Below are positions 1-64,000 of a stretch of DNA of 64,000 bases, in pieces (position 1 is the stretch's first letter; every line of letters starts with the position of its first letter). Position numbers and translations under genes: made by a program. The DNA is from Aquihabitans sp. G128 (lineage in GTDB: Bacteria > Actinomycetota > Acidimicrobiia > Acidimicrobiales > Iamiaceae). The stretch covers positions 3,410,001-3,474,000 of the forward strand of contig NZ_CP077604.1 in NCBI RefSeq assembly GCF_019048865.1, read 5' to 3'. Below the pieces are notes generated by a model that saw only the letters and a list, made by a program, of their open reading frames with translations, had not been told where the DNA came from and did not search any database.

Positions 1-273
1 CTGCCCGTGCTCGACGCGTGCGACGGCGCGGTGGCCCACGGGGCCGCCGAGGTCGAGCCGATCTTCGCCGCCCTCTTGGGCACGTTGGAGAAGGAGGGTC
101 TGGTCCGCATCAACCCCGCGGGCGAGGAGTTCGACCCGAACGTGGCCGAGGCGGTGCTCCACGAGCCCGCCCAGGACGGCGACGACGGCACGGTGGTGTC
201 CGACGTGCTGCGGCCCGGCTACAGCTGGAAGGGCCGCGTGGTCCGCCCGGCCATGGTCAAGGTCCGGGGCTAG
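1..273 (+). CDS. grpE: GrpE nucleotide exchange factor, C-terminal part (gene begins before the window)
   Basis: Partial gene, open at the left edge; the visible 90 codons begin LPVLDACDGA. GrpE releases ADP from DnaK during the chaperone cycle in the cytoplasm. The visible part matches the end of the helical region and the C-terminal beta domain: it contains EKEGLVRI, the acidic GEEFDPNVAEAVLHE segment and a final RPAMVKV strand, all typical of GrpE. The stop lies eight bases before dnaJ, so this is the usual actinobacterial dnaK-grpE-dnaJ-hspR operon with dnaK expected just outside the window. The start cannot be seen. Confidence 0.93.
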   Translation: MPVLDACDGAVAHGAAEVEPIFAALLGTLEKEGLVRINPAGEEFDPNVAEAVLHEPAQDGDDGTVVSDVLRPGYSWKGRVVRPAMVKVRG

Positions 274-281
274 GTCCACCC

Positions 282-1457
282 ATGGCTGCACAGCGCGAGT
301 GGTTCGAGAAGGACTACTACCGGGTGCTCGGCGTCGCCGAGGACGCCGACGCCAAGGACATCACGCGCGCCTACCGGAAGCTGGCGCGGGAGAACCACCC
401 CGACGCCAACCCCGGGGACTCGGCGGCCGAGGAGCGCTTCAAGGAGATCTCCGCGGCGTACGACGTCGTGGGCGACGCCGAGAAGCGCAAGGAGTACGAC
501 GAGGTCCGCGCCGCCGGCCCCATGGGCCCCGGTGGGCCCGGGGGGTTCGGCGGCGGGGGCCCCAGCGGCGGCTTCACGTTCAACGCCGGCGACATGGGCG
601 GCGGCCTGGGCGACGTCTTCGGCAACCTGTTCGGGGGCGGCCGAGGCCGCGGCGGTCGGGGCCGGGCCACCGGCCCCCAGCGCGGCGGTGACCTGGAGGC
701 CGAGCTCCACCTCGGCTTCACCGATGCTGTCGCCGGGCTCACCACCACGCTCCACCTGGTGAGCGATGCGGTGTGCCACGTGTGCAACGGCAACGGCGCC
801 GAGCCCGGCACCACGCCCACCACCTGCCCCACCTGTGGCGGGCGCGGCGTGGTCGACGACGACCAGGGCTTCTTCGCCACCCAGCGCCCGTGCCCGCAGT
901 GCGCCGGCCGGGGCGTCCTCATCGAGCACCCCTGCAAGAACTGCCGGGGCGTCGGCATCGAGCGCCGGCCGCGCGAGGTCAAGGTCCGCATCCCCGCCGG
1001 GGTGCACGACGGCCAGCGCATCCGGCTCAAGGGCCGGGGCGATCCCGGCCGCAACGGCGGCCCGCCGGGGGACCTGTTCGTCACCTGCAAGGTCGACCCC
1101 CACGCCCTGTTCCGCATGGACGGCCGCGACCTCCGCATCACCGTCCCCATCACCTTCCCGGAGGCCGCCCTCGGCGCCGACATCTCGGTGCCCACCATCG
1201 ACGGCGCATCGGTGAAGGTTCGGCTGCCCGCCGGCACCCGCACCGGCCGCACCTTCCGGGTGAAGGGTCGTGGCGTGGCCACCACCAAGGCCACCGGCGA
1301 CCTGCTGGTGACCGTCGAGGTGGCGGTGCCGGTGACGCTCAGCGACGCCGAGCGCGCCGCGGTCGAGGCCCTGGCGGCCGCGGCCGACGAGTCGCCCCGC
1401 GCCCACCTGTTCCCGCCCGCCGCTCCCGAGCCCGAGACCGAGGAGGCCTCCCGATGA
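282..1457 (+). CDS. dnaJ: Chaperone DnaJ
   Basis: DnaK co-chaperone of 391 residues, the usual length. The J domain occupies about residues 9-75 and carries the HPD motif ([10 protein letters not shown]) that stimulates DnaK ATPase. A Gly/Phe-rich linker follows (about 80-140). Then come four CxxCxGxG zinc-binding repeats between about residues 165 and 225 ([32 protein letters not shown]). The C-terminal substrate-binding beta domains follow. I chose the ATG just after the grpE stop because it places the J domain at the N terminus; an open frame extends further upstream but overlaps grpE. The stop TGA overlaps the hspR ATG as ATGA, indicating translational coupling. Confidence 0.96.
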
Positions 1458-1837
1458 CCCGGTCACCGCAGCACGCGGTCTACGTGATCTCCGTGGCCGC
1501 CGAGCTGGCCGGGGTGCACCCCCAGACCCTGCGCATCTACGAGCGCAAGGGCCTGGTCGATCCCGCCCGCACCCAGGGCGGCAGCCGCCGGTACTCCGAC
1601 GAGGACATCGAGCTGCTGCGCCGCATCCAGGAGCTCACCAACGAGGGCCTGAACCTGGCCGGGGTGCAGCGGGTGCTGGTGCTGGAGGCCGAGAACCAGC
1701 GCCTCCAGGCCGAGCTCGACCGCACCCGCGCCGAGGCCCAGGCCGAGGTGGCCGAGGTCGAGCGGCGCAACCGCTACGACATCGTGCCGGTGCGCCAGGC
1801 GGTCGTGCTCTACGAGGGCAAGCGCCGCCGCCGCTGA
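1454..1837 (+). CDS. hspR: HspR, MerR-family heat-shock repressor
   Basis: 127-residue transcriptional repressor. The N-terminal MerR helix-turn-helix is clear: [20 protein letters not shown] followed by [16 protein letters not shown] coiled-coil stretch (about residues 75-105, [19 protein letters not shown]) follows, and the protein ends in the basic tail EGKRRRR. In Streptomyces and mycobacteria HspR binds HAIR inverted repeats before the dnaK operon and clpB, with DnaK as co-repressor. Here it is last in the grpE-dnaJ-hspR operon with a 4-base ATGA overlap to dnaJ, and clpB starts 104 bases later behind a HAIR-like element. Function is known for the family; the local regulation is inferred. 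Confidence 0.93.
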
Positions 1838-1890
1838 GCCCGCTTCCCGTGCGCTCGGCCCCCGGTCCCGGCGCCCGACGGTCGTCAAAA

Positions 1891-1911
1891 CTTGAGTGCC
1901 TTGTTGTCAAC
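1891..1911 (+). promoter_or_regulatory. HAIR-like HspR operator upstream of clpB
   Basis: A perfect HAIR half-site CTTGAGT (1891-1897) is followed after 7 bases by TGTCAAC, which matches the other half-site ACTCAAG at 4 of 7 positions. The spacing and the place, between hspR and clpB and just upstream of the clpB promoter, fit an HspR operator with one degenerate arm. Confidence 0.6.
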
Positions 1912-1929
1912 TTTGGACCAGGACGGAGG

Positions 1930-1935
1930 TAGCCT
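1930..1935 (+). promoter_or_regulatory. Leaderless-type -10 box of clpB
   Basis: TAGCCT lies exactly 6 bases before the ATG at 1942, so transcription would start at or next to the start codon. A GGAGG sequence at 1925-1929 is 12 bases from the ATG, somewhat far for a ribosome site. This favours ATG 1942 over the in-frame ATG at 1948. Confidence 0.5.
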
Positions 1936-1941
1936 GAACCC

Positions 1942-4428
<2,487 letters not shown>

Positions 4429-4601
4429 TCTCGCCCCTGGTGGTCGCCGGCTTCCCGTGGGCCGGTGGCCGGCGCGGCGTCGCGGAGCCAACCACTAGGT
4501 TGAACCACGGACAACGATCTCGGCAGGTGCCCGGGCGGGCGCCCCGCTGAGGCCACTGGCCCGGCTGGTGCATCCCACGGCCGAGCCAGTGGACCGAGGG
4601 T

Positions 4602-4644
4602 CCTCGACATCGTCTGCCTCCGGGCGGGGGCGGCGATGTCGAGG
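4602..4644. repeat. Perfect 11-bp inverted repeat before the DUF4214 protein gene
   Basis: CCTCGACATCG at 4602-4612 pairs with CGATGTCGAGG at 4634-4644 across a 21-base G-rich spacer. The right arm contains the ATG at 4636. It could be an operator or a transcript hairpin hiding that start. The rest of the 4429-4635 gap shows no gene. Confidence 0.55.
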
Positions 4645-6973
4645 TCCTCACCTCGCCGCTCCCGGTGCCGATGGGGGTCGGTGAACCGATCCCGGCGGAA
4701 CCGCATCGTTCTCTTCCTCGCGCTGGCGACCGCAGTGGCGGGAGCTCCCCTCGTCGGGCCGGCGTCGCCGGCTGCGGCCGCTGTCGGCCGTTGTACCGGC
4801 TACGGCACGATCGCCTGGACCGGGGCGGCGGGCGATCGGTCCTGGCACACGCCAGGCAACTGGGACGCGCCGGACGGGTCCCACCGCGTGCCCAACGCAG
4901 CCGACGCCGCGTGCATCGACACGGCTGCGGGCGGGGCGGTCCGAGCCGATGGCCTCTCGGTGCGCTCGTTCGCGCTCCGGAGCAGCGTCGAGGACCCGCC
5001 GCTGGAGCTCACAGGGGACGTGCGGGCCGGCCCGATGGGTGGGACCGGCGCCATCGTGCTCTCGGGGCAGGCGCGCATCATCGGATCGAAGGACTACACC
5101 GATCTCACCTACGGGTCCTTGACGGTCGCGGCAGGGTCCGAGGCCTGGGCGGACACCCTCGTCGTCCCCCGCCGAGAGCCCGGTTCGACCGACGTGCGGG
5201 GCACCCTGCACCTGCTCAGTGCATCCTCCCTGCGCGACGTCCGCGTCCGAGCGGGCGGGCGCCTCGACTCGGCCGTGAGCTACCTCCAGGTCACCGGGGC
5301 GCTCGACATCGAGGACGGCGGGGCACTGGTCGCCAGCGGCGGTTCGTTCGCGACGACCGTCGACACGCGGCTGGTTGGCAGCCCACCGGTGCTCCGAGAC
5401 ATCAACATCACCCACGAAGCGCCCTTCCCGCTCACCGTCACGGGTGACATCGGCAACCTCAACGTGCGCAGAGGCGCCACGCTCGAGGTCCGGCCCGAGG
5501 GCAGCCGCCTGTCCATCGAGGGACTCGCGTCGAGGTACTCCGAGCTGCCTCCGCCCATCGAGGTCTCGGGGACCTTGGACGTCGAGGGGGTGCCCGGCGA
5601 CGGCGCCTCCGGCCTTCCTCACGGGCCGATCACCGCTCGGATCGTGAACACCGGCACGCTGCGGCTCAAGGGCGTGCAGCTCGAAGGCGGCCTCGACAAC
5701 CAGGGCACGGCGCAGGTCTCCGGCTCCGTCTGGGTCAAGCCCGACCAGGACCTCCTCAACAGCGGACGGCTTGAGGTGGGATCTCGGTTCGGCGGTGCCG
5801 GTCCGCTGGGCGCGTCGCTGCTGGTCTCCGGTCGGTTGCACAACACCGGGTCCATCGTCGGCACGGACCCGACGGCCGAGGTGTCGGCTGAGCGCTACGA
5901 CGGTGCGGGCTCGCTCGATGCGTGGCTGAACGTCATCAGCGACGAGCCGGAAAGCGGCTTCGTGGTCGATCCCGGCGCGAGCCGCACGGTGCCGGTGCTG
6001 GGGCTGGGGCAGTCTCGTTCGGCCTTCCAGCTCGGCGGGCTCACCGAAGCGGCGAGCAGTCGCGTGGTGGCCACCAGGGCCGTGCTCGACTTCGGCGCGC
6101 CGCTCCAGCTGGACGTCGGGATCACCGAGGGCTTCGTGCCGTGCGCCGGCTCGCGGTGGCAGCTGGTGTCCTGGCCCCAGCTGCTGCTGGGGTGGCGGCC
6201 ACCGAGCGCCACGCCAGCGGGCAACGTCGCGGGCGTGGTCCGCAGGGCTCGCACCCTCTCGGCATCGGGCCTGCCCGCAGGCGTGACCTTGCACCTCGAA
6301 GAGCGGGGCGACGCGTTCGTGGCGGTGGCCTCCGGCACGCCGAGCAGCGGGGCGACCTGTTCAGACACCGTGGGGACGCGACTCGTCTCTGGCTTCTTCG
6401 TCGAGGGCCTGGGTCGCCCGGCGTCGGCAGCGCAGCTCGCATCTTTGGGAGCCCGTGCCGCCACCGAGGCCGGGCGCAAGGCGGTGGCCCGTGAGGTGTT
6501 GAACGGGGCCGAGGGGGCGACGCACCAGGTGCGGGAGGAGCTGCGGCGGATCCTGGGTCGGCCGGCGTCGGCGGCTGGGGTGGCGTCGTACACGGCGCGG
6601 TTCCGGTCGGGGGTGGCGCTCGATGCGTTGCGGGCGGAGGTGTACGGGGACACGTCGTTCTGGAACTCGGCGGGCGCCACCGTCGACGGCTGGGCGAAGG
6701 CCTTCTACCGGGTGGAGCTGGGTCGGGCGCCGACGAGCGCCGAGCTGGCCACCATTCGCAAGCAGGTCGCGGGTGGGGCGAAGCGGGTGACGCTGGCCCG
6801 GTTCCTGCTGGCCGGCGTCGAGGCGGATCGTGCGCTGGCCGGTCGTCAGATCGCCCTGTGGTGGGCTCGCCCGTCGACTGCGGCGGAGCGGGTGACGTGG
6901 GGGGGCTCGCTACCAGTCGGGCTCCGAGACCGGGGTCACCGCCGACCTCGCCGCCGCCAACCCCCTCACCTGA
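4636..6973 (+). CDS. Secreted beta-rich protein with C-terminal DUF4214-like repeats (single-base frameshift)
   Basis: Restored length 778 residues. An Arg-rich start and hydrophobic core (IVLFLALATAVAGAPLVG) ending ASPAAAA form a Sec signal peptide. GTG at 4681 is an alternative start that puts the signal peptide at the very N terminus. A WTGAAGDRSWHTPGNWD motif opens a long region of short beta strands, consistent with a beta-helix surface protein. The C terminus holds about three alpha-helical units with the DUF4214 signature (FFVEGLGRPASAAQL, ILGRPASAAGV, FYRVELGRAPTSAEL). The frame breaks at a run of seven G (6899-6905). With six G it reads WGARYQSGSETGV and stops at 6973; as given, the frame runs on to 7206 into low-quality Arg-rich sequence. 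Ligand unknown; probably extracellular or envelope-attached. Confidence 0.75.
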
Positions 6974-7085
6974 GGTCGCCCACGCGGTCCCGGCGACGTC
7001 AGCGGCGATTCGACGTCGATTCGCCGCCGAGGTCGACGCCCACCACCACGGTGGTGCTGACCAGGGCGATGTCGGAGATGTCGTA

Positions 7086-7103
7086 CATGCCTCCCGAGGC
7101 ATG
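7086..7103. repeat. 8-bp palindrome in the gap before the oxidoreductase gene
   Basis: CATGCCTC-CC-GAGGCATG is a perfect inverted repeat with a 2-base centre, about 78 bases upstream of the -10 box at 7181. It fits a binding site for a dimeric regulator. No gene was seen in the 6974-7193 gap. Confidence 0.45.
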
Positions 7104-7180
7104 GATCGGCGACGGACATCGGTGGCGACGGGCTCCGAGGGGCCGCAGCCATCCACCCGACCCCGGCGAGCCCGCTTCGG

Positions 7181-7186
7181 TAGGTT
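7181..7186 (+). promoter_or_regulatory. Leaderless-type -10 box of the oxidoreductase gene
   Basis: TAGGTT followed by 7 bases and the GTG at 7194. The position supports this GTG as the start. Confidence 0.5.
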
Positions 7187-7193
7187 CTGCGCC

Positions 7194-8212
7194 GTGGCCG
7201 ACCTGACGAACCATCAGATCCTGTTGCAGCGCCGTCCGAACGGCCTGCTCGAGCCCGAGGACACCGAGCTCGTGGCCCGGCCGGCGCCGGAGCCCGCCGA
7301 CGGCGAGGCCCTCGTGCGCACCACCTACATCGGCATCGACGCCGCCGTCCGCACCTGGCTCAACGACCAGCCCGGCTACCTCCCCCGGTGGGCATCGGCG
7401 AGGTCATCCGGGCGGCCGGCGTGGGCGAGGTGGTGGCCTCCCGCTGCGACGCCTACGCGGTGGGCGACGTGGTGACCACGCTGTCGGGCTTCCAGGAGTA
7501 CTCCATCGTCAAGGACGACCTCTTCACGACGGTCATCCCCGGCGTGGTCGACCAGCTCGCCATGCTCTCCGTCTACGGCTCCACCGGGGCCACGGCGTAC
7601 TTCGGCATGACCGACATCGGCCAGCCCCAGGCCGGTGAGACCGTCGTGGTCTCGGCGGCCGCGGGCGCCACCGGCTCGCTGGCCGGCCAGATCGCCAAGA
7701 TCGCCGGCGCCCACGTGGTGGGCATCGCCGGCGGGCCCGAGAAGTGCCGGGTGGTGGTCGAGGACTTCGGCTTCGACTCCTGCATCGACTACCAGGCCGG
7801 CGACCTCAAGGCGGCCCTGAAGGAGCACTGCCCCAAGCGCGTCGACGTCTACTTCGACAACGTCGGCGGCCCGATCCTCGACGCCGTCCTGGGCCGGCTC
7901 GCCCAGAAGGCGCGGGTGGCGCTCTGCGGCGTGATCTCGAGCTACCTGACCGGCGACCACCCCGGCCCGGCCAACTACGTCAACCTCCTGGCGAAGAGCG
8001 CACGGATGCAGGGCTTCAACACCCTCGACCAGTGGGGCCGCTTCGAGGAGGCGTTCGGCCACCTCAAGCAGTGGGAGGCCGAGGGCCGCCTCGTGCACCG
8101 CGAGCAGGTCTTCGAGGGGGTCGCCTCCTCGGTCGACGCCCTCAACGGCCTGTTCACCGGGGCCAACATCGGCAAGACCGTGGTGAAGGTCGGCGAGCCC
8201 ACGCCGGCCTGA
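7194..8212 (+). CDS. NADP-dependent medium-chain reductase (CurA/leukotriene B4 dehydrogenase-like), frameshifted
   Basis: Restored length 339 residues, normal for this zinc-independent MDR group that reduces alkenals and enones. The start MADLTNHQILLQRRPNGLLE and the substrate-domain segment TYIGIDAAVRTWLND are in one frame. The remainder (VGIGEVIRAAGVGEVVAS, the nucleotide-binding loop VSAAAGATGSLAGQIAKI, and YFDNVGGPILDAVL) is in the next frame. The break is at a run of five C (7382-7386). A sixth C gives GYLPPVGIGEVIRA, exactly what the family has, so a sequencing deletion is likely. The GTG start is supported by a TAGGTT box 7 bases upstream. Substrate cannot be assigned. Confidence 0.85.
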
Positions 8213-8342
8213 GCCCGGAGCGTCGCGCCGCGCTTGCCGCGGCCGGGCGGGACCGGGTCCGTACGCTGGTCCGGTCTGCACCGGGCGGTGCTGGGAGACC
8301 GGTCCGCCGCCCGTTGTGCCCCGAGAGGATCACGACGCACCG

Positions 8343-10391
8343 ATGAGCACCCCCGACGAACCCCGCCGCGGCCCCCGCCGCCCGCCCCGTCCCGGCGACG
8401 GCGCCCGCCCTGCGGCCGGTGGCCCCCGCCGTCCCCCCGGCCCGGGCGGCACCGCGCCCAGCGGCCCCCGCCGCCCGCCCCGCCCCGGCGGCCCGCGCCC
8501 CCCGCAACCCGGCCGCCCCCCGCAGGCCGGCCGGCCCCCGCAGGCCGGCCGTCCGGCTCGCCCCCAGCCCACCGGCGTGCGGCCCACCGGCGGCCGCCCC
8601 GCCGATCCCGGCGCCCGGCGCCCCGCCGCGGGCGTCGGTGGCGGCGTCGGCGCCCGGTCCGGAGCCGCCGCCCGTCGCCCGACGAGCGGCCCCGGCTCGC
8701 AGCTGCGCCCGCCGGGCGACTCCGCCCGCACCGTCCAGGGCTTGGTCGAGCACACCCGCAGCAACCCGCGGCCCCGCTCGCCCCGCGAGCAGCAGATCCA
8801 GCGCCAGCGGCTCCTGGTGGGCGGCGGCGTCCTGGCGGTGCTGGTGCTGGTGGTCGGCTTCTGCACCCAGCGCGGCGACGACCGCGGCAAGCAGTCGACC
8901 AAGGGCGGCACCGAGCAGGCGTCCGGCGGCACGAAGGGCACCGGCTCCGGGAGCACCAAGACCACGAGCGGCCTCGCCGAGGAGCCGGCCAAGGCCTACG
9001 ACGGCTGGGTCGACCCCAAGACCTCGGGCGAGCCGTGGAGCACGAAGGTGGTCGGCCAGATCACCTTCCGGGGCAACCCCACCCGCAGCTACTACGGCCT
9101 CGGCCCCGTGCCCAAGGCGCCGGTGGTCCAGTGGCACTACCCCGAGTCCGGTGGCATGTGCGGCAACTCGCCGGTGGGCGGCCAGAACAAGACCTGGTGC
9201 GGCAGCGGCTGGACCGGCCAGCCGTCGGTCTGGGAGCAGGACGGCAAGACGTGGGTGGCGGTCGGCACCTACGACAAGAACATCCACTTCTTCGACGCGT
9301 CCAACGGTGAGAACCTCATCGGCAACCACGACATGGGCGACATCATCAAGGGCTCGGTCACCCGCGACCCCGACGGCTTCCCGCTCCTCTACAGCGGCAG
9401 CCGCCACAACTTCGAGATCCTGGCGCTCGACCGCGACGACAAGGAGCCAGAGACGCTCTGGACGCTCAAGGCCGACGACGTCTCGCCCACCAAGTGGAAC
9501 GACGACTGGGACGGCTCGTCGCTGATCCTCGACGACTACCTCTTCGAGGGCGGCGAGAACGGCCAGTTCCACATCGTGAAGCTGAACCGGAAGATGGGCG
9601 CCGACGGCAAGGTCAGCGTCGACCCGAAGATCGTGTTCCACGCGCCGGGCTGGGACCAGGAGCTGCTCACCGACCTGGCCGGCTCGGGCGAGCGGGTCAA
9701 CGACGTCTCGATCGAGAACTCCGTCGCCATCTCCGGCAACACCGTGTACTTCTCGAACTCGGGCGGCCTGCTCCAGGGCTGGGACATCACCGACCTCAAG
9801 AAGGACCCGTCGAGCGTCAAGCAGACGTTCCGGTTCTGGACCGGCGACGACACCGACGCCTCGGTGGTCATCGACAAGGAGGGGATGCTCTACGTGGCCC
9901 AGGAGCGTGAGCGGGCCAGCACCTACGCCCACTCCGACGAGGTCGGCCAGCTCATCAAGGTCGACCCCACCAAGCCCGACGACCCGGTGGTCTGGAAGGT
10001 GAACGACGACCGCGGCCTCTGGGCCACCCCGGCCATCTCCGGCGGGGTGGTGGTGGCGCCTACCGACGGCGGCTTCATCAACGGGGTCGACATGGCGAGC
10101 GGCAAGGTGCTCTGGAAGAAGAAGCTCCCCGGCCCCACCTGGTCGTCTCCGGTGATCGTCGACGGGGTGTGGATCCAGGGCGACTGCAACGGCGTGCTCC
10201 ACGGCTTCGACTTCTCCAAGCCCAAGGACCCCGGCACCGACACCGACGGCGACGGGGTGGGCAACGGCCCGAAGGAGCTGTGGAAGGTGCAGCTCGAGGG
10301 CTGCGTCGAGAGCACCCCCACCGTGTTCAAGGGCCAGATCTTCGTGGGCGCCCGCGGCGGCCAGTTCTACGCCCTGGCCGACCCGAAGTAG
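8343..10391 (+). CDS. Membrane-anchored PQQ-like beta-propeller protein with Pro/Gly/Arg-rich cytoplasmic tail
   Basis: 682 residues. The first ~130 are low complexity, repeating GPRRPPRPG-like units, and would be cytoplasmic. One membrane helix (about 157-175, LLVGGGVLAVLVLVVGF) ends in a Cys. A Thr/Ser/Gly/Lys linker leads to an extracytoplasmic domain of repeating strands (WVAVGTYDKNIHFFDA, YSGSRHNFEILALDRD, WATPAISGGVVVAPTDGG, WSSPVIVDGVWIQGDCNG, STPTVFKGQIFVGARGG) typical of PQQ/BamB-like eight-blade propellers. The ATG at 8343 has a GAGAGGA ribosome site; the frame is open to 8316. No quinone-dehydrogenase catalytic signature was recognised, so a structural or binding role is more likely than an enzyme. 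It converges on the ABC permease gene. Confidence 0.8.
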   Translation: MSTPDEPRRGPRRPPRPGDGARPAAGGPRRPPGPGGTAPSGPRRPPRPGGPRPPQPGRPPQAGRPPQAGRPARPQPTGVRPTGGRPADPGARRPAAGVGGGVGARSGAAARRPTSGPGSQLRPPGDSARTVQGLVEHTRSNPRPRSPREQQIQRQRLLVGGGVLAVLVLVVGFCTQRGDDRGKQSTKGGTEQASGGTKGTGSGSTKTTSGLAEEPAKAYDGWVDPKTSGEPWSTKVVGQITFRGNPTRSYYGLGPVPKAPVVQWHYPESGGMCGNSPVGGQNKTWCGSGWTGQPSVWEQDGKTWVAVGTYDKNIHFFDASNGENLIGNHDMGDIIKGSVTRDPDGFPLLYSGSRHNFEILALDRDDKEPETLWTLKADDVSPTKWNDDWDGSSLILDDYLFEGGENGQFHIVKLNRKMGADGKVSVDPKIVFHAPGWDQELLTDLAGSGERVNDVSIENSVAISGNTVYFSNSGGLLQGWDITDLKKDPSSVKQTFRFWTGDDTDASVVIDKEGMLYVAQERERASTYAHSDEVGQLIKVDPTKPDDPVVWKVNDDRGLWATPAISGGVVVAPTDGGFINGVDMASGKVLWKKKLPGPTWSSPVIVDGVWIQGDCNGVLHGFDFSKPKDPGTDTDGDGVGNGPKELWKVQLEGCVESTPTVFKGQIFVGARGGQFYALADPK

Positions 10392-10434
10392 GTCGACCAG
10401 GGCGCCGAGTCGGCAGCCGGTGCCGGCGCCGGGC

Positions 10435-13002
10435 TCACTCGGTGGAGATCGCCTCGAGCACGTTGAGCTTGCTGGCCTTCCAGGCCGGCCGGAGGGCGGC
10501 GATCACGCCGAGGGCGGCGCCGAAGACCACCACGAACACCATGCCGCCGATGGGCACGTCGAAGCTGTTGAAGCCCTGGCTCTTGAGCGCCTGCACCAGC
10601 GTGTAGCTGAGGCCCAGGCCGAGCAGCAGGCCGAGGCCGGTGCCCATCAGGGCCACGATGACCGCCTCCCACCGCACCGACGAGCGCAGCTGGCTCCGGG
10701 TCATGCCCATGGCCCGCAAGAGGCCGAGCTCCCGGGTGCGCTCGTGGATCGACAGCGACAGGGTGTTGGCGATGCCGATCAGGGCGATCACGATCGAGAC
10801 CGCCAGCAGGCCGTAGATGACGTTCAGCAGGGCGCTGATCTGGGCGACGATCGAGCCGGTGAACTGCTTGCGGTCCTGGAGCTTCATGGTCGGGTACGCC
10901 TTGGCGACCTTCTTGAGCTCGGGCCGGATGCCCTCGACGGAGGTGCCCTGGTCGAGCTTGATGGCCACCAGGAAGTCGTCGGGCTTGGCCCGCAGCGCCT
11001 TGGCGTCGTCCCTGGTGATGGTCCAGTCGCCGAGCAGCACGTTGTCGTCGCTGATGGCGGCCACCCGGAAGGAGGCCCGGCGGCCGTCGGCGCTGAGCAC
11101 CTTGACGGTGTCGCCGATGGCCAGGGACTCCTTCTTGGCGGTCTGGCGGCCGACCACGATCTGGCCCTTCTTCAGGTCCGACAGGTCGCCCTCGCTCATC
11201 TTGACGTCGAAGAGCTTGGTGTAGGTGGGCGGATCGATGCCGGCGATGTTGGTCCCCGGCTTGGAGCCGTCGGGCAGCGTCAGCTGGGCGGGCACGCCGG
11301 AGATGGCGGTGACGGTGTCGACGCCGTCGACCTTCGCCACCGCGTCGGCCAGCTTGAAGCTGGCCCCGGTGAAGCTCTGCTGGTTGGCCGGCTGGAGGAT
11401 GTAGTCGCCTTCGAAGCCACCGCTGATCGATGCGGTCACGGACGTCTGCGCCGAGCTGGCGAAGATCGTGATGAAGCCCACCAGGGTGACGCCGATGATC
11501 AGGGCGGCGGCGGTGGAGGCCGTGCGGCGGGGGCTGCGCATGGCGTTCTCCCGAGCGAGCCGCCCGGTGACGCCCTTGATGGCGGGCAGCGGCGAGCCGA
11601 CCACGCGGGACAGCGGGCGGGCCAACACCGGGCCAAGTACCAGCACCGCCACCACGATGAGCGCCATCCCGATGCCGACCTTGGGGAGCTGGTCGGTGGT
11701 GGGGTCGGTGCCGAAGGCGGGGATGGTGAGGACGGCACCGACCACCAGGAACAGCACGCCGAAGATCGCTCGGAGCCGCGAGCGGTCCGACGTGTCGATG
11801 GCGACGTCGCGCAGGGCGGCGATGGGCGGGACCCGCGTGGCGCGCACTGCGGGCAGCACCGCCGAGGCGGTGGTGATGGCGAGGCCGACGAAGATGGCCA
11901 CCGCCGCGGTGCCGCCGGTGATGGTGAGGCTGGCGCTCGGCAGGTCGAGGCCCACGCCCCGCAACAGCGCCAGGGCGGCCGCCGCCAGACCCACGCCGCT
12001 GAGGAAGCCCAGCACGGCCGAGACGACGCCGATGATGCCGGCCTCCAGCAGCACCGAGCCGAGCACCTGGAACCGGGTGGCGCCGATGGCCCGCAGCAGG
12101 GCCAGCTCCTTGGTGCGCTGGGCCACGAGGATGCCGAAGGTGTTGGAGATGATGAAGACGCCGACGAACAGGGCGATGAAGGCGAAGGTCAGGAGGATCT
12201 TCGAGAAGAACCCGAACAGGTCCTTGAGCTCGTTGGCCTGCTCCTTGGCCGCCTGCTCGCCGGTGAGGACGTCGGCCTTGCTGGTGACCTTGGCGGCCTC
12301 GATGCGCTTCACGAGCTCGGTGGGCGACACCCCGGCGTCGCCCCGGACGTCGACGGTGTCGAGCTTGCCGGGCTCGCCGGCGTAGTCCTGGGCCTGGCGC
12401 AGGGTGGTGCCCACGAAGATCACGCCGCCGGCGCTGTCGGCATCGCCGAAGCGGGTGATGCCCACCAGCTTCAGGGAGGTGGGACCGTCGGCGGTGACCA
12501 ACTTCAGCGAGTCGCCCACCTTGAACGGCCCGTCGTTGGCGGCGGCGCGGTCGATGACCGCCTCGCCCTCGCGCTCGGGGGCGCGGCCGGAGATGACGGT
12601 GTAGGGGTTCAGCTGGGCGTCGGTGCCCCACGAGCCCACGAAGGTGGGCGGGCCCTGGCCACCCATCGGGTCGCCCTTCTTGTCGAGGAGGGTGATCGAC
12701 TCGGTGGCGATGGACGGGCTGACCGCCGCGACGCCCGGCACGGCCAGGACCTTCTCGGCGGTGGCCTCGGGGATGGTGTCGCGCTGGGTGCCGGCCTGGT
12801 CGGACTTGAACAGCTCCGGGCCGCGCACGATGGCGTCGGTGTTCTTGTTGACGTTGGCGAACAGGTCGTCGAAGACGCTGTTGATCGTGCTGGTGAGCAC
12901 GAGGGTGCCGGCCATGAAGGCCACGCCCAGGATCACCGCGATGCAGGTGGAGATCAGGCGGCGCTTGTGGGACCACAAGGAGCGGAGGGTGGTGCGGATC
13001 AT
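10435..13002 (-). CDS. FtsX/MacB-type ABC transporter permease, two-domain
   Basis: 855-residue permease with duplicated architecture. An N-terminal helix (ISTCIAVILGVAFMAGTLVL) precedes an extracytoplasmic MacB_PCD-like domain (about 45-240). Three helices with the FtsX signature ELALLRAIGATRFQVLGSVL follow. The pattern then repeats: a second periplasmic-type domain, then helices with RELGLLRAMGMTRSQLRSSV near the C terminus. Proteins of this layout work with a LolD/MacB-like ATPase and export lipoproteins, peptides or drugs, or transmit force across the membrane. The ATPase gene is 73 bases upstream on the same strand and a two-component system precedes it, suggesting an envelope-stress or peptide-sensing export module. 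Substrate unknown. Confidence 0.9.
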   Translation of the reverse strand: MIRTTLRSLWSHKRRLISTCIAVILGVAFMAGTLVLTSTINSVFDDLFANVNKNTDAIVRGPELFKSDQAGTQRDTIPEATAEKVLAVPGVAAVSPSIATESITLLDKKGDPMGGQGPPTFVGSWGTDAQLNPYTVISGRAPEREGEAVIDRAAANDGPFKVGDSLKLVTADGPTSLKLVGITRFGDADSAGGVIFVGTTLRQAQDYAGEPGKLDTVDVRGDAGVSPTELVKRIEAAKVTSKADVLTGEQAAKEQANELKDLFGFFSKILLTFAFIALFVGVFIISNTFGILVAQRTKELALLRAIGATRFQVLGSVLLEAGIIGVVSAVLGFLSGVGLAAAALALLRGVGLDLPSASLTITGGTAAVAIFVGLAITTASAVLPAVRATRVPPIAALRDVAIDTSDRSRLRAIFGVLFLVVGAVLTIPAFGTDPTTDQLPKVGIGMALIVVAVLVLGPVLARPLSRVVGSPLPAIKGVTGRLARENAMRSPRRTASTAAALIIGVTLVGFITIFASSAQTSVTASISGGFEGDYILQPANQQSFTGASFKLADAVAKVDGVDTVTAISGVPAQLTLPDGSKPGTNIAGIDPPTYTKLFDVKMSEGDLSDLKKGQIVVGRQTAKKESLAIGDTVKVLSADGRRASFRVAAISDDNVLLGDWTITRDDAKALRAKPDDFLVAIKLDQGTSVEGIRPELKKVAKAYPTMKLQDRKQFTGSIVAQISALLNVIYGLLAVSIVIALIGIANTLSLSIHERTRELGLLRAMGMTRSQLRSSVRWEAVIVALMGTGLGLLLGLGLSYTLVQALKSQGFNSFDVPIGGMVFVVVFGAALGVIAALRPAWKASKLNVLEAISTE

Positions 13003-13075
13003 GCGGGGGCCTCGGTGGGAGCGGCGAGCAGGCGGCGAGCGGGGGGGAGGGGAAGCGACGGGGGCGGGGGCCCCG

Positions 13076-13849
13076 TCAGTCGCCGAAGGTCTTCATGAAG
13101 TCGACGACGGAGTCGGTCGTCGGCTCGAGCATCTCGTGGACGATGTTGCCGTCGGCGAGGATCAGGACCCGGTCGGCGTACGACGCGGCGACGGGGTCGT
13201 GGGTGACCATCACGATGGTCTGGCCGTAGTCGGTGACCGCTCGGCGCATGAAGCCGAGGATCTCGGCGCTGGCCCGGGAGTCGAGGTTGCCGGTGGGCTC
13301 GTCGGCGAAGATGATCGCCGGCTTCGAGGCCAGGGCGCGGGCCACGGCCACGCGCTGCTGCTGGCCGCCGGAGAGCTCGCTCGGGCGGTGCTGGAGGCGG
13401 TCGGCCAGGCCGACGGTCTTGACGACCTCGTCGAACCACGCCTGGTCGGGGTCGTTGCCCGCCAGAGACAGCGGGAGGGTGATGTTCTCCTCGGCGGTGA
13501 GCGTGGGGATCAGGTTGAAGGCCTGGAACACGAAGCCCACGCGGTCCCGGCGCAGCCGGGTGAGGTCCTTCTCGCGGAGCTCGGTGAGGTTGGTGCCCTC
13601 GATCCAGACGCTGCCGCTGGTGAGCTCGTCGAGCCCGGCGAGGCAGTGCATGAGGGTGCTCTTGCCGGAGCCGGAGGGGCCCATGATGGCGGCGAACTGG
13701 CCGGCGGCGAAGTCGACGGTGACGCCGTCGAGGGCCTTCACGACCGTCTCGCCCTCGCCGTAGACCTTGTGGGCGTCGATGGCCCGGGCGGCGACGGCGC
13801 CCCCGGCCGAGGCGGGCGGGGGAGGAGGCGGGGTGCTGGTCATGGTCAT
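13076..13849 (-). CDS. ABC transporter ATP-binding protein (MacB/LolD family)
   Basis: 257 residues. After a Pro-rich N terminus come Walker A GPSGSGKST (about 57-65), the Q-loop VFQAFNLIPTLTAEEN, the signature LSGGQQQRVAVARAL, Walker B IIFADEPTGNLD and the H-loop MVTHDP. Phe-Gln-Ala-Phe-Asn-Leu and ADEPTGNLD are characteristic of the MacB/LolD branch, which pairs with FtsX-like permeases such as the next gene downstream. The start could be ATG 13849 or ATG 13843. A CAGGAT sequence 7 bases before ATG 13849 could act as a weak ribosome site or as a leaderless -10 box. Confidence 0.93.
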   Translation of the reverse strand: MTMTSTPPPPPPASAGGAVAARAIDAHKVYGEGETVVKALDGVTVDFAAGQFAAIMGPSGSGKSTLMHCLAGLDELTSGSVWIEGTNLTELREKDLTRLRRDRVGFVFQAFNLIPTLTAEENITLPLSLAGNDPDQAWFDEVVKTVGLADRLQHRPSELSGGQQQRVAVARALASKPAIIFADEPTGNLDSRASAEILGFMRRAVTDYGQTIVMVTHDPVAASYADRVLILADGNIVHEMLEPTTDSVVDFMKTFGD

Positions 13850-13901
13850 GGCGTCAATCCTGGTCTGGGGGCGGTGGTGCTGTCATCGGACTTCGGGTCG
13901 A

Positions 13902-17362
<3,461 letters not shown>

Positions 17363-17378
17363 GCCGGGAGGTCACCAG

Positions 17379-18605
17379 GTGAAGGTCGTCGTCGTCGGAT
17401 CGGGCGGGCGCGAGCACGGCCTCGCCGTCGTGCTGGGCCGCACCGCGGAGGTGGTGGTCACGCCGGGCAACCCGCTGATCCCCGGATCGGTGGCCACGCC
17501 GGTCGAGGAGCTGGTGGCCGACGGCTCGGTCGACCTGGTGGTGGTCGGGCCCGAGGTGCCGTTGGTCGACGGCCTCGCCGATCGGCTGCGGGCGCTCGGC
17601 GTGCGGGTGTTCGGCCCCGGTGCCGACGGCGCCCAGGTCGAGGGCTCGAAGGCCTACATGAAGGACCTGGCCCAGGAGGCCGGCCTGCCCACCGCCCGCT
17701 ACGGCGCCTTCACCGAGGTCGAGCCGGCCCTGGCCTTCCTGGCGGAGCTGCCGGGCCCCTGGGTGGTGAAGACCGACGGCCTGGCCGCCGGCAAGGGCGT
17801 GCTGGTCACCACCTCGCTGGCCGAGGCCGAGGCCGACGTGCGCGACAAGCTGGCCGGCACCGCGTTCGGCGACGCCGGCCGCCGGGTGATCATCGAGGAG
17901 GGCCTCGACGGCCCCGAGGTCAGCGTGTTCGCGGTGTGCGACGGCACGCGGACGGTGTGCCTGCCGGCGGCCCAGGACGTGAAGCGGGTGGGCGACGGCG
18001 ACGTCGGCCCCAACACCGGTGGCATCGGCGCGTGGTCGCCGCTGCCGTTCCTGGCCCCCGGCTTCGAGGCCGATGTCGCCGAGCGCTTCATCGAGCCCAC
18101 CCTGGCCACCCTGCGCGCCCGCGGGATCGACTTCCGAGGCGTGCTCTACGCCGGGTTCATGGTTACCGCCGAGGGCCCCAAGCTGCTCGAGTACAACATC
18201 CGCTTCGGCGACCCCGACTCCCAGGTGGTGCTCCTCCGCCTCACCTCCGACCTGGTCGAGCTGCTCGTCGCCGCAGCCGACGGCGACCTCTCGGCCGTCC
18301 CGGCCCCGACCTTCGCCGACGACGCCGCGGTGCTGGTGGTGGCGGCCAGCGAGGGCTACCCCGTGGCGCCCCGGACCGGAGACGTGATCGAGGGCCTCGA
18401 TGCCGCCCGTGCCGTCGACGGCGTGACCGTCCTGGGCGCAGGCGTGGGCCTCGACGACGAGGGCCGGCTGGTCACCGCCGGCGGCCGCGTGCTGAACGTG
18501 ATCGGGCGCGGGCCGGACGCGGCCGCCGCCCGCGCCACGGCCTACGGCGCCCTGGCGCACGTGCGCTGGCCCGGCGAGCACCACCGCACCGACATCGCCA
18601 CCTGA
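17379..18605 (+). CDS. purD: Phosphoribosylamine-glycine ligase (GARS)
   Basis: 408-residue ATP-grasp enzyme, step 2 of de novo purine synthesis. Motifs: N-terminal [24 protein letters not shown], the ATP-grasp loop [24 protein letters not shown], and the metal-binding segment [14 protein letters not shown]. The start is GTG with GGGAGG a few bases upstream. It follows purA by 16 bases; purE begins 70 bases later behind its own -10-like TACCTT. Confidence 0.96.
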
Positions 18606-18675
18606 CCTCGCTTCGCCCGAGGCACCGGCGCCCGCCTACCTTCGGGGGTCCCGACGACGGCCCGAGGAGCGTGCA

Positions 18676-19137
18676 GTGACCGAGTACAAGGTGGCGATCA
18701 TCATGGGGTCGCCCAACGACCGCCCGAAGATGGCCCCCGCGGCCGAGACCCTCGAGGGCTTCGGCATCACCGCCGACGTCCACGTGATGTCCGCCCACCG
18801 CACCCCGGCCAAGGTGGCCGAGTTCGTGGGCGGGGCCCGTGACGCCGGCTACGCCGCGGTGATCGCCGGGGCCGGCATGGCCGCCCACCTGGCCGGTGCC
18901 GCCGCCGCCCACACCACGCTGCCGGTCATCGGCGTGCCGCTCTCGGGCGGCGCCCTCAACGGCGTCGACGCCCTCTACGCCACGGTGCAGATGCCCAAGG
19001 GCATCCCGGTGGCCACCGTCGCCGTCGACGGCGCGGTCAACGCCGCCCTGCTCGCCGTGCAGATCCTGGCGGTCAGCGACGCGGAGCTCGCCCAGGCCCT
19101 GGTGGCCGACCGAGAGGCTCGCGCCGCGGTCGTCTGA
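18676..19137 (+). CDS. purE: N5-carboxyaminoimidazole ribonucleotide mutase
   Basis: 153 residues, class I PurE that moves the carboxylate of N5-CAIR to give CAIR. The N terminus [14 protein letters not shown] corresponds to the GSxSD phosphate loop (here GSPND). [14 protein letters not shown] and the catalytic-His region [17 protein letters not shown] are conserved, as is [17 protein letters not shown] site precedes the GTG start. The partner PurK, which makes N5-CAIR, is not in this window. Confidence 0.96.
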
Positions 19138-19150
19138 CCCGAGGCCCCGC

Positions 19151-19609
19151 TCAGACGGGGTGGGTGCTGCCGGCGGCGTGGCCCGAGGCGGTCATCAGCG
19201 CGCTCGGGGCCGGGACCCGGGTGGCCCGGACGGCCTCGGCGTCGAGCAGCGGCGGGGCGCCGATGTCGAGGCCCTTCTGGGGCTTGCGGGCGGCCTTGCG
19301 GGCCGCCTTGGTGGCGGCCTTCACCGCGTCGCGCTCGGCGCGCCGCAGGGCGCGCTCCATGCGGCGGTCCTGGGTGGCCGGGGCCGCCGCGGCGGCGCCG
19401 GCGAGGGCCGGCTCGATGGCCGGGGCGGGCGGCGCGGCCACCTGGCGGACCCCGTTGCGGATGCCCGAGGCGTGCAGGGCGCAGCCCACGCAGTACGGCG
19501 GCTTCTTGGCGCCGAAGGCGAAGACCAGGCAACGGGTGCAGAACGGCTGGTTGCAGCTGCGGCACACGCCGGCGATCGCTTCTTCGTAGTGGCGCAGGCA
19601 GTGGTTCAC
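19151..19609 (-). CDS. Small zinc-binding protein with B-box-like Cys/His cluster and basic tail
   Basis: 152 residues, not assigned to a known function. The first 45 residues hold a dense metal site: [18 protein letters not shown], then FCTRC, then YCVGCALH, i.e. six to seven Cys with two His spaced like B-box/treble-clef zinc domains. The middle is Ala/Pro-rich and about residues 85-120 are strongly basic ([18 protein letters not shown] and following Lys/Arg/Ala repeats), which could bind nucleic acid or acidic lipid. No membrane helix. The chosen GTG has GGAG upstream and puts the Cys cluster at the start; a long open frame further upstream is antisense to purB and was not used. Confidence 0.75.
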
Positions 19610-19728
19610 CGCAGGTCTCCGTCCAGGGGGTCCAGACCTCCTCTGTCGGCAGGTGGGGCCCGATCCTGAAGGGGCGAACCGAACTTTCGGCCGGTCCGCC
19701 GCCTGGGGGTCCGCCGGAGCCGACCTCG

Positions 19729-19734
19729 TAAGGT
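19729..19734 (+). promoter_or_regulatory. Leaderless-type -10 box of purB
   Basis: TAAGGT followed by 7 bases and the GTG at 19742. Confidence 0.5.
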
Positions 19735-19741
19735 CGACGCC

Positions 19742-21166
19742 GTGAAGCCCACGATCACCAACGTCCTGGCCGGCCGCTACGCGAGCGACGAGATGGTCGC
19801 CCTCTGGTCGGCCGAGCACAAGATCGTGCTGGAGCGGAAGCTGTGGATCGCGGTGCTGCGGGCCCAGCAGGAGCTGGGCGTCGAGGTGCCCGACGGCGTC
19901 ATCGAGGCCTACGAGGCGGTGGTCGACACCGTCACCCTGGGCTCCATCGCGGCGCGGGAGCGGATCACCCGCCACGACGTCAAGGCCCGCATCGAGGAGT
20001 TCAGCGCCCTCGCCGGCCACGAGCACATCCACAAGGGCATGACGTCTCGCGACCTCACCGAGAACGTCGAGCAGCTCCAGGTCCGCGACGCCCTCGTGCT
20101 GGTGCGGGGACGGATGCTCGCCACGCTGGTCCGCCTGGCCGAGCGGGCCGCCGAGCACGCCGAGGCGGTGATGACCGGCCGCAGCCACAACGTGCCGGCG
20201 CAGGCCACCACCCTGGGCAAGCGCTTCGCCAACGCCGGCCAGGAGCTCCTGGTGGCCCTGCAGCGCGTCGACGAGCTGCTCGACCGCTACCCGCTCCGCG
20301 GCATCAAGGGCCCGGTGGGCACCCAGCAGGACATGGTCGACCTCCTGGGCTCGAGCGAGGCCGCCGACGAGCTGGAGCAGCGGGTGGCCGCCCACCTCGG
20401 CTTCGGCGCCACCCTCACCAACGTGGGCCAGGTGTACCCCCGGTCGCTCGACCTCGACGTGGTGTCGGCGCTGCTGCAGGCGGCGTCGGGCCCGGCCAGC
20501 CTGGCCACCACCATCCGCCTCATGGCCGGCCAGGAGCTGGTGACCGAGGGGTTCAAGGCCGGCCAGGTCGGGTCCTCGGCCATGCCCCACAAGATGAACT
20601 CCCGCTCCTGCGAGCGGGTGTGCGGCTTCCACGCCATCCTCTCCGGCCACCTGGCCATGGTCTCCCACCTCGCCGGCGACCAGTGGAACGAGGGCGACGT
20701 GAGCGACTCGGTCGTCCGGCGCGTGGCCCTGCCGGATGCGTGCTTCGCCGCCGACGGCCTGTTCGAGACCATCCTCACCGTGCTCGACGAGTTCGGCGCC
20801 TACCCGGCGGTGATCGAGCGCGAGCTGCGCCGCTACCTGCCGTTCCTCACCACCACCAAGGTCCTGATGGCCGCGGTCCGAAACGGCGCCGGGCGCGAGG
20901 CGGCCCACGAGGCCATCAAGGAGCACGCCGTGGCGGTGGCGCTCGGCATGCGCGAGGAGGGGGCCGAGGGCAACGACCTCCTCGAGCGCCTGGCGGCCGA
21001 CCCCCGCCTCGGCCTCACCCCGGACGACCTCGCCCGCGTGGTGGCCGAGCCCATCACCTTCGTGGGCAACGCCACCGGCCAGGTGGCGGCGTTCGTGGCC
21101 GAGGTCGGGCGCCTGGCCGCCGCCGACCCCGAGGCGGCCGCGTACCGCCCGGGCGACATCCTCTAG
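19742..21166 (+). CDS. purB: Adenylosuccinate lyase
   Basis: 474-residue fumarase-superfamily enzyme acting twice in purine synthesis (SAICAR to AICAR, adenylosuccinate to AMP). Characteristic segments: HEHIHKGMTSRDLTEN, the catalytic-His region MTGRSHNVPAQATTLGKR, the signature GSSAMPHKMNSRSCERV in the flexible loop with the catalytic Ser, and DQWNEGDVSDSVVRR. Length is normal for the Thermotoga/actinobacterial type. It is transcribed alone, convergent with the GAF-GGDEF gene 51 bases away. Confidence 0.96.
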   Translation: MKPTITNVLAGRYASDEMVALWSAEHKIVLERKLWIAVLRAQQELGVEVPDGVIEAYEAVVDTVTLGSIAARERITRHDVKARIEEFSALAGHEHIHKGMTSRDLTENVEQLQVRDALVLVRGRMLATLVRLAERAAEHAEAVMTGRSHNVPAQATTLGKRFANAGQELLVALQRVDELLDRYPLRGIKGPVGTQQDMVDLLGSSEAADELEQRVAAHLGFGATLTNVGQVYPRSLDLDVVSALLQAASGPASLATTIRLMAGQELVTEGFKAGQVGSSAMPHKMNSRSCERVCGFHAILSGHLAMVSHLAGDQWNEGDVSDSVVRRVALPDACFAADGLFETILTVLDEFGAYPAVIERELRRYLPFLTTTKVLMAAVRNGAGREAAHEAIKEHAVAVALGMREEGAEGNDLLERLAADPRLGLTPDDLARVVAEPITFVGNATGQVAAFVAEVGRLAAADPEAAAYRPGDIL

Positions 21167-21217
21167 CCGGACGGGCCGAGGGGCCCCTGGGCCGCCACGC
21201 GGTCCGCTGGCTCGTGG

Positions 21218-22220
21218 TCAGCGGCCGGCGCGGGCCCGCTTGTCCTCGTACATGGCGGCGTCGGCCTCGCGCAGCAGGGCGTCGATGTCGTCGCCCTCGG
21301 CGGCGCGGGCGCTGCCGATGCTGAAGCCCACCGAGACGGGCTGGCCGTGGACGGTGATGGGCTGGGCCACGACGTCCCGGAGACGGTCGAGCAGGCCGTC
21401 GGCGTGGTCGGCGGGCGTGTCGGGGCACAGCACGGCGAACTCGTCGCCGCCCAGCCGGGCCACCAGGTCCTCGGGGCGGGTCGCGGCGCGCAGCCGGTCG
21501 GCCACCACGCGCAGCACCTCGTCGCCGGCGGCGTGGCCGTGCTCGTCGTTGACCGCCTTGAAGCCGTCGAGGTCGCCGAACACCAGCAGGTCACCGGCGG
21601 GGCCGGTGTCGGAGGTCAGCCGGCCGTCGACCACGCCGGTGAACCGGCGGCGGTTGGCCAGGCCCGTGAGGGCGTCGTGGGCCGCGAGGTGGTCGAGCTC
21701 GGTGAGCGTCGCGGTGAGCTCGTCGGCGTGGCGGTGCAGCTCGAAGAGCTGCACGGCTTGGGCGGCGAGGTCGTCGAGCGCCTCCCGCTGGTTGGCGGTC
21801 AGCGCGCGGACCTCGGTGTCCACCACGCACAGGCTGCCGATGGCGTGGCCGTCCGGGGTGGTGATCGGGGCGGCCGCGTAGAGCCGGAGCTCGGCGATCT
21901 CGCCGGTGACGAAGGGGTTGTCGACGAACCGCTCGTCGTCGCGGGCGTCGGTCACGTAGATGGAGGCGCCCTCGCTGATGGCGTGGTTGCACATCGAGTC
22001 GTCCCGCGGCACCGAGCGCCGCTGGAGGCCGACGGTTGAGAAGCTAACCTGGCGGTCGGCGTCGATCAGGTTGATCGCCGAGGCGGGGGCGCCGGTGACC
22101 ACCGAGGCCAGGCGGACCAGGCCGTCGAAGTCCGGCGTGGGGGGGCTCGTCGATGATGCCGTAGCGGTGGAGCGCGTCGAGGCGTCCCTGCTCGTCGGGG
22201 GGGAGCGGAGGGGTGGGCAC
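21218..22220 (-). CDS. GAF-GGDEF diguanylate cyclase, frameshifted near the N terminus
   Basis: Restored length 333 residues, cytoplasmic. A GAF domain (about 20-165: DFDGLVRLASVVTGAPASAI, VGLQRRSVPRDDSMC) is followed by a short helix and a GGDEF domain (about 170-330). It has the D-LTGLANRRRF start, FGDLDGFKAVND metal loop and the full catalytic GGDEF motif (VARLGGDEFAVL), so it should make c-di-GMP. The usual RxxD inhibitory site five residues before GGDEF is seen as RPEDL but offset, so product inhibition is unclear. The frame breaks at seven G on the plus strand (22139-22145). Removing one joins MPTPPLPPDEQGRLDALHRY to the GAF domain. Start taken as GTG 22220. Confidence 0.85.
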
Positions 22221-22299
22221 GAGGGTGTTCGGTACCCGGCCCCCGCCCGGATGACACCTTCGTCACCGGACGAGGTCGAAGCGGCCGGCGAGGCCTTGG

Positions 22300-22305
22300 T
22301 AGGTT
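22300..22305 (+). promoter_or_regulatory. -10 box of purC
   Basis: TAGGTT followed by 8 bases and the ATG at 22314. Confidence 0.5.
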
Positions 22306-22313
22306 CGCCGCCG

Positions 22314-23201
22314 ATGGCTGCCAACCCCCTTCCCCACCTGTCCTCCGGCAAGGTCCGCGAGATCTACGACGCCGGCGACGACCGCCTCCTGATGGTCACC
22401 TCGGACCGCATGTCGGCGTTCGACGTCGTCATGGCCGAGCCCATCCCCAACAAGGGCCGCGTGCTCACCGCCATGTCGGCGTTCTGGTTCGAGCAGTTCG
22501 CCGACATCGTCGGCGGCCACCTGCTCTCCACCGACCTGGCCGACGTGCCCTACGACGACCCCGATCCGGACCTGGCGGGCCGGATCATGCTGTGCCGCAA
22601 GGCCGACATGCTCTCCATCGAGTGCATCGTGCGGGGCTACCTCACCGGCTCGGCGTGGAAGGAGTACCGCACCTCCGGCACCATGCACGGCACGGCGCTC
22701 CCCGAGGGGCTGCTCGAGTCCTCCCAGCTGCCCGAGCCGGTCTTCACCCCGTCCACCAAGGCCGAGGTCGGCGACCACGACGAGAACGTCAGCTTCGAGC
22801 AGGCCGTCGACATCGTGGGCCGCGAGCTGGCCGAGAAGGCCCGGGACGTGTCCATCGAGCTCTACCGCCGGGGCTCGGAGTGGGCCGCCGAGCGGGGCAT
22901 CATCATCGCCGACACCAAGTTCGAGCTCGGCCTCATCGACGGCGAGCTGATCCTGGCCGACGAGGTCCTCACGCCGGACTCGTCGCGCTTCTGGGCCGCC
23001 GAGCACTGGGCGCCCGGCTCCACGCCGCCCTCCTTCGACAAGCAGCCGCTGCGCGACCACCTGGAGGCCACCGGTTGGGGCAAGACGCCGCCGCCGCCCG
23101 CCCTCCCCGACGACATCGTGGCCGCCACCAGCGCCCGCTACGTCGACGCCTACGAGCGGGTCACCGGCCGCACCTTCGCCGACTGGCCCGGGGTCCAGTA
23201 G
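22314..23201 (+). CDS. purC: SAICAR synthetase
   Basis: 295-residue ATP-dependent ligase joining CAIR and aspartate. SSGKVREIYDAGDDRLLMV is the ATP-binding start, VTSDRMSAFDVVMAEPIPNKG follows, and RGYLTGSAWKEYR plus DTKFELGLIDGELILADEV are classical signatures. Length matches the longer actinobacterial/yeast-like form. purS begins 42 bases later, so purC-purS-purQ is a likely operon. Confidence 0.96.
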   Translation: MAANPLPHLSSGKVREIYDAGDDRLLMVTSDRMSAFDVVMAEPIPNKGRVLTAMSAFWFEQFADIVGGHLLSTDLADVPYDDPDPDLAGRIMLCRKADMLSIECIVRGYLTGSAWKEYRTSGTMHGTALPEGLLESSQLPEPVFTPSTKAEVGDHDENVSFEQAVDIVGRELAEKARDVSIELYRRGSEWAAERGIIIADTKFELGLIDGELILADEVLTPDSSRFWAAEHWAPGSTPPSFDKQPLRDHLEATGWGKTPPPPALPDDIVAATSARYVDAYERVTGRTFADWPGVQ

Positions 23202-23242
23202 CGGGTTCCAGCGGCGCCTCCGGCGTCTGCGAAGATGGCCCC

Positions 23243-23512
23243 ATGCTGTTCTCGGTGCAGGTCGAGGTGTCGCTTCGCGAGGGGGTGGCCGACCCGCAGG
23301 GCGCCACCATCGAGCGGTCCCTCCCCCATCTCGGCTTCGACGGGGTGAAGGGGGTGCGGGTCGGCAAGGCCATCCGCTTCGCCATCGAGGCCGCCGACGA
23401 GGGCGCCGCCCGCGCCGAGGTCGAGGACCTGTGCCAGCGCTTCCTCACCAACCCGGTCATCGAGGACTCGACGGTCACCATCACGGCGGCCGACGCCGCG
23501 CAGGGGAGCTGA
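23243..23512 (+). CDS. purS: Phosphoribosylformylglycinamidine synthase subunit PurS
   Basis: 89 residues. PurS bridges PurL and PurQ in the three-part FGAM synthase. It shows the family pattern: a first strand FSVQVEVSLREGVADPQGA, then GVKGVRVGKAIRF and a final strand with LTNPVIEDSTVTI. Its TGA overlaps the purQ ATG (ATG at 23512), indicating coupling. Confidence 0.95.
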   Translation: MLFSVQVEVSLREGVADPQGATIERSLPHLGFDGVKGVRVGKAIRFAIEAADEGAARAEVEDLCQRFLTNPVIEDSTVTITAADAAQGS

Positions 23513-24196
23513 TGGCCCCCCCGGATCGGCGTCATCCAGTTCCCGGGCTCGAACTGCGAGCTCGACGTCATGGAGGCCGTCGGTGCCCTCGGCGCCGAGG
23601 CCGAGATCCTGTGGCACGGCGACGACGACCTGCGCGGCGTCGATGCCGTGGTGGTCCCGGGAGGCTTCGCCCACGGGGACTACCTGCGCCCCGGCGCCAT
23701 CGCCCGGTTCTCGCCGGTGATGGGTGCGGTGGTGGCCTTCGCCGCCGACGGCGGCCCGGTGGTGGGCATCTGCAACGGCTTCCAGGTGCTGACCGAGGCC
23801 GGTCTGCTGCCCGGTGCGCTGCAGAAGAACCGCGGGCTCAAGTTCCTGTGCACCACGGTGGAGCTGCGGGTGGAGACGACGGCATCGGTGCTCAGCACCG
23901 GCGCCGAGGTCGGATCGATCCTGCGGGTGCCCATCAACCACTTCGAGGGCAACTACACCTGCTCGGCCGAGACGTTGGCGGAGCTGCAGTCCGAAGATCG
24001 CGTGGTGGTGCGCTACGTCGACAACCCCAATGGGTCCGTCGACGACATCGCCGGCATCACCAATGCCGGCCGCAACGTGGTGGGCCTCATGCCCCACCCC
24101 GAGCGGGCCAGCAGCGCGCTGCTGGGCTCGGCCGACGGGGTGCCGCTGCTGCGCTCGCTGGTCGACGCCGCCGCGGGGGCCGCGGCGCCGACCTGA
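23512..24196 (+). CDS. purQ: Phosphoribosylformylglycinamidine synthase glutaminase subunit PurQ, frameshifted at codon 3
   Basis: Restored length 227 residues. Class I glutamine amidotransferase delivering ammonia to PurL. The nucleophile elbow GICNGFQVL holds the catalytic Cys, and MPHPERA supplies the His/Glu pair. The family start IGVIQFPGSNCELDV is present but in a frame that has a stop just upstream and no start codon before it. The ATG overlapping the purS stop is in another frame because of seven C at 23516-23522. With six C the N terminus reads MAPRIGVIQFPGSNC, the expected sequence. Probable homopolymer error rather than a lost gene, since purS and purL are intact. Confidence 0.92.
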
Positions 24197-24202
24197 GCAG
24201 GA

Positions 24203-24622
24203 TCAGGCGGTGCGGGGCACGCCGGCCTTGCGCAGCACGGCGGGGGAGACCCCGACGGCCCGGAAGGCGGCGTAGCTGATGCCCTTGCGCTCGGCGTAGC
24301 CGGCGGCGGCCTCCACGAAGCCGGCCTCCAGCGCGTCGAGGTCGACGGTGGGCCCGTCGGCCGCGGCCAGCTCGGACTCGAGGTCGAACTTCTCCTGGGT
24401 CAGCTGGAGCTTGCTCAAGGGGTCGGCGGTGAGCAGCTCGACCTCGACCGCCTCGAGGCGCTTCTTCACGTTCTCGGTGGTCCGCTTGCGGCCCCGCTTC
24501 GGCTTGTTGGCGGCCAGGGCTTCGAGGTACACGCGCACGGCGCGACCCTGGGAACGGCCTTCGGCCAGGGCGGCCTTGTGCTCGTCGGACATGGAGCGGG
24601 CGGGCTTCTTCTTGGGGGCCAT
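24203..24622 (-). CDS. Conserved-type small basic/helical protein of unknown function
   Basis: 139 residues, not recognised. It begins with a Lys-rich tail (MAPKKKPARSMSDEHKAAL) and a second basic patch (NKPKRGRKRTTENVKKRLEA). A helix-rich segment follows (about 50-85, EVELLTADPLSKLQLTQEKF), probably coiled coil. The C terminus (GYAERKGISYAAFRAVGVS, then LRKAGVPRTA) resembles a small SAP-like or helix-turn-helix element that could bind DNA. That last reading is inference from pattern only. It converges on purQ with a 6-base gap and has a long AT-richer upstream region shared with the divergent mopI-like gene. Confidence 0.65.
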   Translation of the reverse strand: MAPKKKPARSMSDEHKAALAEGRSQGRAVRVYLEALAANKPKRGRKRTTENVKKRLEAVEVELLTADPLSKLQLTQEKFDLESELAAADGPTVDLDALEAGFVEAAAGYAERKGISYAAFRAVGVSPAVLRKAGVPRTA

Positions 24623-24750
24623 CGGTTCAGGAAAGCACGTTCCATTGATTCGTACAAGTCAGCGACCCACGGTATCTCCAGGCATCGCTCCTTTCCTGAC
24701 ATGCGCATCAGCCCAGGTGGACATTTCTCCTCAAACCGACGGTTGAATTG

Positions 24751-24773
24751 CCGATAGGCGAAGCATCGGTTTT
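24751..24773. terminator. Small hairpin followed by TTTT in the divergent intergenic region
   Basis: CCGAT plus GC pairs with GC plus ATCGG around a GAA loop (AG bulge on the left), then TTTT at 24770-24773. Terminator-like on the plus strand, but nothing on that strand ends nearby, so it could instead be an operator. Together with the uORF it is all I see in 24623-24848. Confidence 0.35.
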
Positions 24774-24803
24774 CGAACAACCGCGCCGGGCGGCCCCGGT
24801 GCC

Positions 24804-24809
24804 TAACGT
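24804..24809 (+). promoter_or_regulatory. Leaderless-type -10 box before an 11-codon uORF
   Basis: TAACGT followed by 7 bases and a GTG at 24817. That GTG opens the short ORF described next, not the main gene. Confidence 0.5.
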
Positions 24810-24816
24810 CGCCGGG

Positions 24817-24852
24817 GTGACCGGGAGCCAGAAGTCGGAAGTCCTGCCGTGA
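24817..24852 (+). CDS. Putative leader peptide (11 residues) coupled to the mopI-like gene
   Basis: GTG-started ORF encoding MTGSQKSEVLP and ending in a TGA that overlaps the GTG of the downstream gene as GTGA. The start sits 7 bases after a good -10 box, so it would be translated from a leaderless transcript, with ribosomes then reinitiating at the main start. No regulatory codon bias is obvious. Too short for homology evidence; the case rests on position and on a second example at 58595. Confidence 0.45.
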   Translation: MTGSQKSEVLP

Positions 24853-25237
24853 CGGACCTGCGCCTGGGCCAGGCCGCAGAGCTCCTCGGCGTCAGCGTCG
24901 ACACCGTCCGCCGCCTGCTCGACCGGGGGAGGTGGCCGGCGATCGCTCGCCCGGCGGCCAGCGCTCCGTCGACGGCGCCGACCTGGCCCGGTACCTCGCC
25001 GAGCACGCCGACGCCCCCGAGGCGGCCCCCGCCGCGGCCCGCTCGGCCCGCAACCGCTTCACCGGGCTGGTCACCCGGGTCGCCGTCGAGGGCCTCGTCG
25101 CCCAGGTCGAGCTGCAGGCCGGACCGTTCCGCGTGGTGTCGCTGCTCACCCGCGAAGCGGTCGAGGAGCTGGGCCTCGAGCCGGGCATGGTGGCCACCGC
25201 GAGCGTCAAGGCCACCAGCGTCGTCATCGAGGTCTGA
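24849..25237 (+). CDS. Excisionase-type HTH plus TOBE/Mop molybdate-binding protein, frameshifted
   Basis: Restored length 129 residues. The N terminus MTDLRLGQAAELLGVSVDTV followed by RRLLDRG is a MerR/excisionase-like helix-turn-helix. After a ~25-residue linker the C terminus (about 62-129, NRFTGLVTRVAVEGLVAQVE, EAVEELGLEPG, ATASVKATSVVIE) is a single TOBE/Mop domain that binds molybdate or tungstate. This matches the ModE-like HTH-TOBE proteins of actinobacteria. The frame breaks at a run of five G (24925-24929). One added G gives LLDRGEVAGDRSPGGQRSVD, restoring the second HTH wing. It is translated from GTG overlapping a short upstream ORF. No mod transporter genes are nearby. Confidence 0.82.
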
Positions 25238-25277
25238 GCGGCCCGCGCCGGCTTCCTGGCCCGTCGGCCCCGGCCGG

Positions 25278-25283
25278 TAGCCT
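25278..25283 (+). promoter_or_regulatory. Leaderless-type -10 box of purL
   Basis: TAGCCT followed by 6 bases and the GTG at 25290, the same arrangement as clpB. Confidence 0.55.
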
Positions 25284-25289
25284 CGCCCC

Positions 25290-27542
25290 GTGACCGACGC
25301 CGACGCCACGCCGATCCACCGGGCCCTCGGGCTCACCGACACCGAGCTCGATGACATCATCGAGATCCTCGGTCGGGAGCCGAACCGGCTGGAGCTGTCG
25401 ATGTACTCGGTGATGTGGTCCGAGCACTGCTCCTACAAGTCGTCGAAGGTCCACCTCCGTCGGCTGCCCACCACCGGTGAGGGCGTCCTGGTCGGCCCCG
25501 GGGAGAACGCCGGCGTCATGGACGTGGGCGACGGCATCGCCGCGGCCATCCGCATCGAGAGCCACAACCACCCGTCGTTCATCGAGCCCTACCAGGGCGC
25601 GGCGACCGGCGCCGGCGGCATCCTCCGGGACATCTTCACCATGGGCGCCCGGCCCATCGCGCTGATGGACCCGCTGCGCTTCGGCCCGCTGGACGATCCC
25701 CGCAGCCGCTGGGTGGCCGAGGGCGTGGTGTCGGGCATCTCGGGCTACGGCAACTCCGTCGGGGTGCCCACCGTCGGCGGCGAGGTGGTCTTCGACGAGT
25801 GCTACAAGGGCAACCCGCTGGTCAACGTCCTGTGCCTCGGCATCCTCCCGGTCGAGCGGCTCGTGCTGGCCAAGGCCACCGGCACCGGCAACCTCGCCGT
25901 CCTGCTCGGCTCGGCCACCGGCCGCGACGGCATCGGCGGCGTCAGCGTGCTGGCCTCGGCCGGCTTCGAGGAGGGCAGCGAGGACAAGCGCCCTGCGGTC
26001 CAGGTGGGCGACCCGTTCGAGGAGAAGCGCCTCATCGAGGCCTGCCTCGCCCTGCTCGACGCCGGCCTCGTGGTCGGCATCCAGGACCTCGGCGGTGCCG
26101 GCCTGACCTGCGCCGCGAGCGAGACGGCGGCCAACGGCAAGATGGGCATGGACTTCGACGTCTCGGCCGTGCCCCGGCGCGAAGACGGCATGGAGCCCTT
26201 CGAGGTCATGACCTCGGAGTCCCAGGAGCGGATGCTGGCCATCGTCACCCCGGATGACCTCCCCGAGGTGCTGCGGCTCTGCGAGCGCTGGGAGGTCCTG
26301 GCCACCGTGGTCGGCAAGGTCACCGACCCCGACGAGCACGGCGTCGGCATGCTGCGCATCGTAGACGGCTTCGACGGCGAGGTCCTGGCCGACGTGCCCG
26401 CCTCCAGCCTCCACGACGCCGCGCCCGTCTACGAGCGCCCCCTCGCCGAGCCCGCCGACCGGGCCGCTCGCCAGAGCGACGCCCCGGCGGCGCCCACGGC
26501 CGCAGATGCCACCGAGGCGCTGCTGGGCCTGCTCTACGACACCACCTGGGTGTCGTCGCAGTACGACCACCAGCTCTTCCTCAACACCGTCGAGGGCCCG
26601 GGCGGCGATGCCGTGGTCCTGCGGCTCAAGCACCCCACCACCGGCGTCGACACCGGTCGGGGCCTGGCCCTCACCACCGACGGCAACCACCGCTGGTGCG
26701 CCGTCGACCCCCGCCAGGGCACCGCCCTCACCCTGGCCGAGTCCATCCTGAACCTGGCGTGCGTCGGGGCCCGCCCCATGGCCGTGGTCAACTGCCTGAA
26801 CTTCGGCAACCCCGAGCACCCCGAGGTCATGTGGCAGCTCTCGGAGTCGGTCGACGGGCTGAGCGAGGCCTGCCTCGCCTTCGGCCTCCCGGTCATCGGC
26901 GGCAACGTCAGCCTCTACAACGAGTCCCGCGGCACCGACATCGACCCCACCCCGGTCATCGGCCTGCTCGGCGTGGTCGACGAGCTCACCCGCCGGCCCC
27001 CCGGGGTCACCCTGGCCGAGGGCGACCAGCTCCTGCTGCTGGGCGACGACCTCGCCGGCCCGGCCCCGTCGCTGGCCGGTTCGGCCCAGGCGTGGGCGGC
27101 CGGGAGCAAGGGCGGTGCGCTGCCGGCCTTCGACCCCCAGCTCCACAGCCGGGTGGCCGACCTCGTCCGCAACCTGGTCACCGGTGAGGTGCTCAGCGGC
27201 GTGCACGACGCCTCCTCCGGCGGGCTCGGCGTGGCCCTCGCCGAGCTCAGCGTCCGCTCCGGCGTGGGCGTCGACGTGACCGGCCTGCCCGGCACCGCCC
27301 ACCTGTTCGCCGAGGCGCCGTCCCGCGTGGTGGTGGCCGTGGCCGCCGACCACGTCGATGCCGTCCTGGCCGCGGCTGCCGGCGCGCAGGTGCCTGCCGT
27401 CGCCCTGGGCACCGCCGGGGGCGACCGCTTCGCCCTCTCCGGCCCCGACGGGACGCTGGTCGAGGTCGGTGTCGCCGACCTCACCGCCACCTGGCGGGAT
27501 CGCCTCCCGGACGCCCTCGGCGCCGGCACCACGCAGGCCTGA
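25290..27542 (+). CDS. purL: Phosphoribosylformylglycinamidine synthase subunit PurL
   Basis: 750-residue small-type PurL, which forms FGAM from FGAR, ATP and ammonia supplied by PurQ. Motifs in order: [69 protein letters not shown], and in the second half [10 protein letters not shown] and [17 protein letters not shown]. The duplicated AIR-synthetase-like fold is evident. The absence of a fused glutaminase domain agrees with separate purS and purQ genes. The GTG start is supported by a -10 box 6 bases upstream. Confidence 0.96.
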
Positions 27543-27592
27543 TCGGGACGGCCCCAGGGCCGACCCAACGATCCGCCGGCGCCAGGGCTCTG

Positions 27593-28990
27593 GTGTCCGT
27601 GGCGACTCGACAGCGGTGGCAGGCGTGGGCAGGCGTGGCGGCCGCAGTGGTGGGCGCGCTCCCGCTGGTGAGCGGGACGTCGGCGGGGGCGGCCCCCGTG
27701 CGGGAGCTGGCGCCGGAGACCACGACGGTCCCCATCGGCCAACCCCTCCGCGTGGCCACCGGCTGCCCGCCGCTCAGCCAGCACCGGGTGGTGGAGCAGC
27801 ACCCCGAGGTCAGCCTGGTGGTGGGCACCGGCGCGACCTCCCGTCGGGCCGCTCGCGGCGTGGCGCCCGACGCCGACGGCGTCGTCACGATCACCGTGCC
27901 GGCCTGGGTCGACCCGACCGAGCCGGCCACCCTGGTCGGCCGGTGCTCCGGCTCGGGCACCAGCACCACGACGACCTACGACCCGGTCCCGGTCGACGTG
28001 ATGGCCGGCTCGCCGGCCTGGCCGGGACCGGTGCTCGACCCGGCGCCGGCCACCCGTGAGGGCGGCCAGCTCTTCGTCGTGCGCGGCGGGGGCTGCCCGC
28101 CCGGCGCCGACGCCCAGGTCCGGCTCAGCGACGACACCGGCACGGTGCGCTACCAGCAGCAGGAGTCCGTCGACGCCGCCGGTCGGTTCGTGGTGGAGGT
28201 CTACCTCTACGACGAGCTCGCCGGATCGTTCTCCGGCGAGCTGTCCTGCACCTCCGGCGCCTTCGAGCTGCTGTCGCCGCCCTTCGCCCTCACCGTGGTG
28301 CCCCGGCCGCAGCTGGGCGAGCTGTCGGTGGGCTACGACCCGATCACCGGCGTCCGCTCCTACGGCGGCACCGGCTGCGGTCCGGGCGACCGAGTCACCC
28401 TCGACGTCTCCGGCGAGTCGCAGGGCAACGGGTTCCAGCCCGGCCCCCCGCAGAACTCCGCCGGCCACGTGGCGGCGCACCTCACCACGACCGTGCGCGC
28501 CGACGGCACGTTCTCGGCGACCTGGACGGGCCCGAGCGGCCCGGCCCGGGTCGCCGTCCGGACCGACTGCGGTGATCCGGCCACCACCGGCTATCGACTG
28601 CTGCCGAGCGAGCAGACCACCTCGGCCACCGGCGCGAAGGTGCTCGACCTGTCCTCGGGCGGCCACCGGCCGGGCAGCACCCTGTTCGCGGTGGTCGACT
28701 TCGCGTGCCGCTCCGAGGCCTCGGGCCTGCAGGTGACCGACCCCTACGGGGCGACCCTGTCCGAGGTGCCCCTGGCCGACGACTTCGCCCACCCGGTGCT
28801 GGTGCCGGCCACGCCCGGGGCCTACTACCTCGTCCCCACGTGCGACGGCGTGCGCGGCCGCCCCACCCTGTTCGCCGTCGATCCCGTCGAGGTCAGCCTC
28901 GAGCCCGGTGCGATCTCGGGCGGCGCCGGCCCGGCCACGCCGGCCACCGCGGCCACCGCGCTCCCGGGCTCGCCCACCTACACCGGCTGA
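27593..28990 (+). CDS. Secreted Ig-like repeat protein of unknown function
   Basis: 465 residues with a Sec signal peptide (basic MSVATRQRWQAW, hydrophobic AGVAAAVVGALPLV, ending SAGAA). The mature part is a series of about four beta-sandwich-like segments, each with a Cys pair and Gly/Asp turns (RCSGSGTSTTTTYDPVPV, RGGGCPPGADAQVRLSDD, GGTGCGPGDRVTLDVSG, VDFACRSEASGLQV), the pattern of bacterial Ig-like domains. It ends ALPGSPTYTG and stops with no membrane helix, so it is probably released. GTG 27593 or in-frame GTG 27599 could start it. Follows purL by 50 bases, possibly co-transcribed. Confidence 0.72.
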   Translation: MSVATRQRWQAWAGVAAAVVGALPLVSGTSAGAAPVRELAPETTTVPIGQPLRVATGCPPLSQHRVVEQHPEVSLVVGTGATSRRAARGVAPDADGVVTITVPAWVDPTEPATLVGRCSGSGTSTTTTYDPVPVDVMAGSPAWPGPVLDPAPATREGGQLFVVRGGGCPPGADAQVRLSDDTGTVRYQQQESVDAAGRFVVEVYLYDELAGSFSGELSCTSGAFELLSPPFALTVVPRPQLGELSVGYDPITGVRSYGGTGCGPGDRVTLDVSGESQGNGFQPGPPQNSAGHVAAHLTTTVRADGTFSATWTGPSGPARVAVRTDCGDPATTGYRLLPSEQTTSATGAKVLDLSSGGHRPGSTLFAVVDFACRSEASGLQVTDPYGATLSEVPLADDFAHPVLVPATPGAYYLVPTCDGVRGRPTLFAVDPVEVSLEPGAISGGAGPATPATAATALPGSPTYTG

Positions 28991-29002
28991 CCGGCTCCGC
29001 CG

Positions 29003-29008
29003 TAGCGT
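29003..29008 (+). promoter_or_regulatory. Leaderless-type -10 box of maf
   Basis: TAGCGT followed by 6 bases and the ATG at 29015. Confidence 0.5.
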
Positions 29009-29014
29009 CGGCCC

Positions 29015-29638
29015 ATGGCCGCTGACGTCGAACCGCCCCTGGTCCTGGCCTCGGGGTCACCCCGCCGGCGCGAGCTGCTCGCGTCGCTCGGCGTGGCGTT
29101 CACGGTGCGGCCCGCCGGCATCGACGAGACCCCGCTTCCGGGCGAGGCCGCCGAGGACCTGGTCCGGCGGTTGGCGGTGGGCAAGGCCCAGGCCGCGCTC
29201 GACGTCGCACCCGAGGCCGACGTGGTGGTGCTGGCCGCCGACACCGTGGTGGTCCTCGAGGGCGAGGTGCTCGGAAAGCCGGCCGACGCCGCCGAGGCCC
29301 GAGCGGTCCTTCGCCGGCTGTCCGGCCACCGCCACGTCGTGCTCACCGGTGTCGCCGTCGCCCGGCGCTCGATCGGGGGCGCCGGGCTGGGCCCGGCCTC
29401 CTCGCTCGATGTGGAGGTCGAGGCCACCGCGGTCGAGTTCCGCGCCCTCGACGACGACGAGGTCGACCGCTACGTCGCCACCGGCGAGCCGCTCGACAAG
29501 GCCGGCTCCTACGGCATCCAGGGCGGGGCCGGCGCCTTCGTGGCCTCGATCGAGGGCGACCGCGACAACGTGATCGGCCTCGGCCTGGCGACCGTGCGCC
29601 GGCTCCTGGCCGGCGCCGGCGTCAGCCTCCCGAGCTGA
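29015..29638 (+). CDS. maf: Maf-like nucleoside triphosphate pyrophosphatase
   Basis: 207 residues. Maf proteins hydrolyse non-canonical or UTP/dTTP nucleotides to monophosphates and can affect septation. Motifs: [17 protein letters not shown] at the N terminus, the Asp of [29 protein letters not shown], and [18 protein letters not shown] with the catalytic Lys and Gly-rich loop. Which base is preferred cannot be told. Its 3' end overlaps the convergent dus gene by 17 bases. Confidence 0.93.
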
Positions 29639-30788
29639 AGGCGTCGGCCGCCACGCCCAGCGGCGTGGGGTCGTCGCGGTCGCGCCAGAAGTCCTGGGGC
29701 ACGGTGATGGGCTTGGGGCCGTGCTGGTGGCCGCGGGGGAGCCCGATCGACTCGACGGGCAGCTCGACGGCGGGGTCCAGCTCGTCGAGGCGCTCCTCGA
29801 ACTGCTCGAGCGAGTCGGCCTCCACCAGCCGCCGGCGGGCGGCCGGGCCCACGGGGTAGCCCTGCAGGTACCAGCCCACGTGCTTGCGCAGGTCCCGCAC
29901 GCCCACCGTCTCGCCGTGCCACTCCACCAGGCGGCGGGCGTGGTCCCGCATGGCCTCGACCACCTTGCCCACCGGTGGGGCCGAGTCGACGTGGCGCCCG
30001 TCGAACGCCGCGGCCAGGTCGCCGAACAGCCACGGCCGGCCGAGGCAGCCGCGCCCCACCACCACGCCGTCGCAGCCGGTCTCGGCCACCATCCGGAGCG
30101 CGTCGGCGGCCACCCAGATGTCGCCGTTGCCGAGCACGGGGATGGACGTGACCGCCTCCTTGAGGCGGGTGATGGCCGTCCAGTCGGCGACGCCGGAGTA
30201 GGCCTGGTAGGCGGTGCGGGCGTGCAGGGCGACGGCGGCCACGCCCTCGGCCTCGGCGATGGGCCCGGCGTCGAGGTAGGTCAGGTGGTCGTCGTCGATG
30301 CCCATGCGGAGCTTGACCGTGACCGGCACGTCGCCCGCGCCCGCGACCGCAGCCCGCACGACGTCCTGGAACAGCCGGCGGCGCCAGGGCAGGGCCGAGC
30401 CGCCGCCGTGGCGGGTGATCTTGCGCACGGGGCAGCCGAAGTTGAGGTCGACGTGCTCGGCACCCAGCTCGTTGACGAGCTTGCTGACGGCCTGGCCCAA
30501 GATGGCCGGGTCGGTGCCGTAGAGCTGGATGGACCGGGGCGACTCGTCGGGGCCGAACCGGGCGAGGTGGTGGGTCTTCTCGTGGCCCTCGACCAAGCCG
30601 CGGGCCGCCACCATCTCGCTGACGTAGATGCCGGCGCCCTGCGAGCGGCACAGCGCACGGAACGGGGCGTTGGTGACGCCGGCCATGGGGGCGAGCACCA
30701 CCGGGGGCCAGACCTCGTGCGGCCCGATGTGCAGCGGGGCGCGCGCGGGCGCCGTGACGGCGGTGGGGGTCTCGAGCACGTCGGACAT
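29622..30788 (-). CDS. dus: tRNA-dihydrouridine synthase (DusB-like)
   Basis: 388-residue FMN enzyme reducing uridines in tRNA. TIM-barrel motifs: [20 protein letters not shown] (FMN phosphate side), [14 protein letters not shown] with the catalytic Cys, [16 protein letters not shown], and the FMN loop [19 protein letters not shown] helical RNA-binding domain follows ([13 protein letters not shown]). The length and the YPVG segment match the actinobacterial DusB group. ATG 30788 is the first good start; the very long upstream open frame is a shadow of other genes. Confidence 0.94.
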
Positions 30789-30916
30789 GGCCCGTCCAGG
30801 CTGCCAGACGACCTCGCCGGTGCCACCACCGGGACGCCCGTCATGGCGCGTCGGGCGGCGGCTCCTTGCTGGGTGGACCGCGAGCCCGCGGCCCGTCGCC
30901 GTCCCGAGAGCCCCCG

Positions 30917-31462
30917 ATGTCGCCGCGCCGCCTCGCCGCCCTGTCCCTGCTCGTGGTGGTGCTGGCCGCCTGCTCGGGCTCGAAGGGGAGCGACGGCCTG
31001 GCCACGCCGCCGGTGGCCAGCGCCGATGCCTACACCCGCTCGCTGGCCGCGGGCCTCGCGGCGAAGGGCGGCAACTTCGAGCTCAGCAAGGCGGGGGCGG
31101 CGTGCACCGCCAAGGCCTGGGTGCGAGACATCGGCCCCCGACACCTCGCGGCGAGCGAGCTCCGACCGGAGGACCTCGAGGCGCAGGACCTGGTGCTGGG
31201 CCGCCTCGACCTCCCGCCCGAGCAGGCCGGCCGGGTGGTGGCGGCGCTGGAGCGCTGCGTGCCCGACGCCTTCGCCACCTTCCGCACGGGCATGGCGGCC
31301 GGCCAGGAGGCCGATGCCCGGGCCTGCTTCACCAAGGCGCTCGACGACGGGTTCGTGCGCCAGCTGCTGGTGGCCAGCCTCCAGGGCGACGAGGTGCCCG
31401 AGGCGCTCCGGGGCCGGCTGGCCACGGCCTCGCGGTCCTGCGGGATCCCCTACGCCGGTTGA
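30917..31462 (+). CDS. Putative lipoprotein of unknown function
   Basis: 181 residues. The N terminus MSPRRLAALSLLVVVLAACS is a lipoprotein signal peptide with lipobox LAAC, so the Cys would be acylated and the protein anchored outside the membrane. The mature part is helical, with four more Cys at about 55, 97, 122 and 173 that may form two disulfides. It resembles the small actinobacterial DUF732-like helical secreted proteins in style, but no family can be assigned. ATG 30917 was preferred over an upstream in-frame start at 30866 because it gives a clean signal peptide. Its end overlaps the convergent acyltransferase by 13 bases. Confidence 0.7.
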   Translation: MSPRRLAALSLLVVVLAACSGSKGSDGLATPPVASADAYTRSLAAGLAAKGGNFELSKAGAACTAKAWVRDIGPRHLAASELRPEDLEAQDLVLGRLDLPPEQAGRVVAALERCVPDAFATFRTGMAAGQEADARACFTKALDDGFVRQLLVASLQGDEVPEALRGRLATASRSCGIPYAG

Positions 31463-32637
31463 GGCGTGGGCGCCGACGTCGCCTTCGGCGGTCGCTTCTT
31501 CACGTACTGGCGGCCGAGCACGAAGATGATCGGCAGGGTGAGCACCAGGGGCCCGACGAAGGCGAGCGGCCGGGTGAGCCACCACTGCAGGTCCGGACGG
31601 CGCACCTGCTCGTCGTGGAGCACGAAGTGCCCGAACGCCGCCCACAGGGCCATGCCGGTGGAGTGGAACAGGAAGAGCGGCAGCGAGAACCGGTTGATGA
31701 CCTCGCTGACGGTGGCCCACCGGTTGGAGGTCTCCAGGCGGTGCAGCACCCACGGTCGCAGGAGCAGCGCCACCCCGGCCTGGAACAGCAGCAGGGCCAG
31801 GATGCAGATGGTGGGCGGCGCCATGTTCGAGACCTTCTCGCCGGGCACGCCGACCATGGAGCCGGGGTAGAGCTCCGAGCCCACCAGCGCCGCCAGGCCG
31901 AACAGGCCGGCCCACGCCATGCCCCAGGCCACCCGGCGCCCGGCCGCCACCAGCGGCTCCCAGAAGTAGCCGAGCTGGTGGCAGGTGGCCCAGATCACGA
32001 CCATGTTCACCCAGCCGGCCCAGGACACGTCGTGGCTGAACCGGGCGACGTCGACGATGACCGCGATGCCGACGCCCCAGACCAGCACCAGCGCACCGAA
32101 CTTCTCGTGCAGCCAGTGGGTGATGGGGAACAGCAGGATCAGCAGCAGGTACACGATGATGAACCAGAGCGGGCTGAGGATCAGCTTCACCGACCGGCCC
32201 ACGCCGTCGACGTCCCACACCGCGACGGCCACCGAGCCGATGAGCCACCAGCCCGCCGCCAGGGCGAGCGCCGGCCGGGCCAGCTGGCCGGCTCGGCTCC
32301 AGGCGAAGCCCAGCGTGGTCCGGAAGCGGCCCTTCTCCTCGGCCGCCTCCCAGCTCTCGGAGTGGGCGAAGCCGCCCACGAAGAAGAACAGCGGCATGAC
32401 CTGGAACAGCCAGGTGGCGATGAACAGGCCGTGGGTGAACCCGATGGGGTTGGAGGCGTGGGGCCCGTCGTCCTCCCAGATGATGATGGTGAACACCCAG
32501 TGCCAGGCCACCACCACGAGCAGGCTGAAGGCCCGCACGAAGTCGATGAAGCGGTCCCGATCGCCCACGGTGGGCGTGGGCGGGTCCATGAGGTCGGCGA
32601 CCTGGTCGGCCGTGGTCCCCGCCGTCTCCTGCGCCAT
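31450..32637 (-). CDS. Membrane acyltransferase, family 3 (OafA/NolL-like)
   Basis: 395 residues with about ten hydrophobic helices. The Acyl_transf_3 pattern is visible: RFIDFVRAFSLLVVVAWHW at the start (RxxxxR/H region with the conserved His), FFFVGGFAHSESW in the second helix, and LFLFHSTGMALW late in the protein. Such enzymes O-acetylate or acylate extracellular polysaccharides or cell-wall glycans. It ends in a basic/Pro tail (KKRPPKATSAPTPQPA). Expressed from a -10 box 6 bases before its ATG that overlaps the -10 box of the divergent CPBP gene. Confidence 0.85.
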   Translation of the reverse strand: MAQETAGTTADQVADLMDPPTPTVGDRDRFIDFVRAFSLLVVVAWHWVFTIIIWEDDGPHASNPIGFTHGLFIATWLFQVMPLFFFVGGFAHSESWEAAEEKGRFRTTLGFAWSRAGQLARPALALAAGWWLIGSVAVAVWDVDGVGRSVKLILSPLWFIIVYLLLILLFPITHWLHEKFGALVLVWGVGIAVIVDVARFSHDVSWAGWVNMVVIWATCHQLGYFWEPLVAAGRRVAWGMAWAGLFGLAALVGSELYPGSMVGVPGEKVSNMAPPTICILALLLFQAGVALLLRPWVLHRLETSNRWATVSEVINRFSLPLFLFHSTGMALWAAFGHFVLHDEQVRRPDLQWWLTRPLAFVGPLVLTLPIIFVLGRQYVKKRPPKATSAPTPQPA

Positions 32638-32643
32638 CCGCGG

Positions 32644-32649
32644 ACACTA
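32644..32649 (-). promoter_or_regulatory. Leaderless-type -10 box of the acyltransferase gene
   Basis: TAGTGT on the minus strand, 6 bases before ATG 32637. It shares its TA (32648-32649) with the plus-strand box TACCGT at 32648-32653. Confidence 0.6.
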
Positions 32650-32653
32650 CCGT
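32648..32653 (+). promoter_or_regulatory. Leaderless-type -10 box of the CPBP protease gene
   Basis: TACCGT, 6 bases before ATG 32660. The two start codons are only 22 bases apart, so one short segment serves both directions. Confidence 0.6.
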
Positions 32654-32659
32654 CGCCGG

Positions 32660-33361
32660 ATGGCCCGAACCCGGAGCTGGTGGCCGGTCGTGGCGCTCGT
32701 CGCCGGCCTCGTGGTGGTCAACGTGGTGAGCAACCGGGTGGTCTCCGAACGGCTCTACGTCCCGTGGGCCGTGCTCTCCTCCGCGGTCCTGCTGGCGTTC
32801 GCCGTGCGCCTCGACGGCCGGAGCTTTGCCGACCTGGGGCTGGCTCGCCGCCAGGTCCCCCGGGGCCTCCGGTGGGGCGCCGTGCTGGCCGGCACCGTGG
32901 TGGCCATCTACGTGGTGGGCCTGCTGCTGCCCGCAACCCACGACCTGTTCCAGGACGAGCGGGTGAAGGGCTGGACCCTCGGCGAGACCCTGTTCGCCGC
33001 CTTCGTGCGGGTCCCCCTCGGCACCGTGCTGCTCGAAGAGGTCGCCTTCCGCGCCGTGGTGCCCGCCGTGGTGGGGGCCCGCACCCGGCGGTGGGTGGCC
33101 GTGGCCGCCTCGGCCGTGCTCTTCGGCCTCTGGCACGTGCTGCCCTCGCTGCACCTCGACCACGTGAACCCGGTGGCCGACGACACCCTCGGGCGCCTGC
33201 CCCTGTGGGTCACGGTGGGCGCCTCGGTGCTGTCCACGGCGGCGGTCGGGGTGTGGTTCTGGTGCCTGCGCCGCTGGTCCGACAGCCTCCTCGCCCCCAT
33301 GGCCCTCCACTGGGCCACCAACGGCCTCGGCTACCTGTTCGCTTGGTGGGCGTGGCGCTGA
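32660..33361 (+). CDS. CPBP-family intramembrane protease (Abi/CAAX-like)
   Basis: 233 residues with about seven membrane helices. The three CPBP motifs are present: LLEEVAFRAVVPAV (EExxxR), FGLWHVL (FxxxH) and ALHWATNGLGYL (HxxxN). Members are glutamate-type intramembrane endopeptidases; bacterial roles include bacteriocin self-immunity and surface-protein maturation. Substrate unknown. Divergent from the acyltransferase with a shared promoter segment, so both may act on the envelope. Confidence 0.9.
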   Translation: MARTRSWWPVVALVAGLVVVNVVSNRVVSERLYVPWAVLSSAVLLAFAVRLDGRSFADLGLARRQVPRGLRWGAVLAGTVVAIYVVGLLLPATHDLFQDERVKGWTLGETLFAAFVRVPLGTVLLEEVAFRAVVPAVVGARTRRWVAVAASAVLFGLWHVLPSLHLDHVNPVADDTLGRLPLWVTVGASVLSTAAVGVWFWCLRRWSDSLLAPMALHWATNGLGYLFAWWAWR

Positions 33362-33416
33362 CTCCACCCGCCGGCGGGCTGACCTGGGAACTGGTGGAAC
33401 GGACCGGGCCGCGTGC

Positions 33417-33422
33417 GATGAT
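33417..33422 (+). promoter_or_regulatory. Possible leaderless -10 box of purF
   Basis: GATGAT followed by 7 bases and the GTG at 33430. The first base is not the usual T, so this is weaker than the other boxes. Confidence 0.35.
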
Positions 33423-33429
33423 GGGGCCC

Positions 33430-35019
33430 GTGCGCGAACCGGTTGAAGACGTCGTCCTGGCCCGAGACCCCGACGACGACTCGCCGAAGGAAGCGTGCGG
33501 CGTCTTCGGCGTCTACGCCCCCGGCCAGCCCGTGGCCCACCTGACCTACCTCGGGCTCTACGCCCTGCAGCACCGGGGCCAGGAGTCGGCCGGCATGGCC
33601 GTCTCCGACGGCACCGACGTGACCGTGGTGAAGGACATGGGCCTGGTGTCGCACGTCTTCGACGAGCGCACCCTCGCCCCGCTCACCGGCCACCTGGCCA
33701 TCGGCCACACCCGGTACTCCACCACCGGCTCCAGCACCTGGCGCAACGCCCAGCCCGTCTACCGCGGCGTGGGCGAGACCCAGTTCGCCCTGGGCCACAA
33801 CGGCAACCTGGTCAACACCGCCGAGCTGGCCGAGGAGGCCGGCATGCTGCCCGGCACCGTGGCGTCCGACTCGGACCTGGTGGCCGAGCTGGTGGCCCAC
33901 GAGCTCGAGCGGGCCGACCAGCACGACGAGGTCGACCCCGACGCCGCGGTGGGCGCCTCGCTCGACGCTGCGGTGGCCAAGGTGCTGCCCCGCCTGCAGG
34001 GCGCCTTCTCGCTCACGATCATGGACGAGCACCGGGTGATCGGCGTGCGGGACCCCAACGGGTTCCGGCCGCTGTGCCTCGGCCGGCTCGACGACGGCGG
34101 CTGGGTGCTGGCCTCGGAGAGCCCGGCGCTCGACGTCGTCGGCGCCCACTTCGTGCGCGAGGTCGACCCCGGCGAGATGGTCATCATCGACGAGACCGGG
34201 GTGCGCTCGGTCATGCCGTTCCCGCCCGAGCGGCTCGACCCCAAGCTCTGCGTCTTCGAGTTCGTCTACTTCGCCCGCCCGGACACCCGCCTGTACGGCC
34301 GGAGCGTGCACCACGCCCGCGTGCGCCAGGGCGAGCTGCTCGCCGAGCAGGCGCCCGTCGAGGCCGACATGGTCATGGGCGTCCCCGAGTCCGGCCTCCC
34401 CGCCGCCGAGGGCTACGCCCGGGCGAGCGGCATCCCCTACGGCCAGGGCCTGGTGAAGAACCGCTACATCGGCCGCACGTTCATCGCCCCCAGCCAGGAG
34501 CTGCGGGCCCAGGGCGTGCGCATGAAGCTCAACCCGCTCAAGGAGAACCTGGCCGGCAAGCGCGTGGTGGTGGTCGACGACTCCGTCGTCCGGGGCACCA
34601 CCCAGAAGCAGCTGGTCAAGATGCTGCGCGAGAGCGGGGTGAAGGAGGTCCACCTCCGCCTCACCTCGCCGCCCATCAAGTGGTCCTGCTTCTACGGCAT
34701 CGACACCGGCCGCCGCTCGGAGCTGCTGGCCCACAACCTCACCGTCGACGAGATCCGCGACTACCTCAACGTCGACTCCATCGCCTTCATCACGCTCGAC
34801 CGCCTGATCTCCTCCACCGGCACCAGCGGCGCCGGCTTCTGCGACGCCTGCTTCACCGGGAACTACCCCGTGGCCGTGCCGGTGTCGCTGACCAAGGGCG
34901 TGCTCGAGGTCAGCGAGCGGGTGGGCCACACCGGCGAGGCCGTGCCCGTCCCCGCCCCCGGCGACGACCTGTTCACCAGCACCCGGCTCCCCGCCGACGA
35001 CGCCCACCAGGGCAGCTGA
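33430..35019 (+). CDS. purF: Amidophosphoribosyltransferase
   Basis: 529 residues from GTG 33430. It makes phosphoribosylamine from PRPP and glutamine, the first step of purine synthesis. A short propeptide (about 20 residues) precedes the catalytic Cys of EACGVFGVYA, which must be freed by cleavage. The glutaminase domain continues with YALQHRGQESAGMAVSD and IGHTRYSTTGSS. The phosphoribosyltransferase half has VVVVDDSVVRGTTQKQ (PRPP loop). C-terminal Cys residues (KWSCFYGID and GFCDACF) suit a structural Fe-S cluster as in the Bacillus enzyme. ATG at 33418 or 33421 are alternative starts. purM follows after 39 bases. Confidence 0.95.
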   Translation: MREPVEDVVLARDPDDDSPKEACGVFGVYAPGQPVAHLTYLGLYALQHRGQESAGMAVSDGTDVTVVKDMGLVSHVFDERTLAPLTGHLAIGHTRYSTTGSSTWRNAQPVYRGVGETQFALGHNGNLVNTAELAEEAGMLPGTVASDSDLVAELVAHELERADQHDEVDPDAAVGASLDAAVAKVLPRLQGAFSLTIMDEHRVIGVRDPNGFRPLCLGRLDDGGWVLASESPALDVVGAHFVREVDPGEMVIIDETGVRSVMPFPPERLDPKLCVFEFVYFARPDTRLYGRSVHHARVRQGELLAEQAPVEADMVMGVPESGLPAAEGYARASGIPYGQGLVKNRYIGRTFIAPSQELRAQGVRMKLNPLKENLAGKRVVVVDDSVVRGTTQKQLVKMLRESGVKEVHLRLTSPPIKWSCFYGIDTGRRSELLAHNLTVDEIRDYLNVDSIAFITLDRLISSTGTSGAGFCDACFTGNYPVAVPVSLTKGVLEVSERVGHTGEAVPVPAPGDDLFTSTRLPADDAHQGS

Positions 35020-35058
35020 AGCCCTCTACTTCCCACCACCGGAGCAAGGACCACACCG

Positions 35059-36105
35059 ATGGGCGAGACCTATGAAGCCGCGGGCGTCGACATCGCTGCC
35101 GGCGAAGAAGCCGTGCAGCGCATCAAGGACAAGGTGCGCTCGACGTTCCGCCCGGAGGTCATCGGCGACATCGGGGGGTTCGGCGGGCTGTTCAGCTTCG
35201 CCCAGCACCGCTACCGCCACCCGGTGCTGGTGTCGTCGACCGACGGCGTCGGCACCAAGGCGCTGATCGCCCAGGCGGCCGGGCGGTTCGACACCATCGG
35301 CGTCGACCTGGTGGCCATGTGCGTCGACGACCTGGTGTGCCAGGGTGCCGAGCCCCTCTTCTTCCTCGACTACATCGCGGTCGGCAAGCTCGACCCGGAC
35401 CACATCGAGCAGCTGGTCGAGGGCGTGGCCGAGGGCTGCCGCCAGGCCGGCTGCGCCCTGATCGGCGGCGAGATGGCCGAGCACCCCGGCGCCATGGAGC
35501 CCGGCGAGTTCGACCTGGTGGGCTTCGCGGTCGGCGTGGCCGAGCGGGACCAGCTCATCACCGGCGAGCACGTGAAGGCGGGCGACGCCCTCATCGGCCT
35601 CCCGTCGCCCGGCATCCGCTCGAACGGCTACTCCCTGGCCCGCCACGCGCTCCTCGAGACGGCCGGCCGCTCGCTCGACGGCCCCGCGTTCGACGGCGCG
35701 AAGCACACCCTGGCCGAGGAGCTCCTCGTGCCCTCGGTCATCTACGCGCCGGCCATCCAGGCGCTCCTCAAGCAGGTCGATGTGCGGTCCGTGGCCCACA
35801 TCACCGGCGGCGGCCTGGCCGGCAACCTCACCCGGGTGCTCCCCAAGGGCGTCGACGCGGTGGTCGACCCGCGGACCTGGGAGGAGCCCCGCGTGTTCGC
35901 CGAGATCCGCCACGCCGGCTCCATCTCGGTCGACGAGATGCGCAAGGTGTTCAACCTGGGCATCGGCATGGTGGTGGTGGTCCCGGCGGACGAGGCCCAC
36001 CGGGCCATCGACGTCCTCCGGTCCCACGGCCAGCGCGCCGTCGAGATCGGCGCCGTGGAGAAGGGCACCGGCGAGGTCCGGTTCACCGCGCACGATCCGC
36101 GCTGA
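35059..36105 (+). CDS. purM: Phosphoribosylformylglycinamidine cyclo-ligase (AIR synthetase)
   Basis: 348 residues. Closes FGAM to AIR with ATP, step 5. Signatures: GETYEAAGVDIAAGEEAVQR, LVSSTDGVGTKALIAQ (ATP loop), DDLVCQGAEPLFFLDY, GCALIGGEMAEHPG, and HITGGGLAGNLTRVLP. A GGAGCAAGGA site lies upstream of ATG. Probably an operon with purF. The 103 bases after it hold only a G/C-rich spacer and the ribosome site of the next gene. Confidence 0.96.
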   Translation: MGETYEAAGVDIAAGEEAVQRIKDKVRSTFRPEVIGDIGGFGGLFSFAQHRYRHPVLVSSTDGVGTKALIAQAAGRFDTIGVDLVAMCVDDLVCQGAEPLFFLDYIAVGKLDPDHIEQLVEGVAEGCRQAGCALIGGEMAEHPGAMEPGEFDLVGFAVGVAERDQLITGEHVKAGDALIGLPSPGIRSNGYSLARHALLETAGRSLDGPAFDGAKHTLAEELLVPSVIYAPAIQALLKQVDVRSVAHITGGGLAGNLTRVLPKGVDAVVDPRTWEEPRVFAEIRHAGSISVDEMRKVFNLGIGMVVVVPADEAHRAIDVLRSHGQRAVEIGAVEKGTGEVRFTAHDPR

Positions 36106-36208
36106 GGCTCGTCACGCACGCGCCGCCGGGCGCTCCTCGTTGTCGTGCCGCTGGCGCACCTCGGTGGTGTGCCCTCCCGCCTCTCGGCACAGCGAGGGAG
36201 CAGGTCAC

Positions 36209-36904
36209 GTGGCAGAGCTCATCGACCGGCGCCGTGCCGGCCGGGTGGCCGCAACGGCTCCGCAGGCGGCCCTGCGCTACGAGCCGGTCGTCGACCTCGC
36301 GACCTTCGCGGTCGTGGGGGCCACCGTCGTGGCGCCGAGCGGTGCCCGCCACGACCTCGCGCTCCTGGGCCGGGCCGCGGCGGAGTTCGCCCGGTCGGCC
36401 CCGCCCGCCTGGTGGTTGGCCGTGCCGCTCTCGCTGGACGGGCACCGCGGCCGGGAGGTCGCCGGATCGGTGGGGGCGGCGGCCGTGGCGGCCGGCCTGG
36501 CCCTCGACCGCCTCCTCGTCGAGGTCGACCCGTCGTGCTTCGCCGACCGCGCCGCCGCCGACGCGGTCCGAGGGCTCTCGGGCCTCGGCATCCGGGTGGG
36601 GCTCAGCGGTCTCGGGCCGCACCGGACCACCCTGGTGCACCTCCGCTCGGCACCGGTCGAGGTCGTCGTCCTCGACACGACCTGGGTCGGCGGCGCCGAC
36701 CCCGTGGGTCAGCGGACGCTGGCGGCGCAGCTCGCGGTCGCTCGGCGGCTCGGCCTGACCACCATGGCCACCGAGGTCGAGACCGGCGAGGGCGCGCTCC
36801 TCCTGGCGATGACCTCGTGCCAGCTGGCGCGTGGCCGGTGGTTCGGCGAAGCGCAGCCGATCGCCGCCCTCGCCCGCCGCCTCGCACCCGGTCGAGCCGT
36901 CTGA
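36209..36904 (+). CDS. Degenerate EAL-domain protein, probably catalytically dead
   Basis: 231 residues covering one EAL fold (YEPVVDLATFAVVGATVVAP at the start, VEVDPSCFADRAAADAV, GIRVGLSGLGPHRTTLVHL, VEVVVLDTTWVGG, TMATEVETGEGALLL, ARGRWFGEAQPI near the end). Comparison with active c-di-GMP phosphodiesterases shows the key residues gone: EAL/EVL is replaced by VGAT, the NxS segment is VPLSLDG, the DDFGTG motif is LSGLGP, and the Lys of KID is LDTTW. Only the E of TEVE and the final GxxxG-like strand remain. It is therefore likely a c-di-GMP-independent scaffold or binding protein. GTG start with GAGGGAG upstream. Its 3' end converges on the large LuxR regulator. Confidence 0.8.
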   Translation: MAELIDRRRAGRVAATAPQAALRYEPVVDLATFAVVGATVVAPSGARHDLALLGRAAAEFARSAPPAWWLAVPLSLDGHRGREVAGSVGAAAVAAGLALDRLLVEVDPSCFADRAAADAVRGLSGLGIRVGLSGLGPHRTTLVHLRSAPVEVVVLDTTWVGGADPVGQRTLAAQLAVARRLGLTTMATEVETGEGALLLAMTSCQLARGRWFGEAQPIAALARRLAPGRAV

Positions 36905-36923
36905 GGCCGCGGCGCCGCCACGG

Positions 36924-39362
36924 TCAGAGGACGCCCAGGCGTTGAGCCACCACCACCGCCTCGGCCCGCGACCGCACGCCGAGCTTCCGGTAGAGGTTGC
37001 GCAGGTGGGTCTTGAGCGTGTTGGGGGACAGGTAGAGGTCGCCGGCGATCGCCGCGAGCGAAGCAGGCCCGGCGATGGCCCCGAGGACCTCGGCCTCGCG
37101 GGCCGTGAGGCGGGCGGGATCGGGTTGGCCCGGGCCGGCCGGGTGCTCGAGCAGCGGGTGCCACGGGCCGGGGAGGGCGTTCAGGGCGACCCGGGCGGCG
37201 GCAGGGAGCTCGAGGAACGGCCCGGCCAGCGCCTCGGGCGCGGCCACGGCCAGGGCGGCCACGAGCTCGTCGGCGAGCGAGTCGCTCCCGACGTGAGCGG
37301 CGATCGTGGCCCGGGCGACCAACCGGTGCAACCGGGTGATCGGCCAGCTGGGGGCCCGCCAGGCCTCGACCTCCTCGGCGCGGGTCGGGTCCAGCTCGGC
37401 GAGGGCGACGACGGTGTCCGGCCCGATGGCGAGGTCGGCGAGCGCCGCCAAGGCCCGCCCTCGCTCGCCGAGGCGTCCGAGGGCCCGGGCGCGGAGTGCG
37501 CCGGCGCGCTGGTGCCAGGCGTCCCGGTGCGGCGCCCGCACCTCGTCGAGGAGCTGGAGCGCCAGGTCGGGATCGCCGGCGCGCAGGGCGGCCTGGGCCC
37601 GGATGGTGAGCGCCGCGGTGCGCCGGACCACCGAGCGCTGGCGGACGGCCACCTCGTCGGCTCGGGCCAGCGCGTCCTGGAGGAGGGCTTCGTCGCCCTG
37701 GAGGAGGCCGACCTGGGCGCGGGCCAGGTGGGCCTCGCCCAGCACGTGGTGGTCGGGCAGGCCGCGGTGGGCCGCTGCGGCGGTGGCGTCGGCAGCGTGG
37801 CGCAGGGCGGCCCGGGCCTCGCCTCGCAGCGCGTGGGCCCACGCCGCGGTGGCCTGGCCGTGGAGGCGGGGGAGGAACGCGACGGCGGGATCGTCGGCGA
37901 TCGCGTCCAGTCGGGCCACGGCGTGGTCCCAGCGGTACAGCAGGACCTCGGCCCGGGCGGCGGCCACCGCCGCCAGCGGTCGGGCGTGACCTGGGGGCTC
38001 GCCCGGGCCGGCGTCGGCGACCGTGGCGAGGGCCCGCTCGGCGCGGGCGAGGGCGACGTCGGCCCGGGTCCCGTGCAGGACGGAGGAGGCGAAGGTGGTG
38101 TCGTGGCGGACCTGTTGGGCGGGCGTCAGGCGGGGACGGTCGAGCGTGGCGCTGGCGAGCACGTCGGTGGCGGCCTCGTGCTGGCCCGCGCCGAGGGCGA
38201 GGGCTGCGTAGTGGAGCGCCGGCTCCGGGTCGCCGTCCCAGATCGGGCGCGGCACCACCTCGAACAACGACCAGAGGTCGTGGTCGTCGCCCTGCTCGGC
38301 GGCGCGGAGCGACGAGGCCACCAGGAGCTCCACCGCGCCGGCCCAGAGGCCGCGATCGACCAGCAGCTGGATGGCCCGGCGGGGGTGGTCGGCCTCCTGG
38401 TGCCACGCTGCGGCAGCTCGCGCCAGCTCCTGGGGCCGGGGGTCGGAGACCACCTCGAGCCGCCGTCGGAGCCCCGTGGCGAGGAGCGTCGGCAGCACGA
38501 GGGCGTCGCGATCGGTGGGGTCGGGCTCGAGGATCGGTTCGGTGCGCGCCAGGGCCACCAGCCGAGCGCCGGCACCCGGACCGAGGAGCGCGTCGGCCAG
38601 CCGAGGGGAGAGCCCGTCGACGGCCGCAGCCACGAGCAGCACCTCCACCTCCTCGGCCGAGCACGCGTCGACGACGGCGGTGGTCAGCACCTCCGCCAGG
38701 GCGTCCACGATGGCGTCGACCTCCTCGGGGGTGGGAGCTGCCTGGCGGCGGCCCAGCTCCGCGGCGGCCTTGGCCGCCGTGGCCCAGCCGCCGCTGCGCT
38801 GCGCCAGCTCCCGCACCCACCCCGGTGGGTCGGCGACGTCCTCGCCGGCGGCGCCCGCCAGGGCGGCGGCGTCGAGCGCGAGGTCGGCGTCGCCCAGCAC
38901 GCCGACGCGACCGTCGATGACCAGCCGCGCCACCGGCCAGTCGACGTAGCGGCGCGCGGTGGTGGCGGTCTGCACGCCGGCGTCCGCGTAGGCGCTGAGC
39001 TCGTCGGCGACGCGGTCGAGCTTCACGTCGTCGAGCAGGTGGAGGTCGTCGAACCCGACGAACGCCTCGGGCTCGTCGCGCAGCCGCTCGAAGAGGGAAC
39101 CGGGGCCCCGCGCCTCGATGGCGGCCCAGGCGGCCTCGACGGCGGGGAGCGCCGGCAGGCCGCCGAGGGCGGGCGCCGGGCCGGCGACCACGAGCCGGGC
39201 CCCGCCGCGGTCCCACGCCTCCCACCGGGCGGGGGCCGCCTGGTGCCGGCGCTGGAACCAGGTGGTGCGCCCGCTGCCCGGCCGGGCGACGAGGACGAGC
39301 AGGCGCGACCGGACGGGGTCCTCGTCCCGCCCGCCCTGCAGCACTCGCCCGGTCCCGTACAC
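36924..39362 (-). CDS. Large LuxR-family regulator of MalT/AAA-TPR type with degenerate P-loop
   Basis: 812 residues from GTG 39362. An N-terminal NTPase-like domain has LLVLVARPGSGRTTW in the Walker A position and AFVGFDDLHLLDD as Walker B. The invariant Walker A Lys is Arg (GSGRTT), so ATP binding may be weakened. A long all-helical middle (about 300-720) of Ala/Leu/Arg-rich repeats resembles TPRs. The C-terminal LuxR helix-turn-helix (about 750-812) reads LTAREAEVLGAIAGPASLAA and SPNTLKTHLRNLYRKLGVRS. STAND regulators like MalT and LAL proteins act as ligand-gated activators. GTG 39344 is a possible later start. The divergent neighbour is the exosortase-like gene, a plausible target. Confidence 0.85.
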   Translation of the reverse strand: MYGTGRVLQGGRDEDPVRSRLLVLVARPGSGRTTWFQRRHQAAPARWEAWDRGGARLVVAGPAPALGGLPALPAVEAAWAAIEARGPGSLFERLRDEPEAFVGFDDLHLLDDVKLDRVADELSAYADAGVQTATTARRYVDWPVARLVIDGRVGVLGDADLALDAAALAGAAGEDVADPPGWVRELAQRSGGWATAAKAAAELGRRQAAPTPEEVDAIVDALAEVLTTAVVDACSAEEVEVLLVAAAVDGLSPRLADALLGPGAGARLVALARTEPILEPDPTDRDALVLPTLLATGLRRRLEVVSDPRPQELARAAAAWHQEADHPRRAIQLLVDRGLWAGAVELLVASSLRAAEQGDDHDLWSLFEVVPRPIWDGDPEPALHYAALALGAGQHEAATDVLASATLDRPRLTPAQQVRHDTTFASSVLHGTRADVALARAERALATVADAGPGEPPGHARPLAAVAAARAEVLLYRWDHAVARLDAIADDPAVAFLPRLHGQATAAWAHALRGEARAALRHAADATAAAAHRGLPDHHVLGEAHLARAQVGLLQGDEALLQDALARADEVAVRQRSVVRRTAALTIRAQAALRAGDPDLALQLLDEVRAPHRDAWHQRAGALRARALGRLGERGRALAALADLAIGPDTVVALAELDPTRAEEVEAWRAPSWPITRLHRLVARATIAAHVGSDSLADELVAALAVAAPEALAGPFLELPAAARVALNALPGPWHPLLEHPAGPGQPDPARLTAREAEVLGAIAGPASLAAIAGDLYLSPNTLKTHLRNLYRKLGVRSRAEAVVVAQRLGVL

Positions 39363-39425
39363 AGGGAGAGAGGAACGATCGCGGCTCGCCACGTGACGGT
39401 GGGCGATCCGTTGTGGGCGAGAAGT

Positions 39426-39444
39426 GACGAACGTCGCATTCGTC
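39426..39444. repeat. Inverted repeat between the LuxR regulator and the exosortase-like gene
   Basis: GACGAA-N7-TTCGTC in the 118-base divergent gap, 64 bases upstream of the LuxR start and 37 upstream of GTG 39481. Size and symmetry fit an operator for a dimeric HTH protein. Confidence 0.45.
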
Positions 39445-39480
39445 CGTGTCAGAGTCGCCGGGTGATCGGCTCCTCCTGGG

Positions 39481-40098
39481 GTGCGATCGTCAGGCTCGCC
39501 GGCCCTTGCCGGCCCCACTGCGCCCCGGAGCGCCGCCCTCGGGGCGGTCGCTCCCCTGCGCGGCGTGGCCGCCTTCGCCTTCCTCGCCGCGGCGGTCGCG
39601 CTCCTGGCCTGGAGCGGGCTCCAGGGCGTCGAGGCTGCCACCGCCGCCCGCCTGAGCCGCTGGCTGGGCACCACGGCGAGCGCCAACGGCTCGGTCGTGC
39701 GGGTCGTCGTCGACGCCCACCCCGACGATCCGGCCATCCCGGCGGGCGGCCGCGTGGAGGGCGGCTTCACCATCGCCCCGGGCTGCAGCGTCGCCTTGTT
39801 CCTGGCCCCGATGCTCGGCGCCGCCGCCCTGCTGGTGCGCAACCGCCGGCTGGCCGTGCGCGCCGTCGTGCGCGCCGCTCTGGTGGTGGGGCCCGTGCTC
39901 CTCCTGGTGTCGCAGGCTCGCTTCGTCGCCACCGCCCTCCTGATCGACCACGTCGGCCAGGACCGCGGCTTCGGCCTCGCCCACGTGCTGGTGGGCTCGA
40001 TCATCTCGACGGTCGGCCTCGTCGCCGGCCTCGGCACGTTCGTCTGGCTGTGCCTGCGCGCCGACGGATCGCCGTCCCCCTCGCCCCAACCAGCTTGA
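39481..40098 (+). CDS. Exosortase/archaeosortase-like membrane transpeptidase
   Basis: 205 residues, about four to five membrane helices. First helix VAAFAFLAAAVALLAWSG, then an outside loop of ~50 residues. A helix pair follows carrying the three residues that define exosortases: Cys in IAPGCSVALFLAPML, Arg in VSQARFVATALLI (family pattern N-x-x-R) and His in GFGLAHVLVGSIIS. Exosortases cut C-terminal sorting signals (PEP-CTERM and relatives) and attach the protein to a surface acceptor. The next gene encodes a secreted protein with such a C terminus. The call rests on motif order and topology; overall identity to named Xrt subfamilies cannot be judged here. GTG start; a CAGAGT box and another GTG at 39462 exist upstream in a different frame. 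Confidence 0.65.
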   Translation: MRSSGSPALAGPTAPRSAALGAVAPLRGVAAFAFLAAAVALLAWSGLQGVEAATAARLSRWLGTTASANGSVVRVVVDAHPDDPAIPAGGRVEGGFTIAPGCSVALFLAPMLGAAALLVRNRRLAVRAVVRAALVVGPVLLLVSQARFVATALLIDHVGQDRGFGLAHVLVGSIISTVGLVAGLGTFVWLCLRADGSPSPSPQPA

Positions 40099-40121
40099 TC
40101 CCCATCCAAGGAGAACCCGCC

Positions 40122-41111
40122 ATGCCCCGCAACGCCCCACGCCGTCGGACCCGACGGTTCGTCGCCTCCGTCGCCGCCGCGGTGGCCGTGACCTCGCTCA
40201 CCGGTGGGGCCGCCTCCGCGGCCCCGCTGCCCACCGACGCCCCGGCGCCGGGCATCTCCAAGGCCATGGCCAACGGGGTCAACGTCCGCCTCCTCGGCAC
40301 CGACCAGCTCATCCCCACGGTCCAGGCCAACAACGACGGCACCATCCACCCGTTCGCCACCAACCCGGCCAACGCCATCGTGGCCGACCTCCCCGACGCC
40401 ATCTCGGTCGGCGTGGTGGGCCAGGTCACCTACGCCTATCCCCGGGACACCACGTTCCACCCGGCGGCGCACCCGAACAACCTCCTGGTGTCGGCGGCCT
40501 GCTCCGGCTTGATCGCGGAGAACTCGCTGATCGAGATCGGCAACACCGGTGACTGCAGCTCCACCACGTCACCGTCGGACGGCATCCGCCTGGACCTGGG
40601 CGGCATCGGCCTCCGCGCCGGCGCGGCCTACTCGTCGTGCACCGTCGACAACCAGGGCTACTGGACCGGCGACTCCACGCTGGCCAGCGTGCGGCTGGTC
40701 ACCCCGGCCATCCCGCCGTTCATCCCGGAGGTCACGCTGTTCGAGGTCCCCATCGATCCGGACCGCAACTTCGGCATCGACCTCGGCATCGCCCAGGTGA
40801 TGATGAACAAGGCCACCATCATCGGTGGCGCCCAGGACGGCAACCTGATCACCGACTCCAACCTGCCCCTGCCCGCTGACGCCGACGGCGTCATGGTGGA
40901 GGCGCTCGACGTCACCGTGGGCGGTGCGCTGGGCGTCGAGACCGGGTTCCGGGTCGGCCAGTCGGTCTGCTACAAGAGCATCGCCGCCGCCCCGCCCCAG
41001 ATCCCGCTGGTCCCCAAGCAGGGCGTGCCGGTCGCGGCCAGCACCGCAGCGGGCCTGCTCGGCCTCGCCGCCCTCGGCTACCGCCGCCGGGCCACGGCCG
41101 CCACCCGCTGA
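40122..41111 (+). CDS. Secreted protein with C-terminal tripartite sorting signal, likely exosortase substrate
   Basis: 329 residues. Basic start and hydrophobic core (RRFVASVAAAVAVTSLTG, ending GGAASAAPL) form a Sec or Tat-like signal. The mature part is beta-rich with four Cys (AACSG, DCSST, SSCTV, SVCYK), in the style of choice-of-anchor domains. The C terminus is tripartite: a motif VPKQGVP, a helix of ~18 residues (VAASTAAGLLGLAALGY) and a basic tail RRRATAATR, as in proteins processed by exosortases or sortases. It lies 23 bases after the exosortase-like gene with a good AAGGAG ribosome site, so the two are likely one operon. A strong hairpin follows the stop. Confidence 0.75.
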   Translation: MPRNAPRRRTRRFVASVAAAVAVTSLTGGAASAAPLPTDAPAPGISKAMANGVNVRLLGTDQLIPTVQANNDGTIHPFATNPANAIVADLPDAISVGVVGQVTYAYPRDTTFHPAAHPNNLLVSAACSGLIAENSLIEIGNTGDCSSTTSPSDGIRLDLGGIGLRAGAAYSSCTVDNQGYWTGDSTLASVRLVTPAIPPFIPEVTLFEVPIDPDRNFGIDLGIAQVMMNKATIIGGAQDGNLITDSNLPLPADADGVMVEALDVTVGGALGVETGFRVGQSVCYKSIAAAPPQIPLVPKQGVPVAASTAAGLLGLAALGYRRRATAATR

Positions 41112-41124
41112 CCGCTTCCCGCAC

Positions 41125-41153
41125 GGGTGGGGCGGCAGCTCGCCGCCCCACCC
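41125..41153 (+). terminator. Strong hairpin terminator after the sorting-signal protein gene
   Basis: GGGTGGGGCGGC pairs perfectly with GCCGCCCCACCC around a 5-base AGCTC loop, starting 14 bases after the stop. There is no U-tract, as is common for high-GC actinobacteria. It would separate the exosortase pair from the LPVTG gene. Confidence 0.65.
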
Positions 41154-41231
41154 GACCGCGTGGCGACCACCACCGTCGCCCTGCGATCCCCTGATCGGCG
41201 TGCTCGGCACGCACCACGAGAGGACCCCCAG

Positions 41232-41423
41232 ATGTATCGATCGATCCGGCCCGGAGCCGGCGTCGCCGTCGCCGGCGCCAGCACCACCGCTGCCGTCAAC
41301 GCCACCCACCTCCCCGTCACGGGCGCCAACGTGCTCGTCCTGTTGGTCGTCGGCCTGACCCTGGTCGCGCTCGGCTTCGTGCTGCTGCGCGCCCGGCTGC
41401 AGGCCCAGGCCTCCGCCCGTTGA
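41232..41423 (+). CDS. 63-residue LPVTG mini-protein
   Basis: A very small protein consisting of ~25 residues (MYRSIRPGAGVAVAGASTTA...), the sortase motif HLPVTGANV, one long hydrophobic helix (LVLLVVGLTLVALGFVLL) and a basic end (RARLQAQASAR). This is a textbook LPXTG cell-wall sorting signal with almost no cargo. The N-terminal half is only a weak signal-peptide candidate. GAGAGGA lies 8 bases before the ATG, so it is a real translation unit. It could be a peptide anchored to the wall, a membrane mini-protein, or a decoy/tag for a sortase. No sortase gene is in the window. Confidence 0.7.
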   Translation: MYRSIRPGAGVAVAGASTTAAVNATHLPVTGANVLVLLVVGLTLVALGFVLLRARLQAQASAR

Positions 41424-41478
41424 CCCCCCGTCGCCCCCCAGCCGACGGTCGCCGTGGGGTCGCCACGGCCGCCGGCTG

Positions 41479-42834
41479 ATGGGCGACCTGGGGCTGCTCC
41501 CTGCGGTCAACACCCTCGCCTTCCTGCTGTGCGTGGTCTTCCTGAGCTACGTCACCATGATCGTGGTGGCGTACCTCCGGGAGGGCCCGCACGCGGCAGG
41601 TGACCCCACGTCGTTCGCCTGGCACGTGCTCGTGCCCTGCCTCGACGAAGCCCGCGTCGTCCGCCGCTCCGTCGAGCGGATGCTGGCCGACCTGCCGCAG
41701 GTGCACGTGTGGTGCATCGACGACGCGTCCACCGACGACACCCTCGCCATCCTGCGGAGCCTCGAAGGCCGGTCGCCACGGGTGCACGTCGTGGCCCGCA
41801 CGCTGCCGGAGGCCCGCCAGGGCAAGGGCGAAGCCCTGAACGCCGGATGGGCGGCCATCCGCGCCTGGGTGCCGGCCACCACCGATCGGGCATCGGTCCT
41901 GGTCGGCGTGGTCGACGCCGACGGCGAGCTCGACGTCGGCGCGCTCCGGGCCCTCTCGGGCCCGGACTACTTCGCCGACCCCACCGTCGGCGCGGTGCAG
42001 CTGGCGGTGCGCATCGCCAACCGCTCCACCGGGCACCACGTCCGGACCACCGGGTGGGCCCGCCAGCTCCTCGTCGACCTCCAGGACGTCGAGTTCATCG
42101 GTCCCATCGCCGGGATGCAGCTGCTGCGCCGCCGTTCGGCCAGCGTCTCCATGGGCGGCAACGGCCAGTTCACCCGGCTGTCGATCCTCGACGACATCGC
42201 CTCGTGGGCCGGGACCCCGTGGCACGGGGCGCTCCTGGAGGACTTCGAGCTGGGCCTCCACGTCCTGCTCTCGGGGATGCGCACCGCCTACTGCCACCAC
42301 AGCGCCGTCTCCCAAGAGGGCCTGAGCTCGTTGCGGCTGCTGGTCCGCCAGCGCAGCCGGTGGGCCCAGGGGTCCATGCAGTGCGCGCAGTACCTGCGGC
42401 CCGTGATGGCGAGCACCCGCGTGGGCAACCTCGCCGCGTTCGAGATCTGCTACTTCCTGCTGATGCCGTGGATCCAGCTGGTGGGCACGGTCATCTACGT
42501 CTTCGCGTACCTCATCCTCGTCTGGTACCTCGCCACCGTCGGCCTCTCGCCGGGGGCCTGGATCGACTCCGGCCAGTGGGGCGTGCTGCCGCTCCTGTTC
42601 CTCGGCGGCATCGGCCCGTTCTTCATCTGGGGCCCGCTGTACCGGCGCCGGACCGAGCCGGCCACCACCCGCCGGCGCGCCGTGGTGCTGGGCTTCGCCT
42701 CCTGGATCTACTCGAACCTGCACTACGTGGCCACCTGGTGGGCCTTCGCCCGGGTGCTCGCCGATCGGGACGACTGGAAGAAGAGCGAGCGGGTCTCGGG
42801 CCCGTCCGCCGAGGCCCCGGCGGTGGCGCCGTGA
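41479..42834 (+). CDS. Processive GT2 glycosyltransferase (hyaluronan/poly-GlcNAc synthase-like)
   Basis: 451 residues. One N-terminal helix (VNTLAFLLCVVFLSYVTMIV), then a GT-A domain with VPCLDEARVVRRSVERM, the nucleotide-sugar DxD at VGVVDADGEL, the catalytic-base region LLEDFELGLHV and the processivity motif RQRSRW. Four further helices and a cytoplasmic C terminus follow. This is the layout of membrane polysaccharide synthases that polymerise and export a sugar chain. Sugar unknown; the next gene makes UDP-ManNAc from UDP-GlcNAc, suggesting a HexNAc polymer. First gene of a five-gene operon in which every junction overlaps by four bases. Confidence 0.88.
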   Translation: MGDLGLLPAVNTLAFLLCVVFLSYVTMIVVAYLREGPHAAGDPTSFAWHVLVPCLDEARVVRRSVERMLADLPQVHVWCIDDASTDDTLAILRSLEGRSPRVHVVARTLPEARQGKGEALNAGWAAIRAWVPATTDRASVLVGVVDADGELDVGALRALSGPDYFADPTVGAVQLAVRIANRSTGHHVRTTGWARQLLVDLQDVEFIGPIAGMQLLRRRSASVSMGGNGQFTRLSILDDIASWAGTPWHGALLEDFELGLHVLLSGMRTAYCHHSAVSQEGLSSLRLLVRQRSRWAQGSMQCAQYLRPVMASTRVGNLAAFEICYFLLMPWIQLVGTVIYVFAYLILVWYLATVGLSPGAWIDSGQWGVLPLLFLGGIGPFFIWGPLYRRRTEPATTRRRAVVLGFASWIYSNLHYVATWWAFARVLADRDDWKKSERVSGPSAEAPAVAP

Positions 42835-43998
42835 GCGCGCCGCCGAACGACGAGGTCGTGGTGGTGGCCGGCACCCGGCCGGAGGCCATCAAGGTCGCGC
42901 CGCTGGTGCACGCGCTGCGCGAGCCGGGCTCGCCCTGGCGCGCCCACCTCATCGGCACCGGCCAGCACCCGGACCTGGCCGACCAGGCCCTGGCCGACCT
43001 CGGCCTGTTCGCCGACGAGCGCCTCGCCCTCGATCCCGCCGACCGGTCCTCGCAGGGTCGGCTCCTCGCCGCCCTGCTCCCGCGCCTCGAAGCCGCCATC
43101 GGTCGTCGCCCTGCGGCGGCCGTGGTGGTCCAGGGCGACACCGCGAGCGCCCTCGCCGGCGGCCTGGCGGCCCTGTGGTCCCGGGTCCCGCTGGTGCACC
43201 TGGAGGCCGGGCTGCGCAGCGGCGACCTCGCCCACCCGTTCCCCGAGGAGGCCTACCGCCGCCAGCTCGGGACCATCAGCGCCCTGCACCTCACGCCCAC
43301 ACCGCGCGCCACGGCCAACCTCCTCGCCGAGGGGACCGCGCCGGAGCGGATCTGCTGCACGGGCAACACCGTCGTCGACGCCACCCGCCGCATCGGCCGC
43401 GCGCCGCTCCCGCCCGAGTTGGTCCCCGCCACCGGCCTCCGCCGGGTGCTGGTCACCGTGCACCGGCGCGAGAGCTGGGGCGAGCCGTTGGCCGCCGTGC
43501 TGTCGGCCATCGCCGCGCTGGCCGACGAGCTGCCCGACATCGAGGTCCTGGTCCCCGTCCACCCCAACCCCCGCGCGCGAGGTGGTCCACGGGCTGCTGG
43601 GCGGCCGCGACCGGATCCGGCTGGTCGAACCGCTGCCGTACCGCCAGCTCATCGGGGTGTTGGCGTCGTCGGCGCTGGTGCTCACCGACTCCGGCGGCAT
43701 CCAGGAGGAGGCGCCCTCGTTGGGCGTGCCCGTCCTGGTCTTGCGCGAGGTCACCGAGCGGCAGGAGGCCGTCGATGCCGGCTGCGCCCGGCTCGTGGGC
43801 ACCGACGCCGCCGTGGTCCTCGCCGAGGCCCGTCGCCTGCTGCTCGATCGCGGCGCGTGGGAGCAGATGGCGCAGGTCGCGAACCCGTTCGGCGACGGCC
43901 ACGCCGCCGAGCGAGCCGTCGCGGCCATCGGCGCGCTGGTGGCCGGCGATCCGCTGCCGACCTCGTGGCAGCCGGCTGGCCGCGAGGGTGCCCGATGA
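42831..43998 (+). CDS. wecB: UDP-N-acetylglucosamine 2-epimerase (WecB-like), frameshifted
   Basis: Restored length 388 residues, about normal (370-390). Non-hydrolysing epimerase interconverting UDP-GlcNAc and UDP-ManNAc. Motifs: VVVAGTRPEAIKVAPLVHAL, VQGDTASALAGGLAAL, LVHLEAGLRSGDLAHPFPEE, CCTGNTVVDA, and VLTDSGGIQEEAPSLGVPVL followed by TERQEAVDAG. Midway, EVLVPVHPNP is followed by a break in or next to the C/GC run at 43568-43580, after which REVVHGLLGGRDRIRLVEPL continues in another frame. Removing one C gives HPNPAREVVHG; a two-base deletion giving HPNPRVREVV is equally possible. GTG start overlaps the upstream TGA. Confidence 0.88.
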
Positions 43999-44810
43999 GC
44001 GGCCGGGCTCGGCTGCTCGGTCCCGTCGTCGCCGTCCTGGCGACCGTGGTCGCCATCGTGCCGTCGCTGGTCGGCGGCCGGGCGGCCGACGGCGTGGGGA
44101 TGGCCGGCCAGCGGGCGGGGACCTGTCACGACCTGCTCGAGATCGAGGAGCAGTACGCGGTGAGCGACGCCCGGCCACCGGTGCCGTGCGCCGCGACCCA
44201 CCTCGCCGAGACCATGGCCCTGAAGCGGCTGCCGGCTCGGCTCGCCGACTCGGCCGAGCGCCCCAGCCTGGAGCGGCTGCAGCTGCTGGCGCCGGGCCTG
44301 AGCTGCGGGTACGCCGACGTCGTCCGGTACCTCGGCAGCGATCCGCTCGACCCCCACTGGTTCGTCACCACCGAGGTGCGGTTCCCCTCGGCGGCGGCGT
44401 GGGCGAAGGGCGAGCGCCGCTTCCGCTGCGACGTGGTCGGGTCCCGTCGCGACAGCGACGGCCGGCCCACCCGCCGGGGGTCGCTGCGGAAGATCATGGA
44501 GACGCCGACGAGCGCGGCGGTGCGCCCGTGCCTGCTCGAGGGCTCGATCGTCCCGTGTGACCTCCCCCACGACAGCGAGGTCGTCGCCGGCGAGGGGCCA
44601 CCGGTCGGTGGCGGCGCGCCGCGCGCCGAGTTCGAGGACAGCTGCCCCATCGCGGTCTCGGCCTTCGTGGGCGGCAAGCTGCCGGCCGGCACCGCCGCGG
44701 CGGTCACCGACCTGGTGCCGGGCCACGCCTACTGCGTGCTCCGGCTGCCGCCGGCCGCCGGTCCGCAGCGCGGCACGCGGGCCGTGCAGGCGAAGGGCGG
44801 CGGGTCGTGA
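43995..44810 (+). CDS. Membrane-anchored Septum_form-like protein
   Basis: 271 residues. An uncleaved or signal helix (LLGPVVAVLATVVAIVPSLV, about 7-26) leads to an outside domain with paired Cys (AGTCHDLLE, PPVPCAATHLAE, GLSCGYADVV, FRCDVVGS, VRPCLLEG, VPCDLPHDSE, DSCPIAVSA, AYCVLRLP). The repeated C-x-HxxE pattern (VPCAATHLAETM, VPCDLPHDSEVV) is the hallmark of the actinobacterial Septum_form domain found near cell-division loci. Exact role unknown. It is coupled by 4-base overlaps to wecB and to the following membrane protein. Confidence 0.75.
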   Translation: MSGRARLLGPVVAVLATVVAIVPSLVGGRAADGVGMAGQRAGTCHDLLEIEEQYAVSDARPPVPCAATHLAETMALKRLPARLADSAERPSLERLQLLAPGLSCGYADVVRYLGSDPLDPHWFVTTEVRFPSAAAWAKGERRFRCDVVGSRRDSDGRPTRRGSLRKIMETPTSAAVRPCLLEGSIVPCDLPHDSEVVAGEGPPVGGGAPRAEFEDSCPIAVSAFVGGKLPAGTAAAVTDLVPGHAYCVLRLPPAAGPQRGTRAVQAKGGGS

Positions 44811-47495
44811 GGGGCCACTCGGTGCGGATGGCGCTGGTCGTGGGCGTCGTCGTCACCATCGTCGCCCTGCTCCGGCTGCTCGTGCCGACCGCCATCGGCC
44901 TGGGCGACCAGGGCGACGCCCACCGGGCCACGTGCCAGCTCGACGTCGCCATGTCGTCCACCTGGACCGAGCGCACGACGCCGGACCGCAGCGCGTCGGC
45001 CTTCGTGCCCTTCCGCTGGGAGGACCACCGCTGGTACGGCGAGACGTGTGGCGCCGACGGCACCGGTGAGACCTACCGGACCACCGAGGTCACCCTCCTC
45101 CGGGGCGCCGAGCTGCTCACCCCGCTGCTGGGCTTCGACGGCGCGCTGGACCTGCGAGCCCTTGCCGTCCTCTCGTCGGTGGTGCTCGGGGTGCTGTCGG
45201 GCGTGGCCTGCCTCGTGCTGCCGGGCCGCCCAGGCGTCCGCGCCGGCATCGTCGCCCTCCTCGTGGCCGTCCTGCTCGACCAGCAGGTCGCCGGCGTGTT
45301 CGCGTCGGGCTACAGCGAGCCGGCGGCGCTGCTCGGCCTGTTCGCCGTGGTGCTGGCGGCACTGGCCGTCCTGCGCCGCCGCGAGGCGTCGGCCACCGCG
45401 CTCCTGGCCCTGGCCGGCGCCGGGGCGTTCACCGTCCTGGCCAAGACCCAGATGGTGGCGGTCGCCCCCCTCGTGGTCGCCGCGCTGGTGTGGCGCCCCA
45501 GCCGGGCCCGCCCGGCCGGCGGGCGGGGGCGCCTCGCCGGGCTCCGGGCCCGGTCTCTCGGGCTGCTGCTGGCCGTCGGCCTCCTTGCGGTGACCGGCTG
45601 GTACGTGCAGGCCCAGCCGGCACGGTTCACCGCCCTCAACCGCCACAACCAGATCTTCGCGACCCTGCTCACCCTCGACGACCAGCCCGAGGCCGACCTG
45701 CGCTGGTTCGGCCTCGACCCGAAGCTGGCGCGTGCGGCCGGCACCAACATCACCCAGGACCCCGAGGTCACGGGCTCGCTCGCCTACGAGCAGGTGGCGG
45801 GGGTGTCCGAGGCCGATGTCGCTCGCTTCTACGCGCTGCACCCCGGTCGCCTGGGCCTGTTGCTGCGGCGGGGCCTCGACGCCGCAGCCTCACCGGACAG
45901 CACGAGCTACCTCGGCTCCTACGCCGACACCGCCCACGAGGCGCCCTACGCGCGGGAGAACCGGCTGTGGCTCTCCTCGGCGTTCTTCGAGGTCGCCGAC
46001 GCCGTGCCCGCGGTGCTGGTGCTGGTGGTCCTCACGTCGCTCGGCGCCTCGATCCTGCTCGTGCGACGCACCGACGACCCGGCGGTCGAGGGCCCCGCCC
46101 TGGTCTCGGCGGGCGTGGCGATCGCTGCGGTCCTCGCCTTCGGCGCAGCCGTGTTCGGCGACGGCCTGGTGGAGCTCGGCCGCCACCTGCTCATCGCCGA
46201 CGTGCTCATCGCCTGGGCCCTGCCGTTGACGGTGGCCGCCGCCCTCGGCGCCCGCAAGGCGCGTCCGGCCCCGGCCGTGCCGCCCGACGTGGCCGCCAAG
46301 CGGGGCCTGCCGGTCCCTGCGCCGGACGAGGTCGTCGTCGACGAGCCGGTCGAGGCGGTCCGCCCCCCGGTGCTGGTGCCCGCCAGCGTCGGGGCGTCGA
46401 CGCTGGCCTGGCCCCCCTCCGCCGTCGAGCGTGACGACCGGGCCCCGAGCCTCGTCGCCGCCCCGCCCGCCGGCGCCGAGGCCGGCGACGGCGGCACGCG
46501 CGTCGACGGGCAGGGCGACGGCCCCACCGGGCCCGACGACGACCGGCCGGTCGACTTCGACGCCCTGCTCCGCCAGTTCCTCGACGGCGATCCCGACAGC
46601 GATCACCGGGTGCCCAGCTCGCGCGTCGGCATCCTCCGCCGCCGTCGCCGCGCTCGCCAGCGCGCCACCTCGGCCTCCGCAGGTCCGGTCCCGACCCCGT
46701 CGGCCACCGTCGTTCCGCCCGCCCCGGACCCCCTGCCCGAGCCGATCCCGGCGCCCACCCTCGAGCCCGAGCCAGAGCCGGACCCCGCGCCTCGACCCGA
46801 GCCGACACCGCCTGCGCCCGTCGTCGCGCCCGAGCCGAGCCCGGTCTCCACCCACGAGCCCGAGCCGATGGCCGTCCCGGGCTCGACCCCCGACCCGGAG
46901 CCCGTCACCGAGGCCGCCACGGTCCGCGCGCCCGTGCCCGTGTCCGCGGCGACGCCGACGCCGACGCCGACCCCCGCGGGGACCCCGGACCTCGAGCGCG
47001 AGCCGAGCCCGGACCCTGCGCCCCGGACGGATCCCGACCCCGCGCCGGTGCCGGAGCAGGGACGCGAACCCGAGCCCGAGGCGGCGCCGGTCTCGACGCC
47101 CCCCCGCCGATCCGGCACCGACCCCCGCGGTCGACCCGGACCCGGACCCCGAGCCGGTCCCGGACCCGGTGCCGACCCCGACGCGGCGCGAAGAGGCCGA
47201 ACCGGTGGCCGCCCCCGCCGCCGCGCCGCGCCCGCGGCCTCGGCGACGGTTGGACCCACCGCCGGCCCCCGCCCCGGCGCGGACGCCGGCGCCCCGCGCC
47301 CGACCGGAGCCCACGTCGGCGCCGCGCGTGCCGTCCCGGCCGGCTCCCGAGCCCGAGCCGGCGCCCGAAGCCCTTCCGGCCCCCGACGTCGACTGGCTCA
47401 ACGCCGACGACGACGCCTTCCTCGCCGCCCTGCGGGCCCGCCGCCCTGCGCCCACCGACCCCCACCATCCCCGCGACCCAGGAGCACGACCATGA
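44807..47495 (+). CDS. Polytopic membrane protein (GT-C-like) with ~350-residue Pro/Glu tail, frameshifted
   Basis: Restored length 895 residues. The first ~490 contain roughly ten membrane helices with an early outside loop holding LGDQGDAHR after helix 1, a position where GT-C glycosyltransferases keep their acidic catalytic site. No named family recognised. The rest is cytoplasmic-looking: an acidic helix PVDFDALLRQFLDGDP, an Arg cluster (ILRRRRRARQR), ~250 residues of PEPEPxP/PTPTP low complexity and a second acidic helix DVDWLNADDDAFLAALRARR at the end. The break is at seven C (47099-47105). With six C the tail runs to a stop at 47495 that overlaps the next gene's ATG, confirming the frame. 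A handoff to the DivIVA-like neighbour is inferred. Confidence 0.75.
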
Positions 47496-48568
47496 CCACC
47501 CGATCCGCCGAAGAGATCTCCAGCCAGCAGTTCCCCATGGTGCGGCGTGGCTACGACCCCGTCGCCGTGCGGGCCTTCCTCACCGAGCTGGCCGACGACG
47601 TGGGGGACCCGCAGCTGGAAGCCGCCGCCGAGCGTGCCGCAGCCGTCGAGGCGGCGGCCGAGGCCGCCGCCGCCGAGCGGCTCGCCCAGGCCGACCGGGA
47701 GGTGGGGGCGGCCCAGGCCCGGCTCGCCGAGCTCGAGGCCAAGGCGGCCGCAGCCGAGGCCTCGATCGCCGACGGGGAGCACGAGCGGGCCCGCCTGCGC
47801 GGTGGCGGCGAGCAGGAGGCCGCCGCCCTGGTGGCCGATGCCGACTCGCGTGCCGCCGCCCTGCTCGCCGATGCCGAGCAGCAGGCGGAGGCGATCGTCG
47901 CCGATGCCAAGGCCGAGGCCGAGGACGTCTACCGGGGCCGGTGGCAGGAGGCGGGCGGCATGGTCACCCGCATCCTCGAGGCTGCCGAGGCCGAGGCCAG
48001 CCAGCTGACCGAGAACGCCGAGGCCGTGGCCGTCGACATCCGCAACAGCCTCCAGGCCGAGGTGACCCGCATCCGCGCCGAGGCCGAGCGCAACGCCGCC
48101 GAGGTCCGGGCCCGGGCCGAGGAGTTCGCCGACGCCCGCCTGGCCAGCGCCGAGTCCGAGCGCGAGCAGGCGCTGGAGTCGCTGGCCGCCGCCAAGGCCG
48201 AGTCCGAGCGGGTGGAGGCCGAGGGCGTGGCCCGCGCCGCCTTCGCCCTGCGGCGCGCCGAGGACGCGGTCAAGGCCCACGTGTCGGAGCAGCTGTCGGC
48301 GGCCCGCCAGGAGATGGCGCGGCTGCGCGGCGACGAGGTCGAGATCACCGCCCGCCTGTCCCGCGTCCACGAGCTGGTGGCCACCTCCCTCGAGGTGACC
48401 GCGTCGACCCCCGAGCCCGCGGTGGCCCAGCCGGAGGCGTTCCTCCTGCGGCTCGCCGACCAGGACGAGGAGGCCGACGACGACCGGGACCCCGACGTCG
48501 ATGCCGTCGTGGAGCCCGACCAGCGGGACGACGACCGTCCGTCGCGCTCGACGGCGTGGCCCGCCTGA
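47492..48568 (+). CDS. DivIVA-domain coiled-coil protein
   Basis: 358 residues. The N terminus (ISSQQFPMVRRGYDPVAVRA, FLTELADDV) is a DivIVA/Wag31 membrane-curvature domain. About residues 45-290 are nearly pure Ala/Glu/Arg heptads, a long coiled coil, and the last 60 are acidic (DQDEEADDDRDPDVDAV). DivIVA-type proteins gather at poles or septa and recruit wall or polymer-synthesis enzymes. The classical Wag31 of this organism is expected elsewhere in a division cluster, so this is probably a paralogue dedicated to the polysaccharide operon that it ends. ATG overlaps the upstream stop by four bases. Confidence 0.85.
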   Translation: MTTRSAEEISSQQFPMVRRGYDPVAVRAFLTELADDVGDPQLEAAAERAAAVEAAAEAAAAERLAQADREVGAAQARLAELEAKAAAAEASIADGEHERARLRGGGEQEAAALVADADSRAAALLADAEQQAEAIVADAKAEAEDVYRGRWQEAGGMVTRILEAAEAEASQLTENAEAVAVDIRNSLQAEVTRIRAEAERNAAEVRARAEEFADARLASAESEREQALESLAAAKAESERVEAEGVARAAFALRRAEDAVKAHVSEQLSAARQEMARLRGDEVEITARLSRVHELVATSLEVTASTPEPAVAQPEAFLLRLADQDEEADDDRDPDVDAVVEPDQRDDDRPSRSTAWPA

Positions 48569-48577
48569 GGAGTTCGC

Positions 48578-49888
48578 TCAGACCCGCTCGGCCAACCAGC
48601 GGCCGAGGTCGGCGCCCCGCTGGGCGGGCGACCAGAGGTAGCCCTGGCCGAGCGTGCAGCCCAGGGCGGCCAGGCGCGGCGGCTGCGACGGATCGTCGAT
48701 CCCCTCGGCCACCAGGACCAGCCCGAGGCGGCGGCACACCAGGCCGAGCCCCTCGATGAGGGCCTCGGCCGGCGGGGCGGGCAGGTGGGCGACCACCCGT
48801 CGGTCGACCTTGAGCTCGTCGACCCGGTGGTCGACCAGGGCGTCGATGGCGCCCAGGCCCGTGCCGAAGTCGTCGAAGGAGATCCGGAAGCCGGCGGCCC
48901 GCAGGCCGTCGATGGCGGCCCGGGCGCCGCCGATGCCGGCCAGGCGGGCCGTCTCGGTGATCTCGAGGCACACCGTGCGACGGGCCCGGCCCGGCCCGCT
49001 GGCCCGGTCCCAGGTTTCCTCCAGGTCGGCGACGACGTCGGGGTGCCCGAGCTCCTGCGGAGACAAGTTGATGGCGAGGTGGAGGCGGCGGGCGGGATCG
49101 ATGTCGTCGAGCTGCTCGAGGGCGGTGGCCAGCACCCGGGGCCCCAGGCCCTGGACCAGGCCGAAGTGCTCGGCCAGGTCCATGAACTGCTGGGGGTGGA
49201 CCGGACCGTGCACCGGGTGGTTCCACCGCAGCAGCGCCTCGGTGCCCACGACCGAGCCATCGACGAGCTGGACCTGGGGCTGGTGGACGACCTCGAACGC
49301 GTCGGCTCCCAGCGACGACGCCAGGTCCCGGCGGATGGCGGCGGCCCGGCCGACGTGGGGCCCCCAGTGCACCGGGCCGCGGACGCCGAGGTCGCGGGCG
49401 AGGGTGCAGCACGCGCCGGCCTGGTCGACGAGGTCGGCCAGCCGGTCGCCGGGCTGGCCCTCGGCCACGCCGAGCAGGGCATCGAGGGCGTGGGCCCGGG
49501 CCCCGAGGCGGGCCGGCGCGGCCAGCAGCTCGGCCAGGTGGCGAGCCGCCGTCGGCCCGTCCTCGTCGAGGTCGACGACCGGCACGACCACGAGCAGGCG
49601 CGTCCCGGCGTCGCGGGCCGCGACCCAGCCGGCGGGGAGCGGCGCCAGCCGGGCGGCCACCTGGCGCAGGGCGTCGTCGGCGGCCCGCTGGCCGAGCTCG
49701 GCGGCGATCCGGGGCAAGCCGTCGAGCTCCGCCACGACCACCGCGAGGGACCGGGACCCCCAGGCGGGGGCCAGGTCGTCGAGCCGACGCTGGTTGGCCA
49801 GCCCGGTGAGCGGGTCGAGCCGGGACAGCTCGGTGACGGCGGCCAGCTGGCGGCGGAGGGCGGCCGCGCTGCCGACGGCGGTGGTCAC
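48578..49888 (-). CDS. Degenerate-GGDEF plus active-type EAL protein (c-di-GMP phosphodiesterase)
   Basis: 436 residues, no membrane helix. A GGDEF-fold domain (about 15-165) starts LSRLDPLTGLANQRRLDDL but has DAGTRLLVVV where GGDEF should be, so it cannot cyclise GTP. The EAL domain (about 185-430) keeps all key residues: HQPQVQLVDG, TEALLRWNHP (EAL), INLSPQEL (Asn), CLEITETARL (Glu), SFDDFGTGLGAID (Asp-Asp), ELKVDRR (Lys), VAEGIDD (Glu) and GYLWSPA. It should hydrolyse c-di-GMP, perhaps with GTP as allosteric signal. GTG overlaps the stop of the sigma-factor gene (GTGA), so the two are co-expressed. Confidence 0.9.
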   Translation of the reverse strand: MTTAVGSAAALRRQLAAVTELSRLDPLTGLANQRRLDDLAPAWGSRSLAVVVAELDGLPRIAAELGQRAADDALRQVAARLAPLPAGWVAARDAGTRLLVVVPVVDLDEDGPTAARHLAELLAAPARLGARAHALDALLGVAEGQPGDRLADLVDQAGACCTLARDLGVRGPVHWGPHVGRAAAIRRDLASSLGADAFEVVHQPQVQLVDGSVVGTEALLRWNHPVHGPVHPQQFMDLAEHFGLVQGLGPRVLATALEQLDDIDPARRLHLAINLSPQELGHPDVVADLEETWDRASGPGRARRTVCLEITETARLAGIGGARAAIDGLRAAGFRISFDDFGTGLGAIDALVDHRVDELKVDRRVVAHLPAPPAEALIEGLGLVCRRLGLVLVAEGIDDPSQPPRLAALGCTLGQGYLWSPAQRGADLGRWLAERV

Positions 49889-50637
49889 CCGCGGGCCGGG
49901 TTGCCCGAGCCGGCCGCCTGGTGGGCGCGCGGCGCCGGGGCCGACCCGACCTCCGGGCACGGCTGGCCGCACTCGGCGCACGGCTCGAGCTCGTCGGCCG
50001 GGCGACCCCGGCGGGCGGCGGCCGGGCGGGAGCAGTCGGGCAGGTGCCGGGGCGTGGTGGCGGCGGCGTAGGCCTTGCGCAGGCGGGTGCGGGCCCGGTA
50101 GCTGCGGGCGGCCGCGGCGCCGGCGGTGGTGCCCAGCCACCCGCTCAGGTCGTGGGGCGTCCAGCCGTCGACCTCGGTGGCCCACAGGATGTCCTGGTCC
50201 TGGCGGCTGAGCCCGGCGAGGACGTCGTTGGTGGGGCCCTCGGGCAGGTCGATCTCCAGCGGCGGGGCGGCCTCGGCGAGGTGCCGGTGCAGCTCGAGGT
50301 CGTCCATCGGCTGCTCGTGGCGGGTGCGGGTGGCGTAGAGCCGTGCCGCGAGGCGGCGGATGGCCACCGCGACGTAGTGGTCGTAGCGCTCCGACGGGCC
50401 GTGGCCGTTCGAGAGGGCGCGCAGGGTGTTCTCGACGGCCACCGCGACGAGGTCCTCGGCGTCGCTGCGGCTCGATGCCACCGACAGCGCCACGCCCAGG
50501 GCGAAGCGGCGGTGGCGCTCGAACAGCTCGCCGTAGGCCTGGGCGTCGCCCACGCGCGATCGTGCCAGCAGCTCGCTCTCGGTCAGCGCCCGCAGGCCCT
50601 GCCGATCGCGCTGGTGGTTGGTCTCCCGACCGTGCAT
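49885..50637 (-). CDS. ECF-like sigma factor with Cys-rich C-terminal extension
   Basis: 250 residues. Region 2 is visible as LLARSRVGDAQAYGELFERH and DAEDLVAVAVENTLRAL. Region 4 is TNDVLAGLSRQDQDILWATE followed by WTPHDLSGWLGTTAGAAAAR and a basic helix. A ~60-residue extension ends with Cys residues (LPDCSRPAAARRGRPADELE, PCAECGQPCPEVG), reminiscent of a zinc-anti-sigma-like sensor fused to the sigma factor. AGGAGG is 9 bases before the ATG. Coupled to the EAL protein downstream. Confidence 0.78.
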   Translation of the reverse strand: MHGRETNHQRDRQGLRALTESELLARSRVGDAQAYGELFERHRRFALGVALSVASSRSDAEDLVAVAVENTLRALSNGHGPSERYDHYVAVAIRRLAARLYATRTRHEQPMDDLELHRHLAEAAPPLEIDLPEGPTNDVLAGLSRQDQDILWATEVDGWTPHDLSGWLGTTAGAAAARSYRARTRLRKAYAAATTPRHLPDCSRPAAARRGRPADELEPCAECGQPCPEVGSAPAPRAHQAAGSGNPARG

Positions 50638-50715
50638 CTCCCTGTGCCCCTCCTCGTGCGACGACGCGGGAAGGGACGGGGCCGTCGGCCGATGACGACG
50701 GTCAGCTGAGTGATC

Positions 50716-50742
50716 TCACCTCAAGGATCACCCTTGGGGTGA
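50716..50742 (-). terminator. Hairpin between the zinc-ribbon gene and the sigma-factor gene
   Basis: TCACCTCAAGG and CCTTGGGGTGA form an 11-bp stem (one G-T wobble) around 5 bases, starting 12 bases past the zinc-ribbon stop. A second symmetry GTGATC-N10-GATCAC (50710-50731) overlaps it. Either a U-less terminator for the parA unit or an operator for the sigma operon. Confidence 0.45.
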
Positions 50743-50753
50743 GGAGCGGGCGG

Positions 50754-51129
50754 CTACTCCTGCCAGCCGACGGCGCACCAGGTGCGGTGCCCGCAGCTGG
50801 GGCAGCGCATCCAGTGGCCGTGCTTGCGACCGGGGATCCAGGCGGAGCCGGTGAGCCAGCGCAGCCCGAGGTCGCTGAGGTTGATGCGCGACCGCGCCTC
50901 GCAGGACGAGCAGGTCACCACCACGGTCCCCGGCTGGCGGGGACCGCTCGAGAACAGCGTCGCGCCCGTCGCGCGGGGTGCCCGAGCGGATGGTGTCGCG
51001 CGCCGCGCTGACCGGCGTCTCGAACAGGGCGCGCCGGCCCTGGGGGTCGAGCGAGCGCCGGCGGCCCGAGGCCTTGCGGCCGGCGGGGGCGCGATCGACC
51101 GGCTCCGAGCCGGGCTCGGGCTCGCTCAC
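50754..51129 (-). CDS. Zinc-ribbon protein paired with ParA, frameshifted
   Basis: Restored length 124 residues. An acidic then basic N-terminal half (EPEPGSEPVDRAP; RKASGRRRSLDPQGRRALFE) precedes a four-Cys ribbon: VTCSSCEARSRINLS, then SAWIPGRKHGHWMRCPSCGH and WCAVGWQE. The Cys half is in a different frame from the start. Removing one base of GGGG (plus strand 50975-50978) joins them and ends at 50754. GTG overlaps the parA stop as GTGA, so the pair is co-translated. No known family; conserved pairing with ParA would suggest a partner that replaces ParB. Confidence 0.7.
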
Positions 51130-51935
51130 GTCCGCTTGGCCTTGCGGGCCAGGAGCTGGGCGGCGAGGTCGCGGTAGGCCTCGGCGCTGCGCGAGCGGGG
51201 AGCGTGGGTGAGCACCGAGCGCCCCTTGGCCGGGGCCTCGGCCACCTTCACGGACTTGGGCACGAACGGCTCGAGCACGGCCACCCCGTACTCGCGGCGG
51301 ACCTGCTCCACCACCTGGTGGGCCAGCTTGGTGCGGCCGTCGAAGAGGGTGGCGATCGCGCCGCGGACCTGGAGGTCCTCGTTGGTGTAGTCCCGGACGT
51401 CCTCGATGGTGTCGAGCAGCTGGCCCACCCCGCGCTGGCTGAGCGACTCGCACTGCAGCGGGATGACCACCTCGTCGGCGGCGGTGAGGCCGTTGATGGT
51501 CAGGATGCCGAGCGACGGCGGGCAGTCGATGAGCACCCGGTCGTAGTCGTCGACCACCTTGGCCAGCGCCTTGCGGAGCACGTACTCCCGCCCGGTCTTG
51601 GTCAGCAGGTGGAGCTCGGCGCCGGCGAGGTCGATGGTGGACGGCAGGAGGTGCAGGGTGCCGGTCCGACCGGCCTTGCCGTCGACCTCCAGCGGGGCCG
51701 GCGGCTCGAGGACGTGGAGCACGTCGGTGACCTTGGCCCGCTTGAGCAGCACGTCGTGGATGGACGCCTCGAGCGCATCGGGGTCGACGCCGCACGCCCA
51801 GGTCAGCGAGGCCTGGGGGTCGAGGTCGACCAGCAGGATGCGCTTGCCCCGCTCGGCCATGCCGACGCCGAGGGCGTGCACGGTGGTGGTCTTGGCCACC
51901 CCGCCCTTCTGGTTGGCGACCGCCACCGTCGTCAT
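51126..51935 (-). CDS. parA: ParA/MinD-family ATPase (orphan)
   Basis: 269 residues. Deviant Walker A NQKGGVAKTTT (residues 9-18) with signature Lys10, Walker A' VDLDPQASLTWA, Walker B LIDCPPSLG and the switch region VIPLQCESLSQRGV. ParA-type ATPases form DNA-bound or membrane-bound gradients that position chromosomes or large complexes. No ParB or parS-like site is nearby, and the downstream partner is a small zinc-ribbon protein, so this is likely an orphan ParA moving some other cargo. ATG 51935 chosen; CATGCT lies 7 bases upstream as a possible leaderless -10. An in-frame ATG four codons earlier is possible. Confidence 0.9.
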   Translation of the reverse strand: MTTVAVANQKGGVAKTTTVHALGVGMAERGKRILLVDLDPQASLTWACGVDPDALEASIHDVLLKRAKVTDVLHVLEPPAPLEVDGKAGRTGTLHLLPSTIDLAGAELHLLTKTGREYVLRKALAKVVDDYDRVLIDCPPSLGILTINGLTAADEVVIPLQCESLSQRGVGQLLDTIEDVRDYTNEDLQVRGAIATLFDGRTKLAHQVVEQVRREYGVAVLEPFVPKSVKVAEAPAKGRSVLTHAPRSRSAEAYRDLAAQLLARKAKRT

Positions 51936-52007
51936 GGGACCGAGCATGCCACCTCCGGCGACCCGGCAGTACGGTCGCCCGCGACCCACCACCCGAGGAG
52001 CACGAAC

Positions 52008-52559
52008 ATGGCCCACGACGAGCTGGTCGCCCACCTGCTGGAGCACGCCGTGAGGCGCGGGGACTTCGTGCTGAAGTCGGGCAAGGCCACCACCTGGTTC
52101 ATCGACGCCAAGCAGACGACGTGCCGGCCCGAGGGCATGCTCCTCGTGGCCGAGGCGGCCCTGGCGGCGCTGCCCGACGACGTCACCGCGGTGGGCGGCC
52201 TGACCATGGGGGCCGACGCCGCCGCCTTCGCCATCGCCGCGGTCGCCGCCACCCGGGGCCGCCGGCTGCGGGCCTTCAGCGTCCGCAAGGAGGTCAAGGA
52301 CCACGGTGGCGGCGGGCGCATCGCCGGGGCCCTCGAGCCCGGCGACCGGGTGGCGATCACCGAGGACGCGGTGACCCGCGGCGTGTCGATGCTGGAGGCG
52401 GCCGACGCGGTCATCGAGGCCGGCGCCGAGCCCGTGCTCCTGCTGCCGGTGGTCGACCGGGGCGGCACCGTGACGGCGATGGCCGCCGAGCGGGGCATCC
52501 CCGTCCTGGCGCTGGTCACGGCGCCCGACCTCGGCTTCCCGTACGAGGGCCCGTCATGA
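52008..52559 (+). CDS. pyrE: Orotate phosphoribosyltransferase
   Basis: 183 residues. Converts orotate and PRPP to OMP in pyrimidine synthesis. Features: LKSGKATTWFIDAKQTTCRP at the substrate side, VGGLTMGADAAAFA, the catalytic loop VRKEVKDHGGGGRIAG and the PRPP motif VAITEDAVTRGVSMLEA. A GAGGAG site lies 8 bases before the ATG. Alone on its strand; a long inverted repeat follows the stop. Confidence 0.93.
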   Translation: MAHDELVAHLLEHAVRRGDFVLKSGKATTWFIDAKQTTCRPEGMLLVAEAALAALPDDVTAVGGLTMGADAAAFAIAAVAATRGRRLRAFSVRKEVKDHGGGGRIAGALEPGDRVAITEDAVTRGVSMLEAADAVIEAGAEPVLLLPVVDRGGTVTAMAAERGIPVLALVTAPDLGFPYEGPS

Positions 52560-52576
52560 TGGGAGCGGTTCCGACT

Positions 52577-52622
52577 CTGGATGTTCGTCCCGACTTTTCG
52601 GACGAGTCGGGCGAACGTCCAG
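52577..52622. repeat. Long imperfect inverted repeat between pyrE and bldC
   Basis: Left arm 52577-52594 (CTGGATGTTCGTCCCGAC) and right arm 52606-52622 (GTCGGGCGAACGTCCAG) pair over 17 positions with one G-T wobble and one bulge, loop TTTTCGGACGA. A competing hairpin TCGTCC...GGACGA uses the left arm and the loop. It could end pyrE transcription or control bldC. Confidence 0.6.
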
Positions 52623-52683
52623 CCCAGCGTCGCCGGTGTCCGCCCGTGCCGTCGACCGCGTCGAGCAGTGGAAAGAGCCCCCC

Positions 52684-52935
52684 ATGTCTCCCCGCCGTGC
52701 CAACCTCGCCGCCGTCCCCGCTCCCGAGGCCGAGGACGACCCGTCCGACGTCCTCCTGACCCCCGGTGAGGTGGCGCTCCTCTTCCGGGTGACGCCCAAG
52801 ACCGTCACGCGCTGGGCGGAGGCGGGCAAGCTCCCGGCCATCCGCACCCTCGGCGGTCACCGTCGCTTCCGGGTGGCCGACGTCGACCGGGTCCGCGCCG
52901 AGGTCGCCTCCCGCCTGCGGCCCGCCCTCCGGTGA
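52684..52935 (+). CDS. bldC: BldC-like MerR-type DNA-binding protein
   Basis: 83 residues. After an ~20-residue acidic start the helix-turn-helix is LLTPGEVALLFRVTPKTVTR followed by WAEAGKLPAIRTLGGHRRFR, nearly identical in pattern to Streptomyces BldC, which binds AT-rich direct repeats cooperatively and controls development. The N terminus is longer than in BldC (68 residues). The start has GGAAAG upstream. Confidence 0.9.
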   Translation: MSPRRANLAAVPAPEAEDDPSDVLLTPGEVALLFRVTPKTVTRWAEAGKLPAIRTLGGHRRFRVADVDRVRAEVASRLRPALR

Positions 52936-52971
52936 CGGCGAAGGGGTTGGGGCGCCTCCCAGGGTGAGGAC

Positions 52972-52977
52972 TACCGT
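52972..52977 (+). promoter_or_regulatory. Leaderless-type -10 box of the malic enzyme gene
   Basis: TACCGT followed by 7 bases and the ATG at 52985. Confidence 0.5.
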
Positions 52978-52984
52978 CGATCCC

Positions 52985-54399
<1,415 letters not shown>

Positions 54400-54403
<4 letters not shown>

Positions 54404-55149
54404 GGTCGACGCCGCCCCGGGCGGTCACGTTCGACTTCTGGAACACGCTCATCCGGGCCGACGACGCCGGGGTGCGCGACCGCCGGCTCGCCGCCTGGCT
54501 CGGCCTGCTGGCCGGCGAGGGCTACGAGGTCGACCAGGCGGCCATCGCCGAGGCCATGGCCCACGCCGGGCGCCGCTTCGACGACGGCTGGCTCAACAAC
54601 CGGATCTACGTCGCCCACGAGGCCGTGGCCGACATGGTCGAGCACCTCGGCATCGACGCGCCGCCGGACCTGCGGGCCCAGCTGCTGGCCTCGATCACCG
54701 ATCCCGACCCGGCCCACGACCCCCAGCCCGCCCCCGGCGTGGGCGACGCCCTCGAAGCCCTGCGCTTGGCCGACATCCGCATCGGGATCATCTGCGACGT
54801 CGGCCTGGCGCCGTCGAGCACCCTGCGGCGCTACCTCGCCACCCACGGCCTGCTCGATGCGTTCGACCACGTGTCGTTCAGCGACGAGGTGGGCGTGTTC
54901 AAGCCCGACCCGGCCATCTTCCGCCACGCCCTCGCCGGCCTGGGCGGGATCGACCCGGCCGACGCGGCCCACATCGGCGACCTGCGCCGCACCGACGTCG
55001 CGGGCGCCCTGGCGATGGGCATCTACGCCATCCGCTACACGGGGGTCTACGACGACCCGGGCTCGGTCGAGGCGGGCACCGACGGCATCGAGGGCGATGC
55101 CGTGGTCGACGACTACGCCGACCTGCCCGCCGTGCTGGCCCTGGCGTGA
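54400..55149 (+). CDS. HAD-superfamily hydrolase with unusual motif I
   Basis: 249 residues. Cap-type HAD fold: motif I is TFDFWNTLIR, with the nucleophile Asp but Trp where phosphatases have the second Asp (DxDxT), as in haloacid dehalogenase-type members (DxYGT). Motif II is IICDVG, motif III Lys is in GVFKPDPAIFRHA, and motif IV is AHIGDLRRTDVAGAL. Substrate unknown. GTG overlaps the malic enzyme stop, and its own stop overlaps the next gene, so three genes are coupled. Confidence 0.85.
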
Positions 55150-56214
55150 GCCCCGAAGGCGCCGCCCCGCCGGTGGTCGGCGCGGTGGCCCCGGGGTTCG
55201 AGGCGGTGGCGGAGGCCCTGGGTCGCGAGGTCGCCGGCCAGGGCGGCGGTGGCGCCCAGCTCGCCGTGCGCCACCACGGCCAGTGGGTGCTCGACGTGGC
55301 GGCCGGGTCGCTGGGCCCCGACTCGCTGGTGCACACGTGGAGCGCCGTGAAGCCGGTGACCGCCACGGCCCTGCTGCTGCTGGTGGCGCGGGAGCAGGTG
55401 GCGCTCGACACCCCGGTCCGCGACGTGTGGCCCGAGCTGCGCGCCGCGGGGGACGGTCGGCTCCGGGTGCGCCACGTGCTGGCCCACGGCGCCGGCCTGG
55501 CGCGTGCCGAGCCCGGGCACCTTCGAGCTGCTGCTCGACGGGCCCGCTGCCGAGGCCGGGCTGGCCGCCGCCGAGCCCGACTGGCCGCCCGGGACGGCCG
55601 TCGGCGAGCACGCTTGCACCTACGGCCACCTCGTCGGCGGCCTGGTGCGGCGCCTCGACGGCCGTTCGATCGGCCGGGTCATCGCCGACGACCTCGCCCG
55701 GCCGCTGGGCCTCGACGTGCACGTCGGCGTCGGGACGGCCGACCTGGCCCGCTGCGTCGACCTCGGGCTGCCCGAGCGCTGGTGGGCCGAGCGGCGGGCT
55801 CGGGACGGCGGGGCCGGCGTGGTGCCGGCGGGCGACGTCGCCATCGTCAACACCAAGCGCTGGCGGCGGGCCGAGGTCGCGGCCGTCAACGGCCACGCCA
55901 CCGCGCGGGGCCTGGCGGGGTTCTGGGCCGCGCTGCTCGATGGCGCCCTGCCCGACGGCGTCGACGTGGTGGGCCAGCGGGGCCGCGACCTCGTGCTGGG
56001 CGAGGACGTCGCGTGGACCCTCGGGAGCGCCCAGGTCGAGCACCGCCTCGGCAGCCTCGAGGTGGGGATGGGCGGGCTCGGCGGGCAGTACGGCTGCGCC
56101 CGGCCGGACGACGGCCTGGCCTACGCGTTCCTCACCACCGAGATGGGCACCTTCGATCGCCTGGAGCGGATCGAGGCGGTCCTCTACGGGTGCTGCGGGG
56201 TGGCGCCGGCCTGA
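55146..56214 (+). CDS. Class C beta-lactamase-like serine hydrolase (EstB type), frameshifted
   Basis: Restored length 355 residues. Nucleophile motif SxxK is WSAVKPVTATAL, and the Tyr motif is HACTYGHLVGGLVRRLDGRS as in EstB-type esterases; the C-terminal GGLGGQYGCAR takes the KTG place. No signal peptide, so cytoplasmic, more likely an esterase or peptidase than a resistance enzyme. The frame breaks at GGG (55513-55515): removing one G joins LAHGAGLARAEPG to TFELLLDGPAAEAG. GTG overlaps the HAD gene stop. Confidence 0.85.
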
Positions 56215-56223
56215 CCGGACCCG

Positions 56224-57459
56224 TCAGGTGGCGGTGGAGGTGTCGCCGAGCACGCCGCCCTCGGCCAGCCAGTTCGCCGCCCGGTGGCGCTCCAGCACCG
56301 TGGAGGTGAGCAGGCGCAGCGCGGCCGGCTCGGCCGCCGAGATGGCGCCGTCGCCCACGGCGAGGTCGCCGTCGACGAGGCGGAGGCCGGCGGGGTCGAG
56401 CGGGAGGTCCTCGGCGGCGGCGAGGGCCACGAGGTCGATCGCCTCCGGCCTCCGCACCAGCTCGCGCACCCGCCAGTGGACGGTGGCGAGGGCCCTGCGC
56501 AGCTCGTCGAGCTCGGCCGACGGCCGCAGCCGGGCGGAGGCGAGCACCGCGATGGTGCGGGTCGCATCGGGGAAGCCGACGGCGCGGATCAGCTCGCCGG
56601 GGTCGACCAGGCGATCGACCTCGGGCAGCGGGAGCAGCGACAGGGCCCAGGCCAGGACGGCGGCCGCCTCGACCGACCAGCTGCCGTCGATCACCGCCTC
56701 GGCGGTGACGTCGCCGCCGGGTGCCTGGAGGAGCTGCACCTCGGCCGGCTCCAGCTCGGCGTCGATCCCGACGGCGGCGCACCAGGCCAGCACGGCGGCG
56801 CGGACGCCCGGGTCGTGGTGGCCGTCGCGCTCGCTGAGCGAGCGCGCCGACACGGCGACGAGGGCCAGGAGGCGGGCGACCACCCGGCCCAGCGAGGGGC
56901 CGGTCCGGTCGGGGTCGCCGTGGTCGGGCGCGGCGGCGGGCCCGCCCTCGGCCGGTGCCGTCGCCCCGCCGTCGAGGGGCGCCGCGGCCGGGCGTGCGGC
57001 CTCCGGGCCCGTGGCCCACACGCTGCCGTCCGGGCCGCGGAGCTCGGCGAGGTCCGGGGCCACCGAGAAGCCCTCGACCCAACCGGCGACCACGCTCGCG
57101 AGGTCCCACATCCCGGCGAGGGTGGCGTCGTCGGGGACGCCCTCGGGCACGAGCGACACCGCGACCTGCAGCTCCGGGACGAGGTCCACGGCGGTGCCCA
57201 GGCCCGGGCCCTCGAGGGCCCCGCTGCGGAGGGCCTCGGCGAGCTGGCGCCGCTCCTGCTCGCCGGCCACGCCCGTGAGCGACGGGGTGCCGATCTCGAT
57301 GGCCACGAGGTGCGTGGAGCCGGGCGGCAGCGGCGACACCACGAGGGCGCGACCGGAGCGCCGGGAGACCGAGGCCTCGGGGAGGTGCTCGAGGAGCCGG
57401 TCGGCCACCAGGTCGACGCCGCCGGTCCGTCCGAAGACCCTCACCGACGCGTCCGCCAT
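56224..57459 (-). CDS. DUF4272 domain protein
   Basis: 411 residues, cytoplasmic. The N-terminal half is a poorly conserved alpha/beta domain with an Ala/Pro/Gly linker at about 155-185. The C-terminal part has the DUF4272 signature: RAAVLAWCAAVGIDAELEPA, EAVIDGSWSVEAAAVLAWAL, VDPGELIRAVGF and finally ERHRAANWLAEGG. Biochemical role unknown. It converges on the beta-lactamase-like gene and is divergent from a sigma-factor gene; the 133-base gap contains TAAGGT on the minus strand as a likely -10. Confidence 0.78.
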   Translation of the reverse strand: MADASVRVFGRTGGVDLVADRLLEHLPEASVSRRSGRALVVSPLPPGSTHLVAIEIGTPSLTGVAGEQERRQLAEALRSGALEGPGLGTAVDLVPELQVAVSLVPEGVPDDATLAGMWDLASVVAGWVEGFSVAPDLAELRGPDGSVWATGPEAARPAAAPLDGGATAPAEGGPAAAPDHGDPDRTGPSLGRVVARLLALVAVSARSLSERDGHHDPGVRAAVLAWCAAVGIDAELEPAEVQLLQAPGGDVTAEAVIDGSWSVEAAAVLAWALSLLPLPEVDRLVDPGELIRAVGFPDATRTIAVLASARLRPSAELDELRRALATVHWRVRELVRRPEAIDLVALAAAEDLPLDPAGLRLVDGDLAVGDGAISAAEPAALRLLTSTVLERHRAANWLAEGGVLGDTSTAT

Positions 57460-57592
57460 CGCTGCACCCCCCCCGCTCCGCTCGTTCCGACCGCTGGACC
57501 TTACCGGCGGTCGACGGGTGCGGCGTCAGCTGGCTCGGCTCCCGTGGTTGTCCCCGTGCGCCCCGATCCCGGGGCCGAGACGGAGGAGCGTC

Positions 57593-58081
57593 GTGGGGCG
57601 AGCAGCACGGGTGGGGGCGGTGGGTGCGTGCTTCGAGGAGCGGCGGGGGGACCTCTTGCGCTACGCCCGCTCCCGGGTGGGACCGGCGGCGGCCGAGGAC
57701 GTGGTGGCCGAGGCGGTGGCCGCCACCCTGGCCGCCATCGACCGCGGCGCCGGACCACGGGAGCGGGTCGACCGGTACCTCTTCGTGGCGGTCAAGCACG
57801 GCTGCCACGTGGCCATCCGCCGCCGGGTGCGGGAGCGGGAGCTGCTGGCGGCGCAGCGTGCGGCGGCCCGCATCGGCGCCGACGCCGATGGCCATCCGAC
57901 GTCGTCGGCCGAGGTGCTCGAGCTGCTCGAGGGCCGCCAGCAGCAGGTGCTCGCGCTGCGGGCGCTCGAGGGCTGGTCGCGCGACGAGGTGGCCGACCAC
58001 CTCGGGATCTCGCCGGACGCGGTCTCGGCCATCACCTACCGGGCTCGGACCCGCTTGCGCTCGCTGGGCGTGGCGTCGTGA
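57593..58081 (+). CDS. Small ECF-type sigma-70 family protein
   Basis: 162 residues. Region 2: ERRGDLLRYARSRVGPAAAE and DVVAEAVAATLAAIDRG. Region 4: EGRQQQVLALRALEGWSRDE, then VADHLGISPDAVSAITYRAR. Similar in design to the sigma factor at 49885 but without the Cys-rich tail. No adjacent anti-sigma gene. GTG start with GGAG upstream; the in-frame GTG at 57611 is another possibility. Confidence 0.8.
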   Translation: MGRAARVGAVGACFEERRGDLLRYARSRVGPAAAEDVVAEAVAATLAAIDRGAGPRERVDRYLFVAVKHGCHVAIRRRVRERELLAAQRAAARIGADADGHPTSSAEVLELLEGRQQQVLALRALEGWSRDEVADHLGISPDAVSAITYRARTRLRSLGVAS

Positions 58082-58101
58082 GCGGCCGGTCCGGAGGTCC
58101 C

Positions 58102-58107
58102 TAGCCT
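58102..58107 (+). promoter_or_regulatory. Leaderless-type -10 box of the PPOX gene
   Basis: TAGCCT followed by 6 bases and the ATG at 58114. Confidence 0.5.
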
Positions 58108-58113
58108 GGGCCC

Positions 58114-58572
58114 ATGAGCCCCCAGATCGCCACCACCACCCGCGTCGAGCTCCCGGAGCTGCTCGCCTTCGTGGCCGAGCGGCACCACGTGGTGCTGCTC
58201 ACCCAGCGGGCCGACGGCTCCCCGCAGCTGTCGCCGGTCACCGCCGGCGTCGACGACGGGGCCATCGTCATCGCCACGTACCCCGAGCGGGCCAAGGCCG
58301 TGAACCTCCGCCGCAACGCCACCGCCAGCGTGCTGGTCCTCTCCGACGAGTGGAACGGCGCCTGGGTGCAGGTCGACGGGGAGGCCGAGGTCATCGACCT
58401 CCCGGACTCGGTGGAGCCGCTGGTGGGCTACTTCCGCAGCATCGCCGGCGAGCACTCGGACTGGGACGAGTACCGCGAGGCCATGGTCCGCCAGGGCAAG
58501 TCGCTCATCCGGGTCACGCCCACCCGGTGGGGACCGGTCGCCACCGGCGGCTTCCCCGCCCGCCTGGCCTGA
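58114..58572 (+). CDS. PPOX-class F420/FMN-dependent oxidoreductase
   Basis: 152-residue split-barrel flavin/deazaflavin enzyme. Typical elements: HHVVLLTQRADGSPQLSPVT (strand pair and cofactor phosphate site), YPERAKAVNLRRNATASVLV and GAWVQVDGEAEVIDLP. TIGR03618-like members in actinobacteria use F420. Reaction unknown. Confidence 0.88.
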   Translation: MSPQIATTTRVELPELLAFVAERHHVVLLTQRADGSPQLSPVTAGVDDGAIVIATYPERAKAVNLRRNATASVLVLSDEWNGAWVQVDGEAEVIDLPDSVEPLVGYFRSIAGEHSDWDEYREAMVRQGKSLIRVTPTRWGPVATGGFPARLA

Positions 58573-58582
58573 GCGGACCTGC

Positions 58583-58588
58583 CAGGAT
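58583..58588 (+). promoter_or_regulatory. Possible leaderless -10 box before a 6-codon uORF
   Basis: CAGGAT followed by 6 bases and a GTG at 58595. The first base is C instead of T; otherwise the arrangement equals the other leaderless boxes. Confidence 0.35.
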
Positions 58589-58594
58589 CGCCGT

Positions 58595-58615
58595 GTGGAT
58601 CAAGGCGCCCGGTGA
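58595..58615 (+). CDS. Putative 6-residue leader peptide coupled to the TetR gene
   Basis: GTG-started ORF encoding MDQGAR whose TGA overlaps the TetR GTG as GTGA. Same design as the ORF at 24817. Supported only by position. Confidence 0.35.
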   Translation: MDQGAR

Positions 58616-59256
58616 CCGGCCCGTCGCTCCGCGACCAGTTGCTCGCGGCGGCCGAGGACCTGTTCGCCCAGCGCGGCATCGACGGCGTGAGCCTGCGCGA
58701 GATCAACGCCGCCGCCGGGGCGCGCAACGCCAGCGCGCTCCAGTACCACTTCGGTGATCGGGCGGGCCTGCTGCGCGCCGTCCTCGCCAAGCACCGCCCC
58801 ACCGTCGAGGCCCGGCGCCACGCCCTGCTCGACCAGTACGACGCCGAGGGCCGCCCGGACCTGCGGGGCCTCGCCGGTGCGCTGGTCCGGCCGCTGGCCG
58901 CCACCCTCGCCGACCCCGGGGGCCCGGGCTACCTGCAGGTGTCGAGCGACCTGGCCAACCGGCCCCGGCCGGCCATCGACCCCGCCAACCTGGAGGACCC
59001 CACCGACTCGCTGTTCCGGTGGCGGGCCACCGTCGAGCCGCTGCTGTCGGCCGAGGCGCTGGTTCGGCACCGGCGCTTCGTCGCCATCCGCTTCACCCTG
59101 GCCGAGCTGGCCCGGCGCACGCGGGACCGCCGCCGACCGGACGACCAGCTGTTCACCAGCGACCTGGTGGACCTGGTGACCGGCCTCCTCGCGGCGCCGG
59201 TGTCGTCGGAGACCAACCGCATCGCCGAGGCCCGGCCGCCGTCGAGCCCCCGGTAG
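58612..59256 (+). CDS. TetR-family regulator, next to P450
   Basis: 214 residues. N-terminal helix-turn-helix: LRDQLLAAAEDLFAQRGIDG, VSLREINAAAGARNASALQY, HFGDRAGLLRAVL. The C-terminal ligand domain is helical (VRHRRFVAIRFTLAELARRT). It stands 32 bases before the P450 gene, whose promoter overlaps a perfect palindrome, so this repressor probably controls the P450. Confidence 0.9.
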   Translation: MTGPSLRDQLLAAAEDLFAQRGIDGVSLREINAAAGARNASALQYHFGDRAGLLRAVLAKHRPTVEARRHALLDQYDAEGRPDLRGLAGALVRPLAATLADPGGPGYLQVSSDLANRPRPAIDPANLEDPTDSLFRWRATVEPLLSAEALVRHRRFVAIRFTLAELARRTRDRRRPDDQLFTSDLVDLVTGLLAAPVSSETNRIAEARPPSSPR

Positions 59257-59263
59257 ACGCCTT

Positions 59264-59281
59264 CCATACCTCAGGGTATGG
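59264..59281. promoter_or_regulatory. TetR-type operator overlapping the P450 promoter
   Basis: CCATACC-TCAG-GGTATGG, a perfect 7-bp inverted repeat with 4-base centre. Its right arm contains most of the -10 box TATGGT. A near-identical element occurs at 63977. Confidence 0.7.
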
Positions 59282-59282
59282 T
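59277..59282 (+). promoter_or_regulatory. Leaderless-type -10 box of the P450 gene
   Basis: TATGGT followed by 6 bases and the GTG at 59289, embedded in the palindrome. Confidence 0.55.
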
Positions 59283-59288
59283 CGGCTC

Positions 59289-60536
59289 GTGACCGACCTC
59301 GACATCGATCCGCTCGACCTCGTCCTCCCCGAGCGCTACGGCCTCGGCGCCTTCCCCCACGAGGCGTGGGCCCGCCTCCGCGCCGAGGACCCGGTGCACT
59401 GGTGCGAGCCGGAGGGCTACCGCCCGTTCTGGGCGATCACCAAGCACGCCGACATCAAGGCGGTGTCCTCGCAGCCGGAGCTGTTCTCGTCGGTGCCGCG
59501 CCTCGCCCTCCAGCCCATCGCCTACGAGGAGAAGATGTTGGAGGTGTTCCCGGACGCCGCCGACCAGGGCGGCCAGCCGCTGCGGATGCTGGTGACCATG
59601 GACCCGCCCGACCACCGGGCCTATCGCAACCTGGCGGGGCCCTACTTCCGGCCGCGTGTGCTGAAGGCCCTCGAGGACCGCGTGGCCGAGGTGACCACGC
59701 TGCTGCTCGACCGCTACGCCGGCACCGACGTCGAGCTCGACTTCGTCACCGACGTCGCCTCGCTGCACCCCCTCCGGATGATCTGCGAGATCCTCGGGGT
59801 GGCGCGGGCCGACGAGCACGTCATCCTCCAGCTCACCAACGAGCTGTTCGCCGCCGAGGACCCCGAGTTCGCCCGCGACGACAAGCTGGCGATCATCCCG
59901 GACCTCTTCGACTTCTTCTTCGAGCTGGTGGAGGAGAAGCGGGCCGCCCCCGGCGAGGACCTGGCATCAGTGCTGGCCAACGGGGAGATCGACGGGCAGC
60001 CGCTGCCCCACGTCGAGCTGCTGAGCTACTTCGTGCTGGTGGCCACCGCCGGCCACGACACCACCCGCAACGCCCTCAGCGGCGGCCTGCAGGCCCTCAT
60101 CGACCACCCCGAGGAGCTGGCCAAGCTCCGGGCCGACCCGTCCCTGGCGAAGTCGGCGGCCGACGAGCTGGTGCGCTGGACCAGCCCGGTCATCCACTTC
60201 ATCCGCACCGCCACGGCCGACACCGAGCTCGGGGGCAAGCAGATCCGGGCCGGCGACAACCTGTGCCTCTACTACCCGTCGGCCAACCGCGACGAGGCCG
60301 TGTTCGACGACCCGTTCGCGTTCCGCGTCGACCGCGACCCCAACCCGCACCTCGGCTTCGGGGTGGGCGAGCACTTCTGCCTCGGCGCCAGCCTGGCCCG
60401 CATGGAGCTGCGCACGTTCCTCGAGGCGTTCGCGTCCCGCATCGGATCGGTGGAGCTGGCCGGCGAGCCGCTGCGCACCCACGCCAGCTTCGTCGGGGGC
60501 TACAAGCACCTGCCCATCCGGTGGACGCTCACCTGA
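59289..60536 (+). CDS. Cytochrome P450
   Basis: 415-residue soluble bacterial P450. I-helix oxygen-activation motif ATAGHDTTRN, ExxR in ADELVRW, and the heme loop FGVGEHFCLG with the axial Cys at about 364. MDPPDHRAYRNLAGPYFRPR is the C-helix region. The sequence style (TDLDIDPLDLVLPERYGLGA, FFFELVEEKR) resembles steroid- or fatty-acid-related actinobacterial P450s, but substrate is not assignable. No ferredoxin gene is adjacent. Controlled by the TetR-type palindrome over its promoter. Confidence 0.94.
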   Translation: MTDLDIDPLDLVLPERYGLGAFPHEAWARLRAEDPVHWCEPEGYRPFWAITKHADIKAVSSQPELFSSVPRLALQPIAYEEKMLEVFPDAADQGGQPLRMLVTMDPPDHRAYRNLAGPYFRPRVLKALEDRVAEVTTLLLDRYAGTDVELDFVTDVASLHPLRMICEILGVARADEHVILQLTNELFAAEDPEFARDDKLAIIPDLFDFFFELVEEKRAAPGEDLASVLANGEIDGQPLPHVELLSYFVLVATAGHDTTRNALSGGLQALIDHPEELAKLRADPSLAKSAADELVRWTSPVIHFIRTATADTELGGKQIRAGDNLCLYYPSANRDEAVFDDPFAFRVDRDPNPHLGFGVGEHFCLGASLARMELRTFLEAFASRIGSVELAGEPLRTHASFVGGYKHLPIRWTLT

Positions 60537-60538
60537 CG

Positions 60539-60557
60539 CCACCGATCCCGGCGGTGG
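60539..60557 (+). terminator. Short hairpin after the P450 gene
   Basis: CCACCG-N7-CGGTGG just after the stop, no T-tract. Weak terminator candidate. Confidence 0.35.
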
Positions 60558-60623
60558 GGTAAACCGCTCGGGCCGCACCGGCGAGTGTGCGCCGTGACGA
60601 GCGCGTGGAAGGCAGCAGACCGG

Positions 60624-61220
60624 ATGGCAGGTGAGGCCCCGTTGCGGGTGGTGGGCCGGGGCGAGGTCGGCTTCGACGACCTCTACCGGCAGGAGTGGTC
60701 CGGCCTGGTGGCCCTCGGCTGGTCGCTGACCGGGAGCTGGGTGGCGGCCGAGGAGCTCGCCCAGGACGCCTTCGCCGACGCCTACCGCCGCTGGGACGAG
60801 GTCGGCCGCTTGGAGCGGCCGGGCGCCTGGGTGCGGCGGGCCGTGGTCAACCGGGCGGCGTCCCTGCACCGCCACCGCGCCGTCGAGCGCCGCGGGCTGG
60901 CCCGCCTCGACGCGAGGGCCGGCTCCGAGGCCGACGCCGCCGGCGCCGATCGCACCGGCGAGCGAGCCGCCGACCGGGTGGACGACCCCGCCTTCTGGGC
61001 CGCCGTGCGGGCGCTGCCCGAGCGCCAGGCCGCCTGCGTGGCGCTGCACTACCTGGAGGACCGCTCCGTGGCCGAGATCGCCGAGGTCCTCGGCTGCCGG
61101 GCCGGCACCGTCAAGGTCCACCTCCACCGCGGCCGCCAGGCCCTGGCTCGGCAGCTGGCCGCCCTGGCCGACGCCCCCGACCCCCGAACGACCCCCGACC
61201 ACCGGGAGGAGCAGCGATGA
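60624..61220 (+). CDS. SigE-type (SigE70) ECF sigma factor
   Basis: 198 residues from ATG 60624 (GTG 60585 would add 13). Region 2: FDDLYRQEWSGLVALGWSLT, EELAQDAFADAYRRWDEVG and PGAWVRRAVVNRAASLHRHR. Region 4: ALPERQAACVALHYLEDRSV, AEIAEVLGCRAGTVKVHLHR. This is the SigE-like group common in actinobacteria. Its stop overlaps the ATG of the following membrane-protein gene, which is a natural candidate for its anti-sigma factor. Confidence 0.9.
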   Translation: MAGEAPLRVVGRGEVGFDDLYRQEWSGLVALGWSLTGSWVAAEELAQDAFADAYRRWDEVGRLERPGAWVRRAVVNRAASLHRHRAVERRGLARLDARAGSEADAAGADRTGERAADRVDDPAFWAAVRALPERQAACVALHYLEDRSVAEIAEVLGCRAGTVKVHLHRGRQALARQLAALADAPDPRTTPDHREEQR

Positions 61221-62885
61221 GCGAGCGCGACCTGGACCAGGAGCTCCTGCGGGGGCTCGACGAGCGGGCGGCCCGCGCCGCCACCGACCTGCGGACCCGT
61301 GCCGCGGCCCGCCCGGCGCCGGCCTTCGACCCGGAGCGCCCGGTGGCGCTGGCCGCCCCGCAACCGGTGGGTGACCGCACCGGCCTCGGCCCCCGTCGGT
61401 TCCTCGCCGCTGCGGCGGTGCTGGCCCTGGTGGCCGGCGCCGTCGGCTGGTGGGCCGTCGGTCGCAACGACGACGGCGCGGACCGCACGACGAAGACCGT
61501 CGACGCGCTGCAGCCCTACGTGGCCACCGACCTCCCCGACGGTGTGGTGCTCGGCGGGGCGTACCACCTCGACGGCTCCACCGGCGGGGCCGGCGGCGGC
61601 CAGGGCGCCGGCCTGCCGATGGCCTTCTACGGCCCCACCGACGACGACCCCGAGGTGGGCGTGGTCTCCGCCGAGGACCTGGGCCAGGACGAGCGGGAGC
61701 TGGGCGCCCCGATCGGCCTGCCCGACGGCCGCACGGCCCGACCCCTGGACGTCGCCTACCTGGGTTCGCGCTCGCTGCTGGTGACCGGGGGGGAGCGGGC
61801 CGCCGGTGGCGTTGACCACCCGCACCCGCTCCCAGGCGGAGCTGCTCGACCTGGCCGCCGGCGCGGCGGTGCGCGACGGGAGGGCGACCATCGCCGCCGA
61901 TGCCCTGCCCGACGGGTGGCGGCTGCTGGTGAGCGAGCCGGACCTGGTCTCCGCCATCAGCCCGCTCGGTGCGGTCCGCGGCAGCCTCGACACCCAGCAG
62001 TACGGCGCCTTCTACGCCGACTCGTCCGGTCCCGACGGAGCCATGGTCCGCACCGTCAGCGTCACGGCCGTCCCCGGCGACGCGGCCCGCCTCGCGGTGG
62101 CCAAGGTGCTCTTCGCCGACGTCCACGACGTCGAGGTCGACGGCCACGTCGGCCTGACCGGGACCCTGTCGGCCGGTGGTGACGCCGGTGGCGACCTGCG
62201 GGTGGTCGCCTGGTCCCCGACGCCGGGCACCCTCGTCCGGGTGACGGGCACGGCGCTCGACGAGGCCGAGCTGGTGCGGGTGGCCCGGTCCGTCCGGCCG
62301 GCCGGCCGGGCCGACTTCGCCGAGCTGGAGCGCAAGACCAGCCTCGGCGACCTCGAGCCCGCCGACGGCAGCAGCGGCGGGAGCGGCGAAGGCGGCGAGG
62401 TCCTGCCCGAGCTCGGTCGGGGCACCTTCGCCGACGGCAGCGAGTGGGTGCTGCGGGCCGGCGGGGTCGAGGACGGCACGCCGACCTCGACCGCCCTCTC
62501 GGTCTCGCTGGCCGATGGCTCCGGCCCTGCCTCCGGGAGCGGCAGCTCCGGCAGCGGCGGCGACGCCTCGGGCCCCTTCGACGCCGAAGCCCTCCGATCG
62601 GCCGAGGTGGTCGACCAGGGCGGGCGGCGGTTCGGCTCCGGCCTGGTGGGCGACGCCGTGGCGAAGGTCGAGCTGCGCCGGGCCGACGGCTCCGTGGCCG
62701 GCACCGCGCAGCTGGTCGAGGGGTCGGGGGTGAAGGCCTGGGTGGCCGAGCTGACTGAGGTCCCCACCGTCGTGGTCGCCCTCGACGCCTCCGGCAAGGA
62801 GCTCGGCTCCCAGCGGATCACCGCCAGCGGCGACGGCGGCTACGACTTCGAGTCCCAGGGCGCGGAGGTCCCCACCGGCAACTGA
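61217..62885 (+). CDS. Single-pass membrane protein coupled to a sigma factor (candidate anti-sigma), frameshifted
   Basis: Restored length 555 residues. A cytoplasmic N terminus of ~58 residues (ERDLDQELLRGLDERAARAA) is the size expected for an anti-sigma helix bundle. One helix follows (FLAAAAVLALVAGAVGWWAV) and then ~470 residues outside with Gly/Ser-rich linkers, beta-rich repeats (TDLPDGVVLGGAYHLDG and following) and a C-terminal segment VVALDASGKELGSQRIT. The break is at seven G (61787-61793): with six, LLVTG continues GSGPPVALTTRTRS. No ASD/RskA motif is certain, so the anti-sigma idea is inference from coupling and topology. Confidence 0.72.
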
Positions 62886-62888
62886 GGG

Positions 62889-63389
62889 TCAGGCGCCGAG
62901 GTCGGCCACGAGGAGGGCCACGACCTGGTCGAGGGGGAGGGTGGTGTCGACGACGCGGGTGGCGTGGCGGCGCATCAGCGGCTCGACCTCCTGCAGCTCG
63001 GCCAGGACCCGGGCCCGCTGGTCGGGGTCGCGGCCGTAGGGGTTGGTGGTGCGGGTGCGGAGGCGCTCGTCGATGGTGGCCGCCGGCGCGGTGAGCACCA
63101 CCACGTGGTCGAAGCGGTCGAGGAAGCGGCCCTGGTTCTCGACGGCGCCCGCCACCACCAGCGGCCCGGCCCGCTCGGCGGCCAGGAGGGCGGCCATGCG
63201 GGGCTCGTCCCAGAGCCAGTCGGGCTGCACCTCGGCGAGCGCAGCCGGGCCGTGCGGTGGCGGCCCGGCGGGCGGCACCCGCCACCCGTCCTCGTCGGTG
63301 TCGATCGCCTCGATGCCGAGCTGGCGCAGGGCGACGATGGCGCTCGACTTCCCGGTGCCCGACACCCCGGTCAGCAGCATCCGGGCCAC
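62889..63389 (-). CDS. P-loop nucleoside/shikimate-kinase-like ATPase
   Basis: 166 residues. Walker A LLTGVSGTGKSS at the N terminus, then EAIDTDEDGW as acceptor-binding DxD-like segment. PLVVAGAVENQGRFLDRFDH and RLRTRTTNPYGRDPDQRA (lid with Arg) follow the adenylate-kinase-like fold. Substrate unknown; similar small kinases are annotated as AAA-18 or gluconate/shikimate-like. It starts 4 bases after the TetR stop, so they form an operon. GTG 63389 or ATG 63380. Confidence 0.8.
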   Translation of the reverse strand: MARMLLTGVSGTGKSSAIVALRQLGIEAIDTDEDGWRVPPAGPPPHGPAALAEVQPDWLWDEPRMAALLAAERAGPLVVAGAVENQGRFLDRFDHVVVLTAPAATIDERLRTRTTNPYGRDPDQRARVLAELQEVEPLMRRHATRVVDTTLPLDQVVALLVADLGA

Positions 63390-63393
63390 GGCG

Positions 63394-63987
63394 TCAGGTC
63401 GGCAGCGCCGCGAGGAGCCAGCGCTGGTACTCGTCGAACAGGGTGGCCAGGCGGTCGCGATCGACGTGGTCCTCCAGCTGCTGGGAGCCCACGAGGATGG
63501 CGACGCCGATGCGGGCGAGGGTGCGAGACCGTGCTGCGGGCAGGCCGAGCTCGCGGAACGACGCGCCGAGCAGGTCCTCGCGCTCCTCGTCGACGGCGCG
63601 CTGGGCCTTGGCCGCCACCGGGTCGGTGCGGGCCCACGCCCGGATGGCGGACTCGGCCTCGTGCTCGATGCCGACGGCCAGGTGCTTGAGCACGTCGATG
63701 CGGGCGAGGGGCCCGGGGACCGACGCCACCTGGGCCCGGAGCTGGTCGGCCCGCTCGCCGGCCCAGTGGTCGAGCAGGGCCGCTTGGTAGTCGGGCCCGC
63801 TGGAGAAGTGGTGGTAGAAGCTGCCCTTGGTCACCTGGAGGCGGTCGCACAGGTTGGCGATGGTGGTGGCGCCCACCCCGCCCTCGGCCAGCAGCTCGAG
63901 CCCGGCCTCGAAGTAGTCGGACCTCGTCCGTCGCTCCACGTCGCTCCCTCGCGCCGGCCGGTCGGCCTTGTGGCGCACCATACCCAT
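63394..63987 (-). CDS. TetR-family regulator, second copy of the palindrome at its own start
   Basis: 197 residues. Helix-turn-helix: RSDYFEAGLELLAEGGVGAT, TIANLCDRLQVTKGSFYHHF. C-terminal helices include VGIEHEAESAIRAWARTDPV. ATG 63987 or ATG 63981. The palindrome ACCATACC-CATC-GGTACGGT overlaps both start codons, so it probably represses itself and the kinase gene downstream. The part of its promoter beyond 64000 is outside the window. Confidence 0.88.
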   Translation of the reverse strand: MGMVRHKADRPARGSDVERRTRSDYFEAGLELLAEGGVGATTIANLCDRLQVTKGSFYHHFSSGPDYQAALLDHWAGERADQLRAQVASVPGPLARIDVLKHLAVGIEHEAESAIRAWARTDPVAAKAQRAVDEEREDLLGASFRELGLPAARSRTLARIGVAILVGSQQLEDHVDRDRLATLFDEYQRWLLAALPT

Positions 63988-63996
63988 CGGTACGGT
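63977..63996. promoter_or_regulatory. TetR-type operator overlapping the start of the second TetR gene
   Basis: ACCATACC-CATC-GGTACGGT, 7 of 8 pairs matched, same half-site and 4-base spacing as the operator at 59264. Confidence 0.65.
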
Positions 63997-64000
63997 CGCG

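Follow-up and report, generated by a model that had tools for sequence, protein, structure and literature searches.

The block at positions 39481-48568 of a 64,000-nucleotide stretch of Aquihabitans sp. G128 DNA (the window) raises the question of whether an exosortase is encoded here together with its own substrate and a surface polymer, and whether such a system is new. An earlier note had read the block as an exosortase-like gene, a secreted substrate, an LPVTG mini-protein and a polysaccharide operon ending in a DivIVA gene, and had proposed an undescribed system. All of the genes that it named are present where it placed them, and our analysis supports its reading that a dedicated substrate and polysaccharide genes accompany the exosortase. 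The genes lie on the plus strand, and from the glycosyltransferase (GT) gene through wecB, the Septum_form-domain gene (SF) and WsfD to the DivIVA gene, each neighbouring pair overlaps by 4 nt if the candidate starts are used. A scan for promoters and terminators found nothing that resembled a promoter, and its only terminator-like site lies on the minus strand. Because parts of the same set recur in many Actinomycetota, the gene set is more than a chance assembly.

The exosortase-like protein (39481-40098, 205 aa) belongs to the exosortase/archaeosortase superfamily by TIGR04178 (25.1 bits, cut-off 23), and its E51, C102, R147 and H168 were invariant across 24 aligned rows. The proposal that it is an exosortase thus held at the level of the superfamily but not at that of the named families, since it fell well short of XrtP (NF012139, 52.8 vs 200), XrtR (NF012138, 46.9 vs 150), XrtS (NF033767, 38.8 vs 145) and Pfam Exosortase_EpsH (PF09721, 16.4 vs 25.7). 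Its AF2 model is confident and helical (pLDDT 90.4). No solved structure was found to resemble it; the sequence search gave one match, at E 0.19, and Foldseek none at E <=0.001. By sequence, the enzyme is a member of an unnamed group of seven near XrtP, XrtR and XrtS. The group forms one side of a tree branch with support of 86/75, and none of 500 shuffles gave a value as low; the motif first drew attention to it, the tree test came afterwards, and this support is not starred. The six group members scanned singly all fail XrtP, XrtR and XrtS, and the highest identity between the window enzyme and any tree row is 30 percent. The exosortase profile matched in 5 of 396 genomes of the phylum, including its own and three weakly (9 candidates scored per genome), and the window enzyme as sole query was found in 3 of 61 relatives.

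The substrate candidate (40122-41111) has an N-terminal helix and ends in IPLVPKQG, a helix and YRRR. It narrowly misses choice-of-anchor P (NF040603, 23 vs 27), which the partner in G017 reaches (38.3), and an alignment with 10 cassette partners showed two invariant Cys. The earlier note had predicted that its VPxxG-type C terminus would recur in other proteins. This was confirmed in the form PxxPxxG before the C-terminal helix, carried by all seven partners of the window exosortase group, by none of the 23 partners of other exosortases, and by a single one of the 111 further locus proteins with a C-terminal helix and basic tail. The 30 partners counted exclude the near copies L053, L067 and L097 and include two that are not adjacent (L070, L109); no partner was found in L055, L060, L061, L065, L073 or L038, some of which lie at contig ends. 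In one of the seven, that of L161, the helix is followed by only one Arg. The looser pattern [IV]P[LMIV] was rejected as the signal, PxxPxxG being that of the window's own group. The structure model of the substrate is poor (pLDDT 57.4) and matched no solved structure at E <=0.001. The exosortase group with PxxPxxG is an added enzyme-signal pair, which no NCBIfam model recognised here.

The GT2 (41479-42834) narrowly misses the XrtP-associated glycosyltransferase model (NF053846, 498 vs 520, E 2e-149), and its DD, DAD, ED and QRSRW motifs were invariant in three rows. It is followed by wecB for a UDP-GlcNAc 2-epimerase (42831-43998), by SF (43995-44810 from a candidate start; PF13845, 60.5 bits on 44022-44810, cut-off 25) and by a polytopic hexose transferase of WsfD type with a Pro/Glu-rich tail (44807-47495; NF051875, 246.3-248, cut-off 80). 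WsfD is thought to put branching glucose on ManNAc in the P. alvei S-layer glycan, as described in PMC2943079, a role that fits the pairing of WecB with WsfD here. The earlier note had left WsfD unnamed and overlooked two frame breaks: TIGR00236 covers positions 3-243 in one frame of wecB and 249-362 in another, with the break at about 43574-43582, and the WsfD tail changes frame near 47100. Since the given sequence breaks wecB, and the GT of the genome's second cassette is likewise interrupted, assembly error is suggested for both. Across 80 GT loci, 29 were exosortase-positive, and in these wecB lay within 7 genes of the GT in 21, WsfD in 11 and SF in 10. Neither SF nor WsfD was found beside the G017 cassette, and the G043 contig is only 8.6 kb long.

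The claim of an undescribed system proved too strong. NCBIfam already has XrtP, XrtR, XrtS, the XrtP-associated GT, CoaP-CTERM, PVV-CTERM, WsfD and LAXTG_small_WW, and its XrtP-system models (NF012139, NF053845, NF053846 and NF058583) cover a whole cassette. Locus L162 is a full example, with XrtP (269.9/200), GT (731.8/520), LAXTG_small_WW (88.9/65) and CoaP-CTERM (59.6/35), and wecB beside them. The window differs in that its exosortase, GT and mini-protein (25.1 vs 65 for LAXTG_small_WW) all fall below these cut-offs, its signal is PxxPxxG rather than CoaP-CTERM, and it adds SF, WsfD and DivIVA. SF and WsfD also adjoin a GT and exosortase in the XrtS/PVV-CTERM choice-of-anchor G system (NF033767, NF051874) of Arthrobacter and others (XrtS 175.7/145 in L054, PVV-CTERM 58.4/27 in L052), and the genome's second cassette is XrtS-like (130.2/145), whereas the signal and enzyme group of that system are unlike the window's. 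The XrtG system of Firmicutes, already in print as a Gram-positive exosortase with a CTERM protein and two GTs (PMC12854382), is alike in these parts but answers to other enzyme and GT models (window GT vs TIGR03111, only 21.5/363.95). The PEP-CTERM/EpsH system shares the Cys/Arg/His enzyme, tripartite C-terminal signal and polysaccharide genes (PMC1569441), but occurs in outer-membrane bacteria, often with many substrates per genome, where here the neighbouring substrate alone was studied. None of the open-literature matches listed dealt with XrtP, XrtR, XrtS or the mini-protein. What is new is the unnamed exosortase group with its PxxPxxG signal, and a mini-protein that recurs far beyond the curated subfamily.

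The reading that we prefer, with a probability of roughly 0.7, is an actinobacterial cassette of XrtP/R/S type, built around a dedicated exosortase and coupled to a surface polymer. The gene identities, conserved residues, enzyme-signal match and gene linkage are given by sequence, and from these we infer every chemical step, sugar and topology. The choice-of-anchor-P-like protein would be exported and kept in the membrane by its C-terminal helix, where the exosortase would cut at or near PxxPxxG via Cys102 with Arg147 and His168 and pass the cut protein on to a surface acceptor that bears an amine. Alongside sorting, WecB would make UDP-ManNAc, the processive-type GT2 a ManNAc-containing polymer, and WsfD would attach branches of lipid-carried hexose on the outer side of the membrane. 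The mini-protein would be a membrane peptide with its N terminus outside, displaying a class E sortase signal and working together with the substrate. In favour of this reading are the superfamily score, the invariant Glu, Cys, Arg and His and the confident helical model of the enzyme, the match between PxxPxxG and enzyme group, and the linkage of wecB, WsfD and SF at exosortase-positive loci. The two sortases of the genome each have class E as their best-scoring class (179.2/160, above the cut-off, and 130.1/160, below it), and S. coelicolor SrtE1 cuts LAETG and LPETG according to PMC5148588, which also supports it. Weighing against it, the exosortase fails XrtP, XrtR, XrtS and Pfam, the substrate and GT just fail their models, wecB and the WsfD tail carry frame breaks, and SF and WsfD were not found beside the G017 cassette.

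The mini-protein (41232-41423, 63 aa) runs from MYRS to LPVTG, a helix and Arg. It reaches the LPXTG cell wall anchor model TIGR01167 (20.8 vs 15.9), and 19 of 26 aligned mini-proteins match LAXTG_small_WW at E <=0.01. Like a substrate of the class E sortase/LAxTG pathway it carries the signal, in a genome with two sortases; it differs from one in having no cargo domain and in being encoded with an exosortase. By sequence it is a free-standing sortase-type sorting signal. A profile of the mini-protein by itself was rejected for counting because it matches ordinary LPXTG C termini (236 of 396 phylum genomes), and standalone length and context were used instead. Four mini-like matches more than 3 kb from the GT begin with GTG, show no ribosome-site-like sequence and lie within frames of 260-1315 aa. 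In the resulting family of 40, the Gly-rich linker has a median Gly fraction of 0.375 over a median of 15 residues (37 members measured).

Under a strict definition, the mini-protein was found at 28 of 32 exosortase-positive GT loci versus 3 of 50 without an exosortase at the locus (Fisher p 2e-14, ignoring kinship; L049 and L076, at contig ends, had no state). In 200 random pairings of five independent pairs, it changed the same way in 4.4 and the other way in 0.0, a tree-based test that with 5 pairs cannot reach 0.05. Of the 50 genomes with exosortase-negative loci, six (Amycolatopsis, Lentzea) gave a strong match to an exosortase at another place and two, both Actinoplanes, a weak one; four of the six were read with flanks (L162-L165), and all four had the mini-protein. 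L064, L067 and L070 are negative by the strict definition, yet belong to the family of 40.

An alternative sees the mini-protein either as a tiny but ordinary substrate of class E sortase or as a glycan carrier that fixes the cassette polymer to the wall, with Tyr2 or Ser2 as a possible O-glycan site. The canonical L[AP]xTG is present in 35 of 40 members, and the second residue is Tyr in 34 members and Ser in the other 6 (345 of 28316 ATG codons in the loci precede a Tyr codon), a count biased by a preference for M[YS] in choosing starts. A sortase was found in 33 of the 35 genomes searched, and Tyr-linked S-layer glycans exist, as PMC2943079 describes. Against this, both Mobilicoccus genomes keep the mini-protein with no sortase match, and the strict mini-protein is absent at most GT loci that have wecB and no exosortase; we consider this alternative unlikely. 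A role as a small membrane subunit of either enzyme, exosortase or GT, with an incidental LAxTG is likewise improbable for the mini-protein, as 35 canonical motifs in 40 are very regular for an incidental feature and L162-L165 encode it apart from both enzymes, beside the substrate. Such a subunit would be consistent with its tight linkage, in several loci, to the starts of Xrt or GT, with the motif being non-canonical or missing in 5 of 40, with its retention without a sortase, and with the small, MS-start one-helix proteins without LxxTG that precede the GT at exosortase-free Amycolatopsis loci (L101, L102, L106). The motif reads FAGTG in the two genomes without a sortase match. Loss of LAxTG with loss of the sortase was rejected as a rule, two Curtobacterium (L064, L067) and S. 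melanogenes (L070) being motif-less despite their sortases.

A bolder alternative, rather improbable in our judgement, is a relay in which the substrate, once cleaved, is ligated by the exosortase to the mini-protein's outward-facing N terminus, and a class E sortase then fixes the LAxTG-bearing product to peptidoglycan. The mini-protein is nothing but a sorting signal and Gly-rich linker, it follows the exosortase in the counts above, and both are absent in the Streptomyces and Brachybacterium/Brevibacterium GT groups. In 23 of 40 cases its gene is the next one after that of the substrate, even where the opposite strand carries the exosortase and GT (L162-L165), and L048 again has mini-protein and substrate together on the other strand, mini-protein first. 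The acceptor of archaeosortase ArtA is an amine-bearing lipid in the authors' model (PMC7157517). On the other side, L103, L105 and L108 carry the mini-protein in genomes that gave no exosortase (best 72 of 100-130 candidates scored each), a Mangrovihabitans genome has two exosortases and a mini-protein was found beside neither, and the three motif-less proteins occur in genomes with sortases. If the one-helix proteins of L101, L102 and L106 count as mini-proteins, the exosortase link becomes looser, and the five-pair test keeps its limit. Methionine before Tyr is normally kept, and the nucleophile would then be Met.

The last gene (47492-48568) encodes a DivIVA-domain coiled-coil protein by TIGR03544 (33.8 vs 22), below the cut-off of PF05103 (19.9 vs 28). 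The gene order that the earlier note expected relatives to share is conserved in part, the DivIVA gene being the exception as far as seen: it was found next to the window cassette only. A DivIVA-directed machine for glycopolymer at poles or septa, as the earlier note proposed, is very doubtful, and such localisation a guess, because despite the overlap of the DivIVA ATG with the WsfD stop and the midcell localisation described for ArtA (PMC7157517), a profile from the window protein alone gave no match within 7 genes of the GT at 80 other loci, and DivIVA domains occur at five other places in the genome.

To our knowledge, the acceptor to which bacterial exosortases attach their substrates is unsettled; a passage in PMC11980579 speaks of 'some new moiety'. 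A cassette this compact, in which a single enzyme comes with one adjacent substrate and one linked peptide, lets the acceptor question be tested directly. That the missing acceptor in actinobacteria is a gene-encoded membrane peptide of about 45-70 residues with a class E sortase signal, the exosortase and then the sortase working in series, is a long shot. If true, two unrelated sorting enzymes would act serially through a trans-acting sorting tag. With a sortase-type tag linked to an exosortase, two sorting systems that are usually treated separately come together.

The block at 39481–48568 holds eight genes on the forward strand, encoding, in order, an exosortase, a secreted protein, a mini-LPVTG protein (a tiny one-helix protein with little beyond a sortase-type signal), a GT2 glycosyltransferase, WecB, a Septum_form protein, WsfD and a DivIVA-domain protein. 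From the GT2 gene onward, neighboring genes share 4-nt overlaps when candidate starts are used, which couples the DivIVA gene to the operon. The wecB gene is split over two frames (break at ~ 43574–43582), and the reading frame of the WsfD tail shifts near 47100. These breaks are probably assembly errors, given that the glycosyltransferase gene of a second cassette in the same genome is also interrupted by a frame change, and that the assembly, in which the window lies within one 4.94-Mb contig, is 92 percent complete. The gene for a large regulator containing a GerE domain of the LuxR type (36927–39404, reverse strand) is divergent from the exosortase gene.

An earlier note had proposed the first gene product as an exosortase-type enzyme. 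The HMM search bore this out at the level of TIGR04178 (25.1 bits, cut-off 23) but not at the level of XrtP, XrtR, XrtS or Pfam EpsH, for which the protein fell below the cut-offs. Across 24 aligned rows, E51, C102, R147, G159, H168 and G172 were invariant, and the structure model built from this alignment was confident (pLDDT 90.4, pTM 0.80). Neither sequence nor Foldseek searches returned a convincing solved-structure match.

The secreted protein, the candidate substrate (partner) of this exosortase, ends in IPLVPKQG, a helix and YRRR. The same note had singled out this C terminus as VPxxG-helix-RRR, and it does recur: P-x-x-P-x-x-G was found in 7/7 partners of the window's exosortase group, namely those of the window, G017 (another genome with a similar cassette), L048, Pedococcus (L050), Mangrovihabitans (L051 and L160) and Acidimicrobiaceae (L161, with a single Arg after the helix). 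It was present in 0/23 other partners and in 1/111 other locus proteins that end in a helix and a basic tail. The seven exosortases, selected by partner motif and examined on the tree afterwards, fall on one side of a branch with support 86/75, and the motif requires one change on the tree, compared with a shuffled mean of 6.4 (0/500 shuffles as low). All six members scanned singly (window, G017, L037, L050, L160 and L161; L037 and L048 are one contig) pass TIGR04178, while none reaches the XrtP, XrtR or XrtS cut-off. This signal-enzyme pair is new.

Other exosortase groups, judged from their sequences, use curated signals. L162 matches XrtP and CoaP-CTERM, L054 matches XrtS, and the partners at L052, L062 and L064 match PVV-CTERM; NCBIfam models jointly cover all of the XrtP cassette, its small LAXTG protein included. 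The second cassette of the window's genome (L035:8324–12442, G000:C1 ~ 3124300–3128450, reverse strand) combines the interrupted glycosyltransferase with a 635-aa secreted protein carrying an isopeptide-forming-type domain, a 54-aa LAATG mini-protein and an XrtS-like exosortase (130.2 bits, cut-off 145). Two Actinoplanes loci (L166:4524–10405 and L167:5318–11088) apparently represent another type, with a glycosyltransferase, WecB and an exosortase-like part inside a 716- or 668-aa protein; a 181-aa protein with a PAGGNG-helix-basic end adjoins.

Named genomes were scanned with the glycosyltransferase, and the best 80 of 143 relatives were retained. An exosortase lay nearby in 29/80 loci (34/86 sources), and within seven genes of the glycosyltransferase these 29 had wecB in 21, WsfD in 11 and the Septum_form protein in 10; a DivIVA profile with one seed matched within that distance at 0/80 loci. 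Taxa include Acidimicrobiales, Arthrobacter, Curtobacterium, Pedococcus, Pseudonocardiaceae, Frankia, Kitasatospora, Propionibacteriales and Micromonosporaceae. The distribution is patchy, since the exosortase profile matched 5/396 genomes of a phylum sample, the window's own among them and three weakly. Three weaker exosortase matches in other actinobacteria (L169, L170 and L171) were also seen, two adjoining a glycosyltransferase in the 3.4 kb visible of each.

Strictly defined, the mini-protein follows the exosortase across the glycosyltransferase loci, being present in 28 and absent in 4 exosortase-positive loci, and present in 3 and absent in 47 exosortase-negative loci. At eight further loci reached via the exosortase (L160–L167), it was found at L161–L165 and not at L160 or the large-exosortase loci L166 and L167. 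A strict search gave 28 within 3 kb of the glycosyltransferase (0.57 Mb) and four doubtful ones beyond (0.95 Mb). Three observations oppose a strict tie. Virgisporangium and Dactylosporangium genomes (G508–G510) lack an exosortase profile match and carry LPLTG or LPVTG mini-proteins immediately ahead of the glycosyltransferase and wecB (L103:9710–9865, L105:3823–3969, L108:9688–9855); Mangrovihabitans has two exosortases, with a mini-protein found beside neither; and some exosortase-free Amycolatopsis loci have motif-free small one-helix proteins ahead of the glycosyltransferase. The 40 mini-proteins gathered are 45–71 aa long (one exception, 112 aa), with Tyr (34) or Ser (6) at residue 2 and L[AP]xTG in 35, FAGTG in two (Mobilicoccus), LAHAG in one and no motif in two. 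LAXTG_small_WW matched 19/26 aligned members at E up to 0.01; the L162 protein passes (88.9 bits, cut-off 65) and the L161 protein fails (27.2), so the NCBI model covers one branch.

Beyond the gene identities, residues and linkage, which are observed, we infer a mechanism in which the exosortase would cut the exported substrate near PxxPxxG and hand it to an amine acceptor, as has been proposed, with a lipid, for archaeosortase ArtA (PMC7157517). By analogy with P. alvei WsfD (PMC2943079), WecB, GT2 and WsfD would produce a branched polymer of ManNAc type. EAL-domain (36203–36901, forward) and GGDEF-EAL (48581–50185, reverse) proteins flank the cassette, and given these neighbors the polymer is possibly under c-di-GMP control. 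The charge pattern of the mini-protein suggests that its N terminus is outside. It could be the acceptor in a relay, and its gene directly follows the substrate gene in 23/40 cases. It could also be a glycan carrier or a class E sortase substrate in its own right, or a subunit. SrtE1 of S. coelicolor cleaves LAETG as well as LPETG (PMC5148588), and both sortases of the window's genome score best as class E. A sortase was found in 33/35 genomes searched; the two Mobilicoccus genomes gave no match, yet retain the mini-protein. Elsewhere in this genome (L041:114–1896), a class E-like sortase gene lies immediately 3' of that for a 337-aa protein that has a C-terminal helix of its own and a tail rich in Arg; the two may form a dedicated pair.

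Linkage of exosortase and polysaccharide genes was already known (PMC1569441), as was the XrtG system in a Firmicute (PMC12854382); the literature matches listed included no papers on XrtP, XrtR, XrtS or the mini-protein. The addition of Septum_form, WsfD and DivIVA proteins to the cassette of the window's exosortase group, seen in one genome, is new, and so is the recognition of the mini-protein as a general partner outside the branch already curated.
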